This document shows, one piece after another, positions 1-64,000 of a stretch of DNA of 64,000 nucleotides; position 1 is the stretch's first letter, and each line of letters opens with the position of its first letter. The position numbers and the translations under genes are program-made. The notes beneath the pieces are model-generated. The model saw nothing but the letters and a program-made list of their open reading frames with translations. It had not been told where the DNA came from and ran no database searches. Where the stretch lies: the NCBI RefSeq assembly GCF_001719615.1, contig NZ_MDVX01000002.1, positions 1 to 64,000 of the forward strand, given 5' to 3'. Origin of the DNA: Neptunicoccus sediminis (GTDB lineage: Bacteria > Pseudomonadota > Alphaproteobacteria > Rhodobacterales > Rhodobacteraceae).

Positions 1-122
1 AAATCCCATGTCTATCACTCCATATCTCCCTGAACAAATTCGTCAGGGCAATGTGTTCACATGGGTCAATTCTCAGTGAAAATTTTGTAGGCTACCGGGT
101 CACTTCTCAACGGAAATCAACA
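1..122. mobile_element. Right end of an IS21-family insertion sequence (partial)
   Basis: Two spaced repeats of the kind found at IS21-family ends are visible: GGGTCAATTCTCAGTGAAAA at about 63-82 and GGGTCACTTCTCAACGGAAA at about 97-116. The second continues to ATCAACA and ends at 122, so the reverse complement begins TGTTGATTTCC, the typical IS21-family tip. No istA or istB coding sequence lies in this window, so the body must be to the left. The sequence after 122 changes character and reads as a truncated ORF. The exact boundary is inferred because the left end and the target duplication are not visible. Confidence 0.65.
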
Positions 123-450
123 CGGGGATGGTTGGGAGGCCCTGTTCCGGTTCTTCAAGAACTGGAGCCGCAGCATCAAGGCCGCGATGGGACGCCCGCA
201 GAAGCCACTGCCTGCTCCACCACCCCTGACGCCTGCAAAGAAGTCTCAGGGGCCAACACAAGGCTTTCCGGTCCATCGAAGAGGCTCCGATGGCAAAACC
301 GACCAAGAGTTCGAGCTGCCTGATCAGGAAGAACCCTCCGCTTATGAAGTTGACGAAGGAGAGGTGATCGACGAGTCGGAAGTTCTTTTCGAGCCGGAAG
401 AGCCAATGCCCGACGATGAAAATGAAACAGGGCCCGCGTTCGGGCCCTGA
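123..450 (+). pseudogene. 3' remnant of an unrecognised ORF, cut by the IS21-type end
   Basis: One frame is open from the IS boundary to a TGA at 448-450. It begins D-G-W-E-A-L-F-R-F-F-K-N-W and continues through a proline-rich middle into a strongly acidic C-terminus rich in D and E. The first ATG in this frame is at 187, after the well-structured aromatic part, and there is an in-frame TAG at 88-90 inside the IS. That suggests the gene lost its 5' part to the insertion. The family is not recognised. A GGGCCCG/CGGGCCC inverted repeat (430-447) overlaps the last codons. Confidence 0.4.
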
Positions 451-519
451 AACTAAAGTGTATAAGTATGTTAAATGGGTAGCTACTGTCCCGGAAACGG
501 TTTAACCAAACGGCACTCG

Positions 520-702
520 TCAGGCGTCCTCTCTCGTGTCCAGCCAGCGCTGCAGGTCACTCTGCCGCCAGCCCACAAGACGAGCGGTCAGCTTGATCTG
601 GGACGGGAACTCCCCGCTCTGTATCCGGCGGTAAATCGTAGACCGGCTCAAACCCGTCAGGTGCATCACTTCCTTCTGCATCAAAATGCGATCGATCGTC
701 AT
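520..702 (-). CDS. AlpA-type winged-helix regulator / excisionase-like protein
   Basis: The product is a 60-residue DNA-binding protein of the Phage_AlpA family. It shows the signature M-x-x-x-E-V-x-x-L-T-G-L-S-R-S-T-I-Y-R at about 8-25, then G-E-F-P near 31-34 and the closing W-R-x-S-D-L-Q-R-W. Such proteins act as activators or excisionases for integrated elements, which fits the nearby recombinase gene and IS end. Upstream of the start, two direct copies of GTTTAAA at 746-752 and 758-764 could form an operator. That role is inference. The start is the only ATG that gives the full family length. Confidence 0.8.
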   Translation of the reverse strand: MTIDRILMQKEVMHLTGLSRSTIYRRIQSGEFPSQIKLTARLVGWRQSDLQRWLDTREDA

Positions 703-931
703 ATATTTTCCTTTCTAAACGATTTGTCACAACCTAGCAGGACATGTTTAAAATCAGGTTTAAAGGTGGGGTGGAAATGCGGACGCGGTTAGACATTTGG
801 GCTGAAATTAGATCTTTGTTGCGCTCCACAACAACGGTAGCTTTGCGCAGCTCGTGATCTTTAAACGGCCACGCGAACGGCCCGAACCAGCCGTTCGCCT
901 CGTGGCCTGCCGCTGCGGGGAAGTTTCACCA

Positions 932-990
932 AACCGACCATTCGTCCATCGTGCAGCATTGCCGCCGGATGAAAGACGGAAGAGCGGACA
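932..990 (+). repeat. Dispersed intergenic repeat, copy A
   Basis: The core reads GACCATTCGTCCATCGTGCA, then GCATT, a GGATGAAAG segment and AGCGGAC. Copies B (2801-2858) and C (8339-8398, opposite strand) share this order of blocks. An inverted repeat GCGAACGG/CCGTTCGC at 873-898 lies just before the core. No convincing ORF crosses it. The stretch 703-1075 has no other gene that I can support. Confidence 0.6.
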
Positions 991-1075
991 AACCGGATCT
1001 TTGCCGCAAGTGCGCAAATGCCCGATTTGGCGAGCCGTTCAATAAGCGTACATTCCCGAATTCCAAAGGTTTAAG

Positions 1076-1771
1076 TCAGGAACGATGTGCACGGAGGGCT
1101 TCGGGGACAGCTATGAGAAGCAATACGGAAGCCGCGATCACAAAAAGCCAACTCCCTACAAGTTGAAACAATACCGCCCCGCAGACGCCCCCAATGGTGA
1201 AGCTGGCGAGGGTCAAGCTGTGTAGTTTGAGATTTGGCATAGCGTCTTGCCGCAACTTTGCTTCATCCGCGATCGCTACCAACTCTATTCCGATATCGGT
1301 TGCCATTCCTGACACATGGGTCGTGCGTACCCGCGCCCGTGAGATCATCGTCGTGACCGCGTTTTGAAGCCCCATAATAAAACTGAGAATGATGACTAGA
1401 ATTGTCTCATTAGGGGACGCGAACGACAGAAGAAGCACCGTGCCAAGCAGCAAAAGTATGAAGGCCTCAACCGTTATCGCGAGGGCGTAGATTGACTGAA
1501 GGTTTCTCTTTTTTCCGGCTCGTATGACCAAGGCCGCTATATTTGCACCGAAGATAAATGCAGCGACCAGACCCAAGAACGACAACGACATCACAACGGC
1601 ACCACCCGCGAAGTTATCCGCGAAGGCCGAAATGTTGCCCGTCATATTCGCGGTAAATGTCCCAGCGATAAGGAATCCGACGGCGTTTAACGCCCCTGCT
1701 ATCGAGGACAAGAGACCTGCCAGAACCAGATCAATTTTTGTGGTGCGATCATCGCCAACTTTGATTAGCAT
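1076..1771 (-). CDS. DUF1275 (YoaK-type) membrane protein
   Basis: The product is a 231-residue integral membrane protein of the DUF1275/YoaK family, whose function is unknown. About six hydrophobic segments are visible. The family signature is present near the N-terminus, [13 protein letters not shown], followed by F-T-A-N-M-T-G-N at about 39-46. The second half has the conserved M-G-L-Q-N-A and the T-H-V-S-G segment near 150. The length is normal for the family. It is monocistronic, between the AlpA-type gene and the recombinase, and its link to them is unclear. Confidence 0.85.
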
Positions 1772-2091
1772 TGTGGTTCCCGTTCAATGTTCTCTCAAAA
1801 GATGCCATTGGCCGATGGTATTCACAAACGTAAACACGACGGTTGAGAAAAACCTCTTTTGTGGCTCAAAAAATTGTCTCCCTAAAATGTTGTAAGAAAC
1901 CCCGCTCAAAACCTAAGTGGTTGATAAAGTTTTTCTGCAATCCGTCGTTTAGCCGAAATTCGTGTATAACGCAGCATCGGTAAGATTGGGCTCCAAGCGG
2001 ACCTCGGATGCACCGCGGCATCATGTGATACGATGCCTTCTCAACGTCGAGTTGTCGATGTGGGTGGGCGCGGTGGATCGGAGGGTTCATC
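1772..2091. other. Gene-free stretch; possible degenerate copy of the dispersed repeat
   Basis: No ORF here looks real. At about 1957-2005 the blocks ATTCGTGTATAACGCAGCAT and CCAAGCGGAC resemble the ATTCGTxCATCGTGCAGCAT and AGCGGAC blocks of repeat copies A-C. This could be a decayed fourth copy, but the match is weak. The rest presumably carries the promoters of the two divergent neighbours. Confidence 0.3.
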
Positions 2092-2724
2092 ATGGAAACA
2101 CCAAACTTACCTGCCATCCGCGCATTGCGCCTAGCTTGGAACAAAGGCCGCATCGTCGGCCAGAAACGGCCCCTCAAGCCCAAACACGTCTGGGCGATCA
2201 GGGTGCGGCTGGAGCTGGCCGAAAACTATCGTGATCTGGCCTTCTTCAATCCTGCCATCGACAGTAAGCTGCACGGCTGCGACCTGGTGAAGATGAAAGT
2301 GGTCGATGTCATGGCATCAGGCCAAATCATGGAACGTGCATCGGTTCTGCAAAGCAAAACCCAGAAATCTGTGCGTTTCGAAATTTCTGAGGGCACACGT
2401 GCGTCCCTCGCAAGATGGATGAAGGAGCCGCTCATGGTTGGCTCCGCACACCTCTGGCCTGGGCGATTTCACGAACGAATTCACATCTTGACCCGCCAGT
2501 ACGCGCGTATTGTTCGTAAGTGGGTAACCTGCATTGGCCTCGAGGCCAGCACCTATGATACGCACTCGATGAGGCGGACTAAGGTGACCCAAATTTATAA
2601 GAAGACGGGCAACCTTCGGGCAGTCCAGCTGTTTTTAAGCCATACCAAGATAGACAGCACTGTCAGATACCTTGGCTTTGAACTCGAAGATGCGCTGGCG
2701 ATAGCCGAAGCTATCGAAATATAA
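2092..2724 (+). CDS. Tyrosine recombinase (integrase), box-I Arg replaced by His
   Basis: The product is a 210-residue phage-type integrase that consists essentially of the catalytic domain. Box II is intact: H158-S-M-R161, then S-H184-T-K-I-D, and the nucleophile Tyr193 in V-R-Y193-L-G. A candidate lysine is K89 in Q-S-K-T. Box I normally reads L-R-G-x-D/E-L. Here it reads S-K-L-H61-G-C-D-L, so the first catalytic arginine is His (codon CAC; CGC would be Arg). The protein lacks the usual SAM-like arm-binding domain, as do several short integrases of this kind. It may be inactive. The adjacent AlpA-type protein and IS end support a mobile origin. Confidence 0.85.
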   Translation: METPNLPAIRALRLAWNKGRIVGQKRPLKPKHVWAIRVRLELAENYRDLAFFNPAIDSKLHGCDLVKMKVVDVMASGQIMERASVLQSKTQKSVRFEISEGTRASLARWMKEPLMVGSAHLWPGRFHERIHILTRQYARIVRKWVTCIGLEASTYDTHSMRRTKVTQIYKKTGNLRAVQLFLSHTKIDSTVRYLGFELEDALAIAEAIEI

Positions 2725-2800
2725 ATGCAAGGGCCGTCTTCACGGACGGCCCAAAGCGGCCTTCCATCCAGCACGCCGATGCCGCGCCGCAGCTTCCCCA

Positions 2801-2858
2801 GACCGGCCATTCGTTCATGGCGCAGCACTTTCGGAGGATGAAGGTCGATTGAACGGAC
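2801..2858 (+). repeat. Dispersed intergenic repeat, copy B
   Basis: The core begins GACCGGCCATTCGTTCATGG, continues CGCAGCACTT and GGATGAAGGTC, and ends GAACGGAC. It matches copy C (rc of 8339-8398) most closely at the GACCGGCCATTCGT block. A perfect 8-bp hairpin GGGCCGTC/GACGGCCC (2731-2752) sits between the recombinase stop and this copy. It lacks a T run, so it is not a typical terminator. Nothing else is evident in 2725-2930. Confidence 0.6.
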
Positions 2859-2930
2859 ATAGCTACGGTTTGTTGACTTCGCAGCAGTGGCGGCCTTCTG
2901 AAGCTGCGTGGCGATCGAAGCCCAGCCCGC

Positions 2931-4034
2931 CTAAGTTTCCGCTTGTTCGGCGTCACGCTCTTCCTTTGGCACCCTCTGTTCATGCGCTGTTTCACTACCA
3001 GAGAGAAAGATTCCCACTCCTTTAAGTGCAGGTATCTTGTCTGAGAAGACTCGCAGAACAATCAAAGCCGGGACGGCGATAAACATGCCGATGACAGACC
3101 AAGCCCAGCCCCAGAACGCCACCGCAAGGAATACCAGAACCGGGTTCAGCTTCAAACTACGCCCGACTGCATATGGCGTGATAAACTGTCCTTCTATCGT
3201 TGTCAGTCCAAGATAAACCCCTGCCACGATTAAGGCTGAAGACACGGTATCAAAGCTGATGACAGCTATGAAGAAAGCGAGCAGGACACCTGCAATTGCT
3301 CCAAGGAAAGGGATGTAGTTGAGAGCAAATGCCAGAACCCCGAAAAGTAAGGGGTTCGGCATTCCCAATCCCCAAAGCGCAAGACCGACAGACACGCCAA
3401 GGCCCGCGTTGATTGCTGTGATGGTGAGGAAGTAGCGCGACAGCTTGCGTTCAATATCGTAGGAAATCTGTATCGCTCTCTTCTTATCTTTAAATGTTGG
3501 CGCAGTCTGAACCAGCTTTTCATAAAACATGTCACCTGAAGCGGTCAGAAAGAAAAATAGGACCAAGGTGAAAATGATCTGACCCATGACGGACGGTGCA
3601 GTAGTGAGCGTTTGAGACAGAACGCTCGGTCCCTGAACGACTACCTCTTGGGGTGCTTCATCGCTCGGAGCGGCTGTCTCGGCGCCAGATTGTCCACCCT
3701 CGGCCACCTCTTGAACCTCATCCGATGCCTCCGCTACTTTCTGTATAACCTCTGAGACACCGCGCAACTTGCGTTCCACATCAGCTGCAATGGTCTCACG
3801 GTCGGCGACGTACTGCTGGATAGGACCGGAGAGCACCAAGGCAAGTGCGCTGAACCCCACCGCAAGAGCGGAAACAAACAACAGCGCGCTCACTGGCGGC
3901 GGCACGCGGCGACGCTGCAAAAAACGGCGAATGGGCGAGAAAGTTAGGGCCAGAAGAAAGGCGAGAAAGACGGGCATGATGAATGTGCGCCCAAGAACCA
4001 CCGCAGCGACCAGAGCAAGGACTGCAAGCGTCAC
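2931..4034 (-). CDS. AI-2E family transporter (PerM/YdiK-like), possibly 5'-interrupted
   Basis: The product is a polytopic permease-like protein of the AI-2E transporter family. It has paired N-terminal helices, a large soluble loop at about 80-140 (acidic, A/E-rich) and a C-terminal helix block containing F-A-L-N-Y-I-P-F-L-G-A and G-Q-F-I-T-P-Y, both family hallmarks. The 367-residue reading begins at a GTG (4034-4032) with no Shine-Dalgarno site, directly at the first helix. In the same frame an ATG at 4085 has an AAGGTGG site upstream and codes for 16 residues, M-S-E-I-D-P-P-L..., then hits TAG at 4037-4035. The original start was probably 4085, so the gene may be translated only from the weak GTG or not at all. 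Confidence 0.75.
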   Translation of the reverse strand: MTLAVLALVAAVVLGRTFIMPVFLAFLLALTFSPIRRFLQRRRVPPPVSALLFVSALAVGFSALALVLSGPIQQYVADRETIAADVERKLRGVSEVIQKVAEASDEVQEVAEGGQSGAETAAPSDEAPQEVVVQGPSVLSQTLTTAPSVMGQIIFTLVLFFFLTASGDMFYEKLVQTAPTFKDKKRAIQISYDIERKLSRYFLTITAINAGLGVSVGLALWGLGMPNPLLFGVLAFALNYIPFLGAIAGVLLAFFIAVISFDTVSSALIVAGVYLGLTTIEGQFITPYAVGRSLKLNPVLVFLAVAFWGWAWSVIGMFIAVPALIVLRVFSDKIPALKGVGIFLSGSETAHEQRVPKEERDAEQAET

Positions 4035-4341
4035 CTAGGGCCAATTAGTGGGTCGCAATGGCAAAGGCGGATCGATCTCAGACATAGCGAGTACCACCTT
4101 CTTTGAGATGCAAAATGAGAGGGAAGACAGTCAACGAGAGGAAGACGCCGGAAATTTTCCACAAGATAGGCCTCACAACGACAATCCTTCAGCAGTTCTG
4201 CTCTTATACATACCTTGAAGCCGCTATCCGGCAAGCGATGTTGTTCACAAGAAGATCTTGAAGGGATGGCTCACTGCCATTTTGCAATTGCATATGAGCG
4301 GCTTACCGCGTGAGCATGCCAGCAGCAAAGAAAGACACCTC

Positions 4342-5197
4342 ATGATCCGTAGTCGATTGAAGTTCACCAATCAGAATCTGAGCGAGAATCTGTGAATCAG
4401 GCCTCTTCGCAATGCGGTTCTCGCAATTTTGGTCGTGTATGTGGTGCATTTTGCGGACACCCTGCCCCTACGGGACATCGCGCCTGACATCATTATAGAG
4501 ACGGTCGAAAAACTGTTGACGGAGATCTCCGCAAGCATGCACGGGGTTGCCACATTTGCCGTCGCATCCTTGGTATCAGCTTATGCCTCCGCAGGCGGCC
4601 GTGCGACGCCCCGCGCCTTTGCGCTCATAATCGCGGATGGTATGTCGCAAGAAGCCCTCTCGAGCTTCATTGGCGCCTTCATTTTCAGCATCGTCGGGAT
4701 CAAGCGGTCAAAGTTGGCTTCTTCGGTGTCGCAGGACGCCTTGCGCTCTTCCTTTTCACAATTGCAATATTTGCTTGGGTGGTGCTCACCTTCGTCCGCT
4801 GGGTCGACAACATCGCACGCCTTGGTCGCATCGAGAACACGATAGAAAAAGTGGATGCCGCAACCCGCGAAGCCTTTCATCATTTTCATCGCACAGCCCC
4901 GCTCGGAGGCCGGCCTGTCATCAACTACCCAAAGAATGGGGTGGATCTTTACTCAGATGAACTGGGGTTTATCCAGCACATCGATACGGGGCGGCTCGAA
5001 GAATGGGCAAAGGAAAATGATGTGGTGGTTTATGTCAAAAGCCTGCCAGGAGCGTTTATTCATCCACAACGTTCACTCGCAACGATTGCTCAAGAACTGA
5101 AAAAACAGTGTTGGACCTAAGCGAGCCCCTAAACGCCTCTGTGCTGGCTGAACGCCGAACCTATTCAAGCGACCCTCGCTTCGGCGGCAATCGCTAA
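4342..5197 (+). pseudogene. DUF2254 membrane protein pseudogene (nonsense plus two frameshifts, truncated)
   Basis: Three frames together spell one DUF2254-family protein. The first runs from ATG 4342 (M-I-R-S-R-L-K-F...S-E-N-L), meets TGA at 4393-4395 where Trp would fit (S-E-K-L-W-I-R-P-L is the expected pattern), and continues through V-V-Y-V-V-H-F-A-D to F-S-I-V-G-I at about 4701. A one-base loss near 4699-4703 moves the frame to Q-A-V-K-V-G-F-F-G-V-A-G-R and on to 5117. A second one-base loss near 5105-5115 leads to E-R-R-T-Y-S-S-D-P-R-F-G, stopping at 5197. The conserved S-P-A-I-N-D-P region expected after D-P-R-F-G is absent. The family's function is unknown. Confidence 0.75.
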
Positions 5198-5280
5198 GAA
5201 ATTCAAGCGTGAACTGGCACCTGCCCAAGCTTCCGATTGAATTGGCCTGACGCACTGAGGCCAAGGCGGTCGATCTCGCT

Positions 5281-5304
5281 CCACACAACCACACAACCAC
5301 ACAA
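5281..5304. repeat. Short tandem repeat, three copies of CCACACAA
   Basis: Three perfect tandem copies of the 8-mer CCACACAA lie in the gap between the DUF2254 pseudogene and the sensor kinase gene. They look like a simple slippage tract with no evident role. Confidence 0.7.
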
Positions 5305-5375
5305 ACGTAATTCGTTCAGGTATTTTCAGCAATACAGCCAAAATCTCGATTGCAGCTTGGCGTCTGTCGCTATTA

Positions 5376-7067
5376 CTAAATAGATTGGCCAATGCAGGGC
5401 AGCATGATCTCAACTCTGGTTCCTTGGCCAACCTCGCTCTGCACTGATATGTCACCGCCAGTGTCCACTGCGAATTGCCGAGTTTGATACAGGCCCAATC
5501 CCGTGCCATGCTCCTTTTTGCTTGTGACGAAGGGGCTAAACAATGTCTCGATTGATGCTGCTGGAATACCTTTCCCGGTATCTTCGACCATGACAGCGAC
5601 GAAGTTCCCGCCAGCAAGGCGTTGATGCTCATCTCCCTGAACTACCCGCGTCGATATCACTAAACGTCCGCCGTCGCCCATTGCGTGCGAGGCGTTAATC
5701 ACAAGGTTCATCACGGCCGCATCGAAGAGTGCAGGACTCGCCATGATCTGCGCGTCATTGGCCGAAAGTCTGAGTTGCAGATCGACGTCCACCGCTATGC
5801 ATCGGCGCAAAAGTCCTTCAAGCTTGGCAATCTGGGCGTCGGGATCAATCGCAATTTTGTTAACCTCGTGGTCTTTGGCGAAGCATAGCAGTTCGTTGGT
5901 CAGTCGGTCGCCCCGATCTATTGCATCTTCAAGATGGACCAGCAGATTTTCGTCAGCGCCCTGCCGCCGCAAGCTACGCACACCTGCATGAATTACCGAT
6001 ACCAAGTTCTTGAAATCATGTGCCACGCCGCTTGTCATGTATCCGACAGTCTCAAGCTTTTCCTGCATCAAGGCCTGCTGTCGGTGGGCTTGACGTTCCA
6101 GTTCTCGTCGCGACAAGATGGAATACAAAAGGACAATGAGGGCGATCACCAAAGCATCCATCAGCATAAGGAGCCAGATTGAGTTTTTCCAACTGGCCAT
6201 CGCCTCGCTCTGATCATGTGCCAATGTAACCAGCAGCGGGTAATCTTTGAGCCGCTCATATCCCACAATTGAAGGCTGGTCGGAAAGGGGGTTCGTGGCC
6301 CGGTAGACACCGACCGGTGCGCGTGGAACGTGAGATCTGAATAACTCAAGACCTTCGGGCGCTTTCCCATAAAGGTCTGGCTGAGGCGGGCTGCTGGCAA
6401 TCAATGTCCCATCCTGATGAAACAGGGCAATCGCATCGCCCGGTTGTAGCTGCAGACGGCCGTAAGTCTGCTCAACGAATAAGGGATCAACCGCTGCCAC
6501 AACGATTCCGGTGAATTCCCCATCGGGGCTTTGAATTCGGCGCGAAATCGGCACGAACCACTCCGCGACGGAGCGGCTTAGGATCGGCCGCCCGACAAAC
6601 ATCTCCAGCGTTGGATCGTCCCGTAACGCCTGAAAATAGCGGCGGTCCTCCAACGAGACGCGCGGTGTGTTGGGGTAATCCGTATCATGAGTAATAAACC
6701 CGTCGGGACCGATAACAAACAGTGCCCGGACAATGCCCAGATGGTCGCGCGCGTCGCGCATAAAGGTTCGAAAATCGACATCGTCATGCTCAATCGCCTC
6801 GCGCTCGAGCTGGACTGCCAATGACCTAAGGGTTACATCCGTTGTTTCGAACACCAGGCGGGCCTGATCACCCAGAAGCGACGTCATATTTGCCACGGCA
6901 ACCTGTGCCTCTTGGATGGCAGCCTGTCGCGATTGCACGATGAACCCGAGCGAAAACACGATAAGTGCCGAAATCAGAATGCCTGTTTCAAGCCGAAGCC
7001 GCCGCGGCGTTGCCGCGAGCTTGTGGCGGACCTGCTCTAAATATGAGTGAAGCGCGCGCTGATTCAT
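5376..7067 (-). CDS. Membrane sensor histidine kinase with periplasmic Cache-type domain
   Basis: The 563-residue product has TM1 at about 29-45 and TM2 at about 297-317. These enclose a periplasmic dCache/PDC-like domain with F-V-I-G-P-D-G at 117-123 and R-R-Y-F at 142-145. The cytoplasmic part has the phosphoacceptor H350 in S-G-V-A-H-D-F-K-N, the N box N-L-V-I-N-A-S-H-A, the G1 box D-T-G-K-G-I and G2 G-T-G-L-G-L. The H-box pattern with D-F-K/N-N resembles NtrB/DctB-type kinases. No response regulator gene is adjacent, so it is an orphan here. Its ligand is unknown; the Cache fold usually binds small carboxylates or amino acids. The gene is divergent from the ArsR pair. Confidence 0.85.
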   Translation of the reverse strand: MNQRALHSYLEQVRHKLAATPRRLRLETGILISALIVFSLGFIVQSRQAAIQEAQVAVANMTSLLGDQARLVFETTDVTLRSLAVQLEREAIEHDDVDFRTFMRDARDHLGIVRALFVIGPDGFITHDTDYPNTPRVSLEDRRYFQALRDDPTLEMFVGRPILSRSVAEWFVPISRRIQSPDGEFTGIVVAAVDPLFVEQTYGRLQLQPGDAIALFHQDGTLIASSPPQPDLYGKAPEGLELFRSHVPRAPVGVYRATNPLSDQPSIVGYERLKDYPLLVTLAHDQSEAMASWKNSIWLLMLMDALVIALIVLLYSILSRRELERQAHRQQALMQEKLETVGYMTSGVAHDFKNLVSVIHAGVRSLRRQGADENLLVHLEDAIDRGDRLTNELLCFAKDHEVNKIAIDPDAQIAKLEGLLRRCIAVDVDLQLRLSANDAQIMASPALFDAAVMNLVINASHAMGDGGRLVISTRVVQGDEHQRLAGGNFVAVMVEDTGKGIPAASIETLFSPFVTSKKEHGTGLGLYQTRQFAVDTGGDISVQSEVGQGTRVEIMLPCIGQSI

Positions 7068-7440
7068 AGAGGCATCTTACAGTGCATGTATTCTTTATAA
7101 AGACATAAACGGCGGCGGAGTGGCCTTAGCAACTCGGCTTCTTCGGCCTCTTGGATGCCGAAATATAACTGGCAGGTGTGGGCCGAACCTAGATTAACCA
7201 GAACCTGCGGTCTGCGAATGTTTGCTTCCAGTTGTCTGAACAAAGTCATTTCCTTGATGCAGCGTAAGTCCGCTCCCCACCGAATGTGTCAACCGGGCGT
7301 GTCTGCTTTGGGCTGGGACCAGTCATCCGGTTGGTCGCGATGCTGCGTGCAACGTCAAGTTTTGAGTGCCGCGGCGCCGCACGTCCGGTTTGAGCCAAAC
7401 ATGTTGTTTCGTTAGGGTGTAGTGGCTGCCTGATTAGCTA
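7068..7440. other. Gene-free stretch between divergent genes
   Basis: No gene is supported. A 61-codon minus-strand ORF (7064-7249) overlaps the kinase start by ATGA, but it has no recognisable motif and no ribosome-binding site. It is listed among the rejected items. Confidence 0.4.
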
Positions 7441-7499
7441 TTACTTAGGTAAAGACCTTAACGTATTGACAGTTGCTGCTCAGTGATTTTACTTAGGTA
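7441..7499 (+). promoter_or_regulatory. Promoter with paired operators for the ArsR/SRPBCC operon
   Basis: TTACTTAGGTA occurs twice, at 7441-7451 and 7489-7499. The first copy extends to the dyad TTAC-TTAG-GTAA. Between them is a perfect -35 hexamer TTGACA at 7466-7471. A 17-bp spacer puts the -10 region on the second operator copy (TTACTT, 7489-7494), about 7 bp before the ATG at 7501. This arrangement implies autorepression and a leaderless or near-leaderless transcript. Binding by the ArsR-type product is inferred. Confidence 0.5.
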
Positions 7500-7500
7500 T

Positions 7501-7842
7501 ATGGCTAAGTATGATTCGACTCTTGATCTGTGCTTTGCCGCCCTAGGCGACCCGACGCGGCGAATGATCCTTCAGCGCCTCGCGCGGGGTGAGGCAACGG
7601 CGAGTGAACTGGCGGAACCGCACGCGATGGCTCTGCCGTCGTTCATGGAGCATCTGAAAAAGCTCGAAGCTGCTGGTTTGATTTCGTCCGAGAAGAAGGG
7701 TCGAACCCGCGTTTGCGAACTGGCACCAGATGCCTTCACCCCCGCGAAAAACTGGCTGACAGAACAGAGCGCCATTTGGGACGGACGGCTTGATCAATTT
7801 GACGACTATGTCACCAATCTCACGAAGGAGCGGAATAAATGA
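7501..7842 (+). CDS. ArsR-family transcriptional regulator
   Basis: The product is a 113-residue winged-helix repressor. It opens with L-D-L-C-F-A-A-L-G-D-P-T-R-R-M-I-L, the standard ArsR helix-1 motif, followed by G-E-A-T-A-S-E-L-A and a recognition helix containing S-F-M-E-H-L-K-K-L-E-A-A-G-L. No metal-binding E-L-C-V-C-D motif is present, so a non-metal signal is likely. Its stop overlaps the next start by four bases (ATGA), which suggests translational coupling to the SRPBCC gene. This ArsR/AHSA1 pairing is common. A GTG at 7483 would add six residues. I prefer 7501 because the protein then starts where family members do. Confidence 0.85.
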   Translation: MAKYDSTLDLCFAALGDPTRRMILQRLARGEATASELAEPHAMALPSFMEHLKKLEAAGLISSEKKGRTRVCELAPDAFTPAKNWLTEQSAIWDGRLDQFDDYVTNLTKERNK

Positions 7843-8306
7843 CTCTCGATCCGAAAACTGACCTGACATTTACGCGCACGATCAATGCGCCAAGAACTTT
7901 ACTCTGGGAATGCTGGACCACTCCCGAACACATCAAGAATTTCTTCATCCCCAAGCCCCACGGTATTGAGAGGTGTGAGATCGACCTGCGTGTGGGCGGC
8001 AAGTTCAACACGACGATGAATGTCGAAGGCAACCTGATAGAAAACGAGGGGGTCTATCTGGAAGTGGAGGACTGCAAGAGGCTCGTCTTCACGGATACAT
8101 ACAGCGAAGGCTGGAAGCCTGCCACTGATCCGTTCATGACCGCCATCATCGAGTTTGGAGACGATGGAAACGGCGGAACGACCTACACCGCGATCGCGCG
8201 GCATCGCTCGCCAGAAGCCCACCAGAGCCATGAAGACATGGGCTTCTATGACGGTTGGGGCACAGTAGCGACGCAACTTGAAGAATACGCCCAGACTCTC
8301 AGATGA
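7839..8306 (+). CDS. SRPBCC (AHSA1-type) domain protein
   Basis: The product is a 155-residue START/Bet v1-fold protein of the AHSA1 group. Typical features are F-T-R-T-I-N-A-P-R-T-L-L-W-E-C-W-T-T-P-E-H near the N-terminus, the D-L-R-V-G-G-K-F strand and the final G-W-G-T-V-A-T-Q-L-E-E helix. These proteins bind hydrophobic ligands, and in ArsR-linked pairs the ligand or function is usually unknown. It is co-transcribed with the upstream ArsR gene through a 4-base overlap. Confidence 0.85.
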   Translation: MTLDPKTDLTFTRTINAPRTLLWECWTTPEHIKNFFIPKPHGIERCEIDLRVGGKFNTTMNVEGNLIENEGVYLEVEDCKRLVFTDTYSEGWKPATDPFMTAIIEFGDDGNGGTTYTAIARHRSPEAHQSHEDMGFYDGWGTVATQLEEYAQTLR

Positions 8307-8338
8307 TTAAAAGCGGACTGTGCGTTGATGGCGGCAAA

Positions 8339-8398
8339 GTCCGCTCATCGGACCTTCGCCCTTCAAAAATGCTGCACGATGCACGAATGGCCGGTCTC
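8339..8398 (-). repeat. Dispersed intergenic repeat, copy C (inverted)
   Basis: The reverse complement reads GACCGGCCATTCGTGCATCG, then TGCAGCATT, GGGCGAAGGTCCGATGAGCG and GAC, matching copies A and B. An 8-bp inverted repeat AGCGGACT/AGTCCGCT (8312-8345) overlaps its end. The gap 8307-8765 holds nothing else that I can support. Confidence 0.6.
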
Positions 8399-8765
8399 AG
8401 GAAGCCGCAATGCGGCACCCACGCTAGGCATGAAGGTCGGCTCTGGGTCGCTAGCGAAATACTGCGAACTCCACTTCCTTCGCACAACTGTCATTATTCT
8501 GGTCGCAACGAAGGGCGGTTCTCCGCCAAGTGGTGTCGAACTACACGGTAAGGCACCTAAAAAATACCCTTTCCGCCAGTGCATGAGGAAGGGGTTCGAG
8601 AAGCATTGTGTATGAGTTGCCGACTCCAATGCGAAGAAATTCTTCAGCCGCGAAAAGTAAGATAATATTGTAGATGCCTTTTGTATCTAATGCACTCCGA
8701 CTAACTAATATTATGCGATATGGCCTTGACGATATGTCCGCCGGAGGCACTACCCCACCACCACG

Positions 8766-9692
8766 CTACCCCTCTTCGGCATCTCCAAACTCGACCCCTT
8801 TGGTCAGGGGAAAACCGCGCAGGAAATCTTCCGGTTCCATGACACCCTTGCCCGCCCGTTGCAGCTTTAGCAAATCAACCGCGCCCTCTCCGCAGGCTAC
8901 GCGCAGTGCATCGTTTAGCACTTCCCCCGCCGCACCTGTCCCATGATCTGCAACCCGACTGAGAAGCAGTTTGACCCGCTGTCCCTCCACCATGCTCCAC
9001 GCACCGGGAAACGGCGAGAGACCGCGAATCTGTCGATCCACTTCAACTGCGGGGCGGGTCCAGTCCACGACGGCTTCGGCTTTGTCGATCTTGGCGGCAT
9101 AGGTCACGCCTTCTTCGGGCTGGGGCACGGCCTGTGCCGAGACTCCATCGGCCAGTACCGTCAGAATCGCATCCCGTCCCAAAAGGCTCAGCCGGTCGTG
9201 CAGGATCGCGGTTGTGTCTTGATTCGAAATATTCGTGCGCACGGTCAGCAGCACAGGGCCGGTATCAAGCCCTGCTTCCATCTGCATCACACAGACGCCG
9301 GTTTCCGTGTCCCCTGCCAGAATAGCGCGGTGGATCGGTGCGGCGCCGCGCCAGCGGGGCAGCAGGCTGGCGTGGATGTTCAGGCAGCCTTTCGCCGGTG
9401 CATCCAGCAGCGCTTGTGGCAGGATCAGCCCGTAAGCCACCACAACAGCCACATCCGCATCAAGCGCGGCGAAAGCATCGCGGTCCGCCTGATCCTTGAA
9501 GTTCACCGGATGGCGCACCGGCAAGCCCAACGCCTCGGCCGTTTTTTGCACCGGCGAGGGCCGGTCTTTTTTGCCACGGCCCGCAGGACGGGGGGGCTGG
9601 CAGTAAACGGCGCAAACCTCATGGCCTGCGTCCACGATACCTTGCAGAATCGGCACGGAAAATTCCGGCGTTCCCATAAAGATGACACGCAT
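8766..9692 (-). CDS. fmt: Methionyl-tRNA formyltransferase
   Basis: The enzyme formylates initiator Met-tRNA with 10-formyl-THF in the cytosol. Its 308 residues are typical. The N-terminal Rossmann part begins [14 protein letters not shown]. The catalytic segment [16 protein letters not shown] and the D-T-G-P loop are intact, and the C-terminal OB-like domain follows. The ATG shares one base with the stop of the upstream deformylase-like gene (9692), so all four genes form one tightly overlapping operon. The annotated start avoids an upstream GTG at 9695. Confidence 0.95.
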
Positions 9693-10204
9693 CACGCACG
9701 CCCTTTCTTCAGCGCCAGCTTGCGCGCCTTGGCCACCAGCATCTTGCGTTTAACCGCGCTAAGGTTGTCGAAATACATCTTGCCGTTCAGATGGTCGATC
9801 TGGTGCTGCACGCTGGTCGCCCAAAGCCCCACAAGATCCTTGCGCTGTTTCACGCCCGTCTCGTCCAGATAGGTCACAGTCACCCCGCGAGGCCGCGCAA
9901 TTTTTGCCGACACGCCGGGCAAATTGGGCGAAGCTTCGGTGTATTCCCGCAGTTTCACACTGGCGTCGATGATTTCGGGGTTGGCCATGCGCAGCGGCTT
10001 GTCTCCGGCTTCAGAGGCGTCCACCACAGCAAGCCGCCGCATAACGCCGATCTGACAGGCTGCCAGTCCGACACCGGGCATGGCGTACATGCTGTCGAGC
10101 ATGTCATCCCAGATGGCGCGGACTTCGTCGTCTACCGCTTCAACCGGATCACAAACTGTGCGCAGCCGTTGATCGGGCCAAGGGACGAACGGGCGGACTG
10201 TCAT
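9692..10204 (-). CDS. Peptide deformylase-like protein, catalytically degenerate
   Basis: The 170-residue product has the deformylase fold. Motif 1 is G-V-G-L-A-A-C-Q. Motif 2, normally E-G-C-L-S, reads E-A-S-P-N-L, so the metal-ligand Cys is missing. Motif 3, normally Q-H-E-x-D-H, reads Q-H-Q-I-D-H, so the catalytic Glu is Gln. It is therefore unlikely to be an active deformylase. Its retention between an intact deformylase gene and fmt, with overlapping ends, suggests a non-catalytic role, perhaps at the ribosome exit. That role is inference. Confidence 0.85.
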
Positions 10205-10665
10205 GGTGTTTCCTTTTGATAATCAAGCACTAGCCGCCCCTCCAGATGATCCGCTTCATGCTGGATCACAACGGCAGCATCGCCGGTAAACTCTTGCTGA
10301 TGCCGCGCCCCTGTCACATCCTGCCAGTCGAGCCTGATCCTTGCGGGGCGCGTGACCTCAACCGGCGTATCGGGAATAGAGAGACATTGCTCGGCCACGG
10401 TGCGGCTTTCAGGTCCAAGCGGCGTCACAACCGGGTTAGCGCAGACGAAAGGATTTCGCTCCGCAGCCTTCCAATCCGCATCAAACACAAAAATCCGCCG
10501 CTCGTCACCAACCTGTGGCGCTGCCAGCCCGCGCCCTTCGGCTGCGTACATCGTCTGCAGCATATCCGCGGCCAGCCGCGCCAGCGCATCGTCAAAAACC
10601 TCTACCGCAGAACACACCTGCCGCAAGACGGGATCAGGATGCATCACAATCGGTAAAAGCCTCAT
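10201..10665 (-). CDS. def: Peptide deformylase, short second paralog
   Basis: The 154-residue protein keeps all three catalytic motifs: G-R-G-L-A-A-P-Q, E-Q-C-L-S (Gly to Gln beside the ligand Cys) and Q-H-E-A-D-H. It should remove N-formyl groups from nascent proteins. It lacks the basic C-terminal extension of the upstream paralog, so ribosome docking may differ. Its ends overlap both neighbours by four bases, which indicates translational coupling. Confidence 0.88.
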   Translation of the reverse strand: MRLLPIVMHPDPVLRQVCSAVEVFDDALARLAADMLQTMYAAEGRGLAAPQVGDERRIFVFDADWKAAERNPFVCANPVVTPLGPESRTVAEQCLSIPDTPVEVTRPARIRLDWQDVTGARHQQEFTGDAAVVIQHEADHLEGRLVLDYQKETP

Positions 10666-11180
10666 CCGCGCGCCCGCTCTTTCTTTAGCTTCAACATTTT
10701 CTTGGTGATCATAGAGCGTTTCAGCCCGCTCAGGTAATCTATGAACAGCTTGCCGTTCAGATGGTCCAGCTCATGCTGTGCGCAGGTGGCCCATAGCCCG
10801 TCGAACTCCCGCTCTTGCTGTTCGCCCTGAAGGTCCAGAAACTGCATCACCGCACGGGCGGGGCGTTCTACGTCTTCATACATTTCGGGAATAGAAAGAC
10901 AGCCCTCGTTGTAGACGCTGGTCTCCTCGCTGGTCCAGACAATGGCCGGATTGATCAGCACCATAGGTTCGGGCTCTTCATCCTTGGCGGTGCAATCCAT
11001 GACAAACACCCGCTGTAAGGAACCGACCTGCGGCGCGGCGAGACCGACACCGGGGGCGTCATACATGGTTTCCAGCATGTCGCGAGCCAGCGCCTGCACC
11101 TCTGGCGTCACCGCCTCGACAACGGGGCAGACTTTCTTGAGGTGCGGATCGGGGTGTATCAGGATTTCTTTTACAGACAT
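10662..11180 (-). CDS. def: Peptide deformylase, canonical copy
   Basis: This is the first gene of the def-def-def-fmt operon. Motifs G-V-G-L-A-A-P-Q, E-G-C-L-S and Q-H-E-L-D-H are all intact. The C-terminus is lysine/arginine-rich (K-K-M-L-K-L-K-K-E-R-A-R), as expected for the helix that docks on the ribosome. The annotated start gives M-S-V-K-E-I-L-I-H-P-D, the usual N-terminus. An in-frame ATG at 11189 would add three residues. Confidence 0.93.
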   Translation of the reverse strand: MSVKEILIHPDPHLKKVCPVVEAVTPEVQALARDMLETMYDAPGVGLAAPQVGSLQRVFVMDCTAKDEEPEPMVLINPAIVWTSEETSVYNEGCLSIPEMYEDVERPARAVMQFLDLQGEQQEREFDGLWATCAQHELDHLNGKLFIDYLSGLKRSMITKKMLKLKKERARG

Positions 11181-11295
11181 GCCCGCCATTTAGGATAATC
11201 CCGACGTCCATGCAAGCGCCCGTAAAAACCGCTTGCACCTGCGGGGCCTTTTCGTAGCATCCCCGTCAAATTCAAAATACAGGAATACCGAAGAT

Positions 11296-12468
11296 ATGAG
11301 CTTTGACGACATAATCGACCGCACAGGCACCAAATGCGCAAAATGGGACGGGATGGAATCCATCTACGGGGTTTCGCCCGAAGACGGCCTGCCCATGTGG
11401 GTCGCAGATATGGATTTCCGCTCCCCTGACTGCATCATTAAAGCAGCACAAGATCTGACGGACCACGGGGTATTCGGCTATCGCTCCGATTACTCGGATT
11501 ATCACAATGCTATCATCTGGTGGATGAAAAACCGCCATGGCTGGGATGTAAAGGCAGAAGAAATCTTCACCACCTTTGGATTGGTAAACGCGGTGGGCAT
11601 GTGCCTGCACAGCTTTACACAGCCCGACGACGAAATCGTGCTTTTCACCCCTGTCTACCACGCCTTTGCCAAGGTCATTAAAAACGCTGGCCGCAAGGTA
11701 AAAGAATGCCAGCTGGTCGAACAGGACGGCCGCTACGAAATGGACTTCGCGGCCTATGAAACCCAAATGACCGGCGCGGAAAAGATGCTGATCCTCTGCT
11801 CCCCCCATAACCCGAGCGGGCGGGTCTGGAGCAAGGCGGACCTGCAAAACATCGCGGATTTTGCCGAACGGCACGACCTGCTGATCATCTCGGACGAGAT
11901 CCACCACGACATCGTCTACCCCGGCCATACCCACCTGCCGATGCCCGTGGCTGTGCCAGACTGTATCGACCGGCTGATCATGCTGACCGCCCCATCAAAA
12001 ACCTTTAATGTGGCCGGCAATCACGCAGGGAATGTTATCATCCACGACCCCAAACTGCGCGCCAGATTTTCGGCGGCGATGCAGGGGCTTGGGGTATCCT
12101 CGACCATTTACGGCACGGCAATGACGACCGCCGCCTATTCCCCTGAAGGCGCCGCCTGGGTGGATGAACTCGTGGCCTATCTGGTTGAAAACGCGCGTAT
12201 CTTTGACGAAGGCATCAACAGCATTCCGGGCCTTTCCTCCATGCGGCTGCAAGGAACTTACCTCGCATGGGTGGATTTCGCGAATACCGGCATGGATATG
12301 GCCGAGGTCAAAGACCGCGTGCATAACACCGCAAAAATCGCGCCGAATGAAGGCACAACCTTCGGCTCGGGCGGAGAGACCTTCCTGCGCTTTAACCTCG
12401 GAACCCCCCGCGCCAATGTGAAAGAGGCTATCTCCCGCATGAAAACTGCTTTCGCTGATCTGCAATAA
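11296..12468 (+). CDS. MalY/PatB-type pyridoxal-phosphate C-S lyase
   Basis: The product is a fold-type I PLP enzyme of 390 residues in the MalY/PatB (cystathionine beta-lyase-like) group. The N-terminal K-W-D and the L-P-M-W-V-A-D-M-D-F motif are diagnostic. The cofactor region has S-P-H-N-P-S-G-R, S-D-E-I-H-H-D and the Schiff-base lysine in A-P-S-K-T-F-N. The probable reaction is cleavage of cystathionine or related thioethers to pyruvate, ammonia and a thiol. The ATG at 11296 is preferred to an upstream ATG because it gives the standard M-S-F-D-D-I-I-D-R start. Confidence 0.88.
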   Translation: MSFDDIIDRTGTKCAKWDGMESIYGVSPEDGLPMWVADMDFRSPDCIIKAAQDLTDHGVFGYRSDYSDYHNAIIWWMKNRHGWDVKAEEIFTTFGLVNAVGMCLHSFTQPDDEIVLFTPVYHAFAKVIKNAGRKVKECQLVEQDGRYEMDFAAYETQMTGAEKMLILCSPHNPSGRVWSKADLQNIADFAERHDLLIISDEIHHDIVYPGHTHLPMPVAVPDCIDRLIMLTAPSKTFNVAGNHAGNVIIHDPKLRARFSAAMQGLGVSSTIYGTAMTTAAYSPEGAAWVDELVAYLVENARIFDEGINSIPGLSSMRLQGTYLAWVDFANTGMDMAEVKDRVHNTAKIAPNEGTTFGSGGETFLRFNLGTPRANVKEAISRMKTAFADLQ

Positions 12469-12509
12469 CGGCCCCTATCCGGCTCTTTTTGGTAAAAATA
12501 TCCAATCCT

Positions 12510-12579
12510 GCGCTGCAAGCGGGGTCTTAACGCTGAAAGCTTGGAAATGCCGCAGCGCAGCACTTGCAGGGTGCTGCGC
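12510..12579 (+). promoter_or_regulatory. Structured leader upstream of malyl-CoA lyase gene
   Basis: A perfect 9-bp hairpin GCGCAGCAC/GTGCTGCGC lies at 12555-12579. Upstream GCGCTGC (12510-12516) can pair with GCAGCGC (12552-12558), and CTGCAAG (12513-12519) with CTTGCAG (12563-12569). Both pairings compete with the first hairpin. No T run follows. Alternative folding could affect translation or processing, which is inference. Confidence 0.35.
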
Positions 12580-12639
12580 AATAAACTACCAATCAGCCAA
12601 CCCAAATCGAAACATCATTACCCAAAGGATGCAAAAATC

Positions 12640-13611
12640 ATGAGCTTCAAAGTCCAACCCGCCCCACCAGCCCGCCCCAACCGCTGCCAGCTTTTCGCAC
12701 CCGGCTCCCGCCCGGCGATCTTTGAAAAGGCAGCCGCCTCCGATGCGGATGTGATCAATCTGGATCTGGAAGACAGCGTTTCTCCCGCGGATAAGGCCGA
12801 AGCCCGCAAAAATGTGATCGAAGCGATCAATACAATCGACTGGGGCAATAAAACCCTCTCCATCCGCATTAACGGTCTGGATACGGAATTCTGGTACAAG
12901 GACGTTGTCGACATTCTGGAAAACGCCGGTGACCGGATTGACCAGATCATGATCCCCAAGGTGGGCAACGCAGGCGACATCTACGCCGTTGACGCCCTAG
13001 TCACTTCTGTCGAAATGGCCAAAGGTCGCAAGAAACCGATCCAGTTCGAAGTGATCATCGAAACCGCGGCCGGACTTGCCCATGTGGAAGAAATCGCCGC
13101 TGCCTCCCCCCGTATGGCGGCCATGTCGCTGGGGGCTGCGGATTACGCAGCTTCGATGGGCATGCAGACCACAGGCATCGGGGGCACACAGGAAAACTAC
13201 TATATGGTGGAAAACGCCAATGGCGATGCGTCCCGCGCCACCCATCTTGGTGATCCGTGGCACGCTGTCACCGTGGCCATCGTTTCGGCCTGTCGCACCC
13301 ACGGCCTGTTGCCCGTTGACGGCCCGTTCGGAGATTTCTCCGATGAAGAAGGTTTCAACGCTCAGGCCCGCCGCTCTGCCACGCTCGGCATGGTGGGAAA
13401 ATGGGCGATCCACCCGAAACAGGTCGCCCTCGCCAATGCTGTCTTTACTCCCTCCGAAGCCCAGATCACCGAGGCCCGCGAAATCCTTGTTGCAATGGAA
13501 GAAGCGGAAAAATCCGGTCAGGGTGCGGCCGTTTACAAAGGCCGTCTGGTGGATCTGGCCTCTATCCGTCAGGCGCAGGTTATTGTAAAACAGGCCGAAA
13601 TGATCGGCTAA
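12640..13611 (+). CDS. mcl1: L-malyl-CoA/beta-methylmalyl-CoA lyase
   Basis: The product is a CitE/HpcH-HpaI family aldolase of 323 residues. It closely follows the Rhodobacter Mcl1 pattern: N-terminal M-S-F-K-V-Q-P-A-P-P-A-R-P-N-R-C, the substrate/Mg segment D-V-I-N-L-D-L-E-D-S-V, then F-E-V-I-I-E-T-A-A-G, and K-W-A-I-H-P-K-Q near the C-terminus. It reversibly splits (S)-malyl-CoA and beta-methylmalyl-CoA in C2 assimilation (ethylmalonyl-CoA pathway or glyoxylate handling). The start has AAAGGA about 11 bases upstream. The enzyme identity is from recall of the family. Confidence 0.9.
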   Translation: MSFKVQPAPPARPNRCQLFAPGSRPAIFEKAAASDADVINLDLEDSVSPADKAEARKNVIEAINTIDWGNKTLSIRINGLDTEFWYKDVVDILENAGDRIDQIMIPKVGNAGDIYAVDALVTSVEMAKGRKKPIQFEVIIETAAGLAHVEEIAAASPRMAAMSLGAADYAASMGMQTTGIGGTQENYYMVENANGDASRATHLGDPWHAVTVAIVSACRTHGLLPVDGPFGDFSDEEGFNAQARRSATLGMVGKWAIHPKQVALANAVFTPSEAQITEAREILVAMEEAEKSGQGAAVYKGRLVDLASIRQAQVIVKQAEMIG

Positions 13612-13658
13612 CCCGTAAACGGGCGGGGCCACCCCCGCCCGATTCCAAAGGACAGCGC

Positions 13659-14516
13659 ATGACCGACTCCCCCAATGCAGAACAGGCGGATTTCTGGACC
13701 GACGGGGCCGGATTGGACTGGATAACCTATGAGGCGCAACTGGATGCGCTTTTTGCGGGGGTCAATCAGGCACTTCTACAGGCGGCGGCACCGCAATCCG
13801 GACAAACCGTGCTCGACATCGGCTGCGGCACCGGCGCCACCACGCGGGAGTTCGCCAGAGCGGTCGGCCCAAGCGGCCATGTGCAGGGCCTCGATATTTC
13901 GACCACAATGGTGGAGCAAGCCAGAAAATCCGCAGCCGTTGCGGATCTTGGCAATGTCACCTTCACTTGCGCCGACGCCCAGACCGAACCCCTGCCCGAA
14001 AACCGCTTTGATCACGTCTTCTCGCGCTTCGGAGTGATGTTTTTCGCGAATCCCGTCGCCGCTTTTGAAAACTTGCGCAACAGTCTCACCCAAAGCGGCC
14101 AGTTAACCATAGCCTGCTGGGGACCATTCAAAGAAAACCCTTGGTTCACCCTGCCCCGCCGCGCGGCCACGGATCTGCTGGGCAATCCACCCCCGATGAA
14201 CCCGCGCGATCCCGGCCCCTTTGCCTTTGCCGACACAGATTACGTGCAAACCATCCTCAAAGACGCAGGGTTCCAAAACTTCGCAGTCACCACAAAAGAC
14301 ATTCCCCTCACCCTGCAAGGCACAGCCGCAGACGCCGCTGAACTCTCCTCCTACATCGGCCCCGCCAACAGCGTCATCCGCGCAAAAGGCGGCACCGCCG
14401 CAGACAAAGCCGAGATCGTGAAAGCAACCAAAGCAAAACTGAAAGCCTACGAGAAAAACGGCACCGTCACCGTTCCTTCAAAAATCCACATCTACACAGC
14501 TCAAAAACAATCCTGA
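13659..14516 (+). CDS. SAM-dependent class I methyltransferase
   Basis: The 285-residue protein has motif I V-L-D-I-G-C-G-T-G-A-T-T at about 51-62, the acidic L-D-I-S-T-T-M (motif II) and a D-H-V-F-S-R-F-G-V-M-F-F motif-IV region. It resembles UbiE-like methyltransferases, but the substrate cannot be told. AAAGGAC lies 8 bases before the ATG. It follows mcl1 closely, separated by a GC hairpin (GGGCGGGG/CCCCGCCC, about 13621-13641) without a T run, so read-through from mcl1 is possible. Confidence 0.8.
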   Translation: MTDSPNAEQADFWTDGAGLDWITYEAQLDALFAGVNQALLQAAAPQSGQTVLDIGCGTGATTREFARAVGPSGHVQGLDISTTMVEQARKSAAVADLGNVTFTCADAQTEPLPENRFDHVFSRFGVMFFANPVAAFENLRNSLTQSGQLTIACWGPFKENPWFTLPRRAATDLLGNPPPMNPRDPGPFAFADTDYVQTILKDAGFQNFAVTTKDIPLTLQGTAADAAELSSYIGPANSVIRAKGGTAADKAEIVKATKAKLKAYEKNGTVTVPSKIHIYTAQKQS

Positions 14517-14588
14517 CACCCGCTTCAATGTTCCGTGAAATACTCCCCGCCGGAGGCTCCCGCGGCTGCAAACGCCACAACCACGCGG

Positions 14589-17447
14589 TTACTCTGCAGC
14601 GACCTGTTTGATCCCCAGCATTTCCGCCAGATAATGCCCAGTGTGGCTGGCTTTCACTTGTGCCACCTCTTCCGGCGTGCCGATTGCTACAATTTCGCCC
14701 CCGCCATCGCCGCCTTCAGGGCCGATATCGATGATATGATCCGCAGTCTTAATCACGTCGAGGTTGTGTTCGATCACCAGCACGGAATTGCCCTGATCGA
14801 CCAGTTCGTGCAGCACTTCCAGCAGTTTACGCACGTCCTCAAAGTGCAGGCCGGTGGTGGGTTCGTCGAGAATATACAGCGTCCGTCCGGTGGACCGTTT
14901 GGACAGTTCTTTTGACAGCTTCACCCGTTGCGCCTCACCACCCGACAGGGTCGTGGCCTGCTGGCCGACCTTGATATAGCCGAGTCCGACCCGCAACAGC
15001 GCAGTCATTTTGTCGCGAATGGCCGGCACTGCCTGAAAGAAGGTTTCCGCATCCTCGACAGTCATATCCAGCACATCGGCAATGCTCTTGCCCTTGAACA
15101 GCACCTCCAGCGTTTCGCGGTTGTAGCGTTTGCCGTTGCAGCTTTCGCAGGTCACATAGACGTCCGGCAGGAAGTGCATCTCGATCTTGATCACCCCGTC
15201 GCCCTGACAAGCCTCACAGCGCCCGCCCTTCACGTTGAAGGAGAACCGCCCCGGTTTGTAGCCTCGCGCTTTGGCTTCGGGCAACCCGGCGAACCATTCG
15301 CGGATCGGTGTAAAAGCACCTGTATATGTCGCAGGGTTGGAGCGCGGCGTGCGCCCGATGGCCCGCTGGTCAATGTCGATCACCTTGTCGAGATATTGCA
15401 ATCCCTTGATCGCCTCGCAGGGGGCCGGCGTCTGTTTCGCACCGTTTAACCGCATGGAGGCGGTTTTGAACAGGGTTTCGATGGTCAGGGTCGATTTACC
15501 GCCACCGGAAACGCCCGTCACGCAGCAAAATGTGCCCAGCGGATAATGCGCAGTGACGTTTTTGAGGTTATTGCCGGTCGCGCCTTCTACCACCAGAGAC
15601 TTGCCATTTCCCTTGCGCCTTTCAGCAGGGATCGGAATACTGCGTTTTCCAGTAAGATATTGACCGGTAATGGATTTTTTGTTCTTCGCAATTTGCGTTG
15701 GCGTGCCCTTGGCGATGATTTCCCCGCCGTGCACACCCGCCCCGGGACCAATGTCCAGAACGAAATCCGCCTCGCGGATGGCTTCTTCGTCATGCTCGAC
15801 GACAATCACCGTATTGCCCTGATCCCGCAGGTTTTTCAGCGTCGTCAGCAAACGGTCATTATCCCGCTGATGCAAACCAATCGACGGTTCATCAAGCACA
15901 TAGAGCACCCCCGTCAGGCCCGAACCGATCTGGCTGGCCAGACGAATCCGCTGGCTTTCCCCACCCGAGAGCGTACCGGAGTTGCGCGACAGGGTCAGGT
16001 AGTTCAACCCAACATTCACCAGAAAGCCCAACCGCTCGCGGATTTCCTTCAGGATTGCGCGGGCGATTTCGTTTTTCTGCGCTGAAAGTTCTGCAGGTAT
16101 ACCGTCGACCCAGTCATGGGCTTCGGCAATAGACATTTCCACCACCTGCCCCACATGCAGCCCGCCGATTTTCACCGCCAGCGCTTCGGGGCGTAGACGG
16201 TATCCGTCACAGACACCGCAATGACGGTTGTTCTGATAGCGTTCAAATTCTTCGCGGATCCAGTTGCTGTCCGTCTCGCGGTAGCGCCGCTCCATATTCG
16301 GGATCACGCCTTCAAAGGCGCGGGACACCTCATAGACGCGGCCACCCTCATCATAGCGGAACTTGATTTCCTCATTACCCGAGCCGTGCAACATCAGTTG
16401 TTGCACATGGGCCGGAAGTTCCCGCCAGGGCAGGTTTTTATCAAATTCGTAATGCCGTGCGATGGCCTCAATCGTCTGGCGGAAATAGGGCGATTTCCCC
16501 TTCGCCCAAGGCGCCAGCGCCCCTTTATACAGGGACAAAGACGGGTCCGGCACCACCAGACGTTCGTCAAAGAACAATTCCACACCCAGACCGTCACACT
16601 CCGGACAGGCGCCAAAGGGTGCGTTGAACGAAAACAGCCGCGGTTCGATTTCGGGGATGGTAAAGCCGCTAACCGGACAGGCAAACTTTTCCGAAAACGT
16701 ATAACGCTCCGGCTCGCCCTCTTTCGGGGCGGTTTCCAGAATGGCAATGCCATCCGCCAGATCAAGTGCCGTGCGCAAACTATCCGCAAGCCGCGTCTCC
16801 AGCCCTTCCTTCACAACGATCCGGTCAACCACCACGTCGATATTGTGGCGGAATTTCTTATCGAGCGTAGGCGGCGTGTCGAGATCGTGGAATTCTCCGT
16901 TCACCTTGACCCGCTGAAAACCGGTTTTCTTTAGTTCAGCAAACTCCTTGCGGTATTCGCCCTTGCGATCCCGCACAATCGGCGCCAGCAGATAGGCGCG
17001 CGTACCTTCCTCCATCAACATCACACGGTCTACCATCTCGGACACTTGCTGTGCCTCGATCGGCAATCCGGTGGCCGGAGAATAAGGCGTGCCAACGCGG
17101 GCGAACAGCAGCCGCATATAGTCGTAAATCTCAGTCACCGTGCCAACAGTAGAACGGGGATTCTTCGAGGTGGTTTTTTGTTCAATGGAAATAGCGGGCG
17201 ACAGACCGGAGATGTGATCCACATCCGGTTTTTGCATCATATCGAGAAACTGCCGCGCGTAAGCCGAGAGCGATTCCACATAACGGCGCTGCCCCTCGGC
17301 GTAGATCGTGTCAAACGCCAGAGAGGATTTCCCCGATCCCGAAAGCCCGGTGATAACCACCAGCTTGTCGCGCGGAATATCCACGTCGATGGATTTGAGA
17401 TTATGCTCGCGCGCGCCGCGGATTTCGATATTTTTGAGTTCAGCCAA
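14589..17447 (-). CDS. uvrA: Excinuclease ABC subunit A
   Basis: This is the DNA-damage recognition ATPase of nucleotide excision repair, 952 residues, full length. There are two ABC modules: Walker [10 protein letters not shown] at about 33-41 and G-V-S-G-G-G-K-S-T in the second half, each with L-S-G-G-E signatures. Zinc-finger cysteines are visible in G-A-C-P-E-C-D-G and in C-E-A-C-Q-G-D-G ... C-E-S-C-N-G. A LexA-type box lies 75 bp upstream, which fits SOS control. Confidence 0.97.
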
Positions 17448-17521
17448 TGCTCTGCCCTAGTTTGCCGATCAGACCCTACAACATCTAGGTCATCCGCGCG
17501 GGATTGCCAACAGAAAAGCCG

Positions 17522-17536
17522 GAACATTAAGGGAAC
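17522..17536 (-). promoter_or_regulatory. LexA (SOS) box upstream of uvrA
   Basis: GAAC-ATTAAGG-GAAC is an exact match, on the minus strand, to the alphaproteobacterial LexA site GTTC-N7-GTTC. It is 75-89 bp upstream of the uvrA start codon. uvrA is a known SOS gene in several alphaproteobacteria. Confidence 0.75.
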
Positions 17537-17595
17537 ATACAAGGATCGAAACGCCCTCCTGACAGAAAGTGTCATGACGACGGGGCGACCGGCAA

Positions 17596-18177
17596 TTATT
17601 TGCCCAGAATGACTTTCACGTAGTTTCGCGTTTCCTTGTAGGGTGGCACGCCATTGTATTTTTCCACGGCAGCCGGACCTGCGTTATAGGCGGCCAGTGC
17701 CAGACGCCAGCTGCGGAACTTGGCATATTGCTGTTTAAGGTAGCGCGCACCGCCTTCAAGGTTCTGGGCCGGATCATGGGGGTTCACCCCCAGATAGCGT
17801 GCGGTAAACGGCATCAGTTGCGCCAGCCCGATGGCCCCTGCGTGGCTTTTGGCTTTGGGATTCCAGTTGCTTTCCTGCTGCACCAGACGGTTGAACAGAT
17901 CCACCGGAATACCATGCTTGCGGGCGGCAGCCTCGGCCATTGGCCTGTAGACACCTTTATAGGACCCTGTGTAGCGCGGGATCAGGTCCAGACGGTTTTC
18001 CTTGGGCAACAAGCGGGCGGAGCTGGAATATTGGTTCGACAGTCGTTTGTCGATCAGCTTGGAATGGCTGGAGGAGATGCCCAGACGGGATTTGGAGGAT
18101 TTCGTCACATCCGCAAAAGCCGCAACAGGACCGAACCCCATCACCACCACTAGACTGCCCGCCAGTATTTTAATCAT
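17596..18177 (-). CDS. Periplasmic lytic transglycosylase (SLT domain)
   Basis: The 193-residue exported protein has a signal peptide ([15 protein letters not shown] ... A-F-A). The SLT/goose-lysozyme-like domain contains the catalytic Glu in Q-Q-E-S-N-W, then [10 protein letters not shown] and A-L-A-A-Y-N-A-G. It cleaves the MurNAc-GlcNAc bond of peptidoglycan to 1,6-anhydroMurNAc. It is transcribed divergently from ssb. Confidence 0.9.
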
Positions 18178-18361
18178 TCTCGTGCCCCTGCCCGATCAAA
18201 CTCTGGCACAGGCTTTACAGGTTTTTTGCCAATTTGAAAAGATAGCCCCGGAAAAGCAGCCGTGTTAGTGGTTTGTTCATTGGTTGCAGGGCACAGAGAA
18301 GATGGTTAACTACCACGCACGCAAGAAACGACAAAAGATTCGAGTTTAGGGAGAAACGCCT

Positions 18362-18877
18362 ATGGCTGGCAGTTTGAACAAGGTTATGTTGATCGGCAAT
18401 CTGGGCCGTGATCCGGAAGTGCGCAGCTTTCCAAATGGCGGTAAGGTGTGCAACCTGCGCATCGCAACTTCCGAACGCTGGCGCGACAAGAACACCGGCG
18501 AAAACCGCGAGCGTACAGAATGGCATCAGGTTTCCATTTTCAGCGAAGGTCTGATCCGCGTGTGCGAACAATACCTGCGCAAAGGCTCCAAAGTCTTTGT
18601 CGAAGGCCAGTTACAAACCCGTAAATGGCAGGACCAGAGCGGCAACGACCGGTATTCGACCGAGGTGGTTCTGCAAGGCTTTAACGGTACATTGACCATG
18701 CTGGACGGACGCGACGGCGGTGGTGGCGGGTCGCAAGGCGGCGGCTACGATCAGGGCGGCGGCAGCGGCGGCTATGGCGGCGGTTACGATCAGGGTGGCG
18801 GCTATGGCGGCGGCTCTCAGGGTGGCGGTTCCCAAGGGGGCGGCAACTCCGATCTGGACGACGAAATCCCGTTCTGA
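18362..18877 (+). CDS. ssb: Single-stranded DNA-binding protein
   Basis: The 171-residue SSB has an N-terminal OB fold beginning [16 protein letters not shown] and T-E-W-H-Q-V, a long glycine/glutamine-rich linker (G-G-G-Y-D-Q repeats) and the acidic tip D-L-D-D-E-I-P-F that recruits repair and replication partners. AGGGAGAAACGCC gives a good Shine-Dalgarno site. No full LexA box was found in the upstream gap. Confidence 0.97.
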
Positions 18878-18910
18878 TTGGCGCAAGCCCGTCACGACCG
18901 TCAGCATATT

Positions 18911-18938
18911 ATGGCCCCCGACGCGGGGCCATTTTTTT
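18911..18938 (+). terminator. Rho-independent terminator after ssb
   Basis: A perfect 8-bp stem ATGGCCCC/GGGGCCAT with loop CGACGC is followed by a run of T. Confidence 0.9.
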
Positions 18939-19166
18939 GCCGTTTTGCACCCTTTCCGCTGCATGGCACGGGGCGTGATCTGATGCCACCGATCCGCTCC
19001 GGCGTGCCGATGGTCCGTACAGGGCCACAGGGGGCCATTTAGCGGAGGATTAAGGGGAATATTTTGCTGAATCGGGCCGAAATCGGGGCAGAAAGATTGC
19101 CCTTATGCTGAGGCTGGTTTATAGGTGGTCCACTAGATATTGTGTAAAGAAGCAAGGCGGCCAGAC

Positions 19167-21926
19167 GTGAGCGACGAGACCGAAGATCAGCCGATAACCC
19201 CACCAGAACGCCCGATCCATGACGGCCCGACAATCTCTATCGAAGAGGAGATGAAAACCTCCTATCTCGATTACGCCATGAGCGTGATTGTCAGCCGCGC
19301 GATCCCTGATCTGCGCGATGGTTTGAAGCCGGTGCACCGCCGGATTCTCTATGCCATGAACGAGACCGGCAACACCCACGACAAATCCTACCGCAAATCG
19401 GCCCGTCCGGTGGGCGATGTGATGGGGAAATATCACCCCCACGGGGATTCCGCGATCTATGACGCGCTGGTGCGCATGGCGCAGGATTTTTCCATGTCGC
19501 TGCCGCTGCTGGACGGTCAGGGCAACTTTGGCTCTATGGACGGCGACAGCGCCGCGGCGATGCGTTACACCGAAGTGCGCATGGACAAACCGGCCGCCAG
19601 CCTGCTGGCCGATATTGACAAGGACACTGTCGATTTTCAGGACAACTATGACGGCAAGGACCGCGAACCGACGGTTCTGCCGGCCCGCTATCCCAACATG
19701 CTGGTCAACGGTGCCGGTGGTATCGCGGTGGGGATGGCCACCAATATTCCACCCCACAATCTGGGCGAAGTGATCGACGCAACCCTTGCGTTGATGAAAG
19801 ACCCCGATATGGACAGTGTGCAGTTGATGGAATACATCCCTGCCCCCGATTTCCCCACCGGCGGCATTATTCTGGGCCGCTCCGGTGCGCGTAAAGCTTA
19901 TACGGAGGGGCGCGGCTCGGTCATTATCCGTGCGAAAACGCGGATCGAGGAAATCCGCAAGGACCGCTACGCCATTGTCGTGGACGAGATTCCCTATCAG
20001 GTGAACAAGGCCACGATGATCGAAAAAATCGCGGAACTGGCGCGGGACAAAAAGATCGAAGGCATCGCCCATGTGCAGGACGAATCCGACCGGATCGGCG
20101 TGCGTGTGGTGATCGAGCTGAAACGGGATGCAACGCCGGAGGTGGTTCTGAACCAGTTGTTCCGGTTTACGTCCCTGCAAACTTCTTTCGGCTGTAACAT
20201 GCTGGCGCTGAACGGTGGCCGTCCGGAGCAATTGAACCTGCACGGTTTCCTGTCGAGCTTTATCAAGTTCCGCGAAGAAGTCGTCGCGCGCAGAACCGCG
20301 TTTGAGTTGCGCAAGGCACGCGAGCGTTCCCATATCCTGTGTGGTCTGGCCGTGGCTGTGTCCAATGTGGACGAAGTGGTTGCAACGATCCGCAGCTCCG
20401 CCGACCCGGCCGAAGCGCGGGAAAAACTGATGACCCGCGCATGGCCAGCGCAGGATATTGCTGCGTACATCAAGCTTATCGACGATCCGAGTCACACTAT
20501 AAACGAAGATGGCACCTATCATCTGTCGGAAATTCAGGCCCGCGCCATTCTGGACCTGCGGCTGCAACGGCTGACAGCAATCGGCGTAAAAGAAGTCACG
20601 GACGAGTTGGAAGAGCTCGCCGCGAAGATCACCGATTATCTTGAAATCCTCCGCTCGCGCGACCGGATCATGGGGATCATCACCGAAGAACTGACCGAAG
20701 TGCGTGAGATGTTCGCCGTGCCACGCCGTTCGGAAATTGTCGAACATGTGGACAACATGGACGACGAAGACCTGATCGAGCGGGAAGATATGGTCGTGAC
20801 CATCACCAACTCCGGCTATATCAAACGCACCATTCTGGCGGATTACCGCGCACAGAAACGGGGCGGTAAGGGCCTGCAGGGGATGAACACCAAGGACGAG
20901 GATTTCGTCACCAACCTGTTCGTCGCCAACACCCACACGCCGCTACTGTTCTTCACATCGGATGGGATGGTCTACAAGCTCAAGACGTGGCGTCTGCCTC
21001 CGGGGGGACGGAACTCTCGCGGGAAGGCAATCGTGAATATCCTGCCGATTCCGACAGGTGTTTCCATCGCGGCAATCATGCCCGTGGATGTACCAGAGGA
21101 CGAATGGGACAATCTTCACATCGTCTTTGCCACCACCGCAGGGGATGTTCGCCGCAACGCGCTGAGCGATTTCACCAATGTGAAATCCAACGGCAAGATC
21201 GCGATGAAGCTGCCGGAAAACGTGTCGATTGTGAACGTTAACATCGCCACGGAAAATGACGACTTCCTGCTGACAACGGAATTGGGCAAGGCGATCCGCT
21301 TCCCGATCACCGATGTGCGCGTCTTTAAGGGCCGTGACAGCACCGGCGTGCGCGGCATCCGACTGGCCGAAGGCGACTCTGTCGTTTCAATGGCTGTGAT
21401 CCGTCACGTGGACGCCAGTGCCGAAGAACGGGCCGGTTATTTCAAGCGTCGTCGTGCTGTGACCGGAGAAGACGCCGGCGCTATAGAAGAAGCGGCCGAT
21501 GGCGATATCTCACCGGAACGCTACGCCGAACTTGGCGCATTGGAGCAGTGGATCCTGACCGTCACATCCGGCGGTTACGGCAAACGGTCCTCTGCCCATG
21601 AATACCGCGTCGCTGGTCGGGGTGGTCAGGGTATCGCTGCGGCCAATTTGGGCCGGCGCAACGACCGGATCATCGCCAGCTTTACGGTGGATGAAGACGA
21701 CCAGATCATGCTGGCCACCTCGACCGGCCAGTCGATCCGCTGCCCTGTCTCGGGTATTTCCCGTCAGGGGCGTACCTCTTCGGGCGTGAAAGTCTTCAAC
21801 ACGGCAGAGGGCGAAAAAGTTGTCTCGGTCGCCTATATCGCAGAGCAAGGCGATGAAGACGCCGCCGACGGCGAAGCGCAAATCGGAGACGAAACTGGTG
21901 AATCCGACGCTTCAACAGAAGAATAA
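19167..21926 (+). CDS. gyrA: DNA gyrase subunit A
   Basis: This is the breakage-reunion subunit of gyrase, 919 residues from a GTG start. The catalytic Tyr is Y134 in M-R-Y-T-E-V. The quinolone-determining region reads H-P-H-G-D-S95-A-I-Y-D99, with wild-type Ser and Asp. The GyrA box Q-K-R-G-G-K-G is present, so it is gyrase rather than ParC, and beta-pinwheel repeats follow. An insert-like acidic stretch precedes the last pinwheel blades. GTG is chosen because the protein then begins V-S-D-E-T-E-D-Q. An in-frame ATG at 19140 adds nine unlikely residues. Confidence 0.96.
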
Positions 21927-21953
21927 ACGCGGATTTATTTGAGAAAAACTTGG

Positions 21954-21982
21954 AAAAGGGGCCAAATTCGGCTCCTTTTCTT
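21954..21982 (+). terminator. Terminator after gyrA
   Basis: AAAGGGGCC and GGCTCCTTT form a 9-bp stem with one G-T pair around AAATTC, followed by TCTT. It is 28 bp past the gyrA stop. Confidence 0.7.
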
Positions 21983-22080
21983 GACGATTTAGCGATCCGC
22001 GCCTAGGTTCGGGCTGCCAAACGGCGCTTTTGTATTACCGGATCGTTTTTGGCGTTACTCGTGTGTATGGCGGTTGTGTG

Positions 22081-22914
22081 ATGGAAAATTGGGATGACTT
22101 GCGGTTCGTCGTGGCCCTCGCTCGCTACGGAACCATGTCCAAGGCCGCGTTATATCTACGCACAAACACCGCCACAGTCTCCCGCAGGATCAAACGGCTG
22201 AACGAAACCACCAACACGTTATTGTTCCAGAAATCCGGTGCCGAATGGGAACTCACCACCGAGGGCCGCCGCCTGTTTGAACTGGCGGCCGGTTTCAGCG
22301 ATGATCTGCGCTCTTTTCATGCAACCACCCCGTCGAGCTTGCAAACCACACAAACCGTCCGCGTTACCGCGCTCGATTTTCTTGTCTCCACCGTCCTGAG
22401 CAAATCGCTCAACACATTCACCGCACAACACCCTAATGTCACACTAGAGCTGAGCGGCAACAATAACCGTGTCAGTCTGGCATATGGTGAAGCAGACATC
22501 GCACTGCGTCTGACCCGCCCAACCGAAGGCCGTCTGGTAGCGCACCGGATAGCCGATATTCGCATGGGGATTTACGGACCGCGGGATTGTCCGCGGGACG
22601 ACTGGATCGGGCTGACCTTCGACCTCGACTGGACACCTGAAATGAAAAACGGTCTGGCGTTTTTTGCGCAGGAACCAAAATTGCGCTTGTCTTCGTTTCA
22701 GGGAATTATGCAGGCGATCCGGACCACCGGCCAGCCGGGTATCCTTCCCGAAGTGATGGCGACCAGCGCCCCCGATCTTGAACTTTTGCAACCTAGCGAG
22801 GAAATGCGCGTCAGGGAATTATGGCTGCTTTACCATGAAACCCGCAAAGAAGACGCTGTCCTGCGCAGCACCTGCCGGTGGCTCGAACAATCCTTTGCCA
22901 GCTTCAGCGAATAG
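22081..22914 (+). CDS. LysR-family transcriptional regulator
   Basis: The 277-residue protein has an N-terminal winged HTH, W-D-D-L-R-F-V-V-A-L-A-R-Y-G-T-M-S-K-A-A, followed by T-A-T-V-S-R-R-I-K-R-L. It is a slightly unusual LysR helix in which A-L-Y-L replaces the common A-x-x-L. A substrate-binding-like effector domain follows. The N-terminal W-D-D-L-R pattern is shared by roseobacter LysR proteins of unknown target. It stands alone between gyrA and trmFO, so the regulon is unknown. An in-frame upstream start at 22030 lacks a Shine-Dalgarno site. Confidence 0.85.
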   Translation: MENWDDLRFVVALARYGTMSKAALYLRTNTATVSRRIKRLNETTNTLLFQKSGAEWELTTEGRRLFELAAGFSDDLRSFHATTPSSLQTTQTVRVTALDFLVSTVLSKSLNTFTAQHPNVTLELSGNNNRVSLAYGEADIALRLTRPTEGRLVAHRIADIRMGIYGPRDCPRDDWIGLTFDLDWTPEMKNGLAFFAQEPKLRLSSFQGIMQAIRTTGQPGILPEVMATSAPDLELLQPSEEMRVRELWLLYHETRKEDAVLRSTCRWLEQSFASFSE

Positions 22915-23006
22915 CAACAATTTTATTCAAACATTTGACAGACTCCACAGGCTTCTTTAGCCTTCGATCTATCCCCTCCAATACCCGCTGTGCGTCTGCA
23001 ATTTAT

Positions 23007-23161
23007 GCAAACCCGCCTTTGCGTTTTTAGCGCTTTACCCCCGCGTCAGTATCCCGTCTTGTTAGGTGGGTAATTGGACCCGCTACCCATCTATTGGGTC
23101 CTTTTCTGCCCATTGCGGCAGTTTACCCGTTCCCACTGCGAACCCCTACCGCAGTGGGAAC
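23007..23161 (+). promoter_or_regulatory. Hairpin-rich leader/terminator region before trmFO
   Basis: GCAAA/TTTGC at 23007-23022 followed by GTTTTT may end the LysR transcript. Further on, GGTGGGTA (23065-23072) can pair with TACCCATC (23084-23091). The same segment alternatively forms GGACCC (23076-23081) with GGGTCC (23096-23101) followed by TTTT. A perfect 12-bp stem GTTCCCACTGCG/CGCAGTGGGAAC with a 9-nt loop occupies 23129-23161. The exclusive pairings look like an attenuator, but no ligand class is recognised. Confidence 0.4.
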
Positions 23162-23206
23162 ACTAAGCCCCTTTCCATTCCTGCCGACCTGTCCTAAATG
23201 CCAAGC

Positions 23207-24559
23207 ATGAGCAAACCTATTCACATCATCGGCGGCGGCATGGCCGGCAGCGAAGCAGCCTGGCAAGCCGTTCAGGCGGGACAGCCCGTCGTTATCCATG
23301 AAATGCGTCCCGACGTGGGCACTTTCGCGCATCAAACCGACAATCTGGCAGAGCTGGTATGTTCCAACTCCTTCCGCTCCGACGATCACGAAGCCAACGC
23401 CGTTGGCTTGCTGCATTGGGAAATGCGCGCTGCGGGCAGTCTGATCATGGAGATGGCAGAGAGACACAAACTCCCCGCCGGTGGTGCGCTTGCGGTGGAC
23501 CGCGAACCTTTTGCACAGGCTGTGACCGAACGGTTGCTGGGCCATCCTCTGGTGACTTTGGAACGGGGGGAAGTGACCGGAATTCCCCCGCAAGACTGGG
23601 GTCAAACAATCATCGCAACAGGTCCCCTGACCTCATCCGCGCTGGCGCAATCCATCCTGTCTGTCACGGACGAAAGCTCTCTGGCGTTCTTTGATGCCAT
23701 TGCGCCGATTGTTTACGCCGACAGTATCGACATGTCCAAAGCGTGGTTCCAATCCCGCTATGACAAGGGCGAAACCGAGGAAGAGCGCACAGCCTATCTC
23801 AACTGCCCGATGGATAAGGAAACCTATGAGGCGTTCATCGACGCGCTGCTGAACTCTGGCAAGACAGAGTTCAAGGATTGGGAAAAGGACACGCCCTATT
23901 TTGACGGATGCTTGCCGATTGAGGTGATGGCCGAACGGGGTCGCGAAACCCTGCGGTTCGGGCCGATGAAGCCTGTTGGATTAACCAATCCCCATCAACC
24001 GGACGTCAAACCCTATGCGGTGGTGCAATTGCGCCGCGACAATGCGCTAGGCACTCTTTTCAATATCGTCGGTTTCCAGACCAAGATGAAATATGGCGAA
24101 CAGGCGGCGGCTTTCTCCCTGATTCCCGGCCTTGAAAACGCACGGTTTGCCCGTTTGGGTGGTATTCACCGCAATACCTTCATCAACTCACCGCGCCTGC
24201 TGGACCATCAAATGCGTCTGAAAAACCGCCCCGACATCCGCTTTGCCGGACAGATTTCCGGTGTGGAAGGCTATGTGGAAAGTGCCGCAATGGGGCTGCT
24301 TGCCGGACGTCTCGCCGTGGCCGAAGCCCTTGGCGCGCCGCTTGATCCGGTGCCACAAACCACCGCAATGGGCGCCCTTGTGACACATATCACGGGCGGT
24401 GCGGATGCGAAAACCTTCCAGCCGATGAACGTCAATTTCGGGCTGTTCCCACCGGTCGACAACGTCAAAGGCGGGCGGCGAAACCGGAAAGACCGCTACA
24501 AAGCCTATACGGATCGGGCGAAAACGGACTGGCAGGGCTGGCTTGCCACGCAGGCCTGA
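23207..24559 (+). CDS. trmFO: tRNA (uracil-5-)-methyltransferase, folate- and FAD-dependent
   Basis: The enzyme makes m5U54 in the tRNA T-loop using 5,10-methylene-THF and FADH2. It has 450 residues. The FAD-binding motif is [13 protein letters not shown] at the start. The [14 protein letters not shown] segment has a conserved Cys near residue 52. The C-terminal T-A-M-G-A-L and [10 protein letters not shown] blocks are typical. An ATG three codons upstream (23198) is an alternative start, and neither has a strong ribosome-binding site. Genes gluQ and hisI follow. Confidence 0.94.
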
Positions 24560-24595
24560 ACCGACTTTGCAGGATCACGGAACGGGACAGGTAAC

Positions 24596-25447
24596 ATGAT
24601 CGTCGAAAGATTTGCCCCCTCTCCCACCGGGTTCCTGCATTTGGGCCACGGCTTTTCCGCGATAACCGCTTTTGACGCTGCGAAGGCGCAAAACGGTCGT
24701 TTCCTCTTGCGGATGGAAGACATTGACACCGCACGCTCCAAACCGGAATTTGAAGCGGCGATTTATGAAGATCTACGCTGGCTCGGACTGGCGTGGGAGA
24801 CGCCGGTGCTGCGCCAATCGGAACGGATGGAGCACTACAATGCAGCGCTTTCGCAACTTGTGGACATGGGGGTCTGTTACCCCTGTTCCTGCACCCGTCG
24901 CGACATTGCCGAGTCGCTGTCCGCTCCGCAAGAAGGCGCAGCACAACAATTCGGTCCGGACGGCGTAATCTATCCGCGGACCTGTTGCGCCCGTTCAATG
25001 GCCCAAAAAACGAGCGCGGATGCCGTGCGTCTGGATATGCGCAAAGCGGTGGCGCTGCTCGATGATTTGGATAAAGCCGGTTACACAGAAATAGGCGAAA
25101 ACCCGGGCTGGCAGCCTCTTTCCCCAAGCTACCTTATTGAGCGCTGCGGCGATATTGTTCTGGCCCGGCGCGACATCGGCACCTCCTACCATTTGGCCGT
25201 GGTTGTGGATGACGCGGCACAATACATTACCCATGTGACACGGGGCGCGGATATGGCCCCGGCCACCCCGATACACGTTTTGCTCCAGCGGCTGTTATCC
25301 CTGCCCACACCCGTTTACCGCCACCACCGACTGATCCGCGATGACTCAGGAAAAAGGCTCGCGAAACGCCACGACGCGCTGGCACTTCGCGCGTTACGGG
25401 ATGCGGGCTGGACTGCGCAAGACGTGCGTACGGCTGTCAAACCATAG
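24596..25447 (+). CDS. gluQ: Glutamyl-Q tRNA(Asp) synthetase
   Basis: This truncated GluRS paralog of 283 residues attaches glutamate to queuosine 34 of tRNA-Asp. It has F-A-P-S-P-T-G-F-L-H-L-G-H (HIGH motif), C-S-C-T-R-R ... Y-P-R-T-C (zinc site) and the KMSKS-like G-K-R-L-A-K-R near the C-terminus. The anticodon-binding domain is absent, as expected. Its end overlaps the convergent hisI gene by 11 bp. Confidence 0.93.
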   Translation: MIVERFAPSPTGFLHLGHGFSAITAFDAAKAQNGRFLLRMEDIDTARSKPEFEAAIYEDLRWLGLAWETPVLRQSERMEHYNAALSQLVDMGVCYPCSCTRRDIAESLSAPQEGAAQQFGPDGVIYPRTCCARSMAQKTSADAVRLDMRKAVALLDDLDKAGYTEIGENPGWQPLSPSYLIERCGDIVLARRDIGTSYHLAVVVDDAAQYITHVTRGADMAPATPIHVLLQRLLSLPTPVYRHHRLIRDDSGKRLAKRHDALALRALRDAGWTAQDVRTAVKP

Positions 25448-25796
25448 GCTTGGAGAGTTCTACCTCCCCCTCCAGCACGCTGGTGTAAAAACAACTGCGC
25501 CTGTTGGTGTGACATGCCGGACCTTCCTGATCCACCAGCACAAGAATACAGTCCCGATCACAATCAATCCGCATATCCACCAGCTTTTGCGTGTGGCCCG
25601 AGGTTTCCCCCTTCACCCAAAAGGAGGCACGCGACCGCGACCAATAGGTCACACGCCCGGTTTCCAGCGTTTTCGCCACCGCCTCGGCATTCATCCACGC
25701 AAGCATCAGTACTTCCCCGCTGTCGTGTTGCTGGGCGATCACGGGCAACAATCCCCGATCATCGAATTTCAGGGTGGCGGGATCAAAATTTACCAT
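25437..25796 (-). CDS. hisI: Phosphoribosyl-AMP cyclohydrolase
   Basis: The third step of histidine biosynthesis opens the adenine ring of PR-AMP. The protein has 119 residues. Motifs include E-V-L-M-L-A-W-M-N, T-Y-W-S-R-S-R, D-M-R-I-D-C-D-R-D-C (metal/Cys site) and A-C-H-T-N-R-R-S-C-F-Y. It is a stand-alone HisI with no HisE domain. Genes on both sides run on the other strand, so it is monocistronic. Confidence 0.95.
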   Translation of the reverse strand: MVNFDPATLKFDDRGLLPVIAQQHDSGEVLMLAWMNAEAVAKTLETGRVTYWSRSRASFWVKGETSGHTQKLVDMRIDCDRDCILVLVDQEGPACHTNRRSCFYTSVLEGEVELSKPMV

Positions 25797-25874
25797 CTCG
25801 GGCCGGTTCCTCTTTCCAAAACAGGGGTTGAAGCCTAGTTATAGAGGTAACACGAGAAATAGAAGGGCTGCGCA

Positions 25875-26321
25875 ATGACAGACGCATCCGAAATGGTAAA
25901 ACTCTACTCCAACCGGATTCTTGCACTGGCGGCGGATATTCCCCATGCCGAACGGCTGAACGCTCCAGAGGCGAGTGATATGAAACGGTCTCCTTTATGT
26001 GGTTCTACCGTAACGGTAGATGTTTGCGTGAAAGACGGCGTGGTGTCCGATTTTGGCCAAGACGTCAAAGCCTGCGCCTTAGGACAGGCATCGGCCAGCG
26101 TTTTAGGCGCGGCGGTTATGGGGCAGTCTTTGAGCACGATCAAAACCGGACGTGACCAACTGGCCGCAATGTTGAAATCCGACGGACCCGTTCCTGATGC
26201 GCCGTTTGATGGTTTGGAAGTGTTGCAACCTGCCAAAGCTTACAAAAACCGTCATGCATCCATTCTTTTGGCGTTTGATGCAACGGTCGCTGCTCTCGAA
26301 AGCTTAAACCAAGCGGCGTAA
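25875..26321 (+). CDS. IscU/NifU-N-like Fe-S scaffold protein lacking the third Cys
   Basis: The 148-residue protein has the IscU/SufU fold. The first cluster Cys is C42 in P-L-C-G-S, where the usual following Asp is Ser, and the second is C67 in K-A-C-A-L-G-Q-A-S-A-S. The third, normally in an R-x-x-C-x-x-L context near the C-terminus, is replaced: R-H-A-S-I-L-L. It may be a carrier or a divergent scaffold rather than a standard one. The gene is divergent from hisI. Confidence 0.82.
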   Translation: MTDASEMVKLYSNRILALAADIPHAERLNAPEASDMKRSPLCGSTVTVDVCVKDGVVSDFGQDVKACALGQASASVLGAAVMGQSLSTIKTGRDQLAAMLKSDGPVPDAPFDGLEVLQPAKAYKNRHASILLAFDATVAALESLNQAA

Positions 26322-26342
26322 AAATAGCGTTAACTGGAAACC

Positions 26343-26377
26343 AAAAAAAAACGCCGCGACCTAAACAGGTGCGGCGT
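26343..26377 (-). terminator. Rho-independent terminator of the small membrane-peptide gene
   Basis: On the minus strand GCCGCACC and GGTCGCGGC fold around TGTTTA and are followed by a run of at least eight T. It lies about 130 bp past the stop of the gene at 26510-26635. Confidence 0.75.
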
Positions 26378-26509
26378 CAAAGGTGTGCGGTGTCGAAAAT
26401 CGGGCACGTCGGAAACGGGGCAATGTTTCAGGGCCGTCTTGGGACGGCGGGCATCACAGGGACGAGGCATCCGGATACCCAAGTGCAGCCAAACGACCGC
26501 GGACAGAGT

Positions 26510-26635
26510 TCAGAGGGTGTAACCGGGCAGGTGCAGAACAACGACCAGCATCACAAAAATGGCAGAAAGCCCGACAACGTCTTCAAGGACGGTGGCGGAA
26601 TTAGCATTCAGTATTCGGATCATTTCGCGGATCAT
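26510..26635 (-). CDS. 41-residue single-pass membrane peptide, likely SOS- and CtrA-controlled
   Basis: The translation is M-I-R-E-M-I-R-I-L-N-A-N-S-A-T-V-L-E-D-V, then V-G-L-S-A-I-F-V-M-L-V-V-V-L-H-L-P-G-Y-T-L. A short cytoplasm-like head carries two Arg, and one hydrophobic segment covers residues 20-36. GAGG seven bases before the ATG is a good ribosome-binding site. The gene has its own promoter region with three LexA boxes and one CtrA box (26666-26734), and its own terminator, downstream of recG on the same strand. Small LexA-controlled membrane peptides in other bacteria, such as Caulobacter SidA, inhibit cell division. A similar role is inferred from regulation and size, not from sequence similarity. 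Confidence 0.7.
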   Translation of the reverse strand: MIREMIRILNANSATVLEDVVGLSAIFVMLVVVLHLPGYTL

Positions 26636-26655
26636 TGTCAGACCTCAGTGGTTAT

Positions 26656-26735
26656 GTTCTCGTCAGTTCCTGTAATGTTCCGCAATTGTTCCTGCATTGC
26701 AAGAACTAAATGAGAACATTTAACTGTTCCTTAAC
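26656..26735 (-). promoter_or_regulatory. Cluster of three LexA boxes and one CtrA box
   Basis: GTTC-CTGTAAT-GTTC (26666-26680) and GTTC-CGCAATT-GTTC (26677-26691) overlap by sharing a GTTC. GAAC-TAAATGA-GAAC (26703-26717) is a third exact GTTC-N7-GTTC site in the opposite sense. A further GTTC at 26656 is one base off spacing. TTAA-CTGTTCC-TTAAC (26720-26735) is a perfect CtrA box. They lie 31 to 99 bp before the start of the 41-residue gene. Three LexA boxes within 52 bp is far above chance. Confidence 0.75.
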
Positions 26736-26745
26736 CTCTGTGGGT

Positions 26746-28833
26746 TTAACCTACTGAAATGTATCGAAAAGATTTATCCTGCTCCATCAGATAAAGGAGA
26801 ACACGCGCCGCTTTCCCCCTTTCGGAGACCAGTTGAGGGTCTTCGGCCAATAACAAACGGGCATCGTCCTGCGCCGTTTTCATCAACTCGGACTGGCGTT
26901 CCAAATCCGCAATCCGGAACCGTGGCAGACCGGATTGGGCAACGCCCAGAACATCTCCGGCGCCGCGGATTTTCAAATCCTCATCCGCGATGCGGAACCC
27001 GTCGTTGGTGTCGCGCATGGTCTTTAACCGCCGCTCGGCCGTCTTTCCAAGCGTGCCATACATCAACAAACAGGTTGAGGCCTCGGACCCACGCCCGACA
27101 CGCCCGCGCAACTGGTGCAATTGCGCCAGACCAAAACTTTCGGCCTGTTCGATGACCATAATACTCGCCGTGGGAACGTTAACCCCGACTTCGATCACCG
27201 TTGTTGCCACCAGAACTTTGGTGCGACCTGACACAAAATCCGCCATGGCCGCATCTTTATCCGCTGGTGGCATTTGGCCGTGAACCATGCCCACGTTTTC
27301 GTCACCGAGGGCAAGTCGCAACAGACGGTAGCGCTCTTCAGTGGCGGCCCAGTCCTTTGTCTCGCTTTCCCCGACAAGCGGACATACCCAATACGCCTGC
27401 CGCCCCTCTGCAATCGCGTTGCGCAGGTGGGAGACCACTTCTTCGAGCCTCTTGTTCGAGACCAGAACCGTTTCGATCGGTTTGCGTCCGGCGGGTTTCT
27501 CATCCAGTACCGAAACATCCATGTCGCCATAATTCGCCAGTTCCAAAGAGCGCGGAATAGGTGTCGCTGTCATCACCAGCACATCCACCGCAGCCCCTTT
27601 CGCACCCAGGTCGAGCCGCTGGCGAACGCCAAACCGGTGCTGTTCATCAATGACGGCAAGCCGAAGATCTTGAAATTGAATGTCTTTTTGAAACACTGCA
27701 TGTGTTCCCACGAGAATCTGGATGTTCCCGTTCTCCAGTGCCCCCAGCTTTTTGCGCCGCTCCGCCCCGGTGTCCCGCCCGGTCAGCAATTCCAAAACAA
27801 CGCCGGCCTCGGCTGCGAGTGGCTGAAGCCCTTCCACATGCTGCCGCGCCAGGATTTCCGTTGGCGCCATCAGAACGCCCTGCCCGCCGGATTCCACCGC
27901 CGCCAGTAGCGCAATCAGCGCAACCAGTGTCTTTCCGGAGCCAACATCCCCTTGCAACAGACGGTTCATTTTCCGCTTGCTCGCCATGTCTTCGGTTATT
28001 TCCGAAAACGCCCGTAACTGCGCATTGGTGGGCGCGTAAGGTAAAGATTTCAATACCTTATTGCGTAGAACGCCGGTGCCTTTCGTCTCTAAACCTTTGG
28101 CACGGCGCTGGGAATTGCGGGCCAGCGCCAGGGTGATTTGATGGGCGAACATTTCGTCATAGGCTAACCTTGCGCGGTGGGGCGCTGTCGCTTGAACATC
28201 GGCCTGAGAGCGGGGTGCATGCGCTGTCTCCACCGCAGCTTTCCACCCCGGCCAATCGAATTTTGCAATGACGGACGGGGCAATCCACTCGGCAAGATCC
28301 GGCAAGAGACGCAAGGCCGAATGGACGGCGCGAAAGACCTGCTTTTGACTGATCCCCGCCGTCAGGGGATACAGCGGTTCATTGGCGGGGATCGTCTCCG
28401 CTGCTTCGGGCGGCAGAATGTAATCGGGATGAACCATCTGGGCGATACTGTCGAACATCTCTACCTTGCCGGAAACCACGCGTTTTTGACCGCTCGGCAG
28501 TTGTTCGCGCAACCAGTCGGAACGCGCGTGGAAAAACACCAGTTGAAAGCTGGTTTTACTATCCTGCACCGTTACCCGATAGGGCCGCCCCTTCACCGCG
28601 TTCGGGGAGTGAATGCCGACGACGACTTCGACCGTCACCACCGACGGCGGCGCAACGTCGAGGATACTCGTGCTGATTTGGCGGTTGATCAGGCTGTGAG
28701 GAAGCAAAAACAGCAGGTCACGGGGGCGGGTAATTTCAATTTTAGCAAAATTTTGCGCAGATTTCGGCCCGATCCCGTCGAGCACGGTCAGATCCGCAAA
28801 AAGCGGAAAGAGAATTTCTGGACGGCGGCTCAT
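26746..28833 (-). CDS. recG: ATP-dependent DNA helicase RecG
   Basis: This 695-residue fork-reversal and branch-migration helicase has an N-terminal wedge domain starting L-D-G-I-G-P-K-S-A. The motor has Walker A G-D-V-G-S-G-K-T, a D-E-Q-H box in V-I-D-E-Q-H-R-F-G-V, the T-A-T-P-I-P-R motif and R-G-R-V-G-R-G. It lies between the small peptide gene and ligA, which it follows with a 9-bp gap, so a ligA-recG operon is likely. Confidence 0.96.
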   Translation of the reverse strand: MSRRPEILFPLFADLTVLDGIGPKSAQNFAKIEITRPRDLLFLLPHSLINRQISTSILDVAPPSVVTVEVVVGIHSPNAVKGRPYRVTVQDSKTSFQLVFFHARSDWLREQLPSGQKRVVSGKVEMFDSIAQMVHPDYILPPEAAETIPANEPLYPLTAGISQKQVFRAVHSALRLLPDLAEWIAPSVIAKFDWPGWKAAVETAHAPRSQADVQATAPHRARLAYDEMFAHQITLALARNSQRRAKGLETKGTGVLRNKVLKSLPYAPTNAQLRAFSEITEDMASKRKMNRLLQGDVGSGKTLVALIALLAAVESGGQGVLMAPTEILARQHVEGLQPLAAEAGVVLELLTGRDTGAERRKKLGALENGNIQILVGTHAVFQKDIQFQDLRLAVIDEQHRFGVRQRLDLGAKGAAVDVLVMTATPIPRSLELANYGDMDVSVLDEKPAGRKPIETVLVSNKRLEEVVSHLRNAIAEGRQAYWVCPLVGESETKDWAATEERYRLLRLALGDENVGMVHGQMPPADKDAAMADFVSGRTKVLVATTVIEVGVNVPTASIMVIEQAESFGLAQLHQLRGRVGRGSEASTCLLMYGTLGKTAERRLKTMRDTNDGFRIADEDLKIRGAGDVLGVAQSGLPRFRIADLERQSELMKTAQDDARLLLAEDPQLVSERGKAARVLLYLMEQDKSFRYISVG

Positions 28834-28842
28834 CCGGCGACC

Positions 28843-31011
<2,169 letters not shown>

Positions 31012-31149
31012 CTATTTGGCTGCCCTTGTCGGGTCTAGTAGACAATTGGATCATTCGGCAATTTGAGGTGAAAGTTGGCAGACCTGCCAGACAAAGAATC
31101 AGCCTAAGTCGTCGCAAATTTTTCCGTTTTCCAATCGTTCACTTCTTAG

Positions 31150-31863
31150 TCAGGCAGTTGCGACCATTTTAACGGAATCCTCAACTTCATCCGGATCGCG
31201 AAGCACATATCCGCGTCCCCAGACCGTTTCGATGGGGTTTTCTCCCCCCGTAGCTTCGGCCAGTTTTTTGCGCAGTTTACAAATAAATACGTCAATGATC
31301 TTAAGTTCCGGTTCATCCATCCCGCCGTAAAGATGGTTAAGGAACATTTCCTTGGTCAGTGTCGTGCCCTTGCGTAGCGAAAGCAGTTCTAGCATCTGGT
31401 ACTCTTTCCCCGTGAGATGGACCGTCTCGGTTTCGACCGAAACCGTTTTTGTATCCAGATTCACAACGATGCTTCCTGTCTCAATCACAGATTGCGCATG
31501 TCCCTTGGAACGCCGTACAATCGCATGGATACGGGCCACCAATTCTTCGCGATGGAATGGTTTCGTGAGATAATCATCCGCACCAAATCCCAACCCCTTA
31601 ACCTTTTCCGACGCGTCATCATTGCCCGAAAGAATTAGAATCGGGGTTTGGATTTTCGCGACGCGCAACTGGCGCAGAACCTCATGTCCGTTAATGTCCG
31701 GCAGATTCAAATCCAGCAAGATAAGGTCGTAATCATAAAGCTTTGCAAGATCTATACCCTCTTCACCCAGATCCGTGGCATAGACATTCAGATTGGCATT
31801 AGAGAGCATAAACTCGATGCTTCGGGAGGTCGTAGGATCATCTTCAACAAGTAGAACACGCAT
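31150..31863 (-). CDS. ctrA: Cell-cycle response regulator CtrA
   Basis: The OmpR-type regulator has 237 residues, with a receiver phosphoacceptor D51 in L-I-L-L-D51-L-N-L-P, K-P-F-H-R-E near 101-106 and a winged HTH in the C-terminal half ending [11 protein letters not shown]. The sequence follows CtrA closely (N-terminal [12 protein letters not shown]). In this family of bacteria it controls motility, gene-transfer agents and cell-cycle genes. A CtrA-like box and a GANTC methylation site (31868-31872) precede the start. The SciP-type gene lies directly upstream on the same strand. Confidence 0.95.
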
Positions 31864-31914
31864 AGCAGACTCCAGATCAATAAGATTTTGTAGGCTTAGT
31901 ATTCTACAACTTAG

Positions 31915-31929
31915 TTAAATATACGTTAC
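31915..31929 (-). promoter_or_regulatory. Near-consensus CtrA box upstream of ctrA
   Basis: TTAA-ATATACG-TTAC matches TTAA-N7-TTAA with one mismatch. It is 52-66 bp upstream of the ctrA start, a position that fits autoregulation. Confidence 0.55.
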
Positions 31930-31997
31930 GCTCCGCAAGAAATTATCAATACACGTTAAGGTTGTCTATATAAAATTTGATCCTTTTTCCAACGCCA

Positions 31998-32273
31998 TCA
32001 ACTTCGGTACTTTTGAATCGCTGTCACCCGCAGCGCTGCAGGACCATGGCTTTGAACCGCGTTAATCCAGCTGTGCAACTCGTCCTGTGTCAGATCGTAG
32101 GTCTGGCATGCCTCGCGATCCGTAATCAGCCCACCCTCTACGGCGGCAACAATCACGGCCTTGCGTCGCGCCACCCAGCGCGATGTGTCCTTGGGCGGCA
32201 GATCAGAGCGGCTGAGGCGGCTTCCGTCCGGCAGGGTCACAGAAACGGGACCGGAGTCCTTTCTTATATACAT
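31998..32273 (-). CDS. sciP: SciP-type (DUF1153) CtrA inhibitor
   Basis: The 91-residue helix-turn-helix protein starts M-Y-I-R-K-D-S-G-P and contains R-L-S-R-S-D-L-P-P and R-W-V-A-R-R-K-A-V-I-V-A-A-V, with E-A-C-Q-T-Y-D-L-T and I-Q-K-Y-R-S at the end. These are DUF1153/SciP hallmarks. SciP binds CtrA and blocks its activation of target genes. An upstream ATG at 32306 would add an unlikely tail. Its position next to ctrA supports the call. Confidence 0.88.
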   Translation of the reverse strand: MYIRKDSGPVSVTLPDGSRLSRSDLPPKDTSRWVARRKAVIVAAVEGGLITDREACQTYDLTQDELHSWINAVQSHGPAALRVTAIQKYRS

Positions 32274-32448
32274 GGGGCACCTTCTAACAAATTTCACTGT
32301 GGCCAAACTCTGCCCAAACCCCTAATAACTGGTGAACCCTCCCCCTTGAGAACACTTAGGGTTTTACTATATTCCATATCAAACCTGATCTATCGGCCCG
32401 GCAAGTCGGCATGGCGCTGTTGATCGGCTCCAAAACTCCGGCGATGTG

Positions 32449-33594
32449 ATGGCACTCGACACTCCAAAAAACGAATTGAATTCTATGGGCTTTGCCAAAG
32501 CGCCCAAGGACACCCGTGTGCTCGTTGCGATGTCGGGCGGCGTTGACAGCTCTGTTGTGGCGGCCCAGCTTGCCTCTGAAGGCTATGACGTGGTGGGAAT
32601 CACGCTCCAGCTTTATGACCACGGCGCGGCGCTGGCGAAAAAAGGCGCCTGTTGTGCGGGTCGCGACATCCATGATGCGCGCCGCGTGGCCGAGGAAATG
32701 GGCTTTCCCCATTACGTTCTCGATTATGAAAACAAGTTCCGCGAAAGCGTGATCGACGAATTTGCCGACAGTTATCTTGCCGGTGCGACGCCCGTGCCCT
32801 GCATCCGCTGTAACGAGCGGGTCAAATTCCGCGATCTTCTGGAAACCGCCAAGGATCTGGACGCCGATTGCATGGCGACCGGCCATTACATCCAGCGCTT
32901 TATGGGACCAAACAAGGCGGAATTGCACAAGGCCGCGGACGGGGATCGCGATCAGAGCTACTTCCTGTTTTCGACCAAACAGGAGCAACTGGATTATCTG
33001 CGCTTTCCCCTTGGCCATCTGCGCAGCAAGGCGGAAACCCGCGAGCTGGCTCGCAAATTCGGCCTGCCTGTAGCGGACAAGCCGGACAGTCAGGACATCT
33101 GCTTCGTGCCCAATGGCTCTTACGCTGCGGTGATCGAAAAACTGCGCCCCGGTGCGGCGGATCCGGGTCAGATCGTGCATCTGGACGGTGAGGTACTGGG
33201 GGACCACAAAGGTGTGATCCATTACACAGTCGGCCAGCGGCGCGGTCTAGGCATTGGCGGGCGCGAACCGCTTTATGTGGTCAAGCTGGATGTGGACAAG
33301 AAACACGTCATTGTCGGCCCGAAAGAGGCGTTGGCCACGCGCAAAGTGCCGGTTCGGGAAATCAACTGGCTTGGGGACGACCCCTTTGAAAGCCGCGAGG
33401 AATGGCATGTTTCCGTGCGGGTTCGTTCTACCCGCGCGCCCAAAGAGGCCATCGTGCGCCCGCTGTCCGCCACGCAAGCTGAGGTCGAATTGCTGTCCCC
33501 CGAAGAAGGCGTCGCCCCCGGACAGGCCTGTGTGTTCTATGAAACAGAAGGAACACGTATCTGGGGTGGCGGCTGGATCTGGCGCGGCTATTAA
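32449..33594 (+). CDS. mnmA: tRNA-specific 2-thiouridylase
   Basis: The enzyme thiolates U34 of tRNAs for Lys, Glu and Gln. It has 381 residues. The PP-loop is [14 protein letters not shown]. Cysteines C-I-R-C-N and Q-D-I-C-F-V-P give the catalytic pair. A GTG one codon upstream is an alternative start. The gene is divergent from the SciP-type gene and convergent with nothing; the H-NOX gene follows. Confidence 0.95.
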
Positions 33595-33664
33595 TCCTGC
33601 TGCTATTAGGCACATATTAACTCCCACCTCCTATGCTGTGCCTGCCGCAGCCTTGGAGGACCGG

Positions 33665-34222
33665 ATGAAAGGTGTCGTTTTTGTAGAGTTATTGTCACTG
33701 GCGGATTCCCTGATCGGGGAAGATGCCGTGGACGATGTGCTCAATTCTACCGAATTGGCATCCGGCGGGGCCTATTCTGCTGTGGGAAACTATTCCTGTG
33801 GCGAGCTGATGGCGCTTATTGATGGCCTGTCCCGTCATGCGGGTACAACGCCCGATAAATTACAGACAATTTTCGGCAAATGGATATTCCGGCGGTTCGC
33901 GCAAACCCATGCCCCTTTCATGGAGGGTAAGGAGACCGCCTTCCAAATGCTCGATTCCATCGAAAACGAGGTTCATGTAGAGGTCCGCAAACTCTATCCC
34001 GATGCGGAACTGCCAAGGTTCGCCACCCGTTACCTGTCTTCGCACTCTTTTGAAATGATCTACCTGTCGGAACGGCCGCTGGTGGATTTTTGTCAGGGTA
34101 TGATCGAAGCCTGCATCGAACATTTCGGTGAAACCGCATCGGTTTTGCGAACGCCGGTCCGCTCTGACGGGTGTTCCGGTGCAACCTTTACCATGCGGCT
34201 GACATCCCGACAGGCTGCCTGA
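33665..34222 (+). CDS. H-NOX (heme nitric oxide/oxygen binding) sensor
   Basis: The 185-residue heme protein has the proximal heme ligand H104 in E-V-H-V-E-V-R-K-L-Y-P and the propionate-contacting Y133-x-S135-x-R137 motif (Y-L-S-E-R). It starts M-K-G-V-V-F-V-E-L-L, the usual H-NOX start, with GGAGGA close before the ATG. No distal Tyr is evident, so it probably binds NO rather than O2. Its stop overlaps the start of the kinase gene, the common H-NOX/HK signalling pair. Confidence 0.9.
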   Translation: MKGVVFVELLSLADSLIGEDAVDDVLNSTELASGGAYSAVGNYSCGELMALIDGLSRHAGTTPDKLQTIFGKWIFRRFAQTHAPFMEGKETAFQMLDSIENEVHVEVRKLYPDAELPRFATRYLSSHSFEMIYLSERPLVDFCQGMIEACIEHFGETASVLRTPVRSDGCSGATFTMRLTSRQAA

Positions 34223-35598
34223 TGAAATTGGAAGCAAAACTTTCTGCAACAGATACTGTTTCGCGGCGGCGCTATGATCGTGAAAGGGCGGCCCGTTTAG
34301 AGGCGGAATCCCTACTGGATGTAAAAAGCCGCGCGCTTTGGGAGGCGAATCAAAGGTTAATCAGACAGGCGGACGAATTGGAGAGGATGGTGGGCGACCG
34401 CACCACGGAACTCCACCACGCGATGAAAGCAGCCGAGGCAAGCAACAAGGCAAAAAGCGTCTTTCTCGCCAGTATGAGCCATGAAATCCGCACCCCTCTC
34501 AATGGTGTGCTGGGCATGGCGGAGGCGCTTACCGATACCAGCCTGACCGCCGAGCAACAGGAGATGACCAATACGATTCTCGAAAGCGGCGGGCTGTTGC
34601 TGTCTGTCCTAAGCGATATTCTGGATGTCTCCAAGATTGAGGCAGGGGAACTAACGATAGAGAAAATTCCCTTCGATCTGCCCGCCCATTTTAACGCGGC
34701 CAAGCAATTCTATGCGATGAAGGCGGTTAAACAGAACCTGTTGTTTGACATCGAACTTGCCCCGTCCGCTGGCGTCTGGATCAAAAGCGATCCGGTCCGG
34801 TTGCGGCAGGTGGTGGGCAATCTGGTCTCAAACGCCTTAAAATTCACCCGCGCTGGTAAAGTTTGCGTGCACGTAGATCTGGAAGACACCGACGCCGGCA
34901 CCTTCCTGATAATCCGCGTCCGCGACACCGGCATCGGCATACGTCAGGACAAATTAAATCTTCTGTTCCAGCCGTTCAAACAGGCCGACGATACGATAAC
35001 GCGAAACTTTGGCGGCAGCGGTCTCGGTCTCGTCATCTCCCGCCAGATTTGCCGGTTGATGGATGGGGATCTGACCGTGCAAACGGTCCTTGGCGAAGGC
35101 TCCGTTTTTACCGCACGCATGCGGGTAGATCTTGCAGTCCGCGCCGACGCTCCGGACCCGCAAGAGGACGATCAGGCGTTTGAATACCTGTCCTCGCGCC
35201 CCTGGCGGATTCTTGTGGCAGAGGACAATAAGACGAACCTTCTGGTTCTTGAGAGGCAGTTAAAGGATCTGGACCTCGAACTGGTGCCGGTCTCAACCGG
35301 GGCGGATGCGGTCGAACAGGCACGGGCGCGAAGCTTTGATCTGATTTTAATGGACATTAATATGCCGGTGCTCGGCGGGATGGAGGCGACAGCGAAAATC
35401 AGACAATGGGAGGATCAAACCACCCGCAGGCCCACGCCGATCCTTGCGCTGACGGCAAATGCAATGACCTATCAGATTGCCGAATATCTCAAGGGGGGGA
35501 TGGATGGCTATCTTTCCAAACCCCTCAAGAAAAGCGTGCTGCTGCGCACGCTGGCTGACACGCTTCAAGCGCATGTCAAACCCGGGTATCCACCATGA
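34222..35598 (+). CDS. Soluble hybrid histidine kinase partner of H-NOX
   Basis: The 458-residue protein has no membrane segment. An N-terminal coiled coil (about 15-75) is followed by HisKA with H87 in S-H-E-I-R-T-P-L-N-G, an HATPase with N-A-L-K-F and D-T-G-I-G-I, and a C-terminal receiver with D378 in L-M-D-I-N-M-P. The start ATG at 34222 shares a base with the H-NOX stop, showing translational coupling. It should be inhibited or activated by NO-bound H-NOX. No downstream phosphotransfer protein or regulator is adjacent. Confidence 0.9.
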   Translation: MKLEAKLSATDTVSRRRYDRERAARLEAESLLDVKSRALWEANQRLIRQADELERMVGDRTTELHHAMKAAEASNKAKSVFLASMSHEIRTPLNGVLGMAEALTDTSLTAEQQEMTNTILESGGLLLSVLSDILDVSKIEAGELTIEKIPFDLPAHFNAAKQFYAMKAVKQNLLFDIELAPSAGVWIKSDPVRLRQVVGNLVSNALKFTRAGKVCVHVDLEDTDAGTFLIIRVRDTGIGIRQDKLNLLFQPFKQADDTITRNFGGSGLGLVISRQICRLMDGDLTVQTVLGEGSVFTARMRVDLAVRADAPDPQEDDQAFEYLSSRPWRILVAEDNKTNLLVLERQLKDLDLELVPVSTGADAVEQARARSFDLILMDINMPVLGGMEATAKIRQWEDQTTRRPTPILALTANAMTYQIAEYLKGGMDGYLSKPLKKSVLLRTLADTLQAHVKPGYPP

Positions 35599-35702
35599 AA
35601 AACGGCGACCGGCAGTGGAATTGGCAGGGTGCAATCACCCGAAGCCCGCGCAATCCGGCTGGCGGTTTCCACTTGCGCAGCGACCGCCAGCGGACAGATT
35701 CA

Positions 35703-37253
35703 TCAAACGAAGGAGTCAGGCTCGGAGGCTTTACGCTCGGTCATATAGGCTTGCAGCGCTTCATCCACAGCGGGATCAATCGGTGGCTGGGTGTATTCGC
35801 CCATCATCCGCTCAACCCGCTCACTGGCCAGTTGCATCGTGTCTTTGGACCCTTCATCCGCCCAGGTTTCAAACGGTTTATAGTCCAGCAACTGCGACTT
35901 CCAGAAACTGTCCTTGAAGTTCGCCTGCGTATGGGCGCAACCAAGATAATGCCCCCCCGGACCGACCTCGCGCACCGCATCCAGCGCCTGACCGTTCTCC
36001 GACATATCCACACCCTTTGCCATAGAATGCAGAACGCCCAACTGATCCGCGTCCATGACAAATTTTTCAAAGGAGGTGACGAGCCCGCCTTCCAGCCAGC
36101 CGGCCGCATGCAGACAGAAATTCACCCCGCCCAGCAAAGCCGCGTTCAGGGTATTAGCGGTTTCATACGCCGCTTGCGCATCCGGCAGTTTGGACCCGCA
36201 GAGCGCCCCGCCAGAGCGGAAGGGCAATCCCAGACGACGGGCCAACTGCCCTGCCCCGTAAAGAATTTTCGACGCTTCCGGTGTCCCGAATGTCGGCGCA
36301 CCGGAGTTCATGTCGATCGACGTCACAAAGGCCCCGAAAATCACCGGCGCGCCGGGATTGCAAAGCTGGTTATAGGCAACACCGGCCAGACCTTCGGCCA
36401 TCACCTGCGCCAGCGTGCCCGCAACCGAAACCGGCGCCATAGCCCCGCCCACAATAAAGGGCGAAACGATACAGGCCTGGTTATTCTTGGCGTAAACCTC
36501 CATCGCGCCCATCATGATCTCGTCAAAGGTCAATGGGGAGTTGATGTTGATCAGAGACGTCATCACCGTCTTGTTGGCAATGCTCTCCCCGAACAGGATT
36601 TCGGACATTCTGACCGAATCCTCTGCCCGTTCCGGCGCGGTCACAGACCCCATATAAGGTTTGTCTGACAGGGTCATATGGGCATAAAGCATGTCCAGAT
36701 GCCGCTTGTTCACCGCAATATCCGTCGGTTCGCAAACTGTGCCGCCGGAATGATGCAACCATTTCGACATATAAGTCAGTTTCACCATCTTCTGGAAGTC
36801 CGCCATAGTGGCATACCGCCGCCCGCCATTCACGTCGCGCACGAAGGGCGGGCCGTAAACAGGCGCGAGCACCATTGAATTGCCACCCACGCGTACGTTC
36901 CGCTCGGGATTTCTGGCGTGCTGGATGTATTCGGAAGGCGCGGTTTTGATCAACTCGCGGGCCAGCCCGCGGGGGATACGAACCCGTTCGCCGTCCACAT
37001 CAGCGCCCGCATCGGCCCAGCGTTTCAGCGCACCCGGATTGTCGGGAAAGTGAACCCCAATCTCTTCAAGGATGGTTTCGGCATTGTTTTCAATAATCTC
37101 CAGCGCCTCTTCGGTCAGCACCTCGAAGTTCGGAATATTGCGCTCGATATATTTTGCCACCTCAAGGCGCACAGCAGTGCGATCGGCGCGGCGGGCGGCA
37201 CCGCCTCCTCCACCACGGGTTCTACGACGGGTTGCTGGCGCAGCTTCAGACAT
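35703..37253 (-). CDS. MttB-family methyltransferase without pyrrolysine
   Basis: The 516-residue protein is of the trimethylamine methyltransferase (MttB/MtgB) superfamily. Conserved blocks are L-A-P-V-Y-G-P-P-F-V-R-D, G-G-T-V-C-E-P-T-D and G-G-A-M-A-P-V-S. The whole frame has no TAG, so no pyrrolysine is encoded. Such MtgB-like enzymes demethylate glycine betaine or related quaternary amines onto a corrinoid protein. The N-terminus has an unusual R-R-R-T-R-G-G-G-G-G tract. No corrinoid protein gene lies adjacent, so the substrate is inferred only by family. Confidence 0.82.
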   Translation of the reverse strand: MSEAAPATRRRTRGGGGGAARRADRTAVRLEVAKYIERNIPNFEVLTEEALEIIENNAETILEEIGVHFPDNPGALKRWADAGADVDGERVRIPRGLARELIKTAPSEYIQHARNPERNVRVGGNSMVLAPVYGPPFVRDVNGGRRYATMADFQKMVKLTYMSKWLHHSGGTVCEPTDIAVNKRHLDMLYAHMTLSDKPYMGSVTAPERAEDSVRMSEILFGESIANKTVMTSLININSPLTFDEIMMGAMEVYAKNNQACIVSPFIVGGAMAPVSVAGTLAQVMAEGLAGVAYNQLCNPGAPVIFGAFVTSIDMNSGAPTFGTPEASKILYGAGQLARRLGLPFRSGGALCGSKLPDAQAAYETANTLNAALLGGVNFCLHAAGWLEGGLVTSFEKFVMDADQLGVLHSMAKGVDMSENGQALDAVREVGPGGHYLGCAHTQANFKDSFWKSQLLDYKPFETWADEGSKDTMQLASERVERMMGEYTQPPIDPAVDEALQAYMTERKASEPDSFV

Positions 37254-37464
37254 CTGGGATCACCTTCTGTTCACATCTTCAAGGCTGGTTTAGCGTTTTC
37301 CTGCGAACGGTAAGGTGTAAATTCGCCCGTTTCTGGCACAAAGCGACATGGCCGGTCGGATTCAGGCGGCGACGGGAAAAATTCCCGTGAAATACACCCG
37401 TTTCCAACGCCCCCGCGACGAATGTGACCTTGCGCGAATCCCAGCCATTTACTATGGGCTTGCC

Positions 37465-39051
37465 ATGACAGATCATGCCCCCCTCCCCGCTGAAACCTTC
37501 GACCATGAGAAGTTGCTGATTATTGATTTCGGCTCTCAGGTCACACAACTGATTGCCCGCCGCCTGCGCGAGCTGAACGTCTATTGTGAAATTCACCCGT
37601 TCCAGAATGTTACGGATGATTTTCTGGAAGAGTTTGATCCCAAAGCGGTGATCTTTTCGGGCGGGCCGGCCTCTGTGATGACCGAAGGGTCGCCCCGTCC
37701 GCCAAAGCGGGTGTTCGATCTGGGTGTTCCGATTCTGGGGATTTGCTACGGCCAGCAGGTTATGATGCACATGCTGGGCGGCACGGTGGAGCGCGGACAT
37801 GGTACGGCTGAATTCGGGCGGGCCTATGTTACACCCGGAGCCGAGCGGATTGATCTGCTAACCGGCTGGTTCCTTGAAGAGCGTGAACAGGTCTGGATGA
37901 GCCACGGCGACCACGTCAGCGCCATCGCCCCCGGATTTAAGGTTTACGGCACCTCCCCCAATGCGCCTTTCGCGATCACGGCCGATCTGGAGCGGAACTT
38001 CTTTGCGGTGCAATTCCACCCCGAGGTACATCACACGCCCAATGGTGCGACCTTGTACGAAAACTTCGTCAAACTCGCCGGATTTAGCGGTGACTGGACG
38101 ATGGAAGCCTACCGCGAACAGGCGATTGCCACGATCCGCGAACAGGTGGGCGATGCAAAGGTGATCTGCGGGCTTTCGGGTGGCGTTGACAGTTCTGTGG
38201 CCGCTGTGCTGATCCACGAAGCCATTGGCGACCAGTTGACCTGTGTGTTTGTCGATCACGGTCTGCTGCGTCAGGGCGAGGCCGAAGAAGTCGTTAAAAT
38301 GTTCCGCGACAACTATAACATGCCGTTGATCCACGCGGATGAGCAGGAACTGTTCCTTGGCGAACTCGACGGGCAGTCCGATCCTGAAACCAAACGCAAG
38401 ATCATCGGCAAGCTGTTCATCGACGTGTTCCAGAAACACGCCAGCGAAGTGGGGGGCGCAAAGTTTCTGGCGCAAGGCACGCTCTATCCCGATGTGATCG
38501 AAAGCGTCTCTTTCTCGGGCGGTCCTTCCGTCACCATCAAGAGCCACCACAATGTGGGCGGTCTGCCTGAAAAAATGGGTCTGGAACTGGTGGAACCCCT
38601 GCGGGAACTGTTCAAGGACGAGGTTCGCGCGCTCGGTCAGGAGCTGGGCCTCCCGTCGAGCTTTATCGGGCGTCACCCTTTCCCCGGACCCGGCCTTGCC
38701 ATTCGTTGTCCGGGCGAAATCACCCGTCCGAAACTGGAAATTCTACGTAAGGCAGATGCGGTTTACATCGACCAGATCCGCAAACACGGCTTGTATGATG
38801 ACATCTGGCAGGCTTTTGTCGCCATCCTTCCGGTGAAAACCGTTGGGGTGATGGGCGACGGGCGCACCTATGATTATGCCTGCGCACTGCGGGCGGTGAC
38901 ATCTGTCGACGGTATGACTGCGGATTACTACCCGTTCAGCCATGATTTCCTTGGCGAGACTGCAACACGGATCATCAATGAGGTCGAAGGCATCAACCGC
39001 GTGACCTATGACATCACCTCAAAACCTCCGGGCACGATTGAATGGGAGTGA
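37465..39051 (+). CDS. guaA: GMP synthase (glutamine-hydrolysing)
   Basis: The enzyme makes GMP from XMP, 528 residues. The GATase half has the nucleophile in G-I-C-Y-G-Q-Q and the triad His in F-H-P-E-V-H-H. The synthetase half has the PP-loop G-L-S-G-G-V-D-S-S and the dimerisation end [14 protein letters not shown] 37465 gives M-T-D-H-A-P-L-P, and the upstream in-frame ATG at 37348 adds an unlikely 39 residues. Confidence 0.96.
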
Positions 39052-39106
39052 TCCTGTCGCTGTGAGTTCTTTGCGCTCCGCGCGGGGATATTTGGACCAA
39101 AAAGAG

Positions 39107-39135
39107 ACGCGCCGCAGGACACACCTGCGGCGCGT
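39107..39135. terminator. Bidirectional terminator between guaA and the MATE gene
   Basis: A perfect 12-bp stem ACGCGCCGCAGG/CCTGCGGCGCGT with loop ACACA is flanked by T-rich sequence on both strands (GTTTATTT on plus, CTCTTTTT on minus). Confidence 0.9.
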
Positions 39136-39141
39136 GTTTAT

Positions 39142-40506
39142 TTAGAAACGCAGAGCATTTTGCAGTTTGTAATAGCGCACCAGCATTGTTGTCGCCGCCA
39201 GTGTCAGTCCGATGACCAAGCCGCCCCAGACCCCTTGGGCGCCATATCCCATCGGGAAACCCAAGATATAGGCCATGGGTGCGCCGACACACCAATAGCT
39301 GAAGATGGCGAGGATCATCGGCACGGTCGTGTCTTTAATGCCGCGCAACATGCCGAGTGCCGCAACTTGCGTGGCGTCAACGATCTGGAAAGCCGCCGAG
39401 ACAATCAAAAGCAGCACGCCCATTTCCACAATCGCAGAAAGATTTGGCTCTGACGGGTCAAGGAACAGCCGCATGAGCGTGCGCGGGATGGTCAGATAGA
39501 GCGTCATCGTCACCAAAGAGAACAAAAACGCACCCCAGATCACCACCGCAGCGGCGCGGGACAGGCCAAGCTTGTCCTTGCGCCCCAACGCGCGTCCGGC
39601 GCGAATTGTGCCAACGTTGGAAATCCCAAGCGGCACCATAAAGCCGACAGAGGTGATTTGCAGCACCACCGCATGGGCCGCAAGCGCGACTGTGCCGGAC
39701 CAGCCGATCATTACGGTCGCGGCGGAAAACAGTCCGGTTTCCGCCAGCAAGGTCAGCGAGATCGGCCAGCCGAGCCTGAAGGTTTCCACGAACGCCTCAC
39801 GGTCAAAGCGGAACGGGTTCACAAACAGGTCGTATTTTTTCAGCGCGGGCAGTCCCCAGCAGTAAAACAGCAGAAAGAGGAAATTGATCGAAATGGTAAG
39901 GATAGAGGCCACGGCTGCCCCCCGTGCGCCCATTTCGGGGAAGCCGAAATTCCCGAAGATCAGCGCATAGTTGAACAACACATTGGCAGCGGCGGCCGCA
40001 AGGGTTGCGATCAGGACGATCTGGGCCCGTTCCAGAGCAGACAGATAGCTTTTTAGCACCATGATCCAGAGCGCCGGAAACAGCCCGAACACCGCGATAC
40101 GCATATATTCGGCTGCAATCCGTGCCAGATTTTCCTGCTGTCCGAGGAACAGGAGTATCGTTTCAATATGCCAGAGCGGAACTGCCAGCAGCAGACCGTA
40201 AAACAGCACCAGCCAAGCCCCCATCCGCACCGACCGGCGCACCTGACGATCATCATTGGCGCCAATAGCCGCAGCGCAAAGGGGCATCACCGCGAAGGCA
40301 AAGCCCGAGCCGACAATAAAGACGACGAAATAGGTCTGTGTCGCCAGAACCACCGCCGCCAGTGCATCCACTGAATACCAGCCCAACATTGCAACGTCTG
40401 TGATATGGGTCAGCATCTGCGCGATGTGGCTTCCCACCAGTGGCAACCCCAGCAGCAGGGATGCGCGAATGTGGCCGCGCCAGGACATGGGGGGAATCGT
40501 ATTCAT
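39142..40506 (-). CDS. MATE family multidrug efflux transporter
   Basis: The 454-residue protein has about 12 hydrophobic segments and is of the NorM-like MATE family. The N-terminal half opens L-L-L-G-L-P-L-V-G-S-H-I-A-Q, and the second-half repeat opens L-G-W-P-I-S-L-T-L-L-A-E. It is probably a Na+- or H+-coupled drug and cation exporter in the inner membrane. Substrate is not predictable. The gene converges on guaA across a strong terminator. Confidence 0.9.
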   Translation of the reverse strand: MNTIPPMSWRGHIRASLLLGLPLVGSHIAQMLTHITDVAMLGWYSVDALAAVVLATQTYFVVFIVGSGFAFAVMPLCAAAIGANDDRQVRRSVRMGAWLVLFYGLLLAVPLWHIETILLFLGQQENLARIAAEYMRIAVFGLFPALWIMVLKSYLSALERAQIVLIATLAAAAANVLFNYALIFGNFGFPEMGARGAAVASILTISINFLFLLFYCWGLPALKKYDLFVNPFRFDREAFVETFRLGWPISLTLLAETGLFSAATVMIGWSGTVALAAHAVVLQITSVGFMVPLGISNVGTIRAGRALGRKDKLGLSRAAAVVIWGAFLFSLVTMTLYLTIPRTLMRLFLDPSEPNLSAIVEMGVLLLIVSAAFQIVDATQVAALGMLRGIKDTTVPMILAIFSYWCVGAPMAYILGFPMGYGAQGVWGGLVIGLTLAATTMLVRYYKLQNALRF

Positions 40507-40569
40507 AGGTTGCTTTGTTAACCGCTTTGAGAGTGGAACCGGCCATGTGAAGGAAACTTTTCACTGCGG

Positions 40570-41460
40570 CTAGGAACAGGCACCTATCGGATAGTGTGCC
40601 AGCACACCATGATGGTCGGATCCCAGAAGATCAAGGGCTGAAACCCGCCCTTTGCACCCCTGGGGCGCAAGCACATGATCAATCGGAACCATCAGATGAC
40701 CCTCGACCAGAAAGGTGTCAATCGTCCGCCCCACACGTCGGGTCCGGGTTGCGGTTTCGATCCGTGTCATCGTGTCGGACCACGGCACCATGTTGAAATC
40801 GCCGCCCAGCACAACCGGACCTGTCAGCCCTTCAAGCACCGGCAGGATACGCGTCACCTGTTCGGCCTGTTCCAGCGGAAAAGGCCAGCGCAGATGCAGC
40901 GTCACCAGCCAGACCGGACCGTCCGGCGTAATCACCTGAACCGCCAGCATCCCGTGCCCGGGCATACAAATCCGGCTTTCGGGGACCATGTCAAAGCGGC
41001 TTGCCAAAGCGATGCCCCTGTCGTCCTCTCCCAGACAGACAGACTGGGTGGGGTAATCCTCTTGCAGTGCAACCATCAAGCCGTTGGAGCGCGGGGTCAT
41101 TTCCTGAAGTGTAATGAAATCAGGATCTTGCTCTTGGATGTCTGCGATAATTTCGGCGGGATCGTAAAGCACATAAAGCAGGTTCTTCTGATAGTGTGTA
41201 TAGGGAAAATCACCCTGTGGCTGGGGCCCGTGATAGCTCCACAGGATTGCGCCGATGGCCGCAACAGACAGGACCATCGCGCCAATACCGCTGCGCCGCC
41301 AGTTCAACACGAACAAACCAGCGCCGCAGATCAATGCGATTACGCCAAGGTACAAACGGAACACCGCGAGACTGTCTCCCAGAGGATGCAGTGGCCCGCC
41401 CGCACTCGCAACCAGCAAGAGCGGCGGAACAAAGAAGATACACACGACAGCTTTTTTCAT
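40570..41460 (-). CDS. Membrane-anchored endonuclease/exonuclease/phosphatase-family protein
   Basis: The 296-residue protein has an N-terminal trio of hydrophobic helices (about 5-75) and a C-terminal EEP domain with T-L-Q-E-M-T, D-D-R-G-I-A, H-L-R-W-P-F, G-G-D-F-N-M-V and S-D-H-H-G. These are the DNase I-like metal and catalytic residues. The substrate is unknown; DNA, phosphoinositide and sphingomyelin-like substrates occur in this superfamily. I start at 41460, M-K-K-A-V-V-C-I-F, since an upstream ATG at 41478 adds six residues only. Confidence 0.85.
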   Translation of the reverse strand: MKKAVVCIFFVPPLLLVASAGGPLHPLGDSLAVFRLYLGVIALICGAGLFVLNWRRSGIGAMVLSVAAIGAILWSYHGPQPQGDFPYTHYQKNLLYVLYDPAEIIADIQEQDPDFITLQEMTPRSNGLMVALQEDYPTQSVCLGEDDRGIALASRFDMVPESRICMPGHGMLAVQVITPDGPVWLVTLHLRWPFPLEQAEQVTRILPVLEGLTGPVVLGGDFNMVPWSDTMTRIETATRTRRVGRTIDTFLVEGHLMVPIDHVLAPQGCKGRVSALDLLGSDHHGVLAHYPIGACS

Positions 41461-41590
41461 CACGGTGTCATGGCGCAACTGGAAAAAAGGTGCAACGGTT
41501 TCTTATAATTGCCACAGTCTGGCCCTTAATGGGCACCACACATTTGTTAATAAATTTAACAATCAAGTTAATTTTCGCGTTGAGGTTAGT

Positions 41591-42016
41591 ATGAGCCTAT
41601 TTTTTCGATACTACGCATTTTTTGCTTTGTCTTTGATGTTGCCCGTCTTTGTCCTGTTGCCTTGGGGCGATGAAACCAGTCCTCTCAATCTGCTGCTGCG
41701 GTTAATGCTGTTGCCGTCCTATTGCTGCGCTGTGATCGTTATCCTTATCGGGCTGGTTCCCGGACGACTTGGGGAGGTCATACGCACCGCCTCTACGCTT
41801 TCGGAAGATCCGGAATCCTGGCTGGCGCCGATTTTTACCATCACGGCTTTCCTGTGGGCGGGTCTGCATCTGGTCGGCATTCTGGTCTTGAAAGAGTTTA
41901 ACGATAATTACCCGCTGGTTTACCTGTGCCTCGGGCTTAGCGCGCTGGCGCTGGGCGGATGGATCGCCTCTATCGCCTATCGCTCTGTGGGCACAACCTC
42001 ACTTGCCGATCTCTGA
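41591..42016 (+). CDS. Small membrane protein, four predicted helices
   Basis: The 141-residue protein with hydrophobic segments at about 5-22, 32-52, 77-97 and 108-128 is not recognised. It begins M-S-L-F-F-R-Y-Y-A-F-F. Position and composition resemble small conserved roseobacter membrane proteins found near parE. The upstream gap has several TTAA tetramers but no TTAA-N7-TTAA match. Confidence 0.6.
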   Translation: MSLFFRYYAFFALSLMLPVFVLLPWGDETSPLNLLLRLMLLPSYCCAVIVILIGLVPGRLGEVIRTASTLSEDPESWLAPIFTITAFLWAGLHLVGILVLKEFNDNYPLVYLCLGLSALALGGWIASIAYRSVGTTSLADL

Positions 42017-42111
42017 ACAGGCGCGGGGTCAAGGCCACTCTGCATCTTGCGCCGCCCCGCCCTCTTTGGTCTAATGCACACAACCAAAGAGCCAGCAGGA
42101 ATCGAGCAATT

Positions 42112-44094
42112 ATGGCCGCAGATGATCTCTTCCGTGAAAAAGCGGAGCAATCCTACGACGCCTCCAGCATTCAGGTGCTGGAAGATATGGAGCACGTGCG
42201 CCTGCGTCCGGGCATGTATATCGGCGGAACGGATGACCGCGCCCTGCACCACATGGTTGCCGAGATCGTGGATAACTCCATGGACGAGGCCGTGGCCGGT
42301 CACGCCAATTGGATCGAAGTCGAATTGAACGCGGATTTTTCCGTCACGGTGCGCGACAATGGTCGCGGCATTCCGATTGATCCCCACCCCAAAGACCCCA
42401 GCAAATCCGCGCTGGAGATCATTTTCTGCACCCTGAATGCTGGTGGCAAGTTCAACGGCGACAACTATGAGACCTCTGGCGGCCTGCACGGGGTCGGCAG
42501 TTCCGTTGTCAACGCGCTTAGCGATCATGTGCGGGTCGAAGTCGCGCGCAACCGAGAGCTTTTTGCCATCGAATTCAGCCGTGGCGTGCCCAAAGGGCCG
42601 CTGGAAAAATTGGGACCGACGCAAAACCGTCGCGGCACTTCGGTAACCTTTCATCCCGACGCCCAGATTTTCGGCGCTACCGCACGGTTCAAGCCCAAAC
42701 GGCTGTATGATATGGCAAAATCCAAAGCCTATCTGTTTTCCGGCGTTGAAATCCGCTGGAAATGTGATCCGGCTTGCCTTGGCAAGGATGATACCACCCC
42801 GACAAGCGACAGTTTCCATTTCCCGAACGGGCTTGCCGATTATCTGGCAGAGCGGCTGGAAGGGTCTTCAACCTACTCCGAACGCCCCTTCGCAGGTCAT
42901 GTGAATTTCTCCGAGAAATTCGGCGCAGGTGAAGTGGGCAATGTGGACTGGGCGATCAACTGGACGCCGGCACGGGATGCGTTCACGCAGTCCTATTGTA
43001 ACACCGTTCCAACCCCTGAAGGCGGCACCCATGAGGCGGGTTTCTGGTCTGCGGTGCTGAAAGGGATCAAGGCTTACGGCGAATTGGTAGGCAACAAGAA
43101 GGCCACCCAGATCAACCGCGATGATGTGATGGGCGGGGGCTGTGCGCTTGTCTCTGTTTTCATCCGCGAGCCGAAATTCGTCGGCCAGACCAAGGACCGT
43201 CTGGCCACGGTTGAGGCACAAAAACTGGTGGAAAACTCGGTTCGGGACCATTTTGACAACTGGCTGGCCGCCGATACCAAAGCCGCAGGCGCCATTCTCG
43301 ATTATATGGTGCTGAAAGCCGAAGAGCGGATGCGCCGCCGCGCTGAAAAGGAAACCCAGCGCAAATCTGCGACAAAGAAACTGCGCCTGCCCGGAAAGCT
43401 GGTGGATTGCACCAACAAAGACCGCAGCGGCACTGAATTGTTCATCGTGGAGGGTGACTCTGCGGGGGGATCGGGCAAAGGTGCGCGCGATCGCAAAACG
43501 CAGGCATTGTTGCCGCTTAAAGGTAAGATTCTGAACGTCTTGGGGGCCGCCAGCGGCAAGCTGACCTCCAATCAGGAAATCAGCGACCTGTGCGAATCCC
43601 TTGGCGTTGGCATGGGCAGCCGGTTCAACATCGAAGACCTGCGGTACGAAAAAATCATCATTATGACCGATGCGGATGTGGACGGAGCACATATTGCGGC
43701 GCTTTTGATGACGTTTTTCTTCACCCAGATGCGCCCGCTGGTGGATGGCGGCCATCTGTATCTGGCCTGTCCGCCCCTGTTCAAACTGACCCAAGGGGCC
43801 AAGACCGTTTATGTTCTGGACGAGGCAGAGCGCGACCGCCTGCTGGAAAAAGGACTGGGCGGGCGTGGCAAGATCGACGTGTCACGGTTCAAGGGATTGG
43901 GCGAAATGAACGCCGTCGACCTGAAGGAAACCACCATGAACCCGAAAACCCGCCAGTTGATCCGCGTTTCTGTGGATGACGACGAACCGGGCGAAACCGC
44001 CGATCTGGTGGAACGTCTGATGGGGAAGAAACCGGAACTGCGGTTTGAATATATCCAGCAAAACGCCCAGTTTGTCGAAGAACTGGACCTCTGA
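42112..44094 (+). CDS. parE: DNA topoisomerase IV subunit B
   Basis: The ATPase subunit of topoisomerase IV has 660 residues. GHKL motifs include E-I-V-D-N-S-M-D-E, D-N-G-R-G-I-P, G-G-L-H-G-V-G-S-S and Q-T-K-D-R-L. The toprim part has E-G-D-S-A-G-G-S and D-A-D-V-D-G-A-H. Length and the absence of the GyrB-type insertion favour ParE over GyrB. The start is ATG 42112; a longer in-frame ORF begins at 41959. Confidence 0.92.
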   Translation: MAADDLFREKAEQSYDASSIQVLEDMEHVRLRPGMYIGGTDDRALHHMVAEIVDNSMDEAVAGHANWIEVELNADFSVTVRDNGRGIPIDPHPKDPSKSALEIIFCTLNAGGKFNGDNYETSGGLHGVGSSVVNALSDHVRVEVARNRELFAIEFSRGVPKGPLEKLGPTQNRRGTSVTFHPDAQIFGATARFKPKRLYDMAKSKAYLFSGVEIRWKCDPACLGKDDTTPTSDSFHFPNGLADYLAERLEGSSTYSERPFAGHVNFSEKFGAGEVGNVDWAINWTPARDAFTQSYCNTVPTPEGGTHEAGFWSAVLKGIKAYGELVGNKKATQINRDDVMGGGCALVSVFIREPKFVGQTKDRLATVEAQKLVENSVRDHFDNWLAADTKAAGAILDYMVLKAEERMRRRAEKETQRKSATKKLRLPGKLVDCTNKDRSGTELFIVEGDSAGGSGKGARDRKTQALLPLKGKILNVLGAASGKLTSNQEISDLCESLGVGMGSRFNIEDLRYEKIIIMTDADVDGAHIAALLMTFFFTQMRPLVDGGHLYLACPPLFKLTQGAKTVYVLDEAERDRLLEKGLGGRGKIDVSRFKGLGEMNAVDLKETTMNPKTRQLIRVSVDDDEPGETADLVERLMGKKPELRFEYIQQNAQFVEELDL

Positions 44095-44173
44095 CGCGGC
44101 AAACCGGCGGTTTAATTGACCTGCCCCTGATGTGATCTACATAAACAGTAGTCACGACCAAACGGAACCTGTC

Positions 44174-44542
44174 ATGCCGCGTATCTTGAAACCTGCATTT
44201 TTTTGTCTTGCCGCTTTGGGGCTGGCGGCCTGTGAAACCCCGGCGGAAAAACAGCAACGCCTGACCCAGCACAATGGCAAAACGGTGGAACAGGTGATCG
44301 CCTCTCTGGGCACCCCCGTCAGCCGCACACCCACCCAAGCCGTCTGGGAGCGTCGCAACAGTTATGTCGTGCGCCACCCCGAATATGAACGCATCGGTGG
44401 CGTGATGCTGCTTGTGGGGTATGACAACCAGATCGTTGACCAGAAATGCCTTTTTGTGGCCGACCTGCAAAACAACCGCGTTGTGTCGAGCACCCTCTCC
44501 GGTACAGGGTGCTATAAAATGCTGCCCCCGCCCGGCCGATAG
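44174..44542 (+). CDS. Small outer-membrane-type lipoprotein
   Basis: The 122-residue protein has a lipoprotein signal, F-F-C-L-A-A-L-G-L-A-A-C (lipobox L-A-A-C). The mature part has no recognised domain. It contains V-I-A-S-L-G-T-P-V-S-R near the middle, which resembles SmpA/OmlA-like repeats. The gene follows parE by 79 bp on the same strand. Confidence 0.7.
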   Translation: MPRILKPAFFCLAALGLAACETPAEKQQRLTQHNGKTVEQVIASLGTPVSRTPTQAVWERRNSYVVRHPEYERIGGVMLLVGYDNQIVDQKCLFVADLQNNRVVSSTLSGTGCYKMLPPPGR

Positions 44543-44686
44543 GGATCGGGCGCGGCACAAAAACAACGCCCCGTCCCCGCTGTTAACCTCTTTGCAATAT
44601 CCCCTTTATCTCCGGCGCCGAACCGCCTAGTTTTTGCGCTGCCGCTGAAACAGTTGATCTGCGGCAGGGACAAAAAGGACTGATCT

Positions 44687-45346
44687 ATGAAAACGCTGCT
44701 GAGTGCCGGATGCCTTGCCATGATGGCGGCCACCTCTGTTCAGGCCGAAATCGTCAATCGGCGTGCAGATTGTGATGTTTGGGAACATGTTCCAGCCTCT
44801 GACGCCCTTGGCACCCCTGCCACGGCCCTGTTGTTTTGCAACCGCGAAGACGAAAAATGGCTCGCGCTGCGGATTGAATGCGATGTGGAAAACGTGCGCA
44901 TGGTGATGCGCTACCGTCCGGGATTTGACTACACGCCGCCAAATCTGGAAGAAGAAGAAAACACCGGCGCACAGGCGGGGGATTTGCTGACCCCCGAAGA
45001 ACAGGAAGCCGCCAGAATTGTTGCGGCGATTCCCTATGACGACGGCGGCATTAAAACCATCCCCTCCGGTACGGATGACGGTCCGGCAGAGATGGTTTTC
45101 ATGGATTTCAGATCGTTCGGTTATACCGGTGTTGCACATTATGATCCGGCGACAACCGACTGGACGATTGAGGAAAAGGAACCTCTCTCCCCTGTGTTCA
45201 GCCGTCTGATTTCGGGCAATTACGCCGACATCAAACTTCTGGCCTATGGCACCACCGAACGCTTTCCGCTGCGCGGGTCCAGCAAGGCGCTTAGCCCTGT
45301 GGTGGAAATCTGCCGCATCGCCAAACGGAAAGCCGAGCGGAACTAA
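44687..45346 (+). CDS. Exported protein of unknown function
   Basis: The 219-residue product has a signal peptide (M-K-T-L-L-S-A-G-C-L-A-M-M ... V-Q-A). The mature part has an acidic stretch (N-L-E-E-E-E-N) at about 86-92 and four Cys. No family was recognised. Confidence 0.6.
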   Translation: MKTLLSAGCLAMMAATSVQAEIVNRRADCDVWEHVPASDALGTPATALLFCNREDEKWLALRIECDVENVRMVMRYRPGFDYTPPNLEEEENTGAQAGDLLTPEEQEAARIVAAIPYDDGGIKTIPSGTDDGPAEMVFMDFRSFGYTGVAHYDPATTDWTIEEKEPLSPVFSRLISGNYADIKLLAYGTTERFPLRGSSKALSPVVEICRIAKRKAERN

Positions 45347-45364
45347 ATCCGCTCGACTTGATTG

Positions 45365-46366
45365 TTAATCCGCTAACGCCTGACACTGCGCCCAGAGCGC
45401 CGCATCGATTGAAACCTCGGTAGGCAATTCGCGATGGGCACCGGGCAAACGGGCCTCCGGCTGCGCATCTACGGCATCGGCAACGCGGGCCAAACGGTCA
45501 TAAAACGCGTCACCGGAATAGCCTGTCGGATCAATCAACAGGTAAAACTGGCCCAGATCATGGGGCGCACCCTCTGCCGCTTTCAAACCCTTCACATCGA
45601 GTGAATTTACAGATCCGGTCACAGCCGCTGCCAGAACCTCTACCATCAGGCCGAATCCCCAGCCCTTATACCCGCCGGTGGACACCAGCGACCCTTTCAG
45701 CGCCGCGTTCGGATCCTCGGTTGGCTTGCCATCGGCATCGACTGCCCAGCCCAGAGGAATCTTCTCCCCCGCGCTCGCCGCCATTGTAATCTTGCCCAAT
45801 GCCACGGCCGAGGTGGATTGATCAAACTGGAAGGCCACGCCACCGTCCTTGGCCGGAACCGCCAGCGCCATCGGATTGGTCCCAAGCACTGCCGCATGGC
45901 CACCGGGTGGTGAAACCACCGCCGACGCATTGGTGAACCCGATCCCGATTAAACCGGCCTGAGCAATCTGTTCAGTGAAATACCCCAGGGACGTACAGGT
46001 GTGGGAATGACAGATGGCCAGACTTGCCGTGCCCATTTCCCGCGCGGTTTCCAGCGCAACAGGCAATCCGCGGGCAAAGGCAGGCTGGGCAAATCCAAGC
46101 CCTGCGTCCACTTTCACATTGGCAGGTTTGGGTTTGGTGACTTCCGGTTCCACCTGCCCGTTCACCCGTCCGGAACGCAACTGGGTGCAATAGCTTTCAA
46201 GATAGTACAAACCGCAGATCAGATTGCCCGTGGCCTCGGCCTTGCGCACCGCTTTGGCCACTTCGGCCGCGATCCAGTCTGCCGCGCCATGGGCGACCAT
46301 CGCCTGTTTCGCCGTTGTTTCGATCTTCTCCAGCGGAACTGTTACTTTTTGCGCGTTTCCTGCCAT
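45365..46366 (-). CDS. Ldh-family NAD(P)-dependent dehydrogenase with altered active-site residues
   Basis: The 333-residue protein is of the malate/L-lactate/ureidoglycolate dehydrogenase (LDH2) family, with V-V-S-P-P-G-G and L-G-T-N-P-M-A-L-A. The usual catalytic block S-H-G-x-x-R-x-x-x-Y reads I-C51-G-L-Y-Y55-L-E-S-Y, so the His and Arg are not conserved, while H122 in H-S-H-T-C fits the second catalytic His. The ATG overlaps the end of the upstream CoA-transferase gene by 25 bp, so both form an operon. Confidence 0.78.
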   Translation of the reverse strand: MAGNAQKVTVPLEKIETTAKQAMVAHGAADWIAAEVAKAVRKAEATGNLICGLYYLESYCTQLRSGRVNGQVEPEVTKPKPANVKVDAGLGFAQPAFARGLPVALETAREMGTASLAICHSHTCTSLGYFTEQIAQAGLIGIGFTNASAVVSPPGGHAAVLGTNPMALAVPAKDGGVAFQFDQSTSAVALGKITMAASAGEKIPLGWAVDADGKPTEDPNAALKGSLVSTGGYKGWGFGLMVEVLAAAVTGSVNSLDVKGLKAAEGAPHDLGQFYLLIDPTGYSGDAFYDRLARVADAVDAQPEARLPGAHRELPTEVSIDAALWAQCQALAD

Positions 46367-47445
46367 TTCTGTACCACATCCTTCACATTTAACGGAACAT
46401 TCTGAAAGCACTCTTGCACTAATCCAGGCGTGCGCGAAAGCTTGGGAGTGGGCGCAGGGGCAGCAATTTCGTCATTTTTCTTAAAATGTCCGCGCGCCGT
46501 GTTGTGGGGCGCGTGATAGGCTTCCTCGATGGTCAACACCGGCGCGTAGCAACAATCGGTGCCAAGCAGCAGTTCGCTCCACGCGTCGCGGGTTTTCGTC
46601 GCAAAAATCGCTGCAAATTGCGCCCGCACGTCCGGCCATGTGCTGCGTTTCATCTGTGTCTCCGCCAGATCCGCATCCGCGCCAATCCGGTGCAACAATT
46701 CTGCGTAGAATTTCGGCTCTATCGCACCAATTGCCACGTGACCACCGCAGGCACATTCATAGACCCCGTAGAACGGCGCTGCCCCGTCCAAAATATTTGA
46801 CTCGCGCCGATCAGACCACGCCTTCCCCTGCTGCATGGCATAGATCATCGACATCAAATGGGCCGTTCCATCGGTGATCGCGGTGTCCACCACCTGCCCC
46901 AACCCCGAGCGGGTCGATTCAAACAATGCACATACAATGCCATAGGCCATATACATCCCGCCGCCGCCAAAATCCCCGATAAGATTCAACGGGATAACCG
47001 GCGTGTCTTTTGGCCCGATAGCGTGCAGCGCCCCGGATAGCGCGATGTAATTGATGTCATGTCCGGCGGCATGGGCCAGCGGCCCGTCCTGCCCCCAGCC
47101 GGTCATCCGTCCGTAGACCAGCCGCGGATTTAGGGTGGCGACCTCCTGCGGGCCCAGCCCCAAACGCTCCATCACTCCGGGACGCATCCCTTCAATCAGC
47201 GCGTCCGCCTCTGACAGTAGCGCCTTGACCGTTTCAATGTCGCTGGCATTTTTGAGGTCCAGTTCCACAAAGCTGCGGCCCCGATCCAGAATGTCATACT
47301 CCAGCCCCATCAGATGCTTCAGGCCGGGACGCTGGATGCGGATTACCTCAGCGCCCATATCCGCCAGCGTCATCGCCGCAAAGGGGGTCGGCCCCAGTCC
47401 GGCAAACTCTACAATTCTGACCCCGTGCAATGGACCGTTTGACAT
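46342..47445 (-). CDS. Alpha-methylacyl-CoA racemase-type (CaiB/BaiF) family III protein
   Basis: The 367-residue protein is of CoA-transferase family III. It matches the alpha-methylacyl-CoA racemase branch: conserved G-L-G-P, R-P-G-V-M-E-R-L-G-L-G, G-H-D-I-N-Y (His and Asp) and N-L-I-G-D-F-G-G-G (Asp). The second of two adjacent ATGs (47445) has the better spacing to AGGAGGA. The pairing with an Ldh-family gene suggests epimerisation then oxidation of a branched acid, which is inference. Confidence 0.83.
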   Translation of the reverse strand: MSNGPLHGVRIVEFAGLGPTPFAAMTLADMGAEVIRIQRPGLKHLMGLEYDILDRGRSFVELDLKNASDIETVKALLSEADALIEGMRPGVMERLGLGPQEVATLNPRLVYGRMTGWGQDGPLAHAAGHDINYIALSGALHAIGPKDTPVIPLNLIGDFGGGGMYMAYGIVCALFESTRSGLGQVVDTAITDGTAHLMSMIYAMQQGKAWSDRRESNILDGAAPFYGVYECACGGHVAIGAIEPKFYAELLHRIGADADLAETQMKRSTWPDVRAQFAAIFATKTRDAWSELLLGTDCCYAPVLTIEEAYHAPHNTARGHFKKNDEIAAPAPTPKLSRTPGLVQECFQNVPLNVKDVVQKWQETRKK

Positions 47446-47629
47446 CATATTCCTCCTGCAATTCTTGGGATTCGATAGCTGTTTTGCACAAATCCAGCCA
47501 GTTAAAAGCAATTTCCTGCCATTAACGTTGCGGCCAACGGCGCATTGGGATGACAGGACTGTGAAAACCTAGTATTATGCGCCGCAGGGCCGGCATCAGA
47601 CCGGTTGAGCAGTAATCAGGAGACATCCC

Positions 47630-48184
47630 ATGACAGGATGGAGCAGGCGCACCTTTTTGATGGGTGCAACCGCAGGCGGATTGAGCGCCTGTTCAGGCGG
47701 AACACGCAGCGACGCACGGTACAGAATCGACGATGACGTCAGCGCGGCTGTGCAGCAGATGCAAAGCGAACTTCCCTTTACACGGTCCCTTATGGACAAT
47801 GCCGCCGGTGTCTTGATGATGCCGACAGTGACCAAGGCCGGACTGATTGTCGGGGGGGCATATGGTAAAGGCTCTCTGTTGATCGGTCAGGCTCCGGTCG
47901 ATTACTACGAGGTATTCGCCGCAAGCTACGGTTTGCAAGCGGGTGCGCAGCAGTATTCTTCGGCCTTGTTCTTTATGGATTCCGACCATCTGCGTAAATT
48001 CCGCGAGCGGCCGGGCTGGACCCTTGGCGCGGATGTGGAATACACGCTGATCGACAACGCCGGTGCTGCGGGTGTGGACAACAACACCATCGATGATGCG
48101 GTCTATGCGGTTGTGTTCAATCAGGCGGGCATTCTGCTTGGGATTTCGATCGAAGGGTCGAAATACAACCGGATTATTCCCTAA
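47630..48184 (+). CDS. YSC84/SYLF-domain protein with Tat-type lipoprotein signal
   Basis: The 184-residue protein starts W-S-R-R-T-F-L-M-G-A-T-A-G-G-L-S-A-C. It has a twin-arginine pattern and a lipobox (L-S-A-C). The mature domain follows the SYLF pattern, with A-A-G-V-L-M-M-P-T-V-T-K-A-G-L-I-V-G-G-A-Y-G-K-G. These domains bind lipids in eukaryotes and are of unknown function in bacteria. The strong Shine-Dalgarno site is AGGAGA. Confidence 0.85.
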   Translation: MTGWSRRTFLMGATAGGLSACSGGTRSDARYRIDDDVSAAVQQMQSELPFTRSLMDNAAGVLMMPTVTKAGLIVGGAYGKGSLLIGQAPVDYYEVFAASYGLQAGAQQYSSALFFMDSDHLRKFRERPGWTLGADVEYTLIDNAGAAGVDNNTIDDAVYAVVFNQAGILLGISIEGSKYNRIIP

Positions 48185-48205
48185 GATAAAATCACACGGC
48201 AATAG

Positions 48206-48243
48206 AAAAGCCCGCAAGGTGATGGACACCGGCGGGCTTTTTT
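48206..48243. terminator. Terminator between convergent genes
   Basis: AAGCCCGC and GCGGGCTT pair, with inner GGTG/CACC, and a T run follows on the plus strand. Confidence 0.85.
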
Positions 48244-48296
48244 ATGCGCAATCGTTTCTGACGGGCGCTGTTTCAGTAGGCGTTTAAGGCCGTTAA

Positions 48297-50111
48297 CTAT
48301 TCTTCATACCACCAGACATCCGGCAGAAACCCCGTCCAGTCGCCATAGACCGGCAGGCGTTCGGGGTAATGCAATTTCGCATCATGGGCGAGAAAGCTGA
48401 CCGGATTATACCAGATCGGGATCACATAGCGCCCTGCTGTCAGCACACGATCCAAAGCCCGCACCGCCGCGTTGAATACCTCCGCATCGCGGGTTTCCAA
48501 CATTGTGTCGATCATCGCTTCGGCGGCGGCGCTGTCCACCCCCATATAGTTCCGCGTTCCCGGTGTGGTGACACCGTCCCGCCCCCAATACAACCGTTGC
48601 TCGTTGCCCGGTGACAGGGACATATATCGGGTGAAATGCACCATATCGTAATCATAATCCTTGAGCCGCTCACGGTGCTGCACCGGATCAATCAGCTTTA
48701 GCCGCGCGTCAATCCCGAGCCGTTTGAGCGCATCTACGAATATCCCCATGATCGCTTCGTGTTCGGTGGCGGTGTTTTTAAGAAGGATTTCAAAGGCAAA
48801 AGGTTTGCCCGCGTCATTCACCAACACGCCGTTTTTTATCTGCCAGCCTGCCTGCTCCAGCAGTTTGGCGGCTTTGCGAAGATTGCTCCGGTTGCGCCCC
48901 GACCCGTCGGATTTGGGCAGTTGATACCCTGTTAGCGTATCTTCGGGCAGGCTGTCGGCAAAGGGGGCAAGCAGCTCGCGCACCGCTGCGTCCGCTTCCC
49001 CATCCTTCATGGACAACTGGCTGTTGGCAAAATAGCTGGTGATACGGGGCAGACTGCCGCCGTTCAGCGCCTGATTGATAAATTCAAAGTTGAAAGCGTG
49101 CATCATCGCATCGCGCACCCGAATATCGGCAAAAATCTCCCGTCGGGTGTTCATGACAAATCCGGTCATGCCAGTGGGTCTGGCATGGGGTATCTCTGAT
49201 TTTACAATCGCCCCGGAGGTCGCTGCCGGAAAATTATACGCCTCCGCCCAACGTTGCGCATTCCCTTCGCGAAACACCGACAGCGCGCCTGCCTTGAAGG
49301 CCTCAAAAATCACGCTCTGGTCGGTATAATAATCATATTTCACCACATCCAGATTGTGTTTCCCTGCGTTAAAGCCCAGATCATTGCCCCAGTAATCGCG
49401 ATTGCGTTTGAAACTGACAAAGCGCCCCGCTTCGAAATCGCCAATCACATAAGGGCCTGATCCGGTGATCGGCTGCAAACCGCTTTCGTCAAACGCGCGG
49501 TCGTCCCAATCCGCCTTGCGCAAGACAGGGCGCAGGCCAAGGATCATCGGCAATTCCCGATCCGGCGTGTTAAACGTAAACTTCACACTGCGCGGGCCGG
49601 TAATTTCAGAGCTGGCCACCTTGCCCCAACTGTTCAGATAGCGCGGATGCCCCTTGGTCCCCAGCGTTTCAAACGACCAGATCACATCCTGCGGCGTGAC
49701 CGGATCGCCATTGGAAAACCGCGCCTCTTTGCGCAGGGTAAACTCCACAAAAGAGCGCGCGTCATCGGTTTCAACCGTTTCCGCCAGCAACCCGTAAAGG
49801 GTAAAGGGTTCGTCATAGCTCTGCCCGAGCAGGCTTTCTACCACATGGGTGCGAATCCCCCAAGGTGCTTCGCCCTTCAGGATGTAGGGATTAAGCGAGT
49901 CAAAACCGCCCGGCTCCGCCAGAACAATGGTTCCGCCCTGTGGCGCGTCCGGATTCGCGTAAGGCAGCGACTCATACCCCGCTGGAAGGGCCGGTTTGCC
50001 GTACATCGCAAGACCATGTTGCGGCGCAGCGAGGGCGAAATGCGGTGTAACCAAGGCAAGCCCTGCCATAATGGATACAATTCTACAGGTTCTACAGATC
50101 AGACGTGACAT
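48297..50111 (-). CDS. Extracellular solute-binding protein, family 5 (YejA-like)
   Basis: The 604-residue periplasmic protein has an N-terminal signal ending near A-L-A-A-P. The family 5 hallmarks F-S-N-G-D-P-V-T-P-Q-D-V-I-W-S and the D-Y-D-M-V-H-F-T-R near the C-terminus match YejA/microcin-C-type binding proteins. It should deliver a peptide-like ligand to an ABC transporter. No permease genes are adjacent. Start 50111 gives M-S-R-L-I-C-R-T, and an upstream longer ORF begins at 50264. Confidence 0.88.
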   Translation of the reverse strand: MSRLICRTCRIVSIMAGLALVTPHFALAAPQHGLAMYGKPALPAGYESLPYANPDAPQGGTIVLAEPGGFDSLNPYILKGEAPWGIRTHVVESLLGQSYDEPFTLYGLLAETVETDDARSFVEFTLRKEARFSNGDPVTPQDVIWSFETLGTKGHPRYLNSWGKVASSEITGPRSVKFTFNTPDRELPMILGLRPVLRKADWDDRAFDESGLQPITGSGPYVIGDFEAGRFVSFKRNRDYWGNDLGFNAGKHNLDVVKYDYYTDQSVIFEAFKAGALSVFREGNAQRWAEAYNFPAATSGAIVKSEIPHARPTGMTGFVMNTRREIFADIRVRDAMMHAFNFEFINQALNGGSLPRITSYFANSQLSMKDGEADAAVRELLAPFADSLPEDTLTGYQLPKSDGSGRNRSNLRKAAKLLEQAGWQIKNGVLVNDAGKPFAFEILLKNTATEHEAIMGIFVDALKRLGIDARLKLIDPVQHRERLKDYDYDMVHFTRYMSLSPGNEQRLYWGRDGVTTPGTRNYMGVDSAAAEAMIDTMLETRDAEVFNAAVRALDRVLTAGRYVIPIWYNPVSFLAHDAKLHYPERLPVYGDWTGFLPDVWWYEE

Positions 50112-50188
50112 CGGCGCAACATTACACTCTCGGTTTGGTGTTTTTCCATATGTATCAAGCCTGTCGGAGAAATACTTCAAAATTCTAC

Positions 50189-50217
50189 TTGGCGGAAGGA
50201 TCGGGATTTTGTATAAC
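50189..50217 (+). promoter_or_regulatory. Strong sigma-70-type promoter for a candidate sRNA
   Basis: TTGGCG (50189-50194), a 17-bp spacer and TATAAC (50212-50217) predict a start near 50224. No coding gene follows on this strand for over 500 bp. Confidence 0.6.
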
Positions 50218-50223
50218 ATCCTT

Positions 50224-50300
50224 ACTGCTCGATAGGTTTCTTGCCTGTATGAAACCTGCCTCAATAACTTAACGCCCTCCTTGTGAGGGCGTTTTTTTTT
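50224..50300 (+). ncRNA. Candidate small RNA of about 75 nt
   Basis: The predicted transcript has hairpin 1, AGGTTTC (50234-50240) with GAAACCT (50251-50257), and then the terminator hairpin AACGCCCTC/GAGGGCGTT (50271-50292) followed by nine T. A promoter of good quality sits at the right distance upstream. No homology to a named sRNA was recognised. It lies divergently from the solute-binding protein gene. Confidence 0.6.
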
Positions 50301-50743
50301 GCTCCGTTATCTCTGTGGAACCAAACATGCCCGCCGGAATCCCCTTATTCCATTGACGCTATGGCGGTTTCCACAAAGTCGGCGGTCAATTTTGCAGCCC
50401 CCTGTCAGACGTAACCAAAAGCAAAAATATCCGGCGCAAGCCCGCCTTTTGAAGAATCGAATCTCTCTCGTCAACCATTGGCGCAGGGTTCGGATTCACA
50501 ATAATTTGAGAAAATTGAACTAAATACCTCCGGTTGAAATCTTCGGAATCCCGGCCGGTTTCCCTTGGTTAACAGAGTCTTAACAAGCTGAGTGCAAGTT
50601 GCCCCCATTGCCATCACAACACCCCCGCGTCACACGCAGGGATTTTGTGCTTCAACCGGCCTGTTTTGGTGATCCGCTTGAACATGACCGGCTTGGGGCG
50701 TATCCCCGTCCCGTCTAGCATTCAATTAATACAGGCAGGTTCC
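50301..50743. other. Gene-free stretch upstream of the AMP-dependent ligase
   Basis: I see no credible coding region. The only site of note is a perfect CtrA box (50569-50584). The rest is low in recognisable structure. Confidence 0.5.
50569..50584 (+). promoter_or_regulatory. Perfect CtrA box containing a GANTC site
   Basis: TTAA-CAGAGTC-TTAAC matches the CtrA consensus TTAA-N7-TTAAC exactly. GAGTC within the spacer is a CcrM methylation motif. It is 160 bp upstream of the AMP-dependent ligase gene. Confidence 0.6.
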
Positions 50744-52246
50744 ATGTCCCACACAGCAATTTTCGACCAAGGTGGCCCCGCACCTTGCCCCGCGCCTTTC
50801 AACCTCGCCGAATATGTACTGGCCGCAGGTGCTGATGATGCCATTGCGCTGGAAGTGATCGGAGAAACCACCACCCGCTGGCGCTATGCCGATCTGCGGG
50901 ATGCGGTCTGGCGGACCGCCGGAGGATTGCTCGACACCGGACTGAAGGAAGGCGACCGCCTGTTGCTGCGGGTCGGCAATGATGCGGCGTTTCCGGTGCT
51001 GTTTCTTGCGGCGATTGCTGTCGGGATCGTGCCTGTGCCCACCTCTGCCCTGCTGACCGAACCCGAAGTGCGCAGCATTGTAGCAGAGCTGGAACCGGAT
51101 CTTGTGGCCTTTGCCGGTGGGCTGGAGCCGATTGCAAATCTTGGTGTCCCAACGCTTGATGCCGCCGGAGTAGCGCGGTTGCGCAGCGCCGAGCCTGCGG
51201 CCCCTGTGACCGGTGATGCGGACCGGCTGGCCTATATGATCTACACCTCCGGCACCTCTGGCAAGCCGCGTGCGGTCATGCATGCCCATCGCGCAGTTTG
51301 GGCGCGGCGGATGATGTGGGACGGCTGGTACGGCTTGCGTGCGGATGATCGCATGTTGCACGCGGGCGCGTTTAACTGGACCTATACGCTGGGCACGGGG
51401 CTACTGGACCCTTGGGCCATCGGTGCCACCGCAATGGTTTACACCGGCCCGCCGGATCGCAGCATCTGGGGCAAACTGGTGGCAGAGCATCGCGCAACCA
51501 TCTTTGCCGCCGCCCCCGGTGTTTATCGCCAGATCGTGGAATCCGGTGCCAGCGGCTTCGACGGGTTGCGCCACGGGCTGAGTGCGGGAGAAAAAATGCC
51601 CGCTGCAGTTCTGGCGGCGTGGCAGGAACAGACCGGAAAACAGGTTTACGAGGCATTGGGCATGAGCGAAGTTTCCACTTTTGTCTCGTCCAGCCCGAAT
51701 GTTCCCCCGAAATCCGGCACCTCCGGTCGGGTGCAACAGGGCCGCCGTGTGGCGGTTCTGGGCACAGACGGTCCGGTAGAGGCAGAACAGCCCGGCGTCT
51801 TGGCTGTGCATCGCTCCGATCCCGGCCTGATGCTGGGGTATTTGGGTCAACCTTCTGAAACAGAAGCCAAATTTCAGGGCGACTGGTTTGTTACCGGAGA
51901 CACGGTCTCTATGGATCAGGACGGCTATATCACCTATCTCGGTCGGGACGACGACATGATGAATGCAGGCGGCTACCGTGTGTCCCCCCTCGAAGTGGAG
52001 GCCGCAATGCTGGCCTGTGAGGGCGTTGAACAGGCCGCCGCCGCCGAAGTTGAGGTCCGTGCCGGCGTGCGCGTTATCGCCGGTTTCTATGTGGGCCCAC
52101 GGGATCTGGAAATGTTGCTTACAGAAAAATGCGGGCAGGCGCTGGCAAAATACAAACAGCCGCGTATGTTTGTGCGAATGGACACGCTCCCCACGGGGGC
52201 CAACAACAAGGTGCAGCGCAAGGCGTTGCGCGACTGGAAGGTCTAG
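50744..52246 (+). CDS. AMP-dependent acyl-CoA ligase (benzoate-CoA ligase-like)
   Basis: The 500-residue ANL-superfamily enzyme has A3-type motif M-I-Y-T-S-G-T-S-G-K-P-R-A-V, A-L-G-M-S-E-V-S-T, W-F-V-T-G-D-T and G-R-D-D-D-M-M-N-A-G-G-Y-R-V-S-P-L-E-V-E. The C-terminal Lys sits in N-N-K-V-Q-R-K-A-L. It adenylates a carboxylic acid and transfers it to CoA; the acid is unknown. ATG 50744 has GCAGG upstream at a good distance. A longer ORF begins at 50645. Confidence 0.88.
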   Translation: MSHTAIFDQGGPAPCPAPFNLAEYVLAAGADDAIALEVIGETTTRWRYADLRDAVWRTAGGLLDTGLKEGDRLLLRVGNDAAFPVLFLAAIAVGIVPVPTSALLTEPEVRSIVAELEPDLVAFAGGLEPIANLGVPTLDAAGVARLRSAEPAAPVTGDADRLAYMIYTSGTSGKPRAVMHAHRAVWARRMMWDGWYGLRADDRMLHAGAFNWTYTLGTGLLDPWAIGATAMVYTGPPDRSIWGKLVAEHRATIFAAAPGVYRQIVESGASGFDGLRHGLSAGEKMPAAVLAAWQEQTGKQVYEALGMSEVSTFVSSSPNVPPKSGTSGRVQQGRRVAVLGTDGPVEAEQPGVLAVHRSDPGLMLGYLGQPSETEAKFQGDWFVTGDTVSMDQDGYITYLGRDDDMMNAGGYRVSPLEVEAAMLACEGVEQAAAAEVEVRAGVRVIAGFYVGPRDLEMLLTEKCGQALAKYKQPRMFVRMDTLPTGANNKVQRKALRDWKV

Positions 52247-52339
52247 ACCCTTGGCACGCGCCGGGGACGACGCCTGTTTGCGAAACATCGCGCCTGTCGG
52301 AACGAAACCGGCCCGCCGCGCCTAAGTGATTGAAACAAC

Positions 52340-52987
52340 ATGACGAAACTCGACATAATCTCTGATCCGATTTGCCCGTGGTGCTATATCGGCAAAACCA
52401 AACTGGACCGTGCGCTGGAAAAACATCCGGACCACGATCTGGTGGTCGAATGGCATCCCTTCCAGTTGAACCCCACCATGCCCGCCGAGGGCATGGACCG
52501 GCGCGAATATCTGGAGACGAAATTCGGTGGCAAGGAAGGCGCCGTCAAAACCTATGGCGCGATTGCCCAAGCCGCCGAAGATGCAGGAATCGACATCAAT
52601 TTTGAGGGTATCAAGCGCACGCCAAGCACGCTGAACGCCCACCGTCTGCTGCACTGGGCCGCGCTGGAGGGCCACCAGAATGCTGTGGTGGACCGCCTGT
52701 TCAAAGCCTATTTCAAAGAAGGTCAGGATATTTCGGACGTGGATGTGCTAGTGGACATCGCATCGGGTGTCGGCATGGACGGCGCGGTTGTGCGCCGCTT
52801 GCTGGACGGGGATCAGGACACCAAGGAAATTCAGGAACGGGACGCAGCAGCCCGCGAACGGGGCGTGTCCGGCGTACCCTGTTTCATTATCGGCAAACAT
52901 TATGTGGTTCAGGGGGCCCAGCCTACGGAACTATGGGAAAAAGTGATTAAGGAAATCAGCGACGCCCACGACAAGGCCGGTTCGTAA
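52340..52987 (+). CDS. DsbA-family oxidoreductase (FrnE-like)
   Basis: The 215-residue thioredoxin-fold protein has C-P-W-C in D-P-I-C-P-W-C-Y-I-G near the N-terminus, the cis-Pro loop V-S-G-V-P-C-F and no signal peptide, so it is cytosolic. FrnE-like proteins are 2-hydroxychromene-2-carboxylate isomerase/DsbA relatives. It lies 93 bp after the ligase gene on the same strand. Confidence 0.9.
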   Translation: MTKLDIISDPICPWCYIGKTKLDRALEKHPDHDLVVEWHPFQLNPTMPAEGMDRREYLETKFGGKEGAVKTYGAIAQAAEDAGIDINFEGIKRTPSTLNAHRLLHWAALEGHQNAVVDRLFKAYFKEGQDISDVDVLVDIASGVGMDGAVVRRLLDGDQDTKEIQERDAAARERGVSGVPCFIIGKHYVVQGAQPTELWEKVIKEISDAHDKAGS

Positions 52988-53051
52988 CAGATACGATCCC
53001 TGAAATTTTATCCGGTGTAGGCCCGCCTGCCCCGTCTTTTGGAGTCCTCAT

Positions 53052-54248
53052 ATGGGAAAACGCCTTGCGTTGCCTGAATTTATCCTGCTGACTGCGCTGT
53101 TGTTCTCGCTTATCGCTTTTGGCACGGATGCGATGCTGCCGGCTTTTGGCCAGATGGCGGCGGATCTGAACACAAGCAACGCAAACCGCGTGCAACTGGT
53201 TGTGGCGGCGTTTGTTCTTGGCACCGGATGCGGACAGTTGATCAGTGGCCCGCTTTCCGATGCCATCGGCCGCAAGCCGGTGTTGCTTGGCGGAATCGGC
53301 GTGTTTATTCTGACCAGCTTTTGGGCGTGGGGCAGCCAGTCTCTTGAGATGTTGCTACTGGCCCGTTTAATTCAGGGGCTGGGCATTTCGGCCCCCCGCA
53401 CCGTGGGCATGGCGATGGTGCGTGACCTCTACTCTGGTCGTCAGATGGCCCGCGTTGTATCACTGGCGATGATGATGTTCGTGCTGGTGCCTGCTGTCGC
53501 GCCGCTGATCGGTCAGGGCATCATGCTGGCGTTTGGCTGGCGGGCGATTTTCATGTCCTTTGTGGTGCTGGGCTGCGCGGTCGGGCTGTGGCTGTGGATC
53601 CGCCAAGAGGAGACCCACATTCCCGAAAGGCGCCGCCCCATGCGGGTGGCCACACTGGTTTCCGCGGCCAGAGAAATGGCACGATCCAGACGTGTTGTGG
53701 TGTCCCTGCTGGTTTTGTGCATGTCCTACGCCATTGTTTTCTCTTACATTTCCAGCGCACAACAGCTCTTTGTGGTCTGGCTGGACGCAGGCGCACGTTT
53801 TCCTTTCTACTTTGCCATCATCGCGCTGGTGTCCGGCTCTGCCAGTGCGTTGAACGCGGCTTTGGTGGTGCGTCTGGGCATGTGGTTGCTAAGCACAATA
53901 GGGCTCGCGCTGCTCGCGGTCGGGTCGATCAGCGTCGGAACCCTCATCGCGTCGGGCGTGATTTCCGGCGATGCTTTGCTTTACGTGGTGATCGGCTGGT
54001 CGATGATGTTGTTCTTTCTCAGCGGGCTGGTGTTTTCCAACGTAAACGCCTTCGCAATGGAGCCGATGGGCCATATCGCAGGCACCGCCAGCGCCATCAT
54101 CGGGTCGCTGTCCACATTGGCGAGCATCGTGATCGCGGTGCCGATCGGGCAAATGTTTGACGGAACCGGTCTACCCCTGATGTTCGGGGTCGGTACCTGC
54201 GCTGCAATCGGATTTCTGCTGAATTTGGTTAACCCACGCACGGTTTGA
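53052..54248 (+). CDS. Bcr/CflA-type MFS drug efflux transporter
   Basis: The 398-residue protein has 12 predicted helices. The loop 2-3 motif is G-P-L-S-D-A-I-G-R-K-P-V, and the motif-C-like region is in L-I-Q-G-L-G-I-S-A-P-R. The family exports bicyclomycin, chloramphenicol or similar compounds in E. coli. The substrate here is unknown. Good ribosome-binding site GGAGTC. Confidence 0.9.
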   Translation: MGKRLALPEFILLTALLFSLIAFGTDAMLPAFGQMAADLNTSNANRVQLVVAAFVLGTGCGQLISGPLSDAIGRKPVLLGGIGVFILTSFWAWGSQSLEMLLLARLIQGLGISAPRTVGMAMVRDLYSGRQMARVVSLAMMMFVLVPAVAPLIGQGIMLAFGWRAIFMSFVVLGCAVGLWLWIRQEETHIPERRRPMRVATLVSAAREMARSRRVVVSLLVLCMSYAIVFSYISSAQQLFVVWLDAGARFPFYFAIIALVSGSASALNAALVVRLGMWLLSTIGLALLAVGSISVGTLIASGVISGDALLYVVIGWSMMLFFLSGLVFSNVNAFAMEPMGHIAGTASAIIGSLSTLASIVIAVPIGQMFDGTGLPLMFGVGTCAAIGFLLNLVNPRTV

Positions 54249-54273
54249 ACGCACGTTCTGAGGTGGTGGGGTT

Positions 54274-54293
54274 GGTCGGGCTTAAGCCCGACC
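54274..54293. repeat. 20-bp perfect palindrome between convergent genes
   Basis: GGTCGGGCTT followed by AAGCCCGACC is a perfect uninterrupted palindrome. It lies between the MFS gene and mfd, which converge. It could serve as a shared terminator or be a REP-like element, and lacks an adjacent T run. Confidence 0.7.
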
Positions 54294-54303
54294 TACGGTC
54301 CAA

Positions 54304-57300
54304 TTATGCTTTGGCTTGCGCGGCGAGATCGCGGGCGATGATATAGGCACCCTTGATCTTGGTGTCGTCCTTGGACCAGTCGCGGCGTACGATAATCTTG
54401 TTGTCCTTCACTTTCGCCGTGCCATTCTGCTTTTGCAAAAACTCCACCAGCCCCGCCGGATTTGCGAATTTGTCATTGTGGAACTGGATCACAGCGCCTT
54501 TCGGCCCGCCGTCCAGCTTGGCAATGCCCGCCCGTTTGCACATGGATTTCACCCGCACAATCCGCAACAGCGTATTCACCTCGGAGGGCAGCTTGCCAAA
54601 GCGGTCGATCAGCTCGGCTGCAAACCCCTCCAGCTCCACCTTGGTGGTCAGAGAGGACAGGCGCCGGTACAACCCGAGCCGCACATCCAGATCGGGAACG
54701 AAACTTTCGGGGATTAACACCGGCACGCCCAGATTGATCTGCGGCGACCATGTGCCGCCATCATCCGAAAGCCCCTCCATCTCGCCCGCCTTCATCTTGG
54801 CAATCGCCTCTTGCAGCATCTCTTGATAAAGCTCGAACCCCACTTCGCGCACATGGCCCGACTGTTCATCGCCCAGCAGGTTCCCTGCCCCGCGAATATC
54901 AAGATCCTGCGACGCCAGCGTAAAGCCCGCGCCCAGCGAATCGAGACTCCCCAGCACCCGCAGCCGTTTTTCTGCATTTGCGGTCAACGGCTTGCGTGGT
55001 TTGGTGGTCAGATAGGCATAGGCACGGGTTTTGGACCGCCCGACCCGTCCGCGTATCTGGTAGAGCTGCGACAGGCCGAACATATCAGCGCGGTAGATGA
55101 TCATCGTGTTGGCTGTGGGAATATCCAGTCCCGACTCTACGATGGTTGTGGCCAGCAGCACATCGTATTTGCCGTCGTAAAAAGCGTTCATCCGGTCGTC
55201 CAGCTCTCCGGCGGCCATCTGGCCGTTCGCGGTGATAAAGCTGACCTCTGGCACCTGCGTTTTCAGGAACTCCTCAATCTCGGCCAGATCGGACACGCGG
55301 GGCACCACAAAGAAGGACTGCCCGCCGCGATAGTGTTCCCGCAACAGGGCCTCGCGGATGGTGATCGTGTCGAACTCCGAGACATAGGTGCGGATCGCCA
55401 GCCGGTCCACCGGCGGCGTACCGATGATCGACAATTCGCGCACGCCCGACAGGGACATCTGCAAGGTGCGCGGGATCGGTGTCGCGGTTAGGGTCAGTAC
55501 ATGCACGTCAGAGCGAAGCTGTTTCAGCCGCTCTTTGTGGGTCACGCCGAAATGCTGCTCCTCGTCGATCACCAGCAGGCCGAGGTTGGCGAATTTGATG
55601 CCCTTGGCCAACAGCGCATGGGTGCCTATCACGATCTCAACACTGCCGTCGGCCATGCCCTGACGGGTCGCCTCTGCGTCCTTGGCGCTGACAAAGCGCG
55701 AAAGCTGGCGCACCCGGATGCCTGTATTGCGGAACCGTTCGGCAAAGGATTTATAGTGCTGACGTGCCAGCAATGTAGTCGGCGCAATGATCGCCACCTG
55801 TGTGCCCGCAGAGGCCGCAACAAAGGCCGCACGCAAGGCGACCTCGGTTTTGCCAAAGCCCACATCGCCGCAAATCAGCCGGTCCATGGGGGAACCCGAT
55901 GCCATATCCCCGAGAACATCCTCAATGGCGTGCAACTGGTCGTCGGTTTCTGCATAGGGGAAACGGGCGCAGAATTTGTCCCAGGCCTCGACCGGCGGTT
56001 CCATCACCTCGGCCTTGCGCAAGGCCCGTTCCGCAGCAATCCGGATCAGCTTGTCCGCCATCTCGCGGATGCGTTCCTTCAGCTTGGCCTTTTTCGCCTG
56101 CCACGCGCCGCCCCCCAGACGGTCAAGCATGCCCTCTTCATGGCCAAAGCGGGACAGCAGTTCGATGTTTTCCACCGGCAGATACAGGCGGTCGTTATTG
56201 GCATATTCCAGCAGGATACAATCATGGGGCGCACCCGCCGCCGAAACCGTCTCCAGACCGCGATACCGGCCGACCCCGTGATCCAGATGCACCACCAGAT
56301 CCCCCGGCGTCAGGCTTTGGGCTTCGGTCAGGAAATTATCCGCCCGCCGTTTACGCCGCGGGCTTCGGATCAACCGATCACCCAGCACGTCCTGCTCGGA
56401 AATCACCGTCAGGTCTTTGGCCTCGAACCCCTGCTCCAGCGGCCAAACGGCGAGCGCAACAGCGCCTTTGCCTTTCAGATCACCCAGCTTGGCGATCTCT
56501 ACCGCGCCGTTAATATCCTGATCCGCTAGCAAGCCGCCCAGACGCTCCCGTGCGCCTTCGGAGTAGCTGGCAATCACCACATTGCCCTTTTTCTGGCGCT
56601 CCCTGATGTGATCCGCCAAAGCCCCGAACAGGCTGATGGTTTCCTGCTGGCGTTCCGGCGCAAAACTGCGCCCCAGACGCCCGCCTGCATCGGTGACATT
56701 GGGTCCGGTGCCTTGGGGAAGAACCGAGAACTGTTTCACCGTCAGATCGGTGATTTCCACCTCGAATGCGGCATCATCCAGATAGAGAAGATGGGGCGGA
56801 CAGGGTTTATACACGCTGTCCATGCGGGATTTGTTGCTTAGCGCCTCTTTGCGGGCATCATATTGATCTGCAATGCTTTCCCAGCGGGACAGACGCGCCT
56901 GTGTGGTGCGGTCATCCAGAAACACCTGCGCGTCCGGCAGATAATCGAACAGGGTTTCCATCTTGTCATGAAAGAACGGTGCCCAGTGTTCGATGCCCTG
57001 ATGCTTGCGCCCCGCGCTCACCGCTTCATAGAGCGGATCATCCGTGCCAGCAGCCCCGAATTCAATGCGATAGTTCTGGCGGAACCGCTGGATAGAGGGT
57101 TCGTCCAGAATGACCTCGGACACAGGGGCCAGTTCCAGCCGTTGCAGGGATTCCGTGGTGCGTTGGGTGACAGGATCAAACCGCCGCGCCCCGTCCAGTA
57201 CATCGCCAAACAGGTCCAGTCGCACAGGCCCGCTGTCGCCCGGTGGATAGACATCAATCAAGCCGCCCCGGATCGCAAAATCCCCCGGTTCGGTGACGGT

Positions 57301-57750
57301 GGGCGCCTGCACGAATCCCATACGGGCAAAGAATTCCCGCAGGGCTTTCTCGTCCACCTGACGGCCGACCTCGGCCACGAAACTGGCAGAGTTCAGCGTT
57401 TCTCGGGCCGGCACGCGCTGGGTCACAGCGGCAACGGTGGTCAGAAGGATGAAGGGGCGGTCAAACCCAGCCGCCAGCGCCGCAAGAACCGCCATCCGTG
57501 CTGCAGAAATCTCGGCGTTGGGGGAAACGCGGTCATAAGGCAGACAGTCCCACGCGGGAAAGACAAACACCGGAACCTCTGGCGCGAACAGGCCAAGGGC
57601 TGTGCGCGTTGCGGCCAGTCGGGCGTCATCGCGGGCGATGTGCATCACCGGACCTTTGCCCTCTGCCAGCGCCGATGCCAGCAGATGTGCGTCAAATCCT
57701 TCGGGGGCGCCCCCGATCGTGCGGTGCTTATCGTTATACTGCTGTGCCAT
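54304..57750 (-). CDS. mfd: Transcription-repair coupling factor
   Basis: This 1148-residue protein releases stalled RNA polymerase and recruits UvrA. The N-terminal UvrB-like domain is followed by the RNAP-interacting domain (G-D-L-V-V-H-L-D-H-G-V-G-R-Y), then the motor with G-D-V-G-F-G-K-T-E-V-A, D-E-E-Q-H-F-G-V and R-G-R-V-G-R-S, and a C-terminal TRCF domain. With uvrA in the same window it completes part of nucleotide excision repair. Confidence 0.97.
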   Translation of the reverse strand: MAQQYNDKHRTIGGAPEGFDAHLLASALAEGKGPVMHIARDDARLAATRTALGLFAPEVPVFVFPAWDCLPYDRVSPNAEISAARMAVLAALAAGFDRPFILLTTVAAVTQRVPARETLNSASFVAEVGRQVDEKALREFFARMGFVQAPTVTEPGDFAIRGGLIDVYPPGDSGPVRLDLFGDVLDGARRFDPVTQRTTESLQRLELAPVSEVILDEPSIQRFRQNYRIEFGAAGTDDPLYEAVSAGRKHQGIEHWAPFFHDKMETLFDYLPDAQVFLDDRTTQARLSRWESIADQYDARKEALSNKSRMDSVYKPCPPHLLYLDDAAFEVEITDLTVKQFSVLPQGTGPNVTDAGGRLGRSFAPERQQETISLFGALADHIRERQKKGNVVIASYSEGARERLGGLLADQDINGAVEIAKLGDLKGKGAVALAVWPLEQGFEAKDLTVISEQDVLGDRLIRSPRRKRRADNFLTEAQSLTPGDLVVHLDHGVGRYRGLETVSAAGAPHDCILLEYANNDRLYLPVENIELLSRFGHEEGMLDRLGGGAWQAKKAKLKERIREMADKLIRIAAERALRKAEVMEPPVEAWDKFCARFPYAETDDQLHAIEDVLGDMASGSPMDRLICGDVGFGKTEVALRAAFVAASAGTQVAIIAPTTLLARQHYKSFAERFRNTGIRVRQLSRFVSAKDAEATRQGMADGSVEIVIGTHALLAKGIKFANLGLLVIDEEQHFGVTHKERLKQLRSDVHVLTLTATPIPRTLQMSLSGVRELSIIGTPPVDRLAIRTYVSEFDTITIREALLREHYRGGQSFFVVPRVSDLAEIEEFLKTQVPEVSFITANGQMAAGELDDRMNAFYDGKYDVLLATTIVESGLDIPTANTMIIYRADMFGLSQLYQIRGRVGRSKTRAYAYLTTKPRKPLTANAEKRLRVLGSLDSLGAGFTLASQDLDIRGAGNLLGDEQSGHVREVGFELYQEMLQEAIAKMKAGEMEGLSDDGGTWSPQINLGVPVLIPESFVPDLDVRLGLYRRLSSLTTKVELEGFAAELIDRFGKLPSEVNTLLRIVRVKSMCKRAGIAKLDGGPKGAVIQFHNDKFANPAGLVEFLQKQNGTAKVKDNKIIVRRDWSKDDTKIKGAYIIARDLAAQAKA

Positions 57751-57804
57751 CAGGCGGATTTAGCGCAGCGGGTGACTTCGGACAAGGTGGAAAACCCGGC
57801 CTGC

Positions 57805-58332
57805 CTAGAAGGTGCCTGCATAGGGAGAAAACAGAATTTGCGACACACCCCAAAACGCTGCGAAAAAGATCGAAAAAGCGCCGATTCCCTGTTTTATCCG
57901 CCGGTGCCAGACATAGGCAGAATATAGCGCCTCGCCTTTCAGATCCCCGTCCCTCAGTTTACGGGCCAGATGGATCGACAGCCCCGAGACGATGGTCAAC
58001 GGAAAGATCAGCAGAAAACCGGCCTGCATGAACTGGATGCCAAAAGAAAAGCCGAGCATAAAGATCGTTGCCAGAAAGAACGCCGCCAATCCGGTGAGCG
58101 CGACCGAATGGCCCTCAAACACTTCCAGCGTCTTGCGGATGTTAATTTCGATCTGGATCTCAAAGTCCGTCTGATACTGCCCGCCAAAGCGTTTGGCGTT
58201 GCGCGCATCCTCGTAAGGGACGCCAAGCGTCCAGTGCGTAGTACGGGTCCAGACCACAGCAAACACGATCCAGTACCAGATACTGGCAAAACTGCGTGAA
58301 CCGATTACTTCCTGATAAAAGCCTTCCATCAT
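57805..58332 (-). CDS. Conserved membrane protein next to hemB
   Basis: The 175-residue protein has about four hydrophobic segments (roughly 14-30, 79-97, 98-117 and 150-170). It starts M-M-E-G-F-Y-Q-E-V-I-G-S. In roseobacters I recall similar proteins being labelled as a component of a SufBCD complex, but nothing in the sequence supports an Fe-S role. The gene is divergent from hemB, with 111 bp between start codons. Confidence 0.7.
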   Translation of the reverse strand: MMEGFYQEVIGSRSFASIWYWIVFAVVWTRTTHWTLGVPYEDARNAKRFGGQYQTDFEIQIEINIRKTLEVFEGHSVALTGLAAFFLATIFMLGFSFGIQFMQAGFLLIFPLTIVSGLSIHLARKLRDGDLKGEALYSAYVWHRRIKQGIGAFSIFFAAFWGVSQILFSPYAGTF

Positions 58333-58443
58333 CGGCCCTTCCGTCTGGTCTGGGCGCGGTGTTAGCCTATTGCGTCAATAATTCCAATTGCAGTTTGGGG
58401 CTTTTCTGGCGCATTTGGGGGAACCCGTCAAAAGGATCAACAT

Positions 58444-59457
58444 ATGGTACATACACCACCACCGTTTCCGGTGTCCCGCCCCCGCCGCAACCGCCGCACC
58501 GACTGGATGCGCGATCTGACGCGGGAGAACAGCCTGTCGGTCTCTGACCTGATCTGGCCGATCTTCGTGCGCGAAGGCGATGACGTGGTGGAGCCGATCG
58601 ACAGCATGCCCGGCGTGAACCGCCTGAGCGTGTCCCGCGCGGTAGAAGCCGCGAATGAAGCGGCCAATCACGGCATTCCGCTTATCGCGCTGTTTCCCTA
58701 TACCGATCCGGACAAGAAAACCCCCGATGCGGCCGAGGCATGGAACCCTGAAAACCTCGTGAATACGGCAACCCGTGCAATCAAGGCGCAGGTGCCTGAT
58801 ATCGGGGTGATGCTGGATGTGGCCCTTGACCCCTATAATTCTGACGGACACGACGGGATCGTGCGCGACGGCGTGGTTATGAATGACGAAACCCTTGGGG
58901 CGTTGGAGCAACAGGCGCTGGCACAGGCCGAAGCAGGCGCGGATATTCTTGGCCCCTCCGATATGATGGACGGGCGGATCGGCATCATCCGCCGTGCGCT
59001 GGAACAGCATGATTTCCCCGACACTGCAATTATGGCCTATTCCGCGAAATTCGCCTCGGCCTTTTACGGTCCTTTCCGCGATGCTGTTGGCGCATCGGGT
59101 GCGTTGAAGGGCGACAAGAAGACCTACCAGCTTGATCCGGGCAATTCGGATGAGGCCCTGCGCATGGTAGCGCGGGATCTCGACGAAGGCGCCGATATGG
59201 TCATGGTCAAACCCGGCATGCCCTATCTGGATATTTGTCAGCGGGTGAAGCAGGAATTTTCTGTGCCGACCTACGCGTATCAGGTCTCCGGCGAATACGC
59301 GATGATTGCGGGAGCGGGCGATCAGGGCTGGATTGATAAGGACAAGGCGATGCTGGAAAGCCTGATGGCCTTCAAACGGGCCGGATGTGACGGAATCCTA
59401 AGCTACTTTGCGCTGGAAACGGCTAAATTCCTGCGCCGTGACATGGATTTGTTCTAA
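58444..59457 (+). CDS. hemB: Delta-aminolevulinic acid dehydratase (porphobilinogen synthase)
   Basis: The enzyme condenses two ALA molecules to porphobilinogen, 337 residues. The metal loop reads M-L-D-V-A-L-D-P-Y-N-S-D-G-H-D-G, with Asp in place of the zinc Cys, so it is of the Mg-dependent type found in alphaproteobacteria. Schiff-base lysines are in A-K-F-A-S-A-F-Y and M-V-K-P-G-M-P. The start follows the expected M-V-H-T-P-P-P-F. Confidence 0.96.
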   Translation: MVHTPPPFPVSRPRRNRRTDWMRDLTRENSLSVSDLIWPIFVREGDDVVEPIDSMPGVNRLSVSRAVEAANEAANHGIPLIALFPYTDPDKKTPDAAEAWNPENLVNTATRAIKAQVPDIGVMLDVALDPYNSDGHDGIVRDGVVMNDETLGALEQQALAQAEAGADILGPSDMMDGRIGIIRRALEQHDFPDTAIMAYSAKFASAFYGPFRDAVGASGALKGDKKTYQLDPGNSDEALRMVARDLDEGADMVMVKPGMPYLDICQRVKQEFSVPTYAYQVSGEYAMIAGAGDQGWIDKDKAMLESLMAFKRAGCDGILSYFALETAKFLRRDMDLF

Positions 59458-59460
59458 ACA

Positions 59461-59492
59461 AAAAACGGCGCCTTCTGGCGCCGCTTTTTTTC
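59461..59492 (+). terminator. Terminator after hemB
   Basis: CGGCGCC and GGCGCCG pair around TTCT (59466-59483), followed by a T run. Confidence 0.9.
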
Positions 59493-59509
59493 GTCTGGGG
59501 CTGCCCTGA

Positions 59510-60511
59510 TCAGGCAACGTCGAGACATTCCCGTAGGAGAGATTTGTATTTGCGGGTTTCGGTGTAGGTGTCATGCCCGCCCCGCGCCGCATCAAGAGAG
59601 ACAAGTGCCCGTTCCATCAAGCGCAGCGAACTGCCCATCGACCAGAAAGACGCTTGTACCGGCTCGCCCGTGACCATCGTAACCTTGCAAGGGCTGCCGT
59701 TGTTATAGACAAGCTCCAGTTCATTCACCGCTTTCTGTACGATCTGGGCAATATTATAGCGGTTTTCCTTGTCGCTCTCGCGGGAGACCACGACAAAACG
59801 GCCTGCCCCACAATAAGACAGCAGCGATTTTTCGCTGGAGAAACAGCTTTGTAATGCGGCCGCCACATCCCCGATAGTGTAATAGAGATCAAAGGCCGTG
59901 GTCCGGTCGTAAATCTCGTTGAATTCCTTGATCCCGAAGGCATAGACCTGCGTGCGCGAAATTTGCAGGCGAGAGAGTTGCAGGATGTAGTTTTCCATCT
60001 CCAGCTTGTCGATCATATTAGGGACGAAATCCACCTTCAGACCTTTTTCGCGGGTCAGCTTCATATCCTGTTCGATCTGCGCCTTGAGGGTCTGGGCGGC
60101 CTCAAAGTTGGTCTCGGCGCGGCGGCGTTCGCGCAGCAGATGGGTCACGGACTGGATGCGGGCTGCCAGATCCAGCGGCTTGACCGGCTTGCAGACGTAA
60201 TCCGTGGCCCCTGCTGTAAAGGCGTCACGCACGCTGTCTTCCTTGGTCACGGTCGTGACCATCAGAATCGGCGTAGAGTTATATTCCGGTATCAGGCGGA
60301 TTTTACGGCAGAGTTCGATCCCGTCCATGCCGGGCATTTCAATATCCAGCAGAATGACATCAAAAGGCTTGGGAGACTTGTTGAGGATCGCAAGCGCCAC
60401 AGAACCGGACTCCGCGCATTCCAAAGTCTTGATGCCCATTTCGTCAAAGTTGTTCTTCAGGACTTCGAGGATCAGGGGATCGTCATCGACGGCTAATGCT
60501 CTCATATTCAT
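59510..60511 (-). CDS. Response regulator with receiver and degenerate GGDEF-like domain
   Basis: The 333-residue protein has a receiver with D56 in V-I-L-L-D56-I-E-M-P and K-P-V-K-P near 108-112. The linker is a coiled coil of about 120-155. The second half has GGDEF-like spacing, but the signature is C-G-A-G-R-F (234-239) in place of G-G-D-E-F, so it cannot make cyclic di-GMP. It may be a scaffold or effector-binding domain. A CtrA box and DnaA-box-like sites lie upstream. Confidence 0.82.
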   Translation of the reverse strand: MNMRALAVDDDPLILEVLKNNFDEMGIKTLECAESGSVALAILNKSPKPFDVILLDIEMPGMDGIELCRKIRLIPEYNSTPILMVTTVTKEDSVRDAFTAGATDYVCKPVKPLDLAARIQSVTHLLRERRRAETNFEAAQTLKAQIEQDMKLTREKGLKVDFVPNMIDKLEMENYILQLSRLQISRTQVYAFGIKEFNEIYDRTTAFDLYYTIGDVAAALQSCFSSEKSLLSYCGAGRFVVVSRESDKENRYNIAQIVQKAVNELELVYNNGSPCKVTMVTGEPVQASFWSMGSSLRLMERALVSLDAARGGHDTYTETRKYKSLLRECLDVA

Positions 60512-60628
60512 TCCTCTCCACTCTAGGTAGATCCCCTTAGATGGTCCCTTTAAGGGGGGATTTCACTCTTTACGTGTGAACCTTTTTGCGTGGAAATGGT
60601 CTGAAAATAAGTTTGAAATTGGGCAAGA

Positions 60629-60691
60629 TTAAGAAATTATTAACGATTATCCCCGCAGTTACCCACAGCCCGTTGATCGTGTTGTGGATAA
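60629..60691 (-). promoter_or_regulatory. CtrA box with adjacent DnaA-box-like cluster
   Basis: TTAA-GAAATTA-TTAAC (60629-60644) is a perfect CtrA box. Downstream on the plus strand are TTATCCCCG (60647-60655), TTACCCACA (60659-60667) and TGTGGATAA (60683-60691), the last being an exact DnaA box on the minus strand. The AT-rich lead-in and the position upstream of the response regulator suggest dual cell-cycle control. An origin cannot be excluded, but neighbouring genes do not match a chromosomal origin. Confidence 0.55.
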
Positions 60692-60734
60692 CTTGCATCG
60701 CAGATTTGAAAGTAAAACGTTTACTATCAGTATC

Positions 60735-62558
60735 TTATTGCTGCTGTGACAGTTCTTCAAGCTCCAGCCACTCCAGTTCGGCGGCTTCTAGCGCGGTCTC
60801 TCTTTCGGACAAGGCTTCGGTGGCTTTCTGAAATTTGACAGGGGCCGTTGTGTAAAGCTCCGGATCGGAAAGATAGTCGTGCAACTTGGCGATTTCCGCT
60901 TCAAGGCGCTCTATCACCTTTGGCAGCTCTTTCAACCTATGCTCATCCTTGAAGCTCATCTTTTTGGGCGCGGCTTTGGGCTTTTCGACCGGCTGCGCCT
61001 TAGATGCGGGCTTTTTGGGGTCTTTCTCTGCTTTCTCTGCCTTGCTGTCTTCCTTGCGCTGGGCCTGATAGTCCGACCAGCCGCCGGCATAGATCGTGGC
61101 CTCGCCATCGCCTTCCATCACGATAGAGGTGGTCGCCACGCGGTCGAGAAAATCGCGGTCGTGGCTGACCAGAAGAACGGTGCCTTCATAATCGTCGAGG
61201 ATCTCCTGCAGCAGATCCAGTGTTTCCACGTCCAGATCGTTTGTCGGTTCGTCCAGCACCAGAAGATTGCTCTCTTTCGCCATCAGACGCGCCAGCAACA
61301 GCCGTGCTTTTTCCCCGCCAGACAAGGCAGAAACCGGACCACGGGCCTGATTCTCCGAAAACAGAAATTCCTTGAGATAGCCCACCACATGTTTGGGCGT
61401 GCCGCGTACCATGATCTGGTCGTTCTGGCCTGAAACACCCAGTTCCTTATCCTCGGTCAACGTATCCCAAAGCGAGACTTTCGGGTCGAGCACGGCGCGG
61501 TTTTGATCGAATATTGCGGGCAACAGATTGGTGCCGAGCTTGACCGATCCGGTGTCCGGTTCCAATGCTCCGGTAAGCATGTTCAACAGCGTGGTTTTAC
61601 CGACACCATTCGGCCCGATCATCGCGATCCGCTCTCCGCGTGCGACGCGAATGGAAAACTCCCGAACGATGGTCTTTTCACCGAAGGATTTGGAAATATC
61701 CGTGGCCTCGATCACCCGCTTGCCGGATTTCTGACCACTGTCAAAGGCCATCGCCGCAGCCCCTGTCCGTTTGATCTGTGCGCCCCGTTCCGCACGCAAA
61801 TCCGCCAGACGCCGCACGCGGCCCTGATTGCGTTTGCGCCGTGCAGAGATGCCTTCCACGGCCCAGCGGGCCTCGGCCTTGATCAGACGGTTCAGCTTGT
61901 GGCGCTGCTGGTCTTCTTCTTCAAAGGTCTTGTCGCGCCATTCCTCAAAGGCTTCAAATCCTTTGGGATGCTGGCGCACGATGCCGCGGTCCACCCACAT
62001 GGTATCCCGCGTGAGCGAGCGCAAAAACGCACGGTCGTGAGAGATCAGGATAAAGGCATCGCGGGTCTGGCGCAGGTGATCCTCAAGCCATTTGATCGCC
62101 TCAATATCAAGGTGGTTGGTCGGCTCGTCCAGCAGCATCAAATCCGGCGCCTCGGCCAGAATTTTGGCAAGTGCGGCGCGACGGCGTTCCCCGCCCGATG
62201 CGGCAGACGGGGCCTGTTCAAGGTTCAGCTTCAAACCTTCGGCGGCCATCTCGACCTTATATTCCTCGCCCTGCTGCAAACCGGACATGGCGAAATCGCC
62301 CAAGGTTGCATACCCTGACAGATCAGGATGCTGGTCCATGTACCCCACAGAAACACCGGGCTGCACAAAGCGATTCCCCGCATCGGGTTCTACCAGTCCG
62401 GCAATCACCTTAAGCAGCGTGGATTTGCCCGAGCCGTTGCGCCCCACAAGGCAGATGCGCGCCCCTTCGTGAACGGTCAGCCCAACGCCGTCAAACAACG
62501 GGTTGCCGCCAAAGGTGAGCATGATATCGGAGAGGGTCAGTACAGGAGGATTAGCCAT
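60735..62558 (-). CDS. uup: ABC-F ATPase, Uup type
   Basis: The 607-residue protein has two ABC domains: Walker A G-R-N-G-S-G-K-S-T and G-P-N-G-V-G-K-T-T, signatures S-G-G-E-R-R-R and S-G-G-E-K-A, and no membrane segment. The C-terminal coiled coil with K/E-rich sequence and the linker between domains match Uup. ABC-F proteins act on ribosomes, and Uup also affects transposon excision and branched DNA. Confidence 0.92.
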   Translation of the reverse strand: MANPPVLTLSDIMLTFGGNPLFDGVGLTVHEGARICLVGRNGSGKSTLLKVIAGLVEPDAGNRFVQPGVSVGYMDQHPDLSGYATLGDFAMSGLQQGEEYKVEMAAEGLKLNLEQAPSAASGGERRRAALAKILAEAPDLMLLDEPTNHLDIEAIKWLEDHLRQTRDAFILISHDRAFLRSLTRDTMWVDRGIVRQHPKGFEAFEEWRDKTFEEEDQQRHKLNRLIKAEARWAVEGISARRKRNQGRVRRLADLRAERGAQIKRTGAAAMAFDSGQKSGKRVIEATDISKSFGEKTIVREFSIRVARGERIAMIGPNGVGKTTLLNMLTGALEPDTGSVKLGTNLLPAIFDQNRAVLDPKVSLWDTLTEDKELGVSGQNDQIMVRGTPKHVVGYLKEFLFSENQARGPVSALSGGEKARLLLARLMAKESNLLVLDEPTNDLDVETLDLLQEILDDYEGTVLLVSHDRDFLDRVATTSIVMEGDGEATIYAGGWSDYQAQRKEDSKAEKAEKDPKKPASKAQPVEKPKAAPKKMSFKDEHRLKELPKVIERLEAEIAKLHDYLSDPELYTTAPVKFQKATEALSERETALEAAELEWLELEELSQQQ

Positions 62559-62636
62559 GCAGCCCCTATCGGTTATGCAGATTGCGCCGTCAAGGGGCGC
62601 TTGCTAGGGTCCCCCCAATTCAAAAGGAAAACTCTG

Positions 62637-63842
62637 ATGACGGTCTCTAAATCCAGCCCGATGAACCCGCTTCTTGCAGCGACCATCACATCCCCCATCG
62701 TAGAATCCCGGAGCTGGGTTGAAAATGTGACCTTTTCCGACGACATGCCTTTGATCAACGTCAGTCAGGCCGCGCCGGTTGATCCGCCCCCTGCCCCGAT
62801 GCGTCAGGCATTGGCGGAATCGGTGCTGAACGATGTCAGCGCCCATCTCTACGGTCCGGTTCTCGGTCTGCCGGACCTGCGAGAGACGCTCGCCCGTCAC
62901 TGTGCCATGACCTATGGCGGCGCGATCTCTGCGGGGAATGTGGGTATCACCTCCGGTTGCAATCAGGCGTTCTGCGCGGCGATTTCCTCGCTTGCCGGTC
63001 CGGGGGATGCGGTGATCCTGCCCGCACCTTGGTATTTCAACCATAAGATGTGGCTGGATATGGCGGGGATTGAATGCCGCGTGCTGATGTGCGGTGACGA
63101 TATGCTGCCCGACCCGCAGCAGGCGGCTTTAATGATCGACGATCGGGTGAAGGCTATCGTGCTGGTGACGCCGAACAACCCGACCGGCATGGAATATCCG
63201 GACGGGCTGATTACGGCATTCTACCAACTGGCGCGGAAATCGGGGATTTCACTGGTGATCGACGAAACCTACCGGGATTTCCATTCTGCCAGCGGCGCCC
63301 CCCACAGCCTGTTCAACGATCCAGACTGGTCTGATACGCTGATCCAGCTTTACTCTTTCTCCAAAGCCTACCGACTGACCGGCCACCGCGTTGGCGCAAT
63401 TGTCTGTTCGCACCAGCGCATGACAGAGGTGGAGAAATTTCTCGACACGTTAACCATTTGCCCCAACCAGCTTGGCCAGCGCGGTGCCCTTTTCGGGATG
63501 CGTAATCTTGGCAACTGGCTGGCACGGGAACGGGCCGAAATTCTCGACCGCGCCAGCGCCATGCGCACAGCCTTTCCGCAACTGGAGGGTTGGGCGTTGA
63601 AAGGCTGCGGCGCCTATTTCGCCTATGTCTCACACCCGTTTGACGCGCCGTCCGATCAGGTAGCCAGAGCGCTGGTGGAGAAATCCGCCATCCTCGCCCT
63701 GCCCGGCACCATGTTCAGCCCCCGCAGGGAGGAAGGCGGCAACGGCCATGCCGAACAGCATATGCGGATCGCTTTTGCCAATGTGGACCAGAGCGGAATT
63801 GATAGGCTTTTCGCGCGTCTCGCGGCATTTTCCATCCCATAG
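62637..63842 (+). CDS. Class I/II pyridoxal-phosphate aminotransferase
   Basis: The 401-residue fold-type I enzyme has the cofactor segment L-V-T-P-N-N-P-T-G-M, D-E-T-Y-R-D-F and the Schiff-base lysine in S-F-S-K-A-Y-R-L-T-G-H-R-V-G. Substrate is not predictable. The ATG at 62637 follows AAAAGGAAAAC. A longer in-frame ORF from 62328 would overlap uup. Confidence 0.87.
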   Translation: MTVSKSSPMNPLLAATITSPIVESRSWVENVTFSDDMPLINVSQAAPVDPPPAPMRQALAESVLNDVSAHLYGPVLGLPDLRETLARHCAMTYGGAISAGNVGITSGCNQAFCAAISSLAGPGDAVILPAPWYFNHKMWLDMAGIECRVLMCGDDMLPDPQQAALMIDDRVKAIVLVTPNNPTGMEYPDGLITAFYQLARKSGISLVIDETYRDFHSASGAPHSLFNDPDWSDTLIQLYSFSKAYRLTGHRVGAIVCSHQRMTEVEKFLDTLTICPNQLGQRGALFGMRNLGNWLARERAEILDRASAMRTAFPQLEGWALKGCGAYFAYVSHPFDAPSDQVARALVEKSAILALPGTMFSPRREEGGNGHAEQHMRIAFANVDQSGIDRLFARLAAFSIP

Positions 63843-63950
63843 CCCCGTTATTATACCATCGGGCAAGGGGGCGCCCTGTGTTGCCGCTTGCCCTCCGGCG
63901 TTTTGCTGCCTAAAACCTGCCTTCAGACAAGGGAAAAAAAGGTCCGGTAA
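63843..63950 (+). other. Short gap with a possible weak terminator hairpin
   Basis: GGGCAAG (63861-63867) and CTTGCCC (63887-63893) can pair, with a TTTT tract some bases later. It may end the aminotransferase transcript. Confidence 0.35.
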
Positions 63951-64000
63951 ATGCTCGATTCAATGCGCGGAAAAGGCCAAAGCAAGGTCATGTGGGTTAT
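63951..64000 (+). CDS. 5' end of a SurA/PpiD-type peptidyl-prolyl isomerase (partial)
   Basis: Only 17 codons are in the window: M-L-D-S-M-R-G-K-G-Q-S-K-V-M-W-V-I. That N-terminus, with a start of a transmembrane segment after it, is typical of PpiD/SurA_N-type periplasmic chaperones. The call is tentative because the rest lies outside the window. Confidence 0.5.
   Translation, partial: MLDSMRGKGQSKVMWV

What the first reader, a model, noticed from the sequence alone, without database searches (positions are those of the whole stretch)
26510..26735. Unlisted 41-residue membrane peptide behind three LexA boxes and one CtrA box
A 41-codon ORF with a good ribosome-binding site, one transmembrane segment and its own terminator has three exact GTTC-N7-GTTC sites within 52 bp upstream, two of them overlapping, plus a perfect TTAA-N7-TTAAC. 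A rough estimate at about 60% G+C gives one or two such LexA sites per 64 kb by chance, so three in 52 bp is striking. Small LexA-controlled membrane peptides elsewhere (Caulobacter SidA, 29 residues) halt cell division. Having both LexA and CtrA sites suggests a DNA-damage checkpoint peptide tied to the cell cycle.
Basis: partly seen in the sequence, partly recalled or inferred. Interest (0 to 1): 0.85.

Follow-up and report, generated by a model that had tools for sequence, protein, structure and literature searches.

The report
SOS membrane peptide with structured RNA
Right after the DNA-repair gene recG, this bacterium and its relatives carry a tiny gene that looks switched on by DNA damage and encodes a 40-residue membrane peptide followed by a folded RNA tail, probably to hold back growth or division during repair.

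Summary
The 41-codon ORF (26510-26635, minus strand) belongs to a conserved single-pass membrane-peptide family (pN/pS 0.27). It lies after recG in 93 of 101 sampled genomes of its order; the other 8 have a short or diverged peptide after recG behind the same type of promoter. An exact GTTC-N7-GTTC box lies upstream in 90 of 93 (controls 0 of 93). A 20-bp form of this operator occurs in 62 of 101 genomes, once each and only here. The CtrA box is not conserved (5 of 93; control 2). New: the stop-to-terminator stretch is a conserved structured RNA with CUGUCCC/CUGCCU motifs mostly unpaired; no Rfam match. No Pfam or NCBIfam model matched the peptide, and a class sample of 385 genomes gave no convincing relative outside this family. 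Best reading: a LexA-controlled SOS transcript making a checkpoint peptide, probably acting on the divisome as SidA does, plus a probable regulatory RNA. Conservation, operator and RNA fold rest on sequence; induction, membrane insertion, target and RNA function are inferred.

The parts
26510..26635 (-). 41-codon ORF plus stop: single-pass membrane peptide; D19, G22, L34 and P37 invariant in 30 aligned members
26703..26717 (-). Conserved LexA-type box (GTTCTCATTTAGTTC), the family operator
   Evidence: box in 90 of 93
26677..26691 (+). Additional LexA-type box (GTTCCGCAATTGTTC), not a family feature
26666..26680 (+). Additional LexA-type box (GTTCCTGTAATGTTC) sharing a half-site with the previous one, not a family feature
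26636..26745 (-). Promoter region between recG stop and the ORF; family consensus TTTGTTCNCAAATGTTCTCAAAAAGTTCTTTACA, then GAGAACAAAG with GAAC at +38
26720..26735 (+). CtrA-like TTAA-N7-TTAAC; present but not conserved
26343..26509 (-). Structured 3' UTR RNA: closing stem, three hairpins, terminator (z -3.75 for 26343-26512); this copy is diverged and not found by the family model
26449..26480 (-). Hairpin 1 of the predicted RNA fold
26433..26448 (-). Hairpin 2 (GCCGUC CCAA GACGGC)
26412..26429 (-). Hairpin 3 (GAAAC AUUGCCCC GUUUC), possible counterpart of the UUUUGCCUC hairpin of relatives
26343..26377 (-). Intrinsic terminator of the transcript
   Evidence: counterpart in relatives
26746..28833 (-). 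recG, upstream neighbour on the same strand (93 of 93)
25875..26321 (+). NifU-N domain protein, convergent neighbour (80 of 93)

Best explanation
A LexA-repressed SOS transcription unit kept at the recG 3' side in this order (Rhodobacterales, inferred from named relatives). Shown from sequence: a conserved operator-promoter, a ~40-aa single-TM peptide under purifying selection, and a conserved structured 3' UTR ending in an intrinsic terminator. Inferred: DNA damage cleaves LexA and releases the promoter. The peptide inserts N-in/C-out (positive N-terminus, no K/R in the last 18 residues) and holds an inner-membrane complex inactive, most likely the FtsW/FtsI/FtsN divisome as Caulobacter SidA is thought to do, pausing division during repair. 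The RNA tail acts in post-transcriptional regulation (pairing or protein binding through its CUGUCCC/CUGCCU motifs), in trans or on its own mRNA.
For: Peptide: (93 of 101, positional counterparts in the other 8; pooled pN/pS 0.27 over 69 within-genus pairs). Operator: 90 of 93; CTTG-N7-CTTG control 0 of 93; 0 of 93 in each of two flanking windows; fixed spacing; 62 of 101 genomes, one copy each, all at this locus. LexA context: this genome's lexA has the same motif, starting 59 bp upstream; lexA in 16 of 16 tested. Membrane. RNA. Analogy: PMC4211646, passages.
Against: No induction, LexA-binding or division data were seen. Homology to SidA could not be tested, and a class-wide sample gave no convincing relative outside the family. 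Single-TM SOS peptides also include membrane toxins. The covariation counts come from an alignment fitted to the model and include a few off-target rows; in some genera the opposite strand covaries as much. The window's own RNA is not detected by the model, only by its fold.
Confidence: 0.5

Rival explanations
1. A TisB/DinQ-type SOS peptide that perturbs the inner membrane (depolarisation, dormancy) rather than binding the divisome; the RNA tail would control its stability or translation.
For: LexA-type box and a ~40-aa peptide with one hydrophobic helix; DinQ is described as an SOS-regulated toxic single transmembrane peptide (PMC3567139, start of abstract in a listing).
Against: No K/R in the last 18 residues in 93 of 93, unlike the charged helix recalled for TisB; hydrophobic moment not computed. 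Invariant D, G, L and P in 30 aligned members suggest a specific partner. The structured part is 3', not 5'; an antisense RNA was not searched for in any systematic way.
Confidence: 0.2
2. The RNA is the main product: an SOS-induced sRNA with a peptide-coding 5' part, whose loops pair with target mRNAs.
For: Similar fold in divergent copies; motif copies unpaired 0.75-0.78 against 0.50 for control 6-mers; the best model match lies at this locus in 79 of 101 genomes, 26 candidates scored per genome.
Against: The ORF is under purifying selection and a peptide is kept where the RNA looks reduced. No target is established; the mraZ lead is weak.
Confidence: 0.15
3. The peptide modulates another membrane complex during SOS (respiratory, transport or proteolytic), unrelated to division.
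For: Nothing in the sequence points to FtsW in particular.
Against: The small SOS membrane proteins named in the listings (SidA, YneA, SosA, DinQ) act on division or on the membrane itself.
Confidence: 0.12
4. One reading: joint LexA and CtrA control ties the peptide to the cell cycle.
For: Exact TTAA-N7-TTAAC at 26720-26735.
Against: Not conserved: 5 of 93 at differing positions, control 2 of 93.
Confidence: 0.03

Closest known systems
SidA of Caulobacter crescentus (SOS-induced division inhibitor)
   Different: No sequence relationship shown; no convincing relative in a class sample outside this family; here a structured RNA tail and a recG position.
DidA of Caulobacter crescentus
   Same: Small membrane protein induced by DNA damage.
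   Different: DidA is SOS-independent (DriD-driven) and binds FtsN (PMC4211646, passages); this gene has a LexA-type operator.
TisB and DinQ of Escherichia coli
   Same: SOS-regulated single-TM peptides with RNA-level control (DinQ from a listing; TisB recalled).
   Different: Those have antisense RNA partners (agrA/agrB in the listing; IstR recalled); here a structured RNA lies in the 3' UTR and the C-terminal half has no positive charge.
UpsM of Rhodobacter sphaeroides; SgrS/SgrT and 3' UTR-derived sRNAs (recalled)
   Same: Structured, terminator-ended RNA linked to a coding unit; UpsM is reported as special to Rhodobacteraceae (PMC5089854, passages).
   Different: Different locus; here behind a LexA-type operator; no Rfam match.

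Membership tests
LexA (SOS) regulon member | Alphaproteobacterial LexA motif GTTC-N7-GTTC in the promoter, conserved across relatives | tested here: met
   90 of 93 upstream regions; controls 0 of 93. Motif meaning recalled; the genome's own lexA carries it
LexA (SOS) regulon member | LexA binding and DNA-damage induction | not testable with these tools
   needs EMSA, ChIP or RNA-seq
SidA-type SOS division inhibitor | Tiny single-pass inner-membrane protein | tested here: met
   prediction only: hydrophobic segment in 93 of 93, long helix
SidA-type SOS division inhibitor | Sequence homology to SidA | not testable with these tools
   SidA sequence not at hand; class sample gave no convincing relative outside the family
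SidA-type SOS division inhibitor | Binds FtsW/FtsN and blocks division | not testable with these tools
   experiment needed
CtrA regulon member | Conserved TTAA-N7-TTAA box in the promoter | tested here: not met
   5 of 93 against 2 of 93 control, differing positions
TisB-type type I toxin | Charged amphipathic TM helix (recalled) | tested here: inconclusive
   no K/R in the last 18 residues in 93 of 93; amphipathicity itself not computed
Known Pfam, NCBIfam or PHROG protein family | Significant profile match | tested here: not met
   Pfam and NCBIfam: 0 for 3 members up to E 10. PHROGs: 4 families, each matched by 1 of 30 members, best E 0.0042
Known Rfam RNA family | Match to a covariance model | tested here: not met
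   no match in 20 loci at E up to 0.1; window region only four hits far below gathering score

The most novel reading that the evidence does not exclude
A dual-function SOS RNA: one LexA-controlled transcript encodes a membrane division inhibitor and, through its conserved C-rich motifs, a trans-acting sRNA that silences division or cell-wall mRNAs (for example at the mraZ start of the dcw cluster, where GGGACAG occurs in 12 of 30 genomes against 3 of 554 control windows), so that DNA damage stops division at protein and RNA level together across this order.
Probability: 0.15. Interest if true: 0.9.

Novelty: new variant of a known kind. Interest (0 to 1): 0.72.

Why it matters
Rhodobacterales are an abundant marine order (recalled), and in the papers seen here I found no account of how they pause division after DNA damage. 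This locus is a single, widespread candidate, short enough to be missed by annotation. If the RNA tail works in trans, it would join an SOS effector peptide and a riboregulator in one transcript. The operator, present once per genome where its exact form occurs, makes induction and deletion tests simple in laboratory roseobacters.

Tried and rejected
CtrA co-control: rejected on conservation. Absence in 8 of 101 order genomes (genera g24, g310): not a true absence. Seven have the box and a short or diverged peptide directly after recG; the eighth (L262) has them with the box 963 bp after recG. The 48 of 394 family genomes without a profile match were not examined apart from those also in the order sample. 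Loss of lexA as the reason: rejected, lexA in 16 of 16 tested, among them all 8. Mobile origin: one member gave no tblastn match in phages or plasmids. Known protein families; PDB one meaningless match at E 8.8. Known RNA: none. Opposite strand as the real RNA: weaker fold (mean z -1.44 against -2.31; window -1.86 against -3.75), and in the window the T-run follows the hairpin only on the peptide strand. But in several genera RNAalifold gave as many covarying pairs on the opposite strand (g294 10 and 10, g266 12 and 13, g278 7 and 11, g56 6 and 6, g235 10 and 10; against that g378 8 and 1, g210 5 and 2), so covariation alone does not fix the strand. A MAFFT alignment of 27 UTRs gave only the terminator as consensus; within-genus alignments were needed. 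A body-only alignment misaligned the closing stem and was not used.

mraZ/dcw as RNA target: a post-hoc lead. GGGACAG in 14 of 30 leaders against 2 reversed and 1 reverse complement; 12 of 30 in the last 60 nt against 3 of 554 windows before mechanically listed ORFs of 200 aa or more. Duplex energies only mildly better than 127 SD-filtered control windows: median fraction of controls as strong 0.11; 7 of 29 at 0.05 or below, 12 of 29 at 0.1 or below (one of the 30, L276, dropped for want of an extracted UTR). Clear misses: L272, L285, L268, L295. The window's own genome has only GGACAG. Not claimed.

Literature: passages seen of PMC6473078 ('recG' counted 0 times in its text), PMC4211646, PMC4414408 (recG there is only a cloning fragment) and PMC5089854. 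All else was seen only as search listings (two searches returned no paper). That I found no description of this gene or RNA rests on those ten searches of an open-access library; the original SidA paper is not held.

Full report
OBSERVATION. The ORF is 26510-26635 (-). Three exact GTTC-N7-GTTC sites span 26666-26717; the window has five in all against 2.24 expected. In the whole genome the motif is found 141 times against 98 for the reversed control, so single sites mean little; clustering and conservation carry the weight.

THE PEPTIDE. tblastn found it in 243 of 394 family genomes at E up to 0.1 (two of the listed alignments run over a stop), and a 30-row profile in 346 of 394 at E up to 0.01, 345 of 393 genera. 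In the order sample it is in 93 of 101 genomes, 53 of 54 genera; all 101 belong to the window's own family. I fetched all 93 loci (and the window). In each, a script that favours ATG and a length near 40 picked an ATG-started ORF of 36-43 aa. RecG precedes it on the same strand in 93 of 93, and a NifU-N protein converges on it in 80 of 93, within the flanks held. Pooled pN/pS over 69 within-genus pairs of equal length is 0.27 (the pairs share species and are not independent). The eight genomes without a match all have lexA. Seven have the box and a short or diverged peptide (31-46 aa) directly after recG; in the eighth the box is 963 bp on. Their kinship rests on place, promoter and a D..G..LP pattern, not on the profile. 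In a class sample of 385, the five genomes of this family matched clearly; two others, at 0.002 and 0.008, lie inside frames of 547 and 330 aa. No Pfam or NCBIfam model matches three members. PHROGs gave four families, each matched by one of 30 members, best E 0.0042. Phages and plasmids gave nothing for one member.

THE OPERATOR. An exact box lies within 200 bp upstream in 90 of 93; the scrambled motif in 0 of 93; equal windows inside recG and downstream in 0 of 93 each. Aligned on the box (90 sequences), the consensus is TTTGTTCNCAAATGTTCTCAAAAAGTTCTTTACA, then GAGAACAAAG: a further GTTC at -10 in 81 of 90 and GAAC at +38 in 75 of 90. The 20-bp form GTTCTNANAAAGTTCTTNAC occurs in 62 of 101 order genomes, exactly once each; the reversed control has none in the rows shown. 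Of these, 58 lie upstream of the 93 peptides and four in the short-form loci after recG, so all are at this locus. In the class sample it occurs in 2 of 385, both this family. In the window the conserved box is 26703-26717. The overlapping pair lies across the place of the conserved +38 GAAC (here at +37) and is not a family feature; 76 of 93 have a single box. That this motif is LexA's in alphaproteobacteria is recalled. In this genome it also precedes lexA (box start 59 bp before), a methyladenine glycosylase gene (70 bp) and uvrA (about 75 bp). The CtrA box is in 5 of 93 at differing positions, control 2.

THE RNA. Within 250 nt after the stop, CTGCCTG occurs in 76 of 93 and CTGTCCC in 67 of 93; the commonest 7-mer in one base-shuffled set reached 13. 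A script found the terminator in 86 of 93. Seventeen chosen copies from nine genera, folded one by one, gave broadly one architecture: single-stranded CUGCC, a closing stem, a hairpin or bulge with CUGUCCC, a mini-hairpin with CUGCCU, a hairpin with UGCCU, and the terminator; details vary. Without the terminator, 46 representatives average z -2.31 (opposite strand -1.44). An unfitted alignment of seven species of one genus gave 39 pairs, 10 with both sides changed. A model from those seven matched 83 of 93 loci on the peptide strand after the stop at E up to 0.01, one match beginning 19 nt before it. Many weak matches are terminator-driven: 54 are near full length and 53 reach 40 bits, seven of them the training set. 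On the fitted alignment of 87 rows (four on the wrong strand) 90% of cells pair, covariation 0.283 against 0.092 shuffled and at most 0.05 slid; fitting favours this. In whole genomes, with 26 candidates scored per genome, 81 of 101 match and in 79 the best match is this locus; G000 and G254 are the exceptions, and 20 have no match. The window's copy is not found by the model, but folds as closing stem, three hairpins and terminator, z -3.75. Motif copies are unpaired with probability 0.75 (78 CTGTCCC) and 0.78 (146 CTGCCT) against 0.50 for 558 control 6-mers. In several genera the opposite strand covaries as much. No Rfam family fits.

MECHANISM. The peptide has one hydrophobic segment in 93 of 93, a mean net charge of +1.3 in the first 14 residues and no K/R in the last 18. 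AlphaFold2 gives a short helix and a long one. With a LexA-type operator this is the physical type of SidA, which interacts with FtsW and FtsN and, in its authors' model, keeps the FtsW/I/N complex inactive (PMC4211646, passages). I commit to a divisome-directed checkpoint peptide at about even odds; a membrane-perturbing peptide is the main rival. For the RNA I tested one idea, the mraZ start of the division cluster, whose leader RNA UpsM is reported as special to Rhodobacteraceae (PMC5089854, passages). GGGACAG lies in 12 of 30 mraZ start regions against 3 of 554 control windows, but pairing energies are only mildly better than controls. This is a lead, not a result.

VERDICT.

Noticed in passing
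window 17522-17536 (-), uvrA 14589-17447 (-), ssb 18362-18877 (+): An exact GTTC-N7-GTTC box lies about 75 bp upstream of the listed uvrA start, with ssb further on in the other direction: an ordinary SOS arrangement.
   Followed up: partly
L158 (G000:C60:15500-20500) at 2209-2245: Another triple array of GTTC-N7-GTTC boxes at exact 11-bp steps in the same genome; the gene it controls was not identified.
   Followed up: no
L174 (G000:C55:71400-75400) at 1984 and 2043-2732: lexA of this genome, about 9 kb beyond the window's end, with its own box starting 59 bp upstream.
   Followed up: partly
L266-L295, mraZ leaders: The mraZ 5' leader (UpsM region) is strongly conserved over 30 genomes, and GGGACAG lies in or next to the mraZ start region in 12 of them.
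   Followed up: partly
L256-L263, genera g24 and g310: Shortened 31-aa or diverged versions of the peptide, some with a smaller 3' fold; in L262 the box is displaced 963 bp from recG.
   Followed up: partly
window 26703-26717 promoter, family-wide: A conserved inverted GAAC at +38 and a GGCAACA element at about +47 to +53 of the promoter remain unexplained (extra LexA half-site, -10 region or another factor).
   Followed up: no
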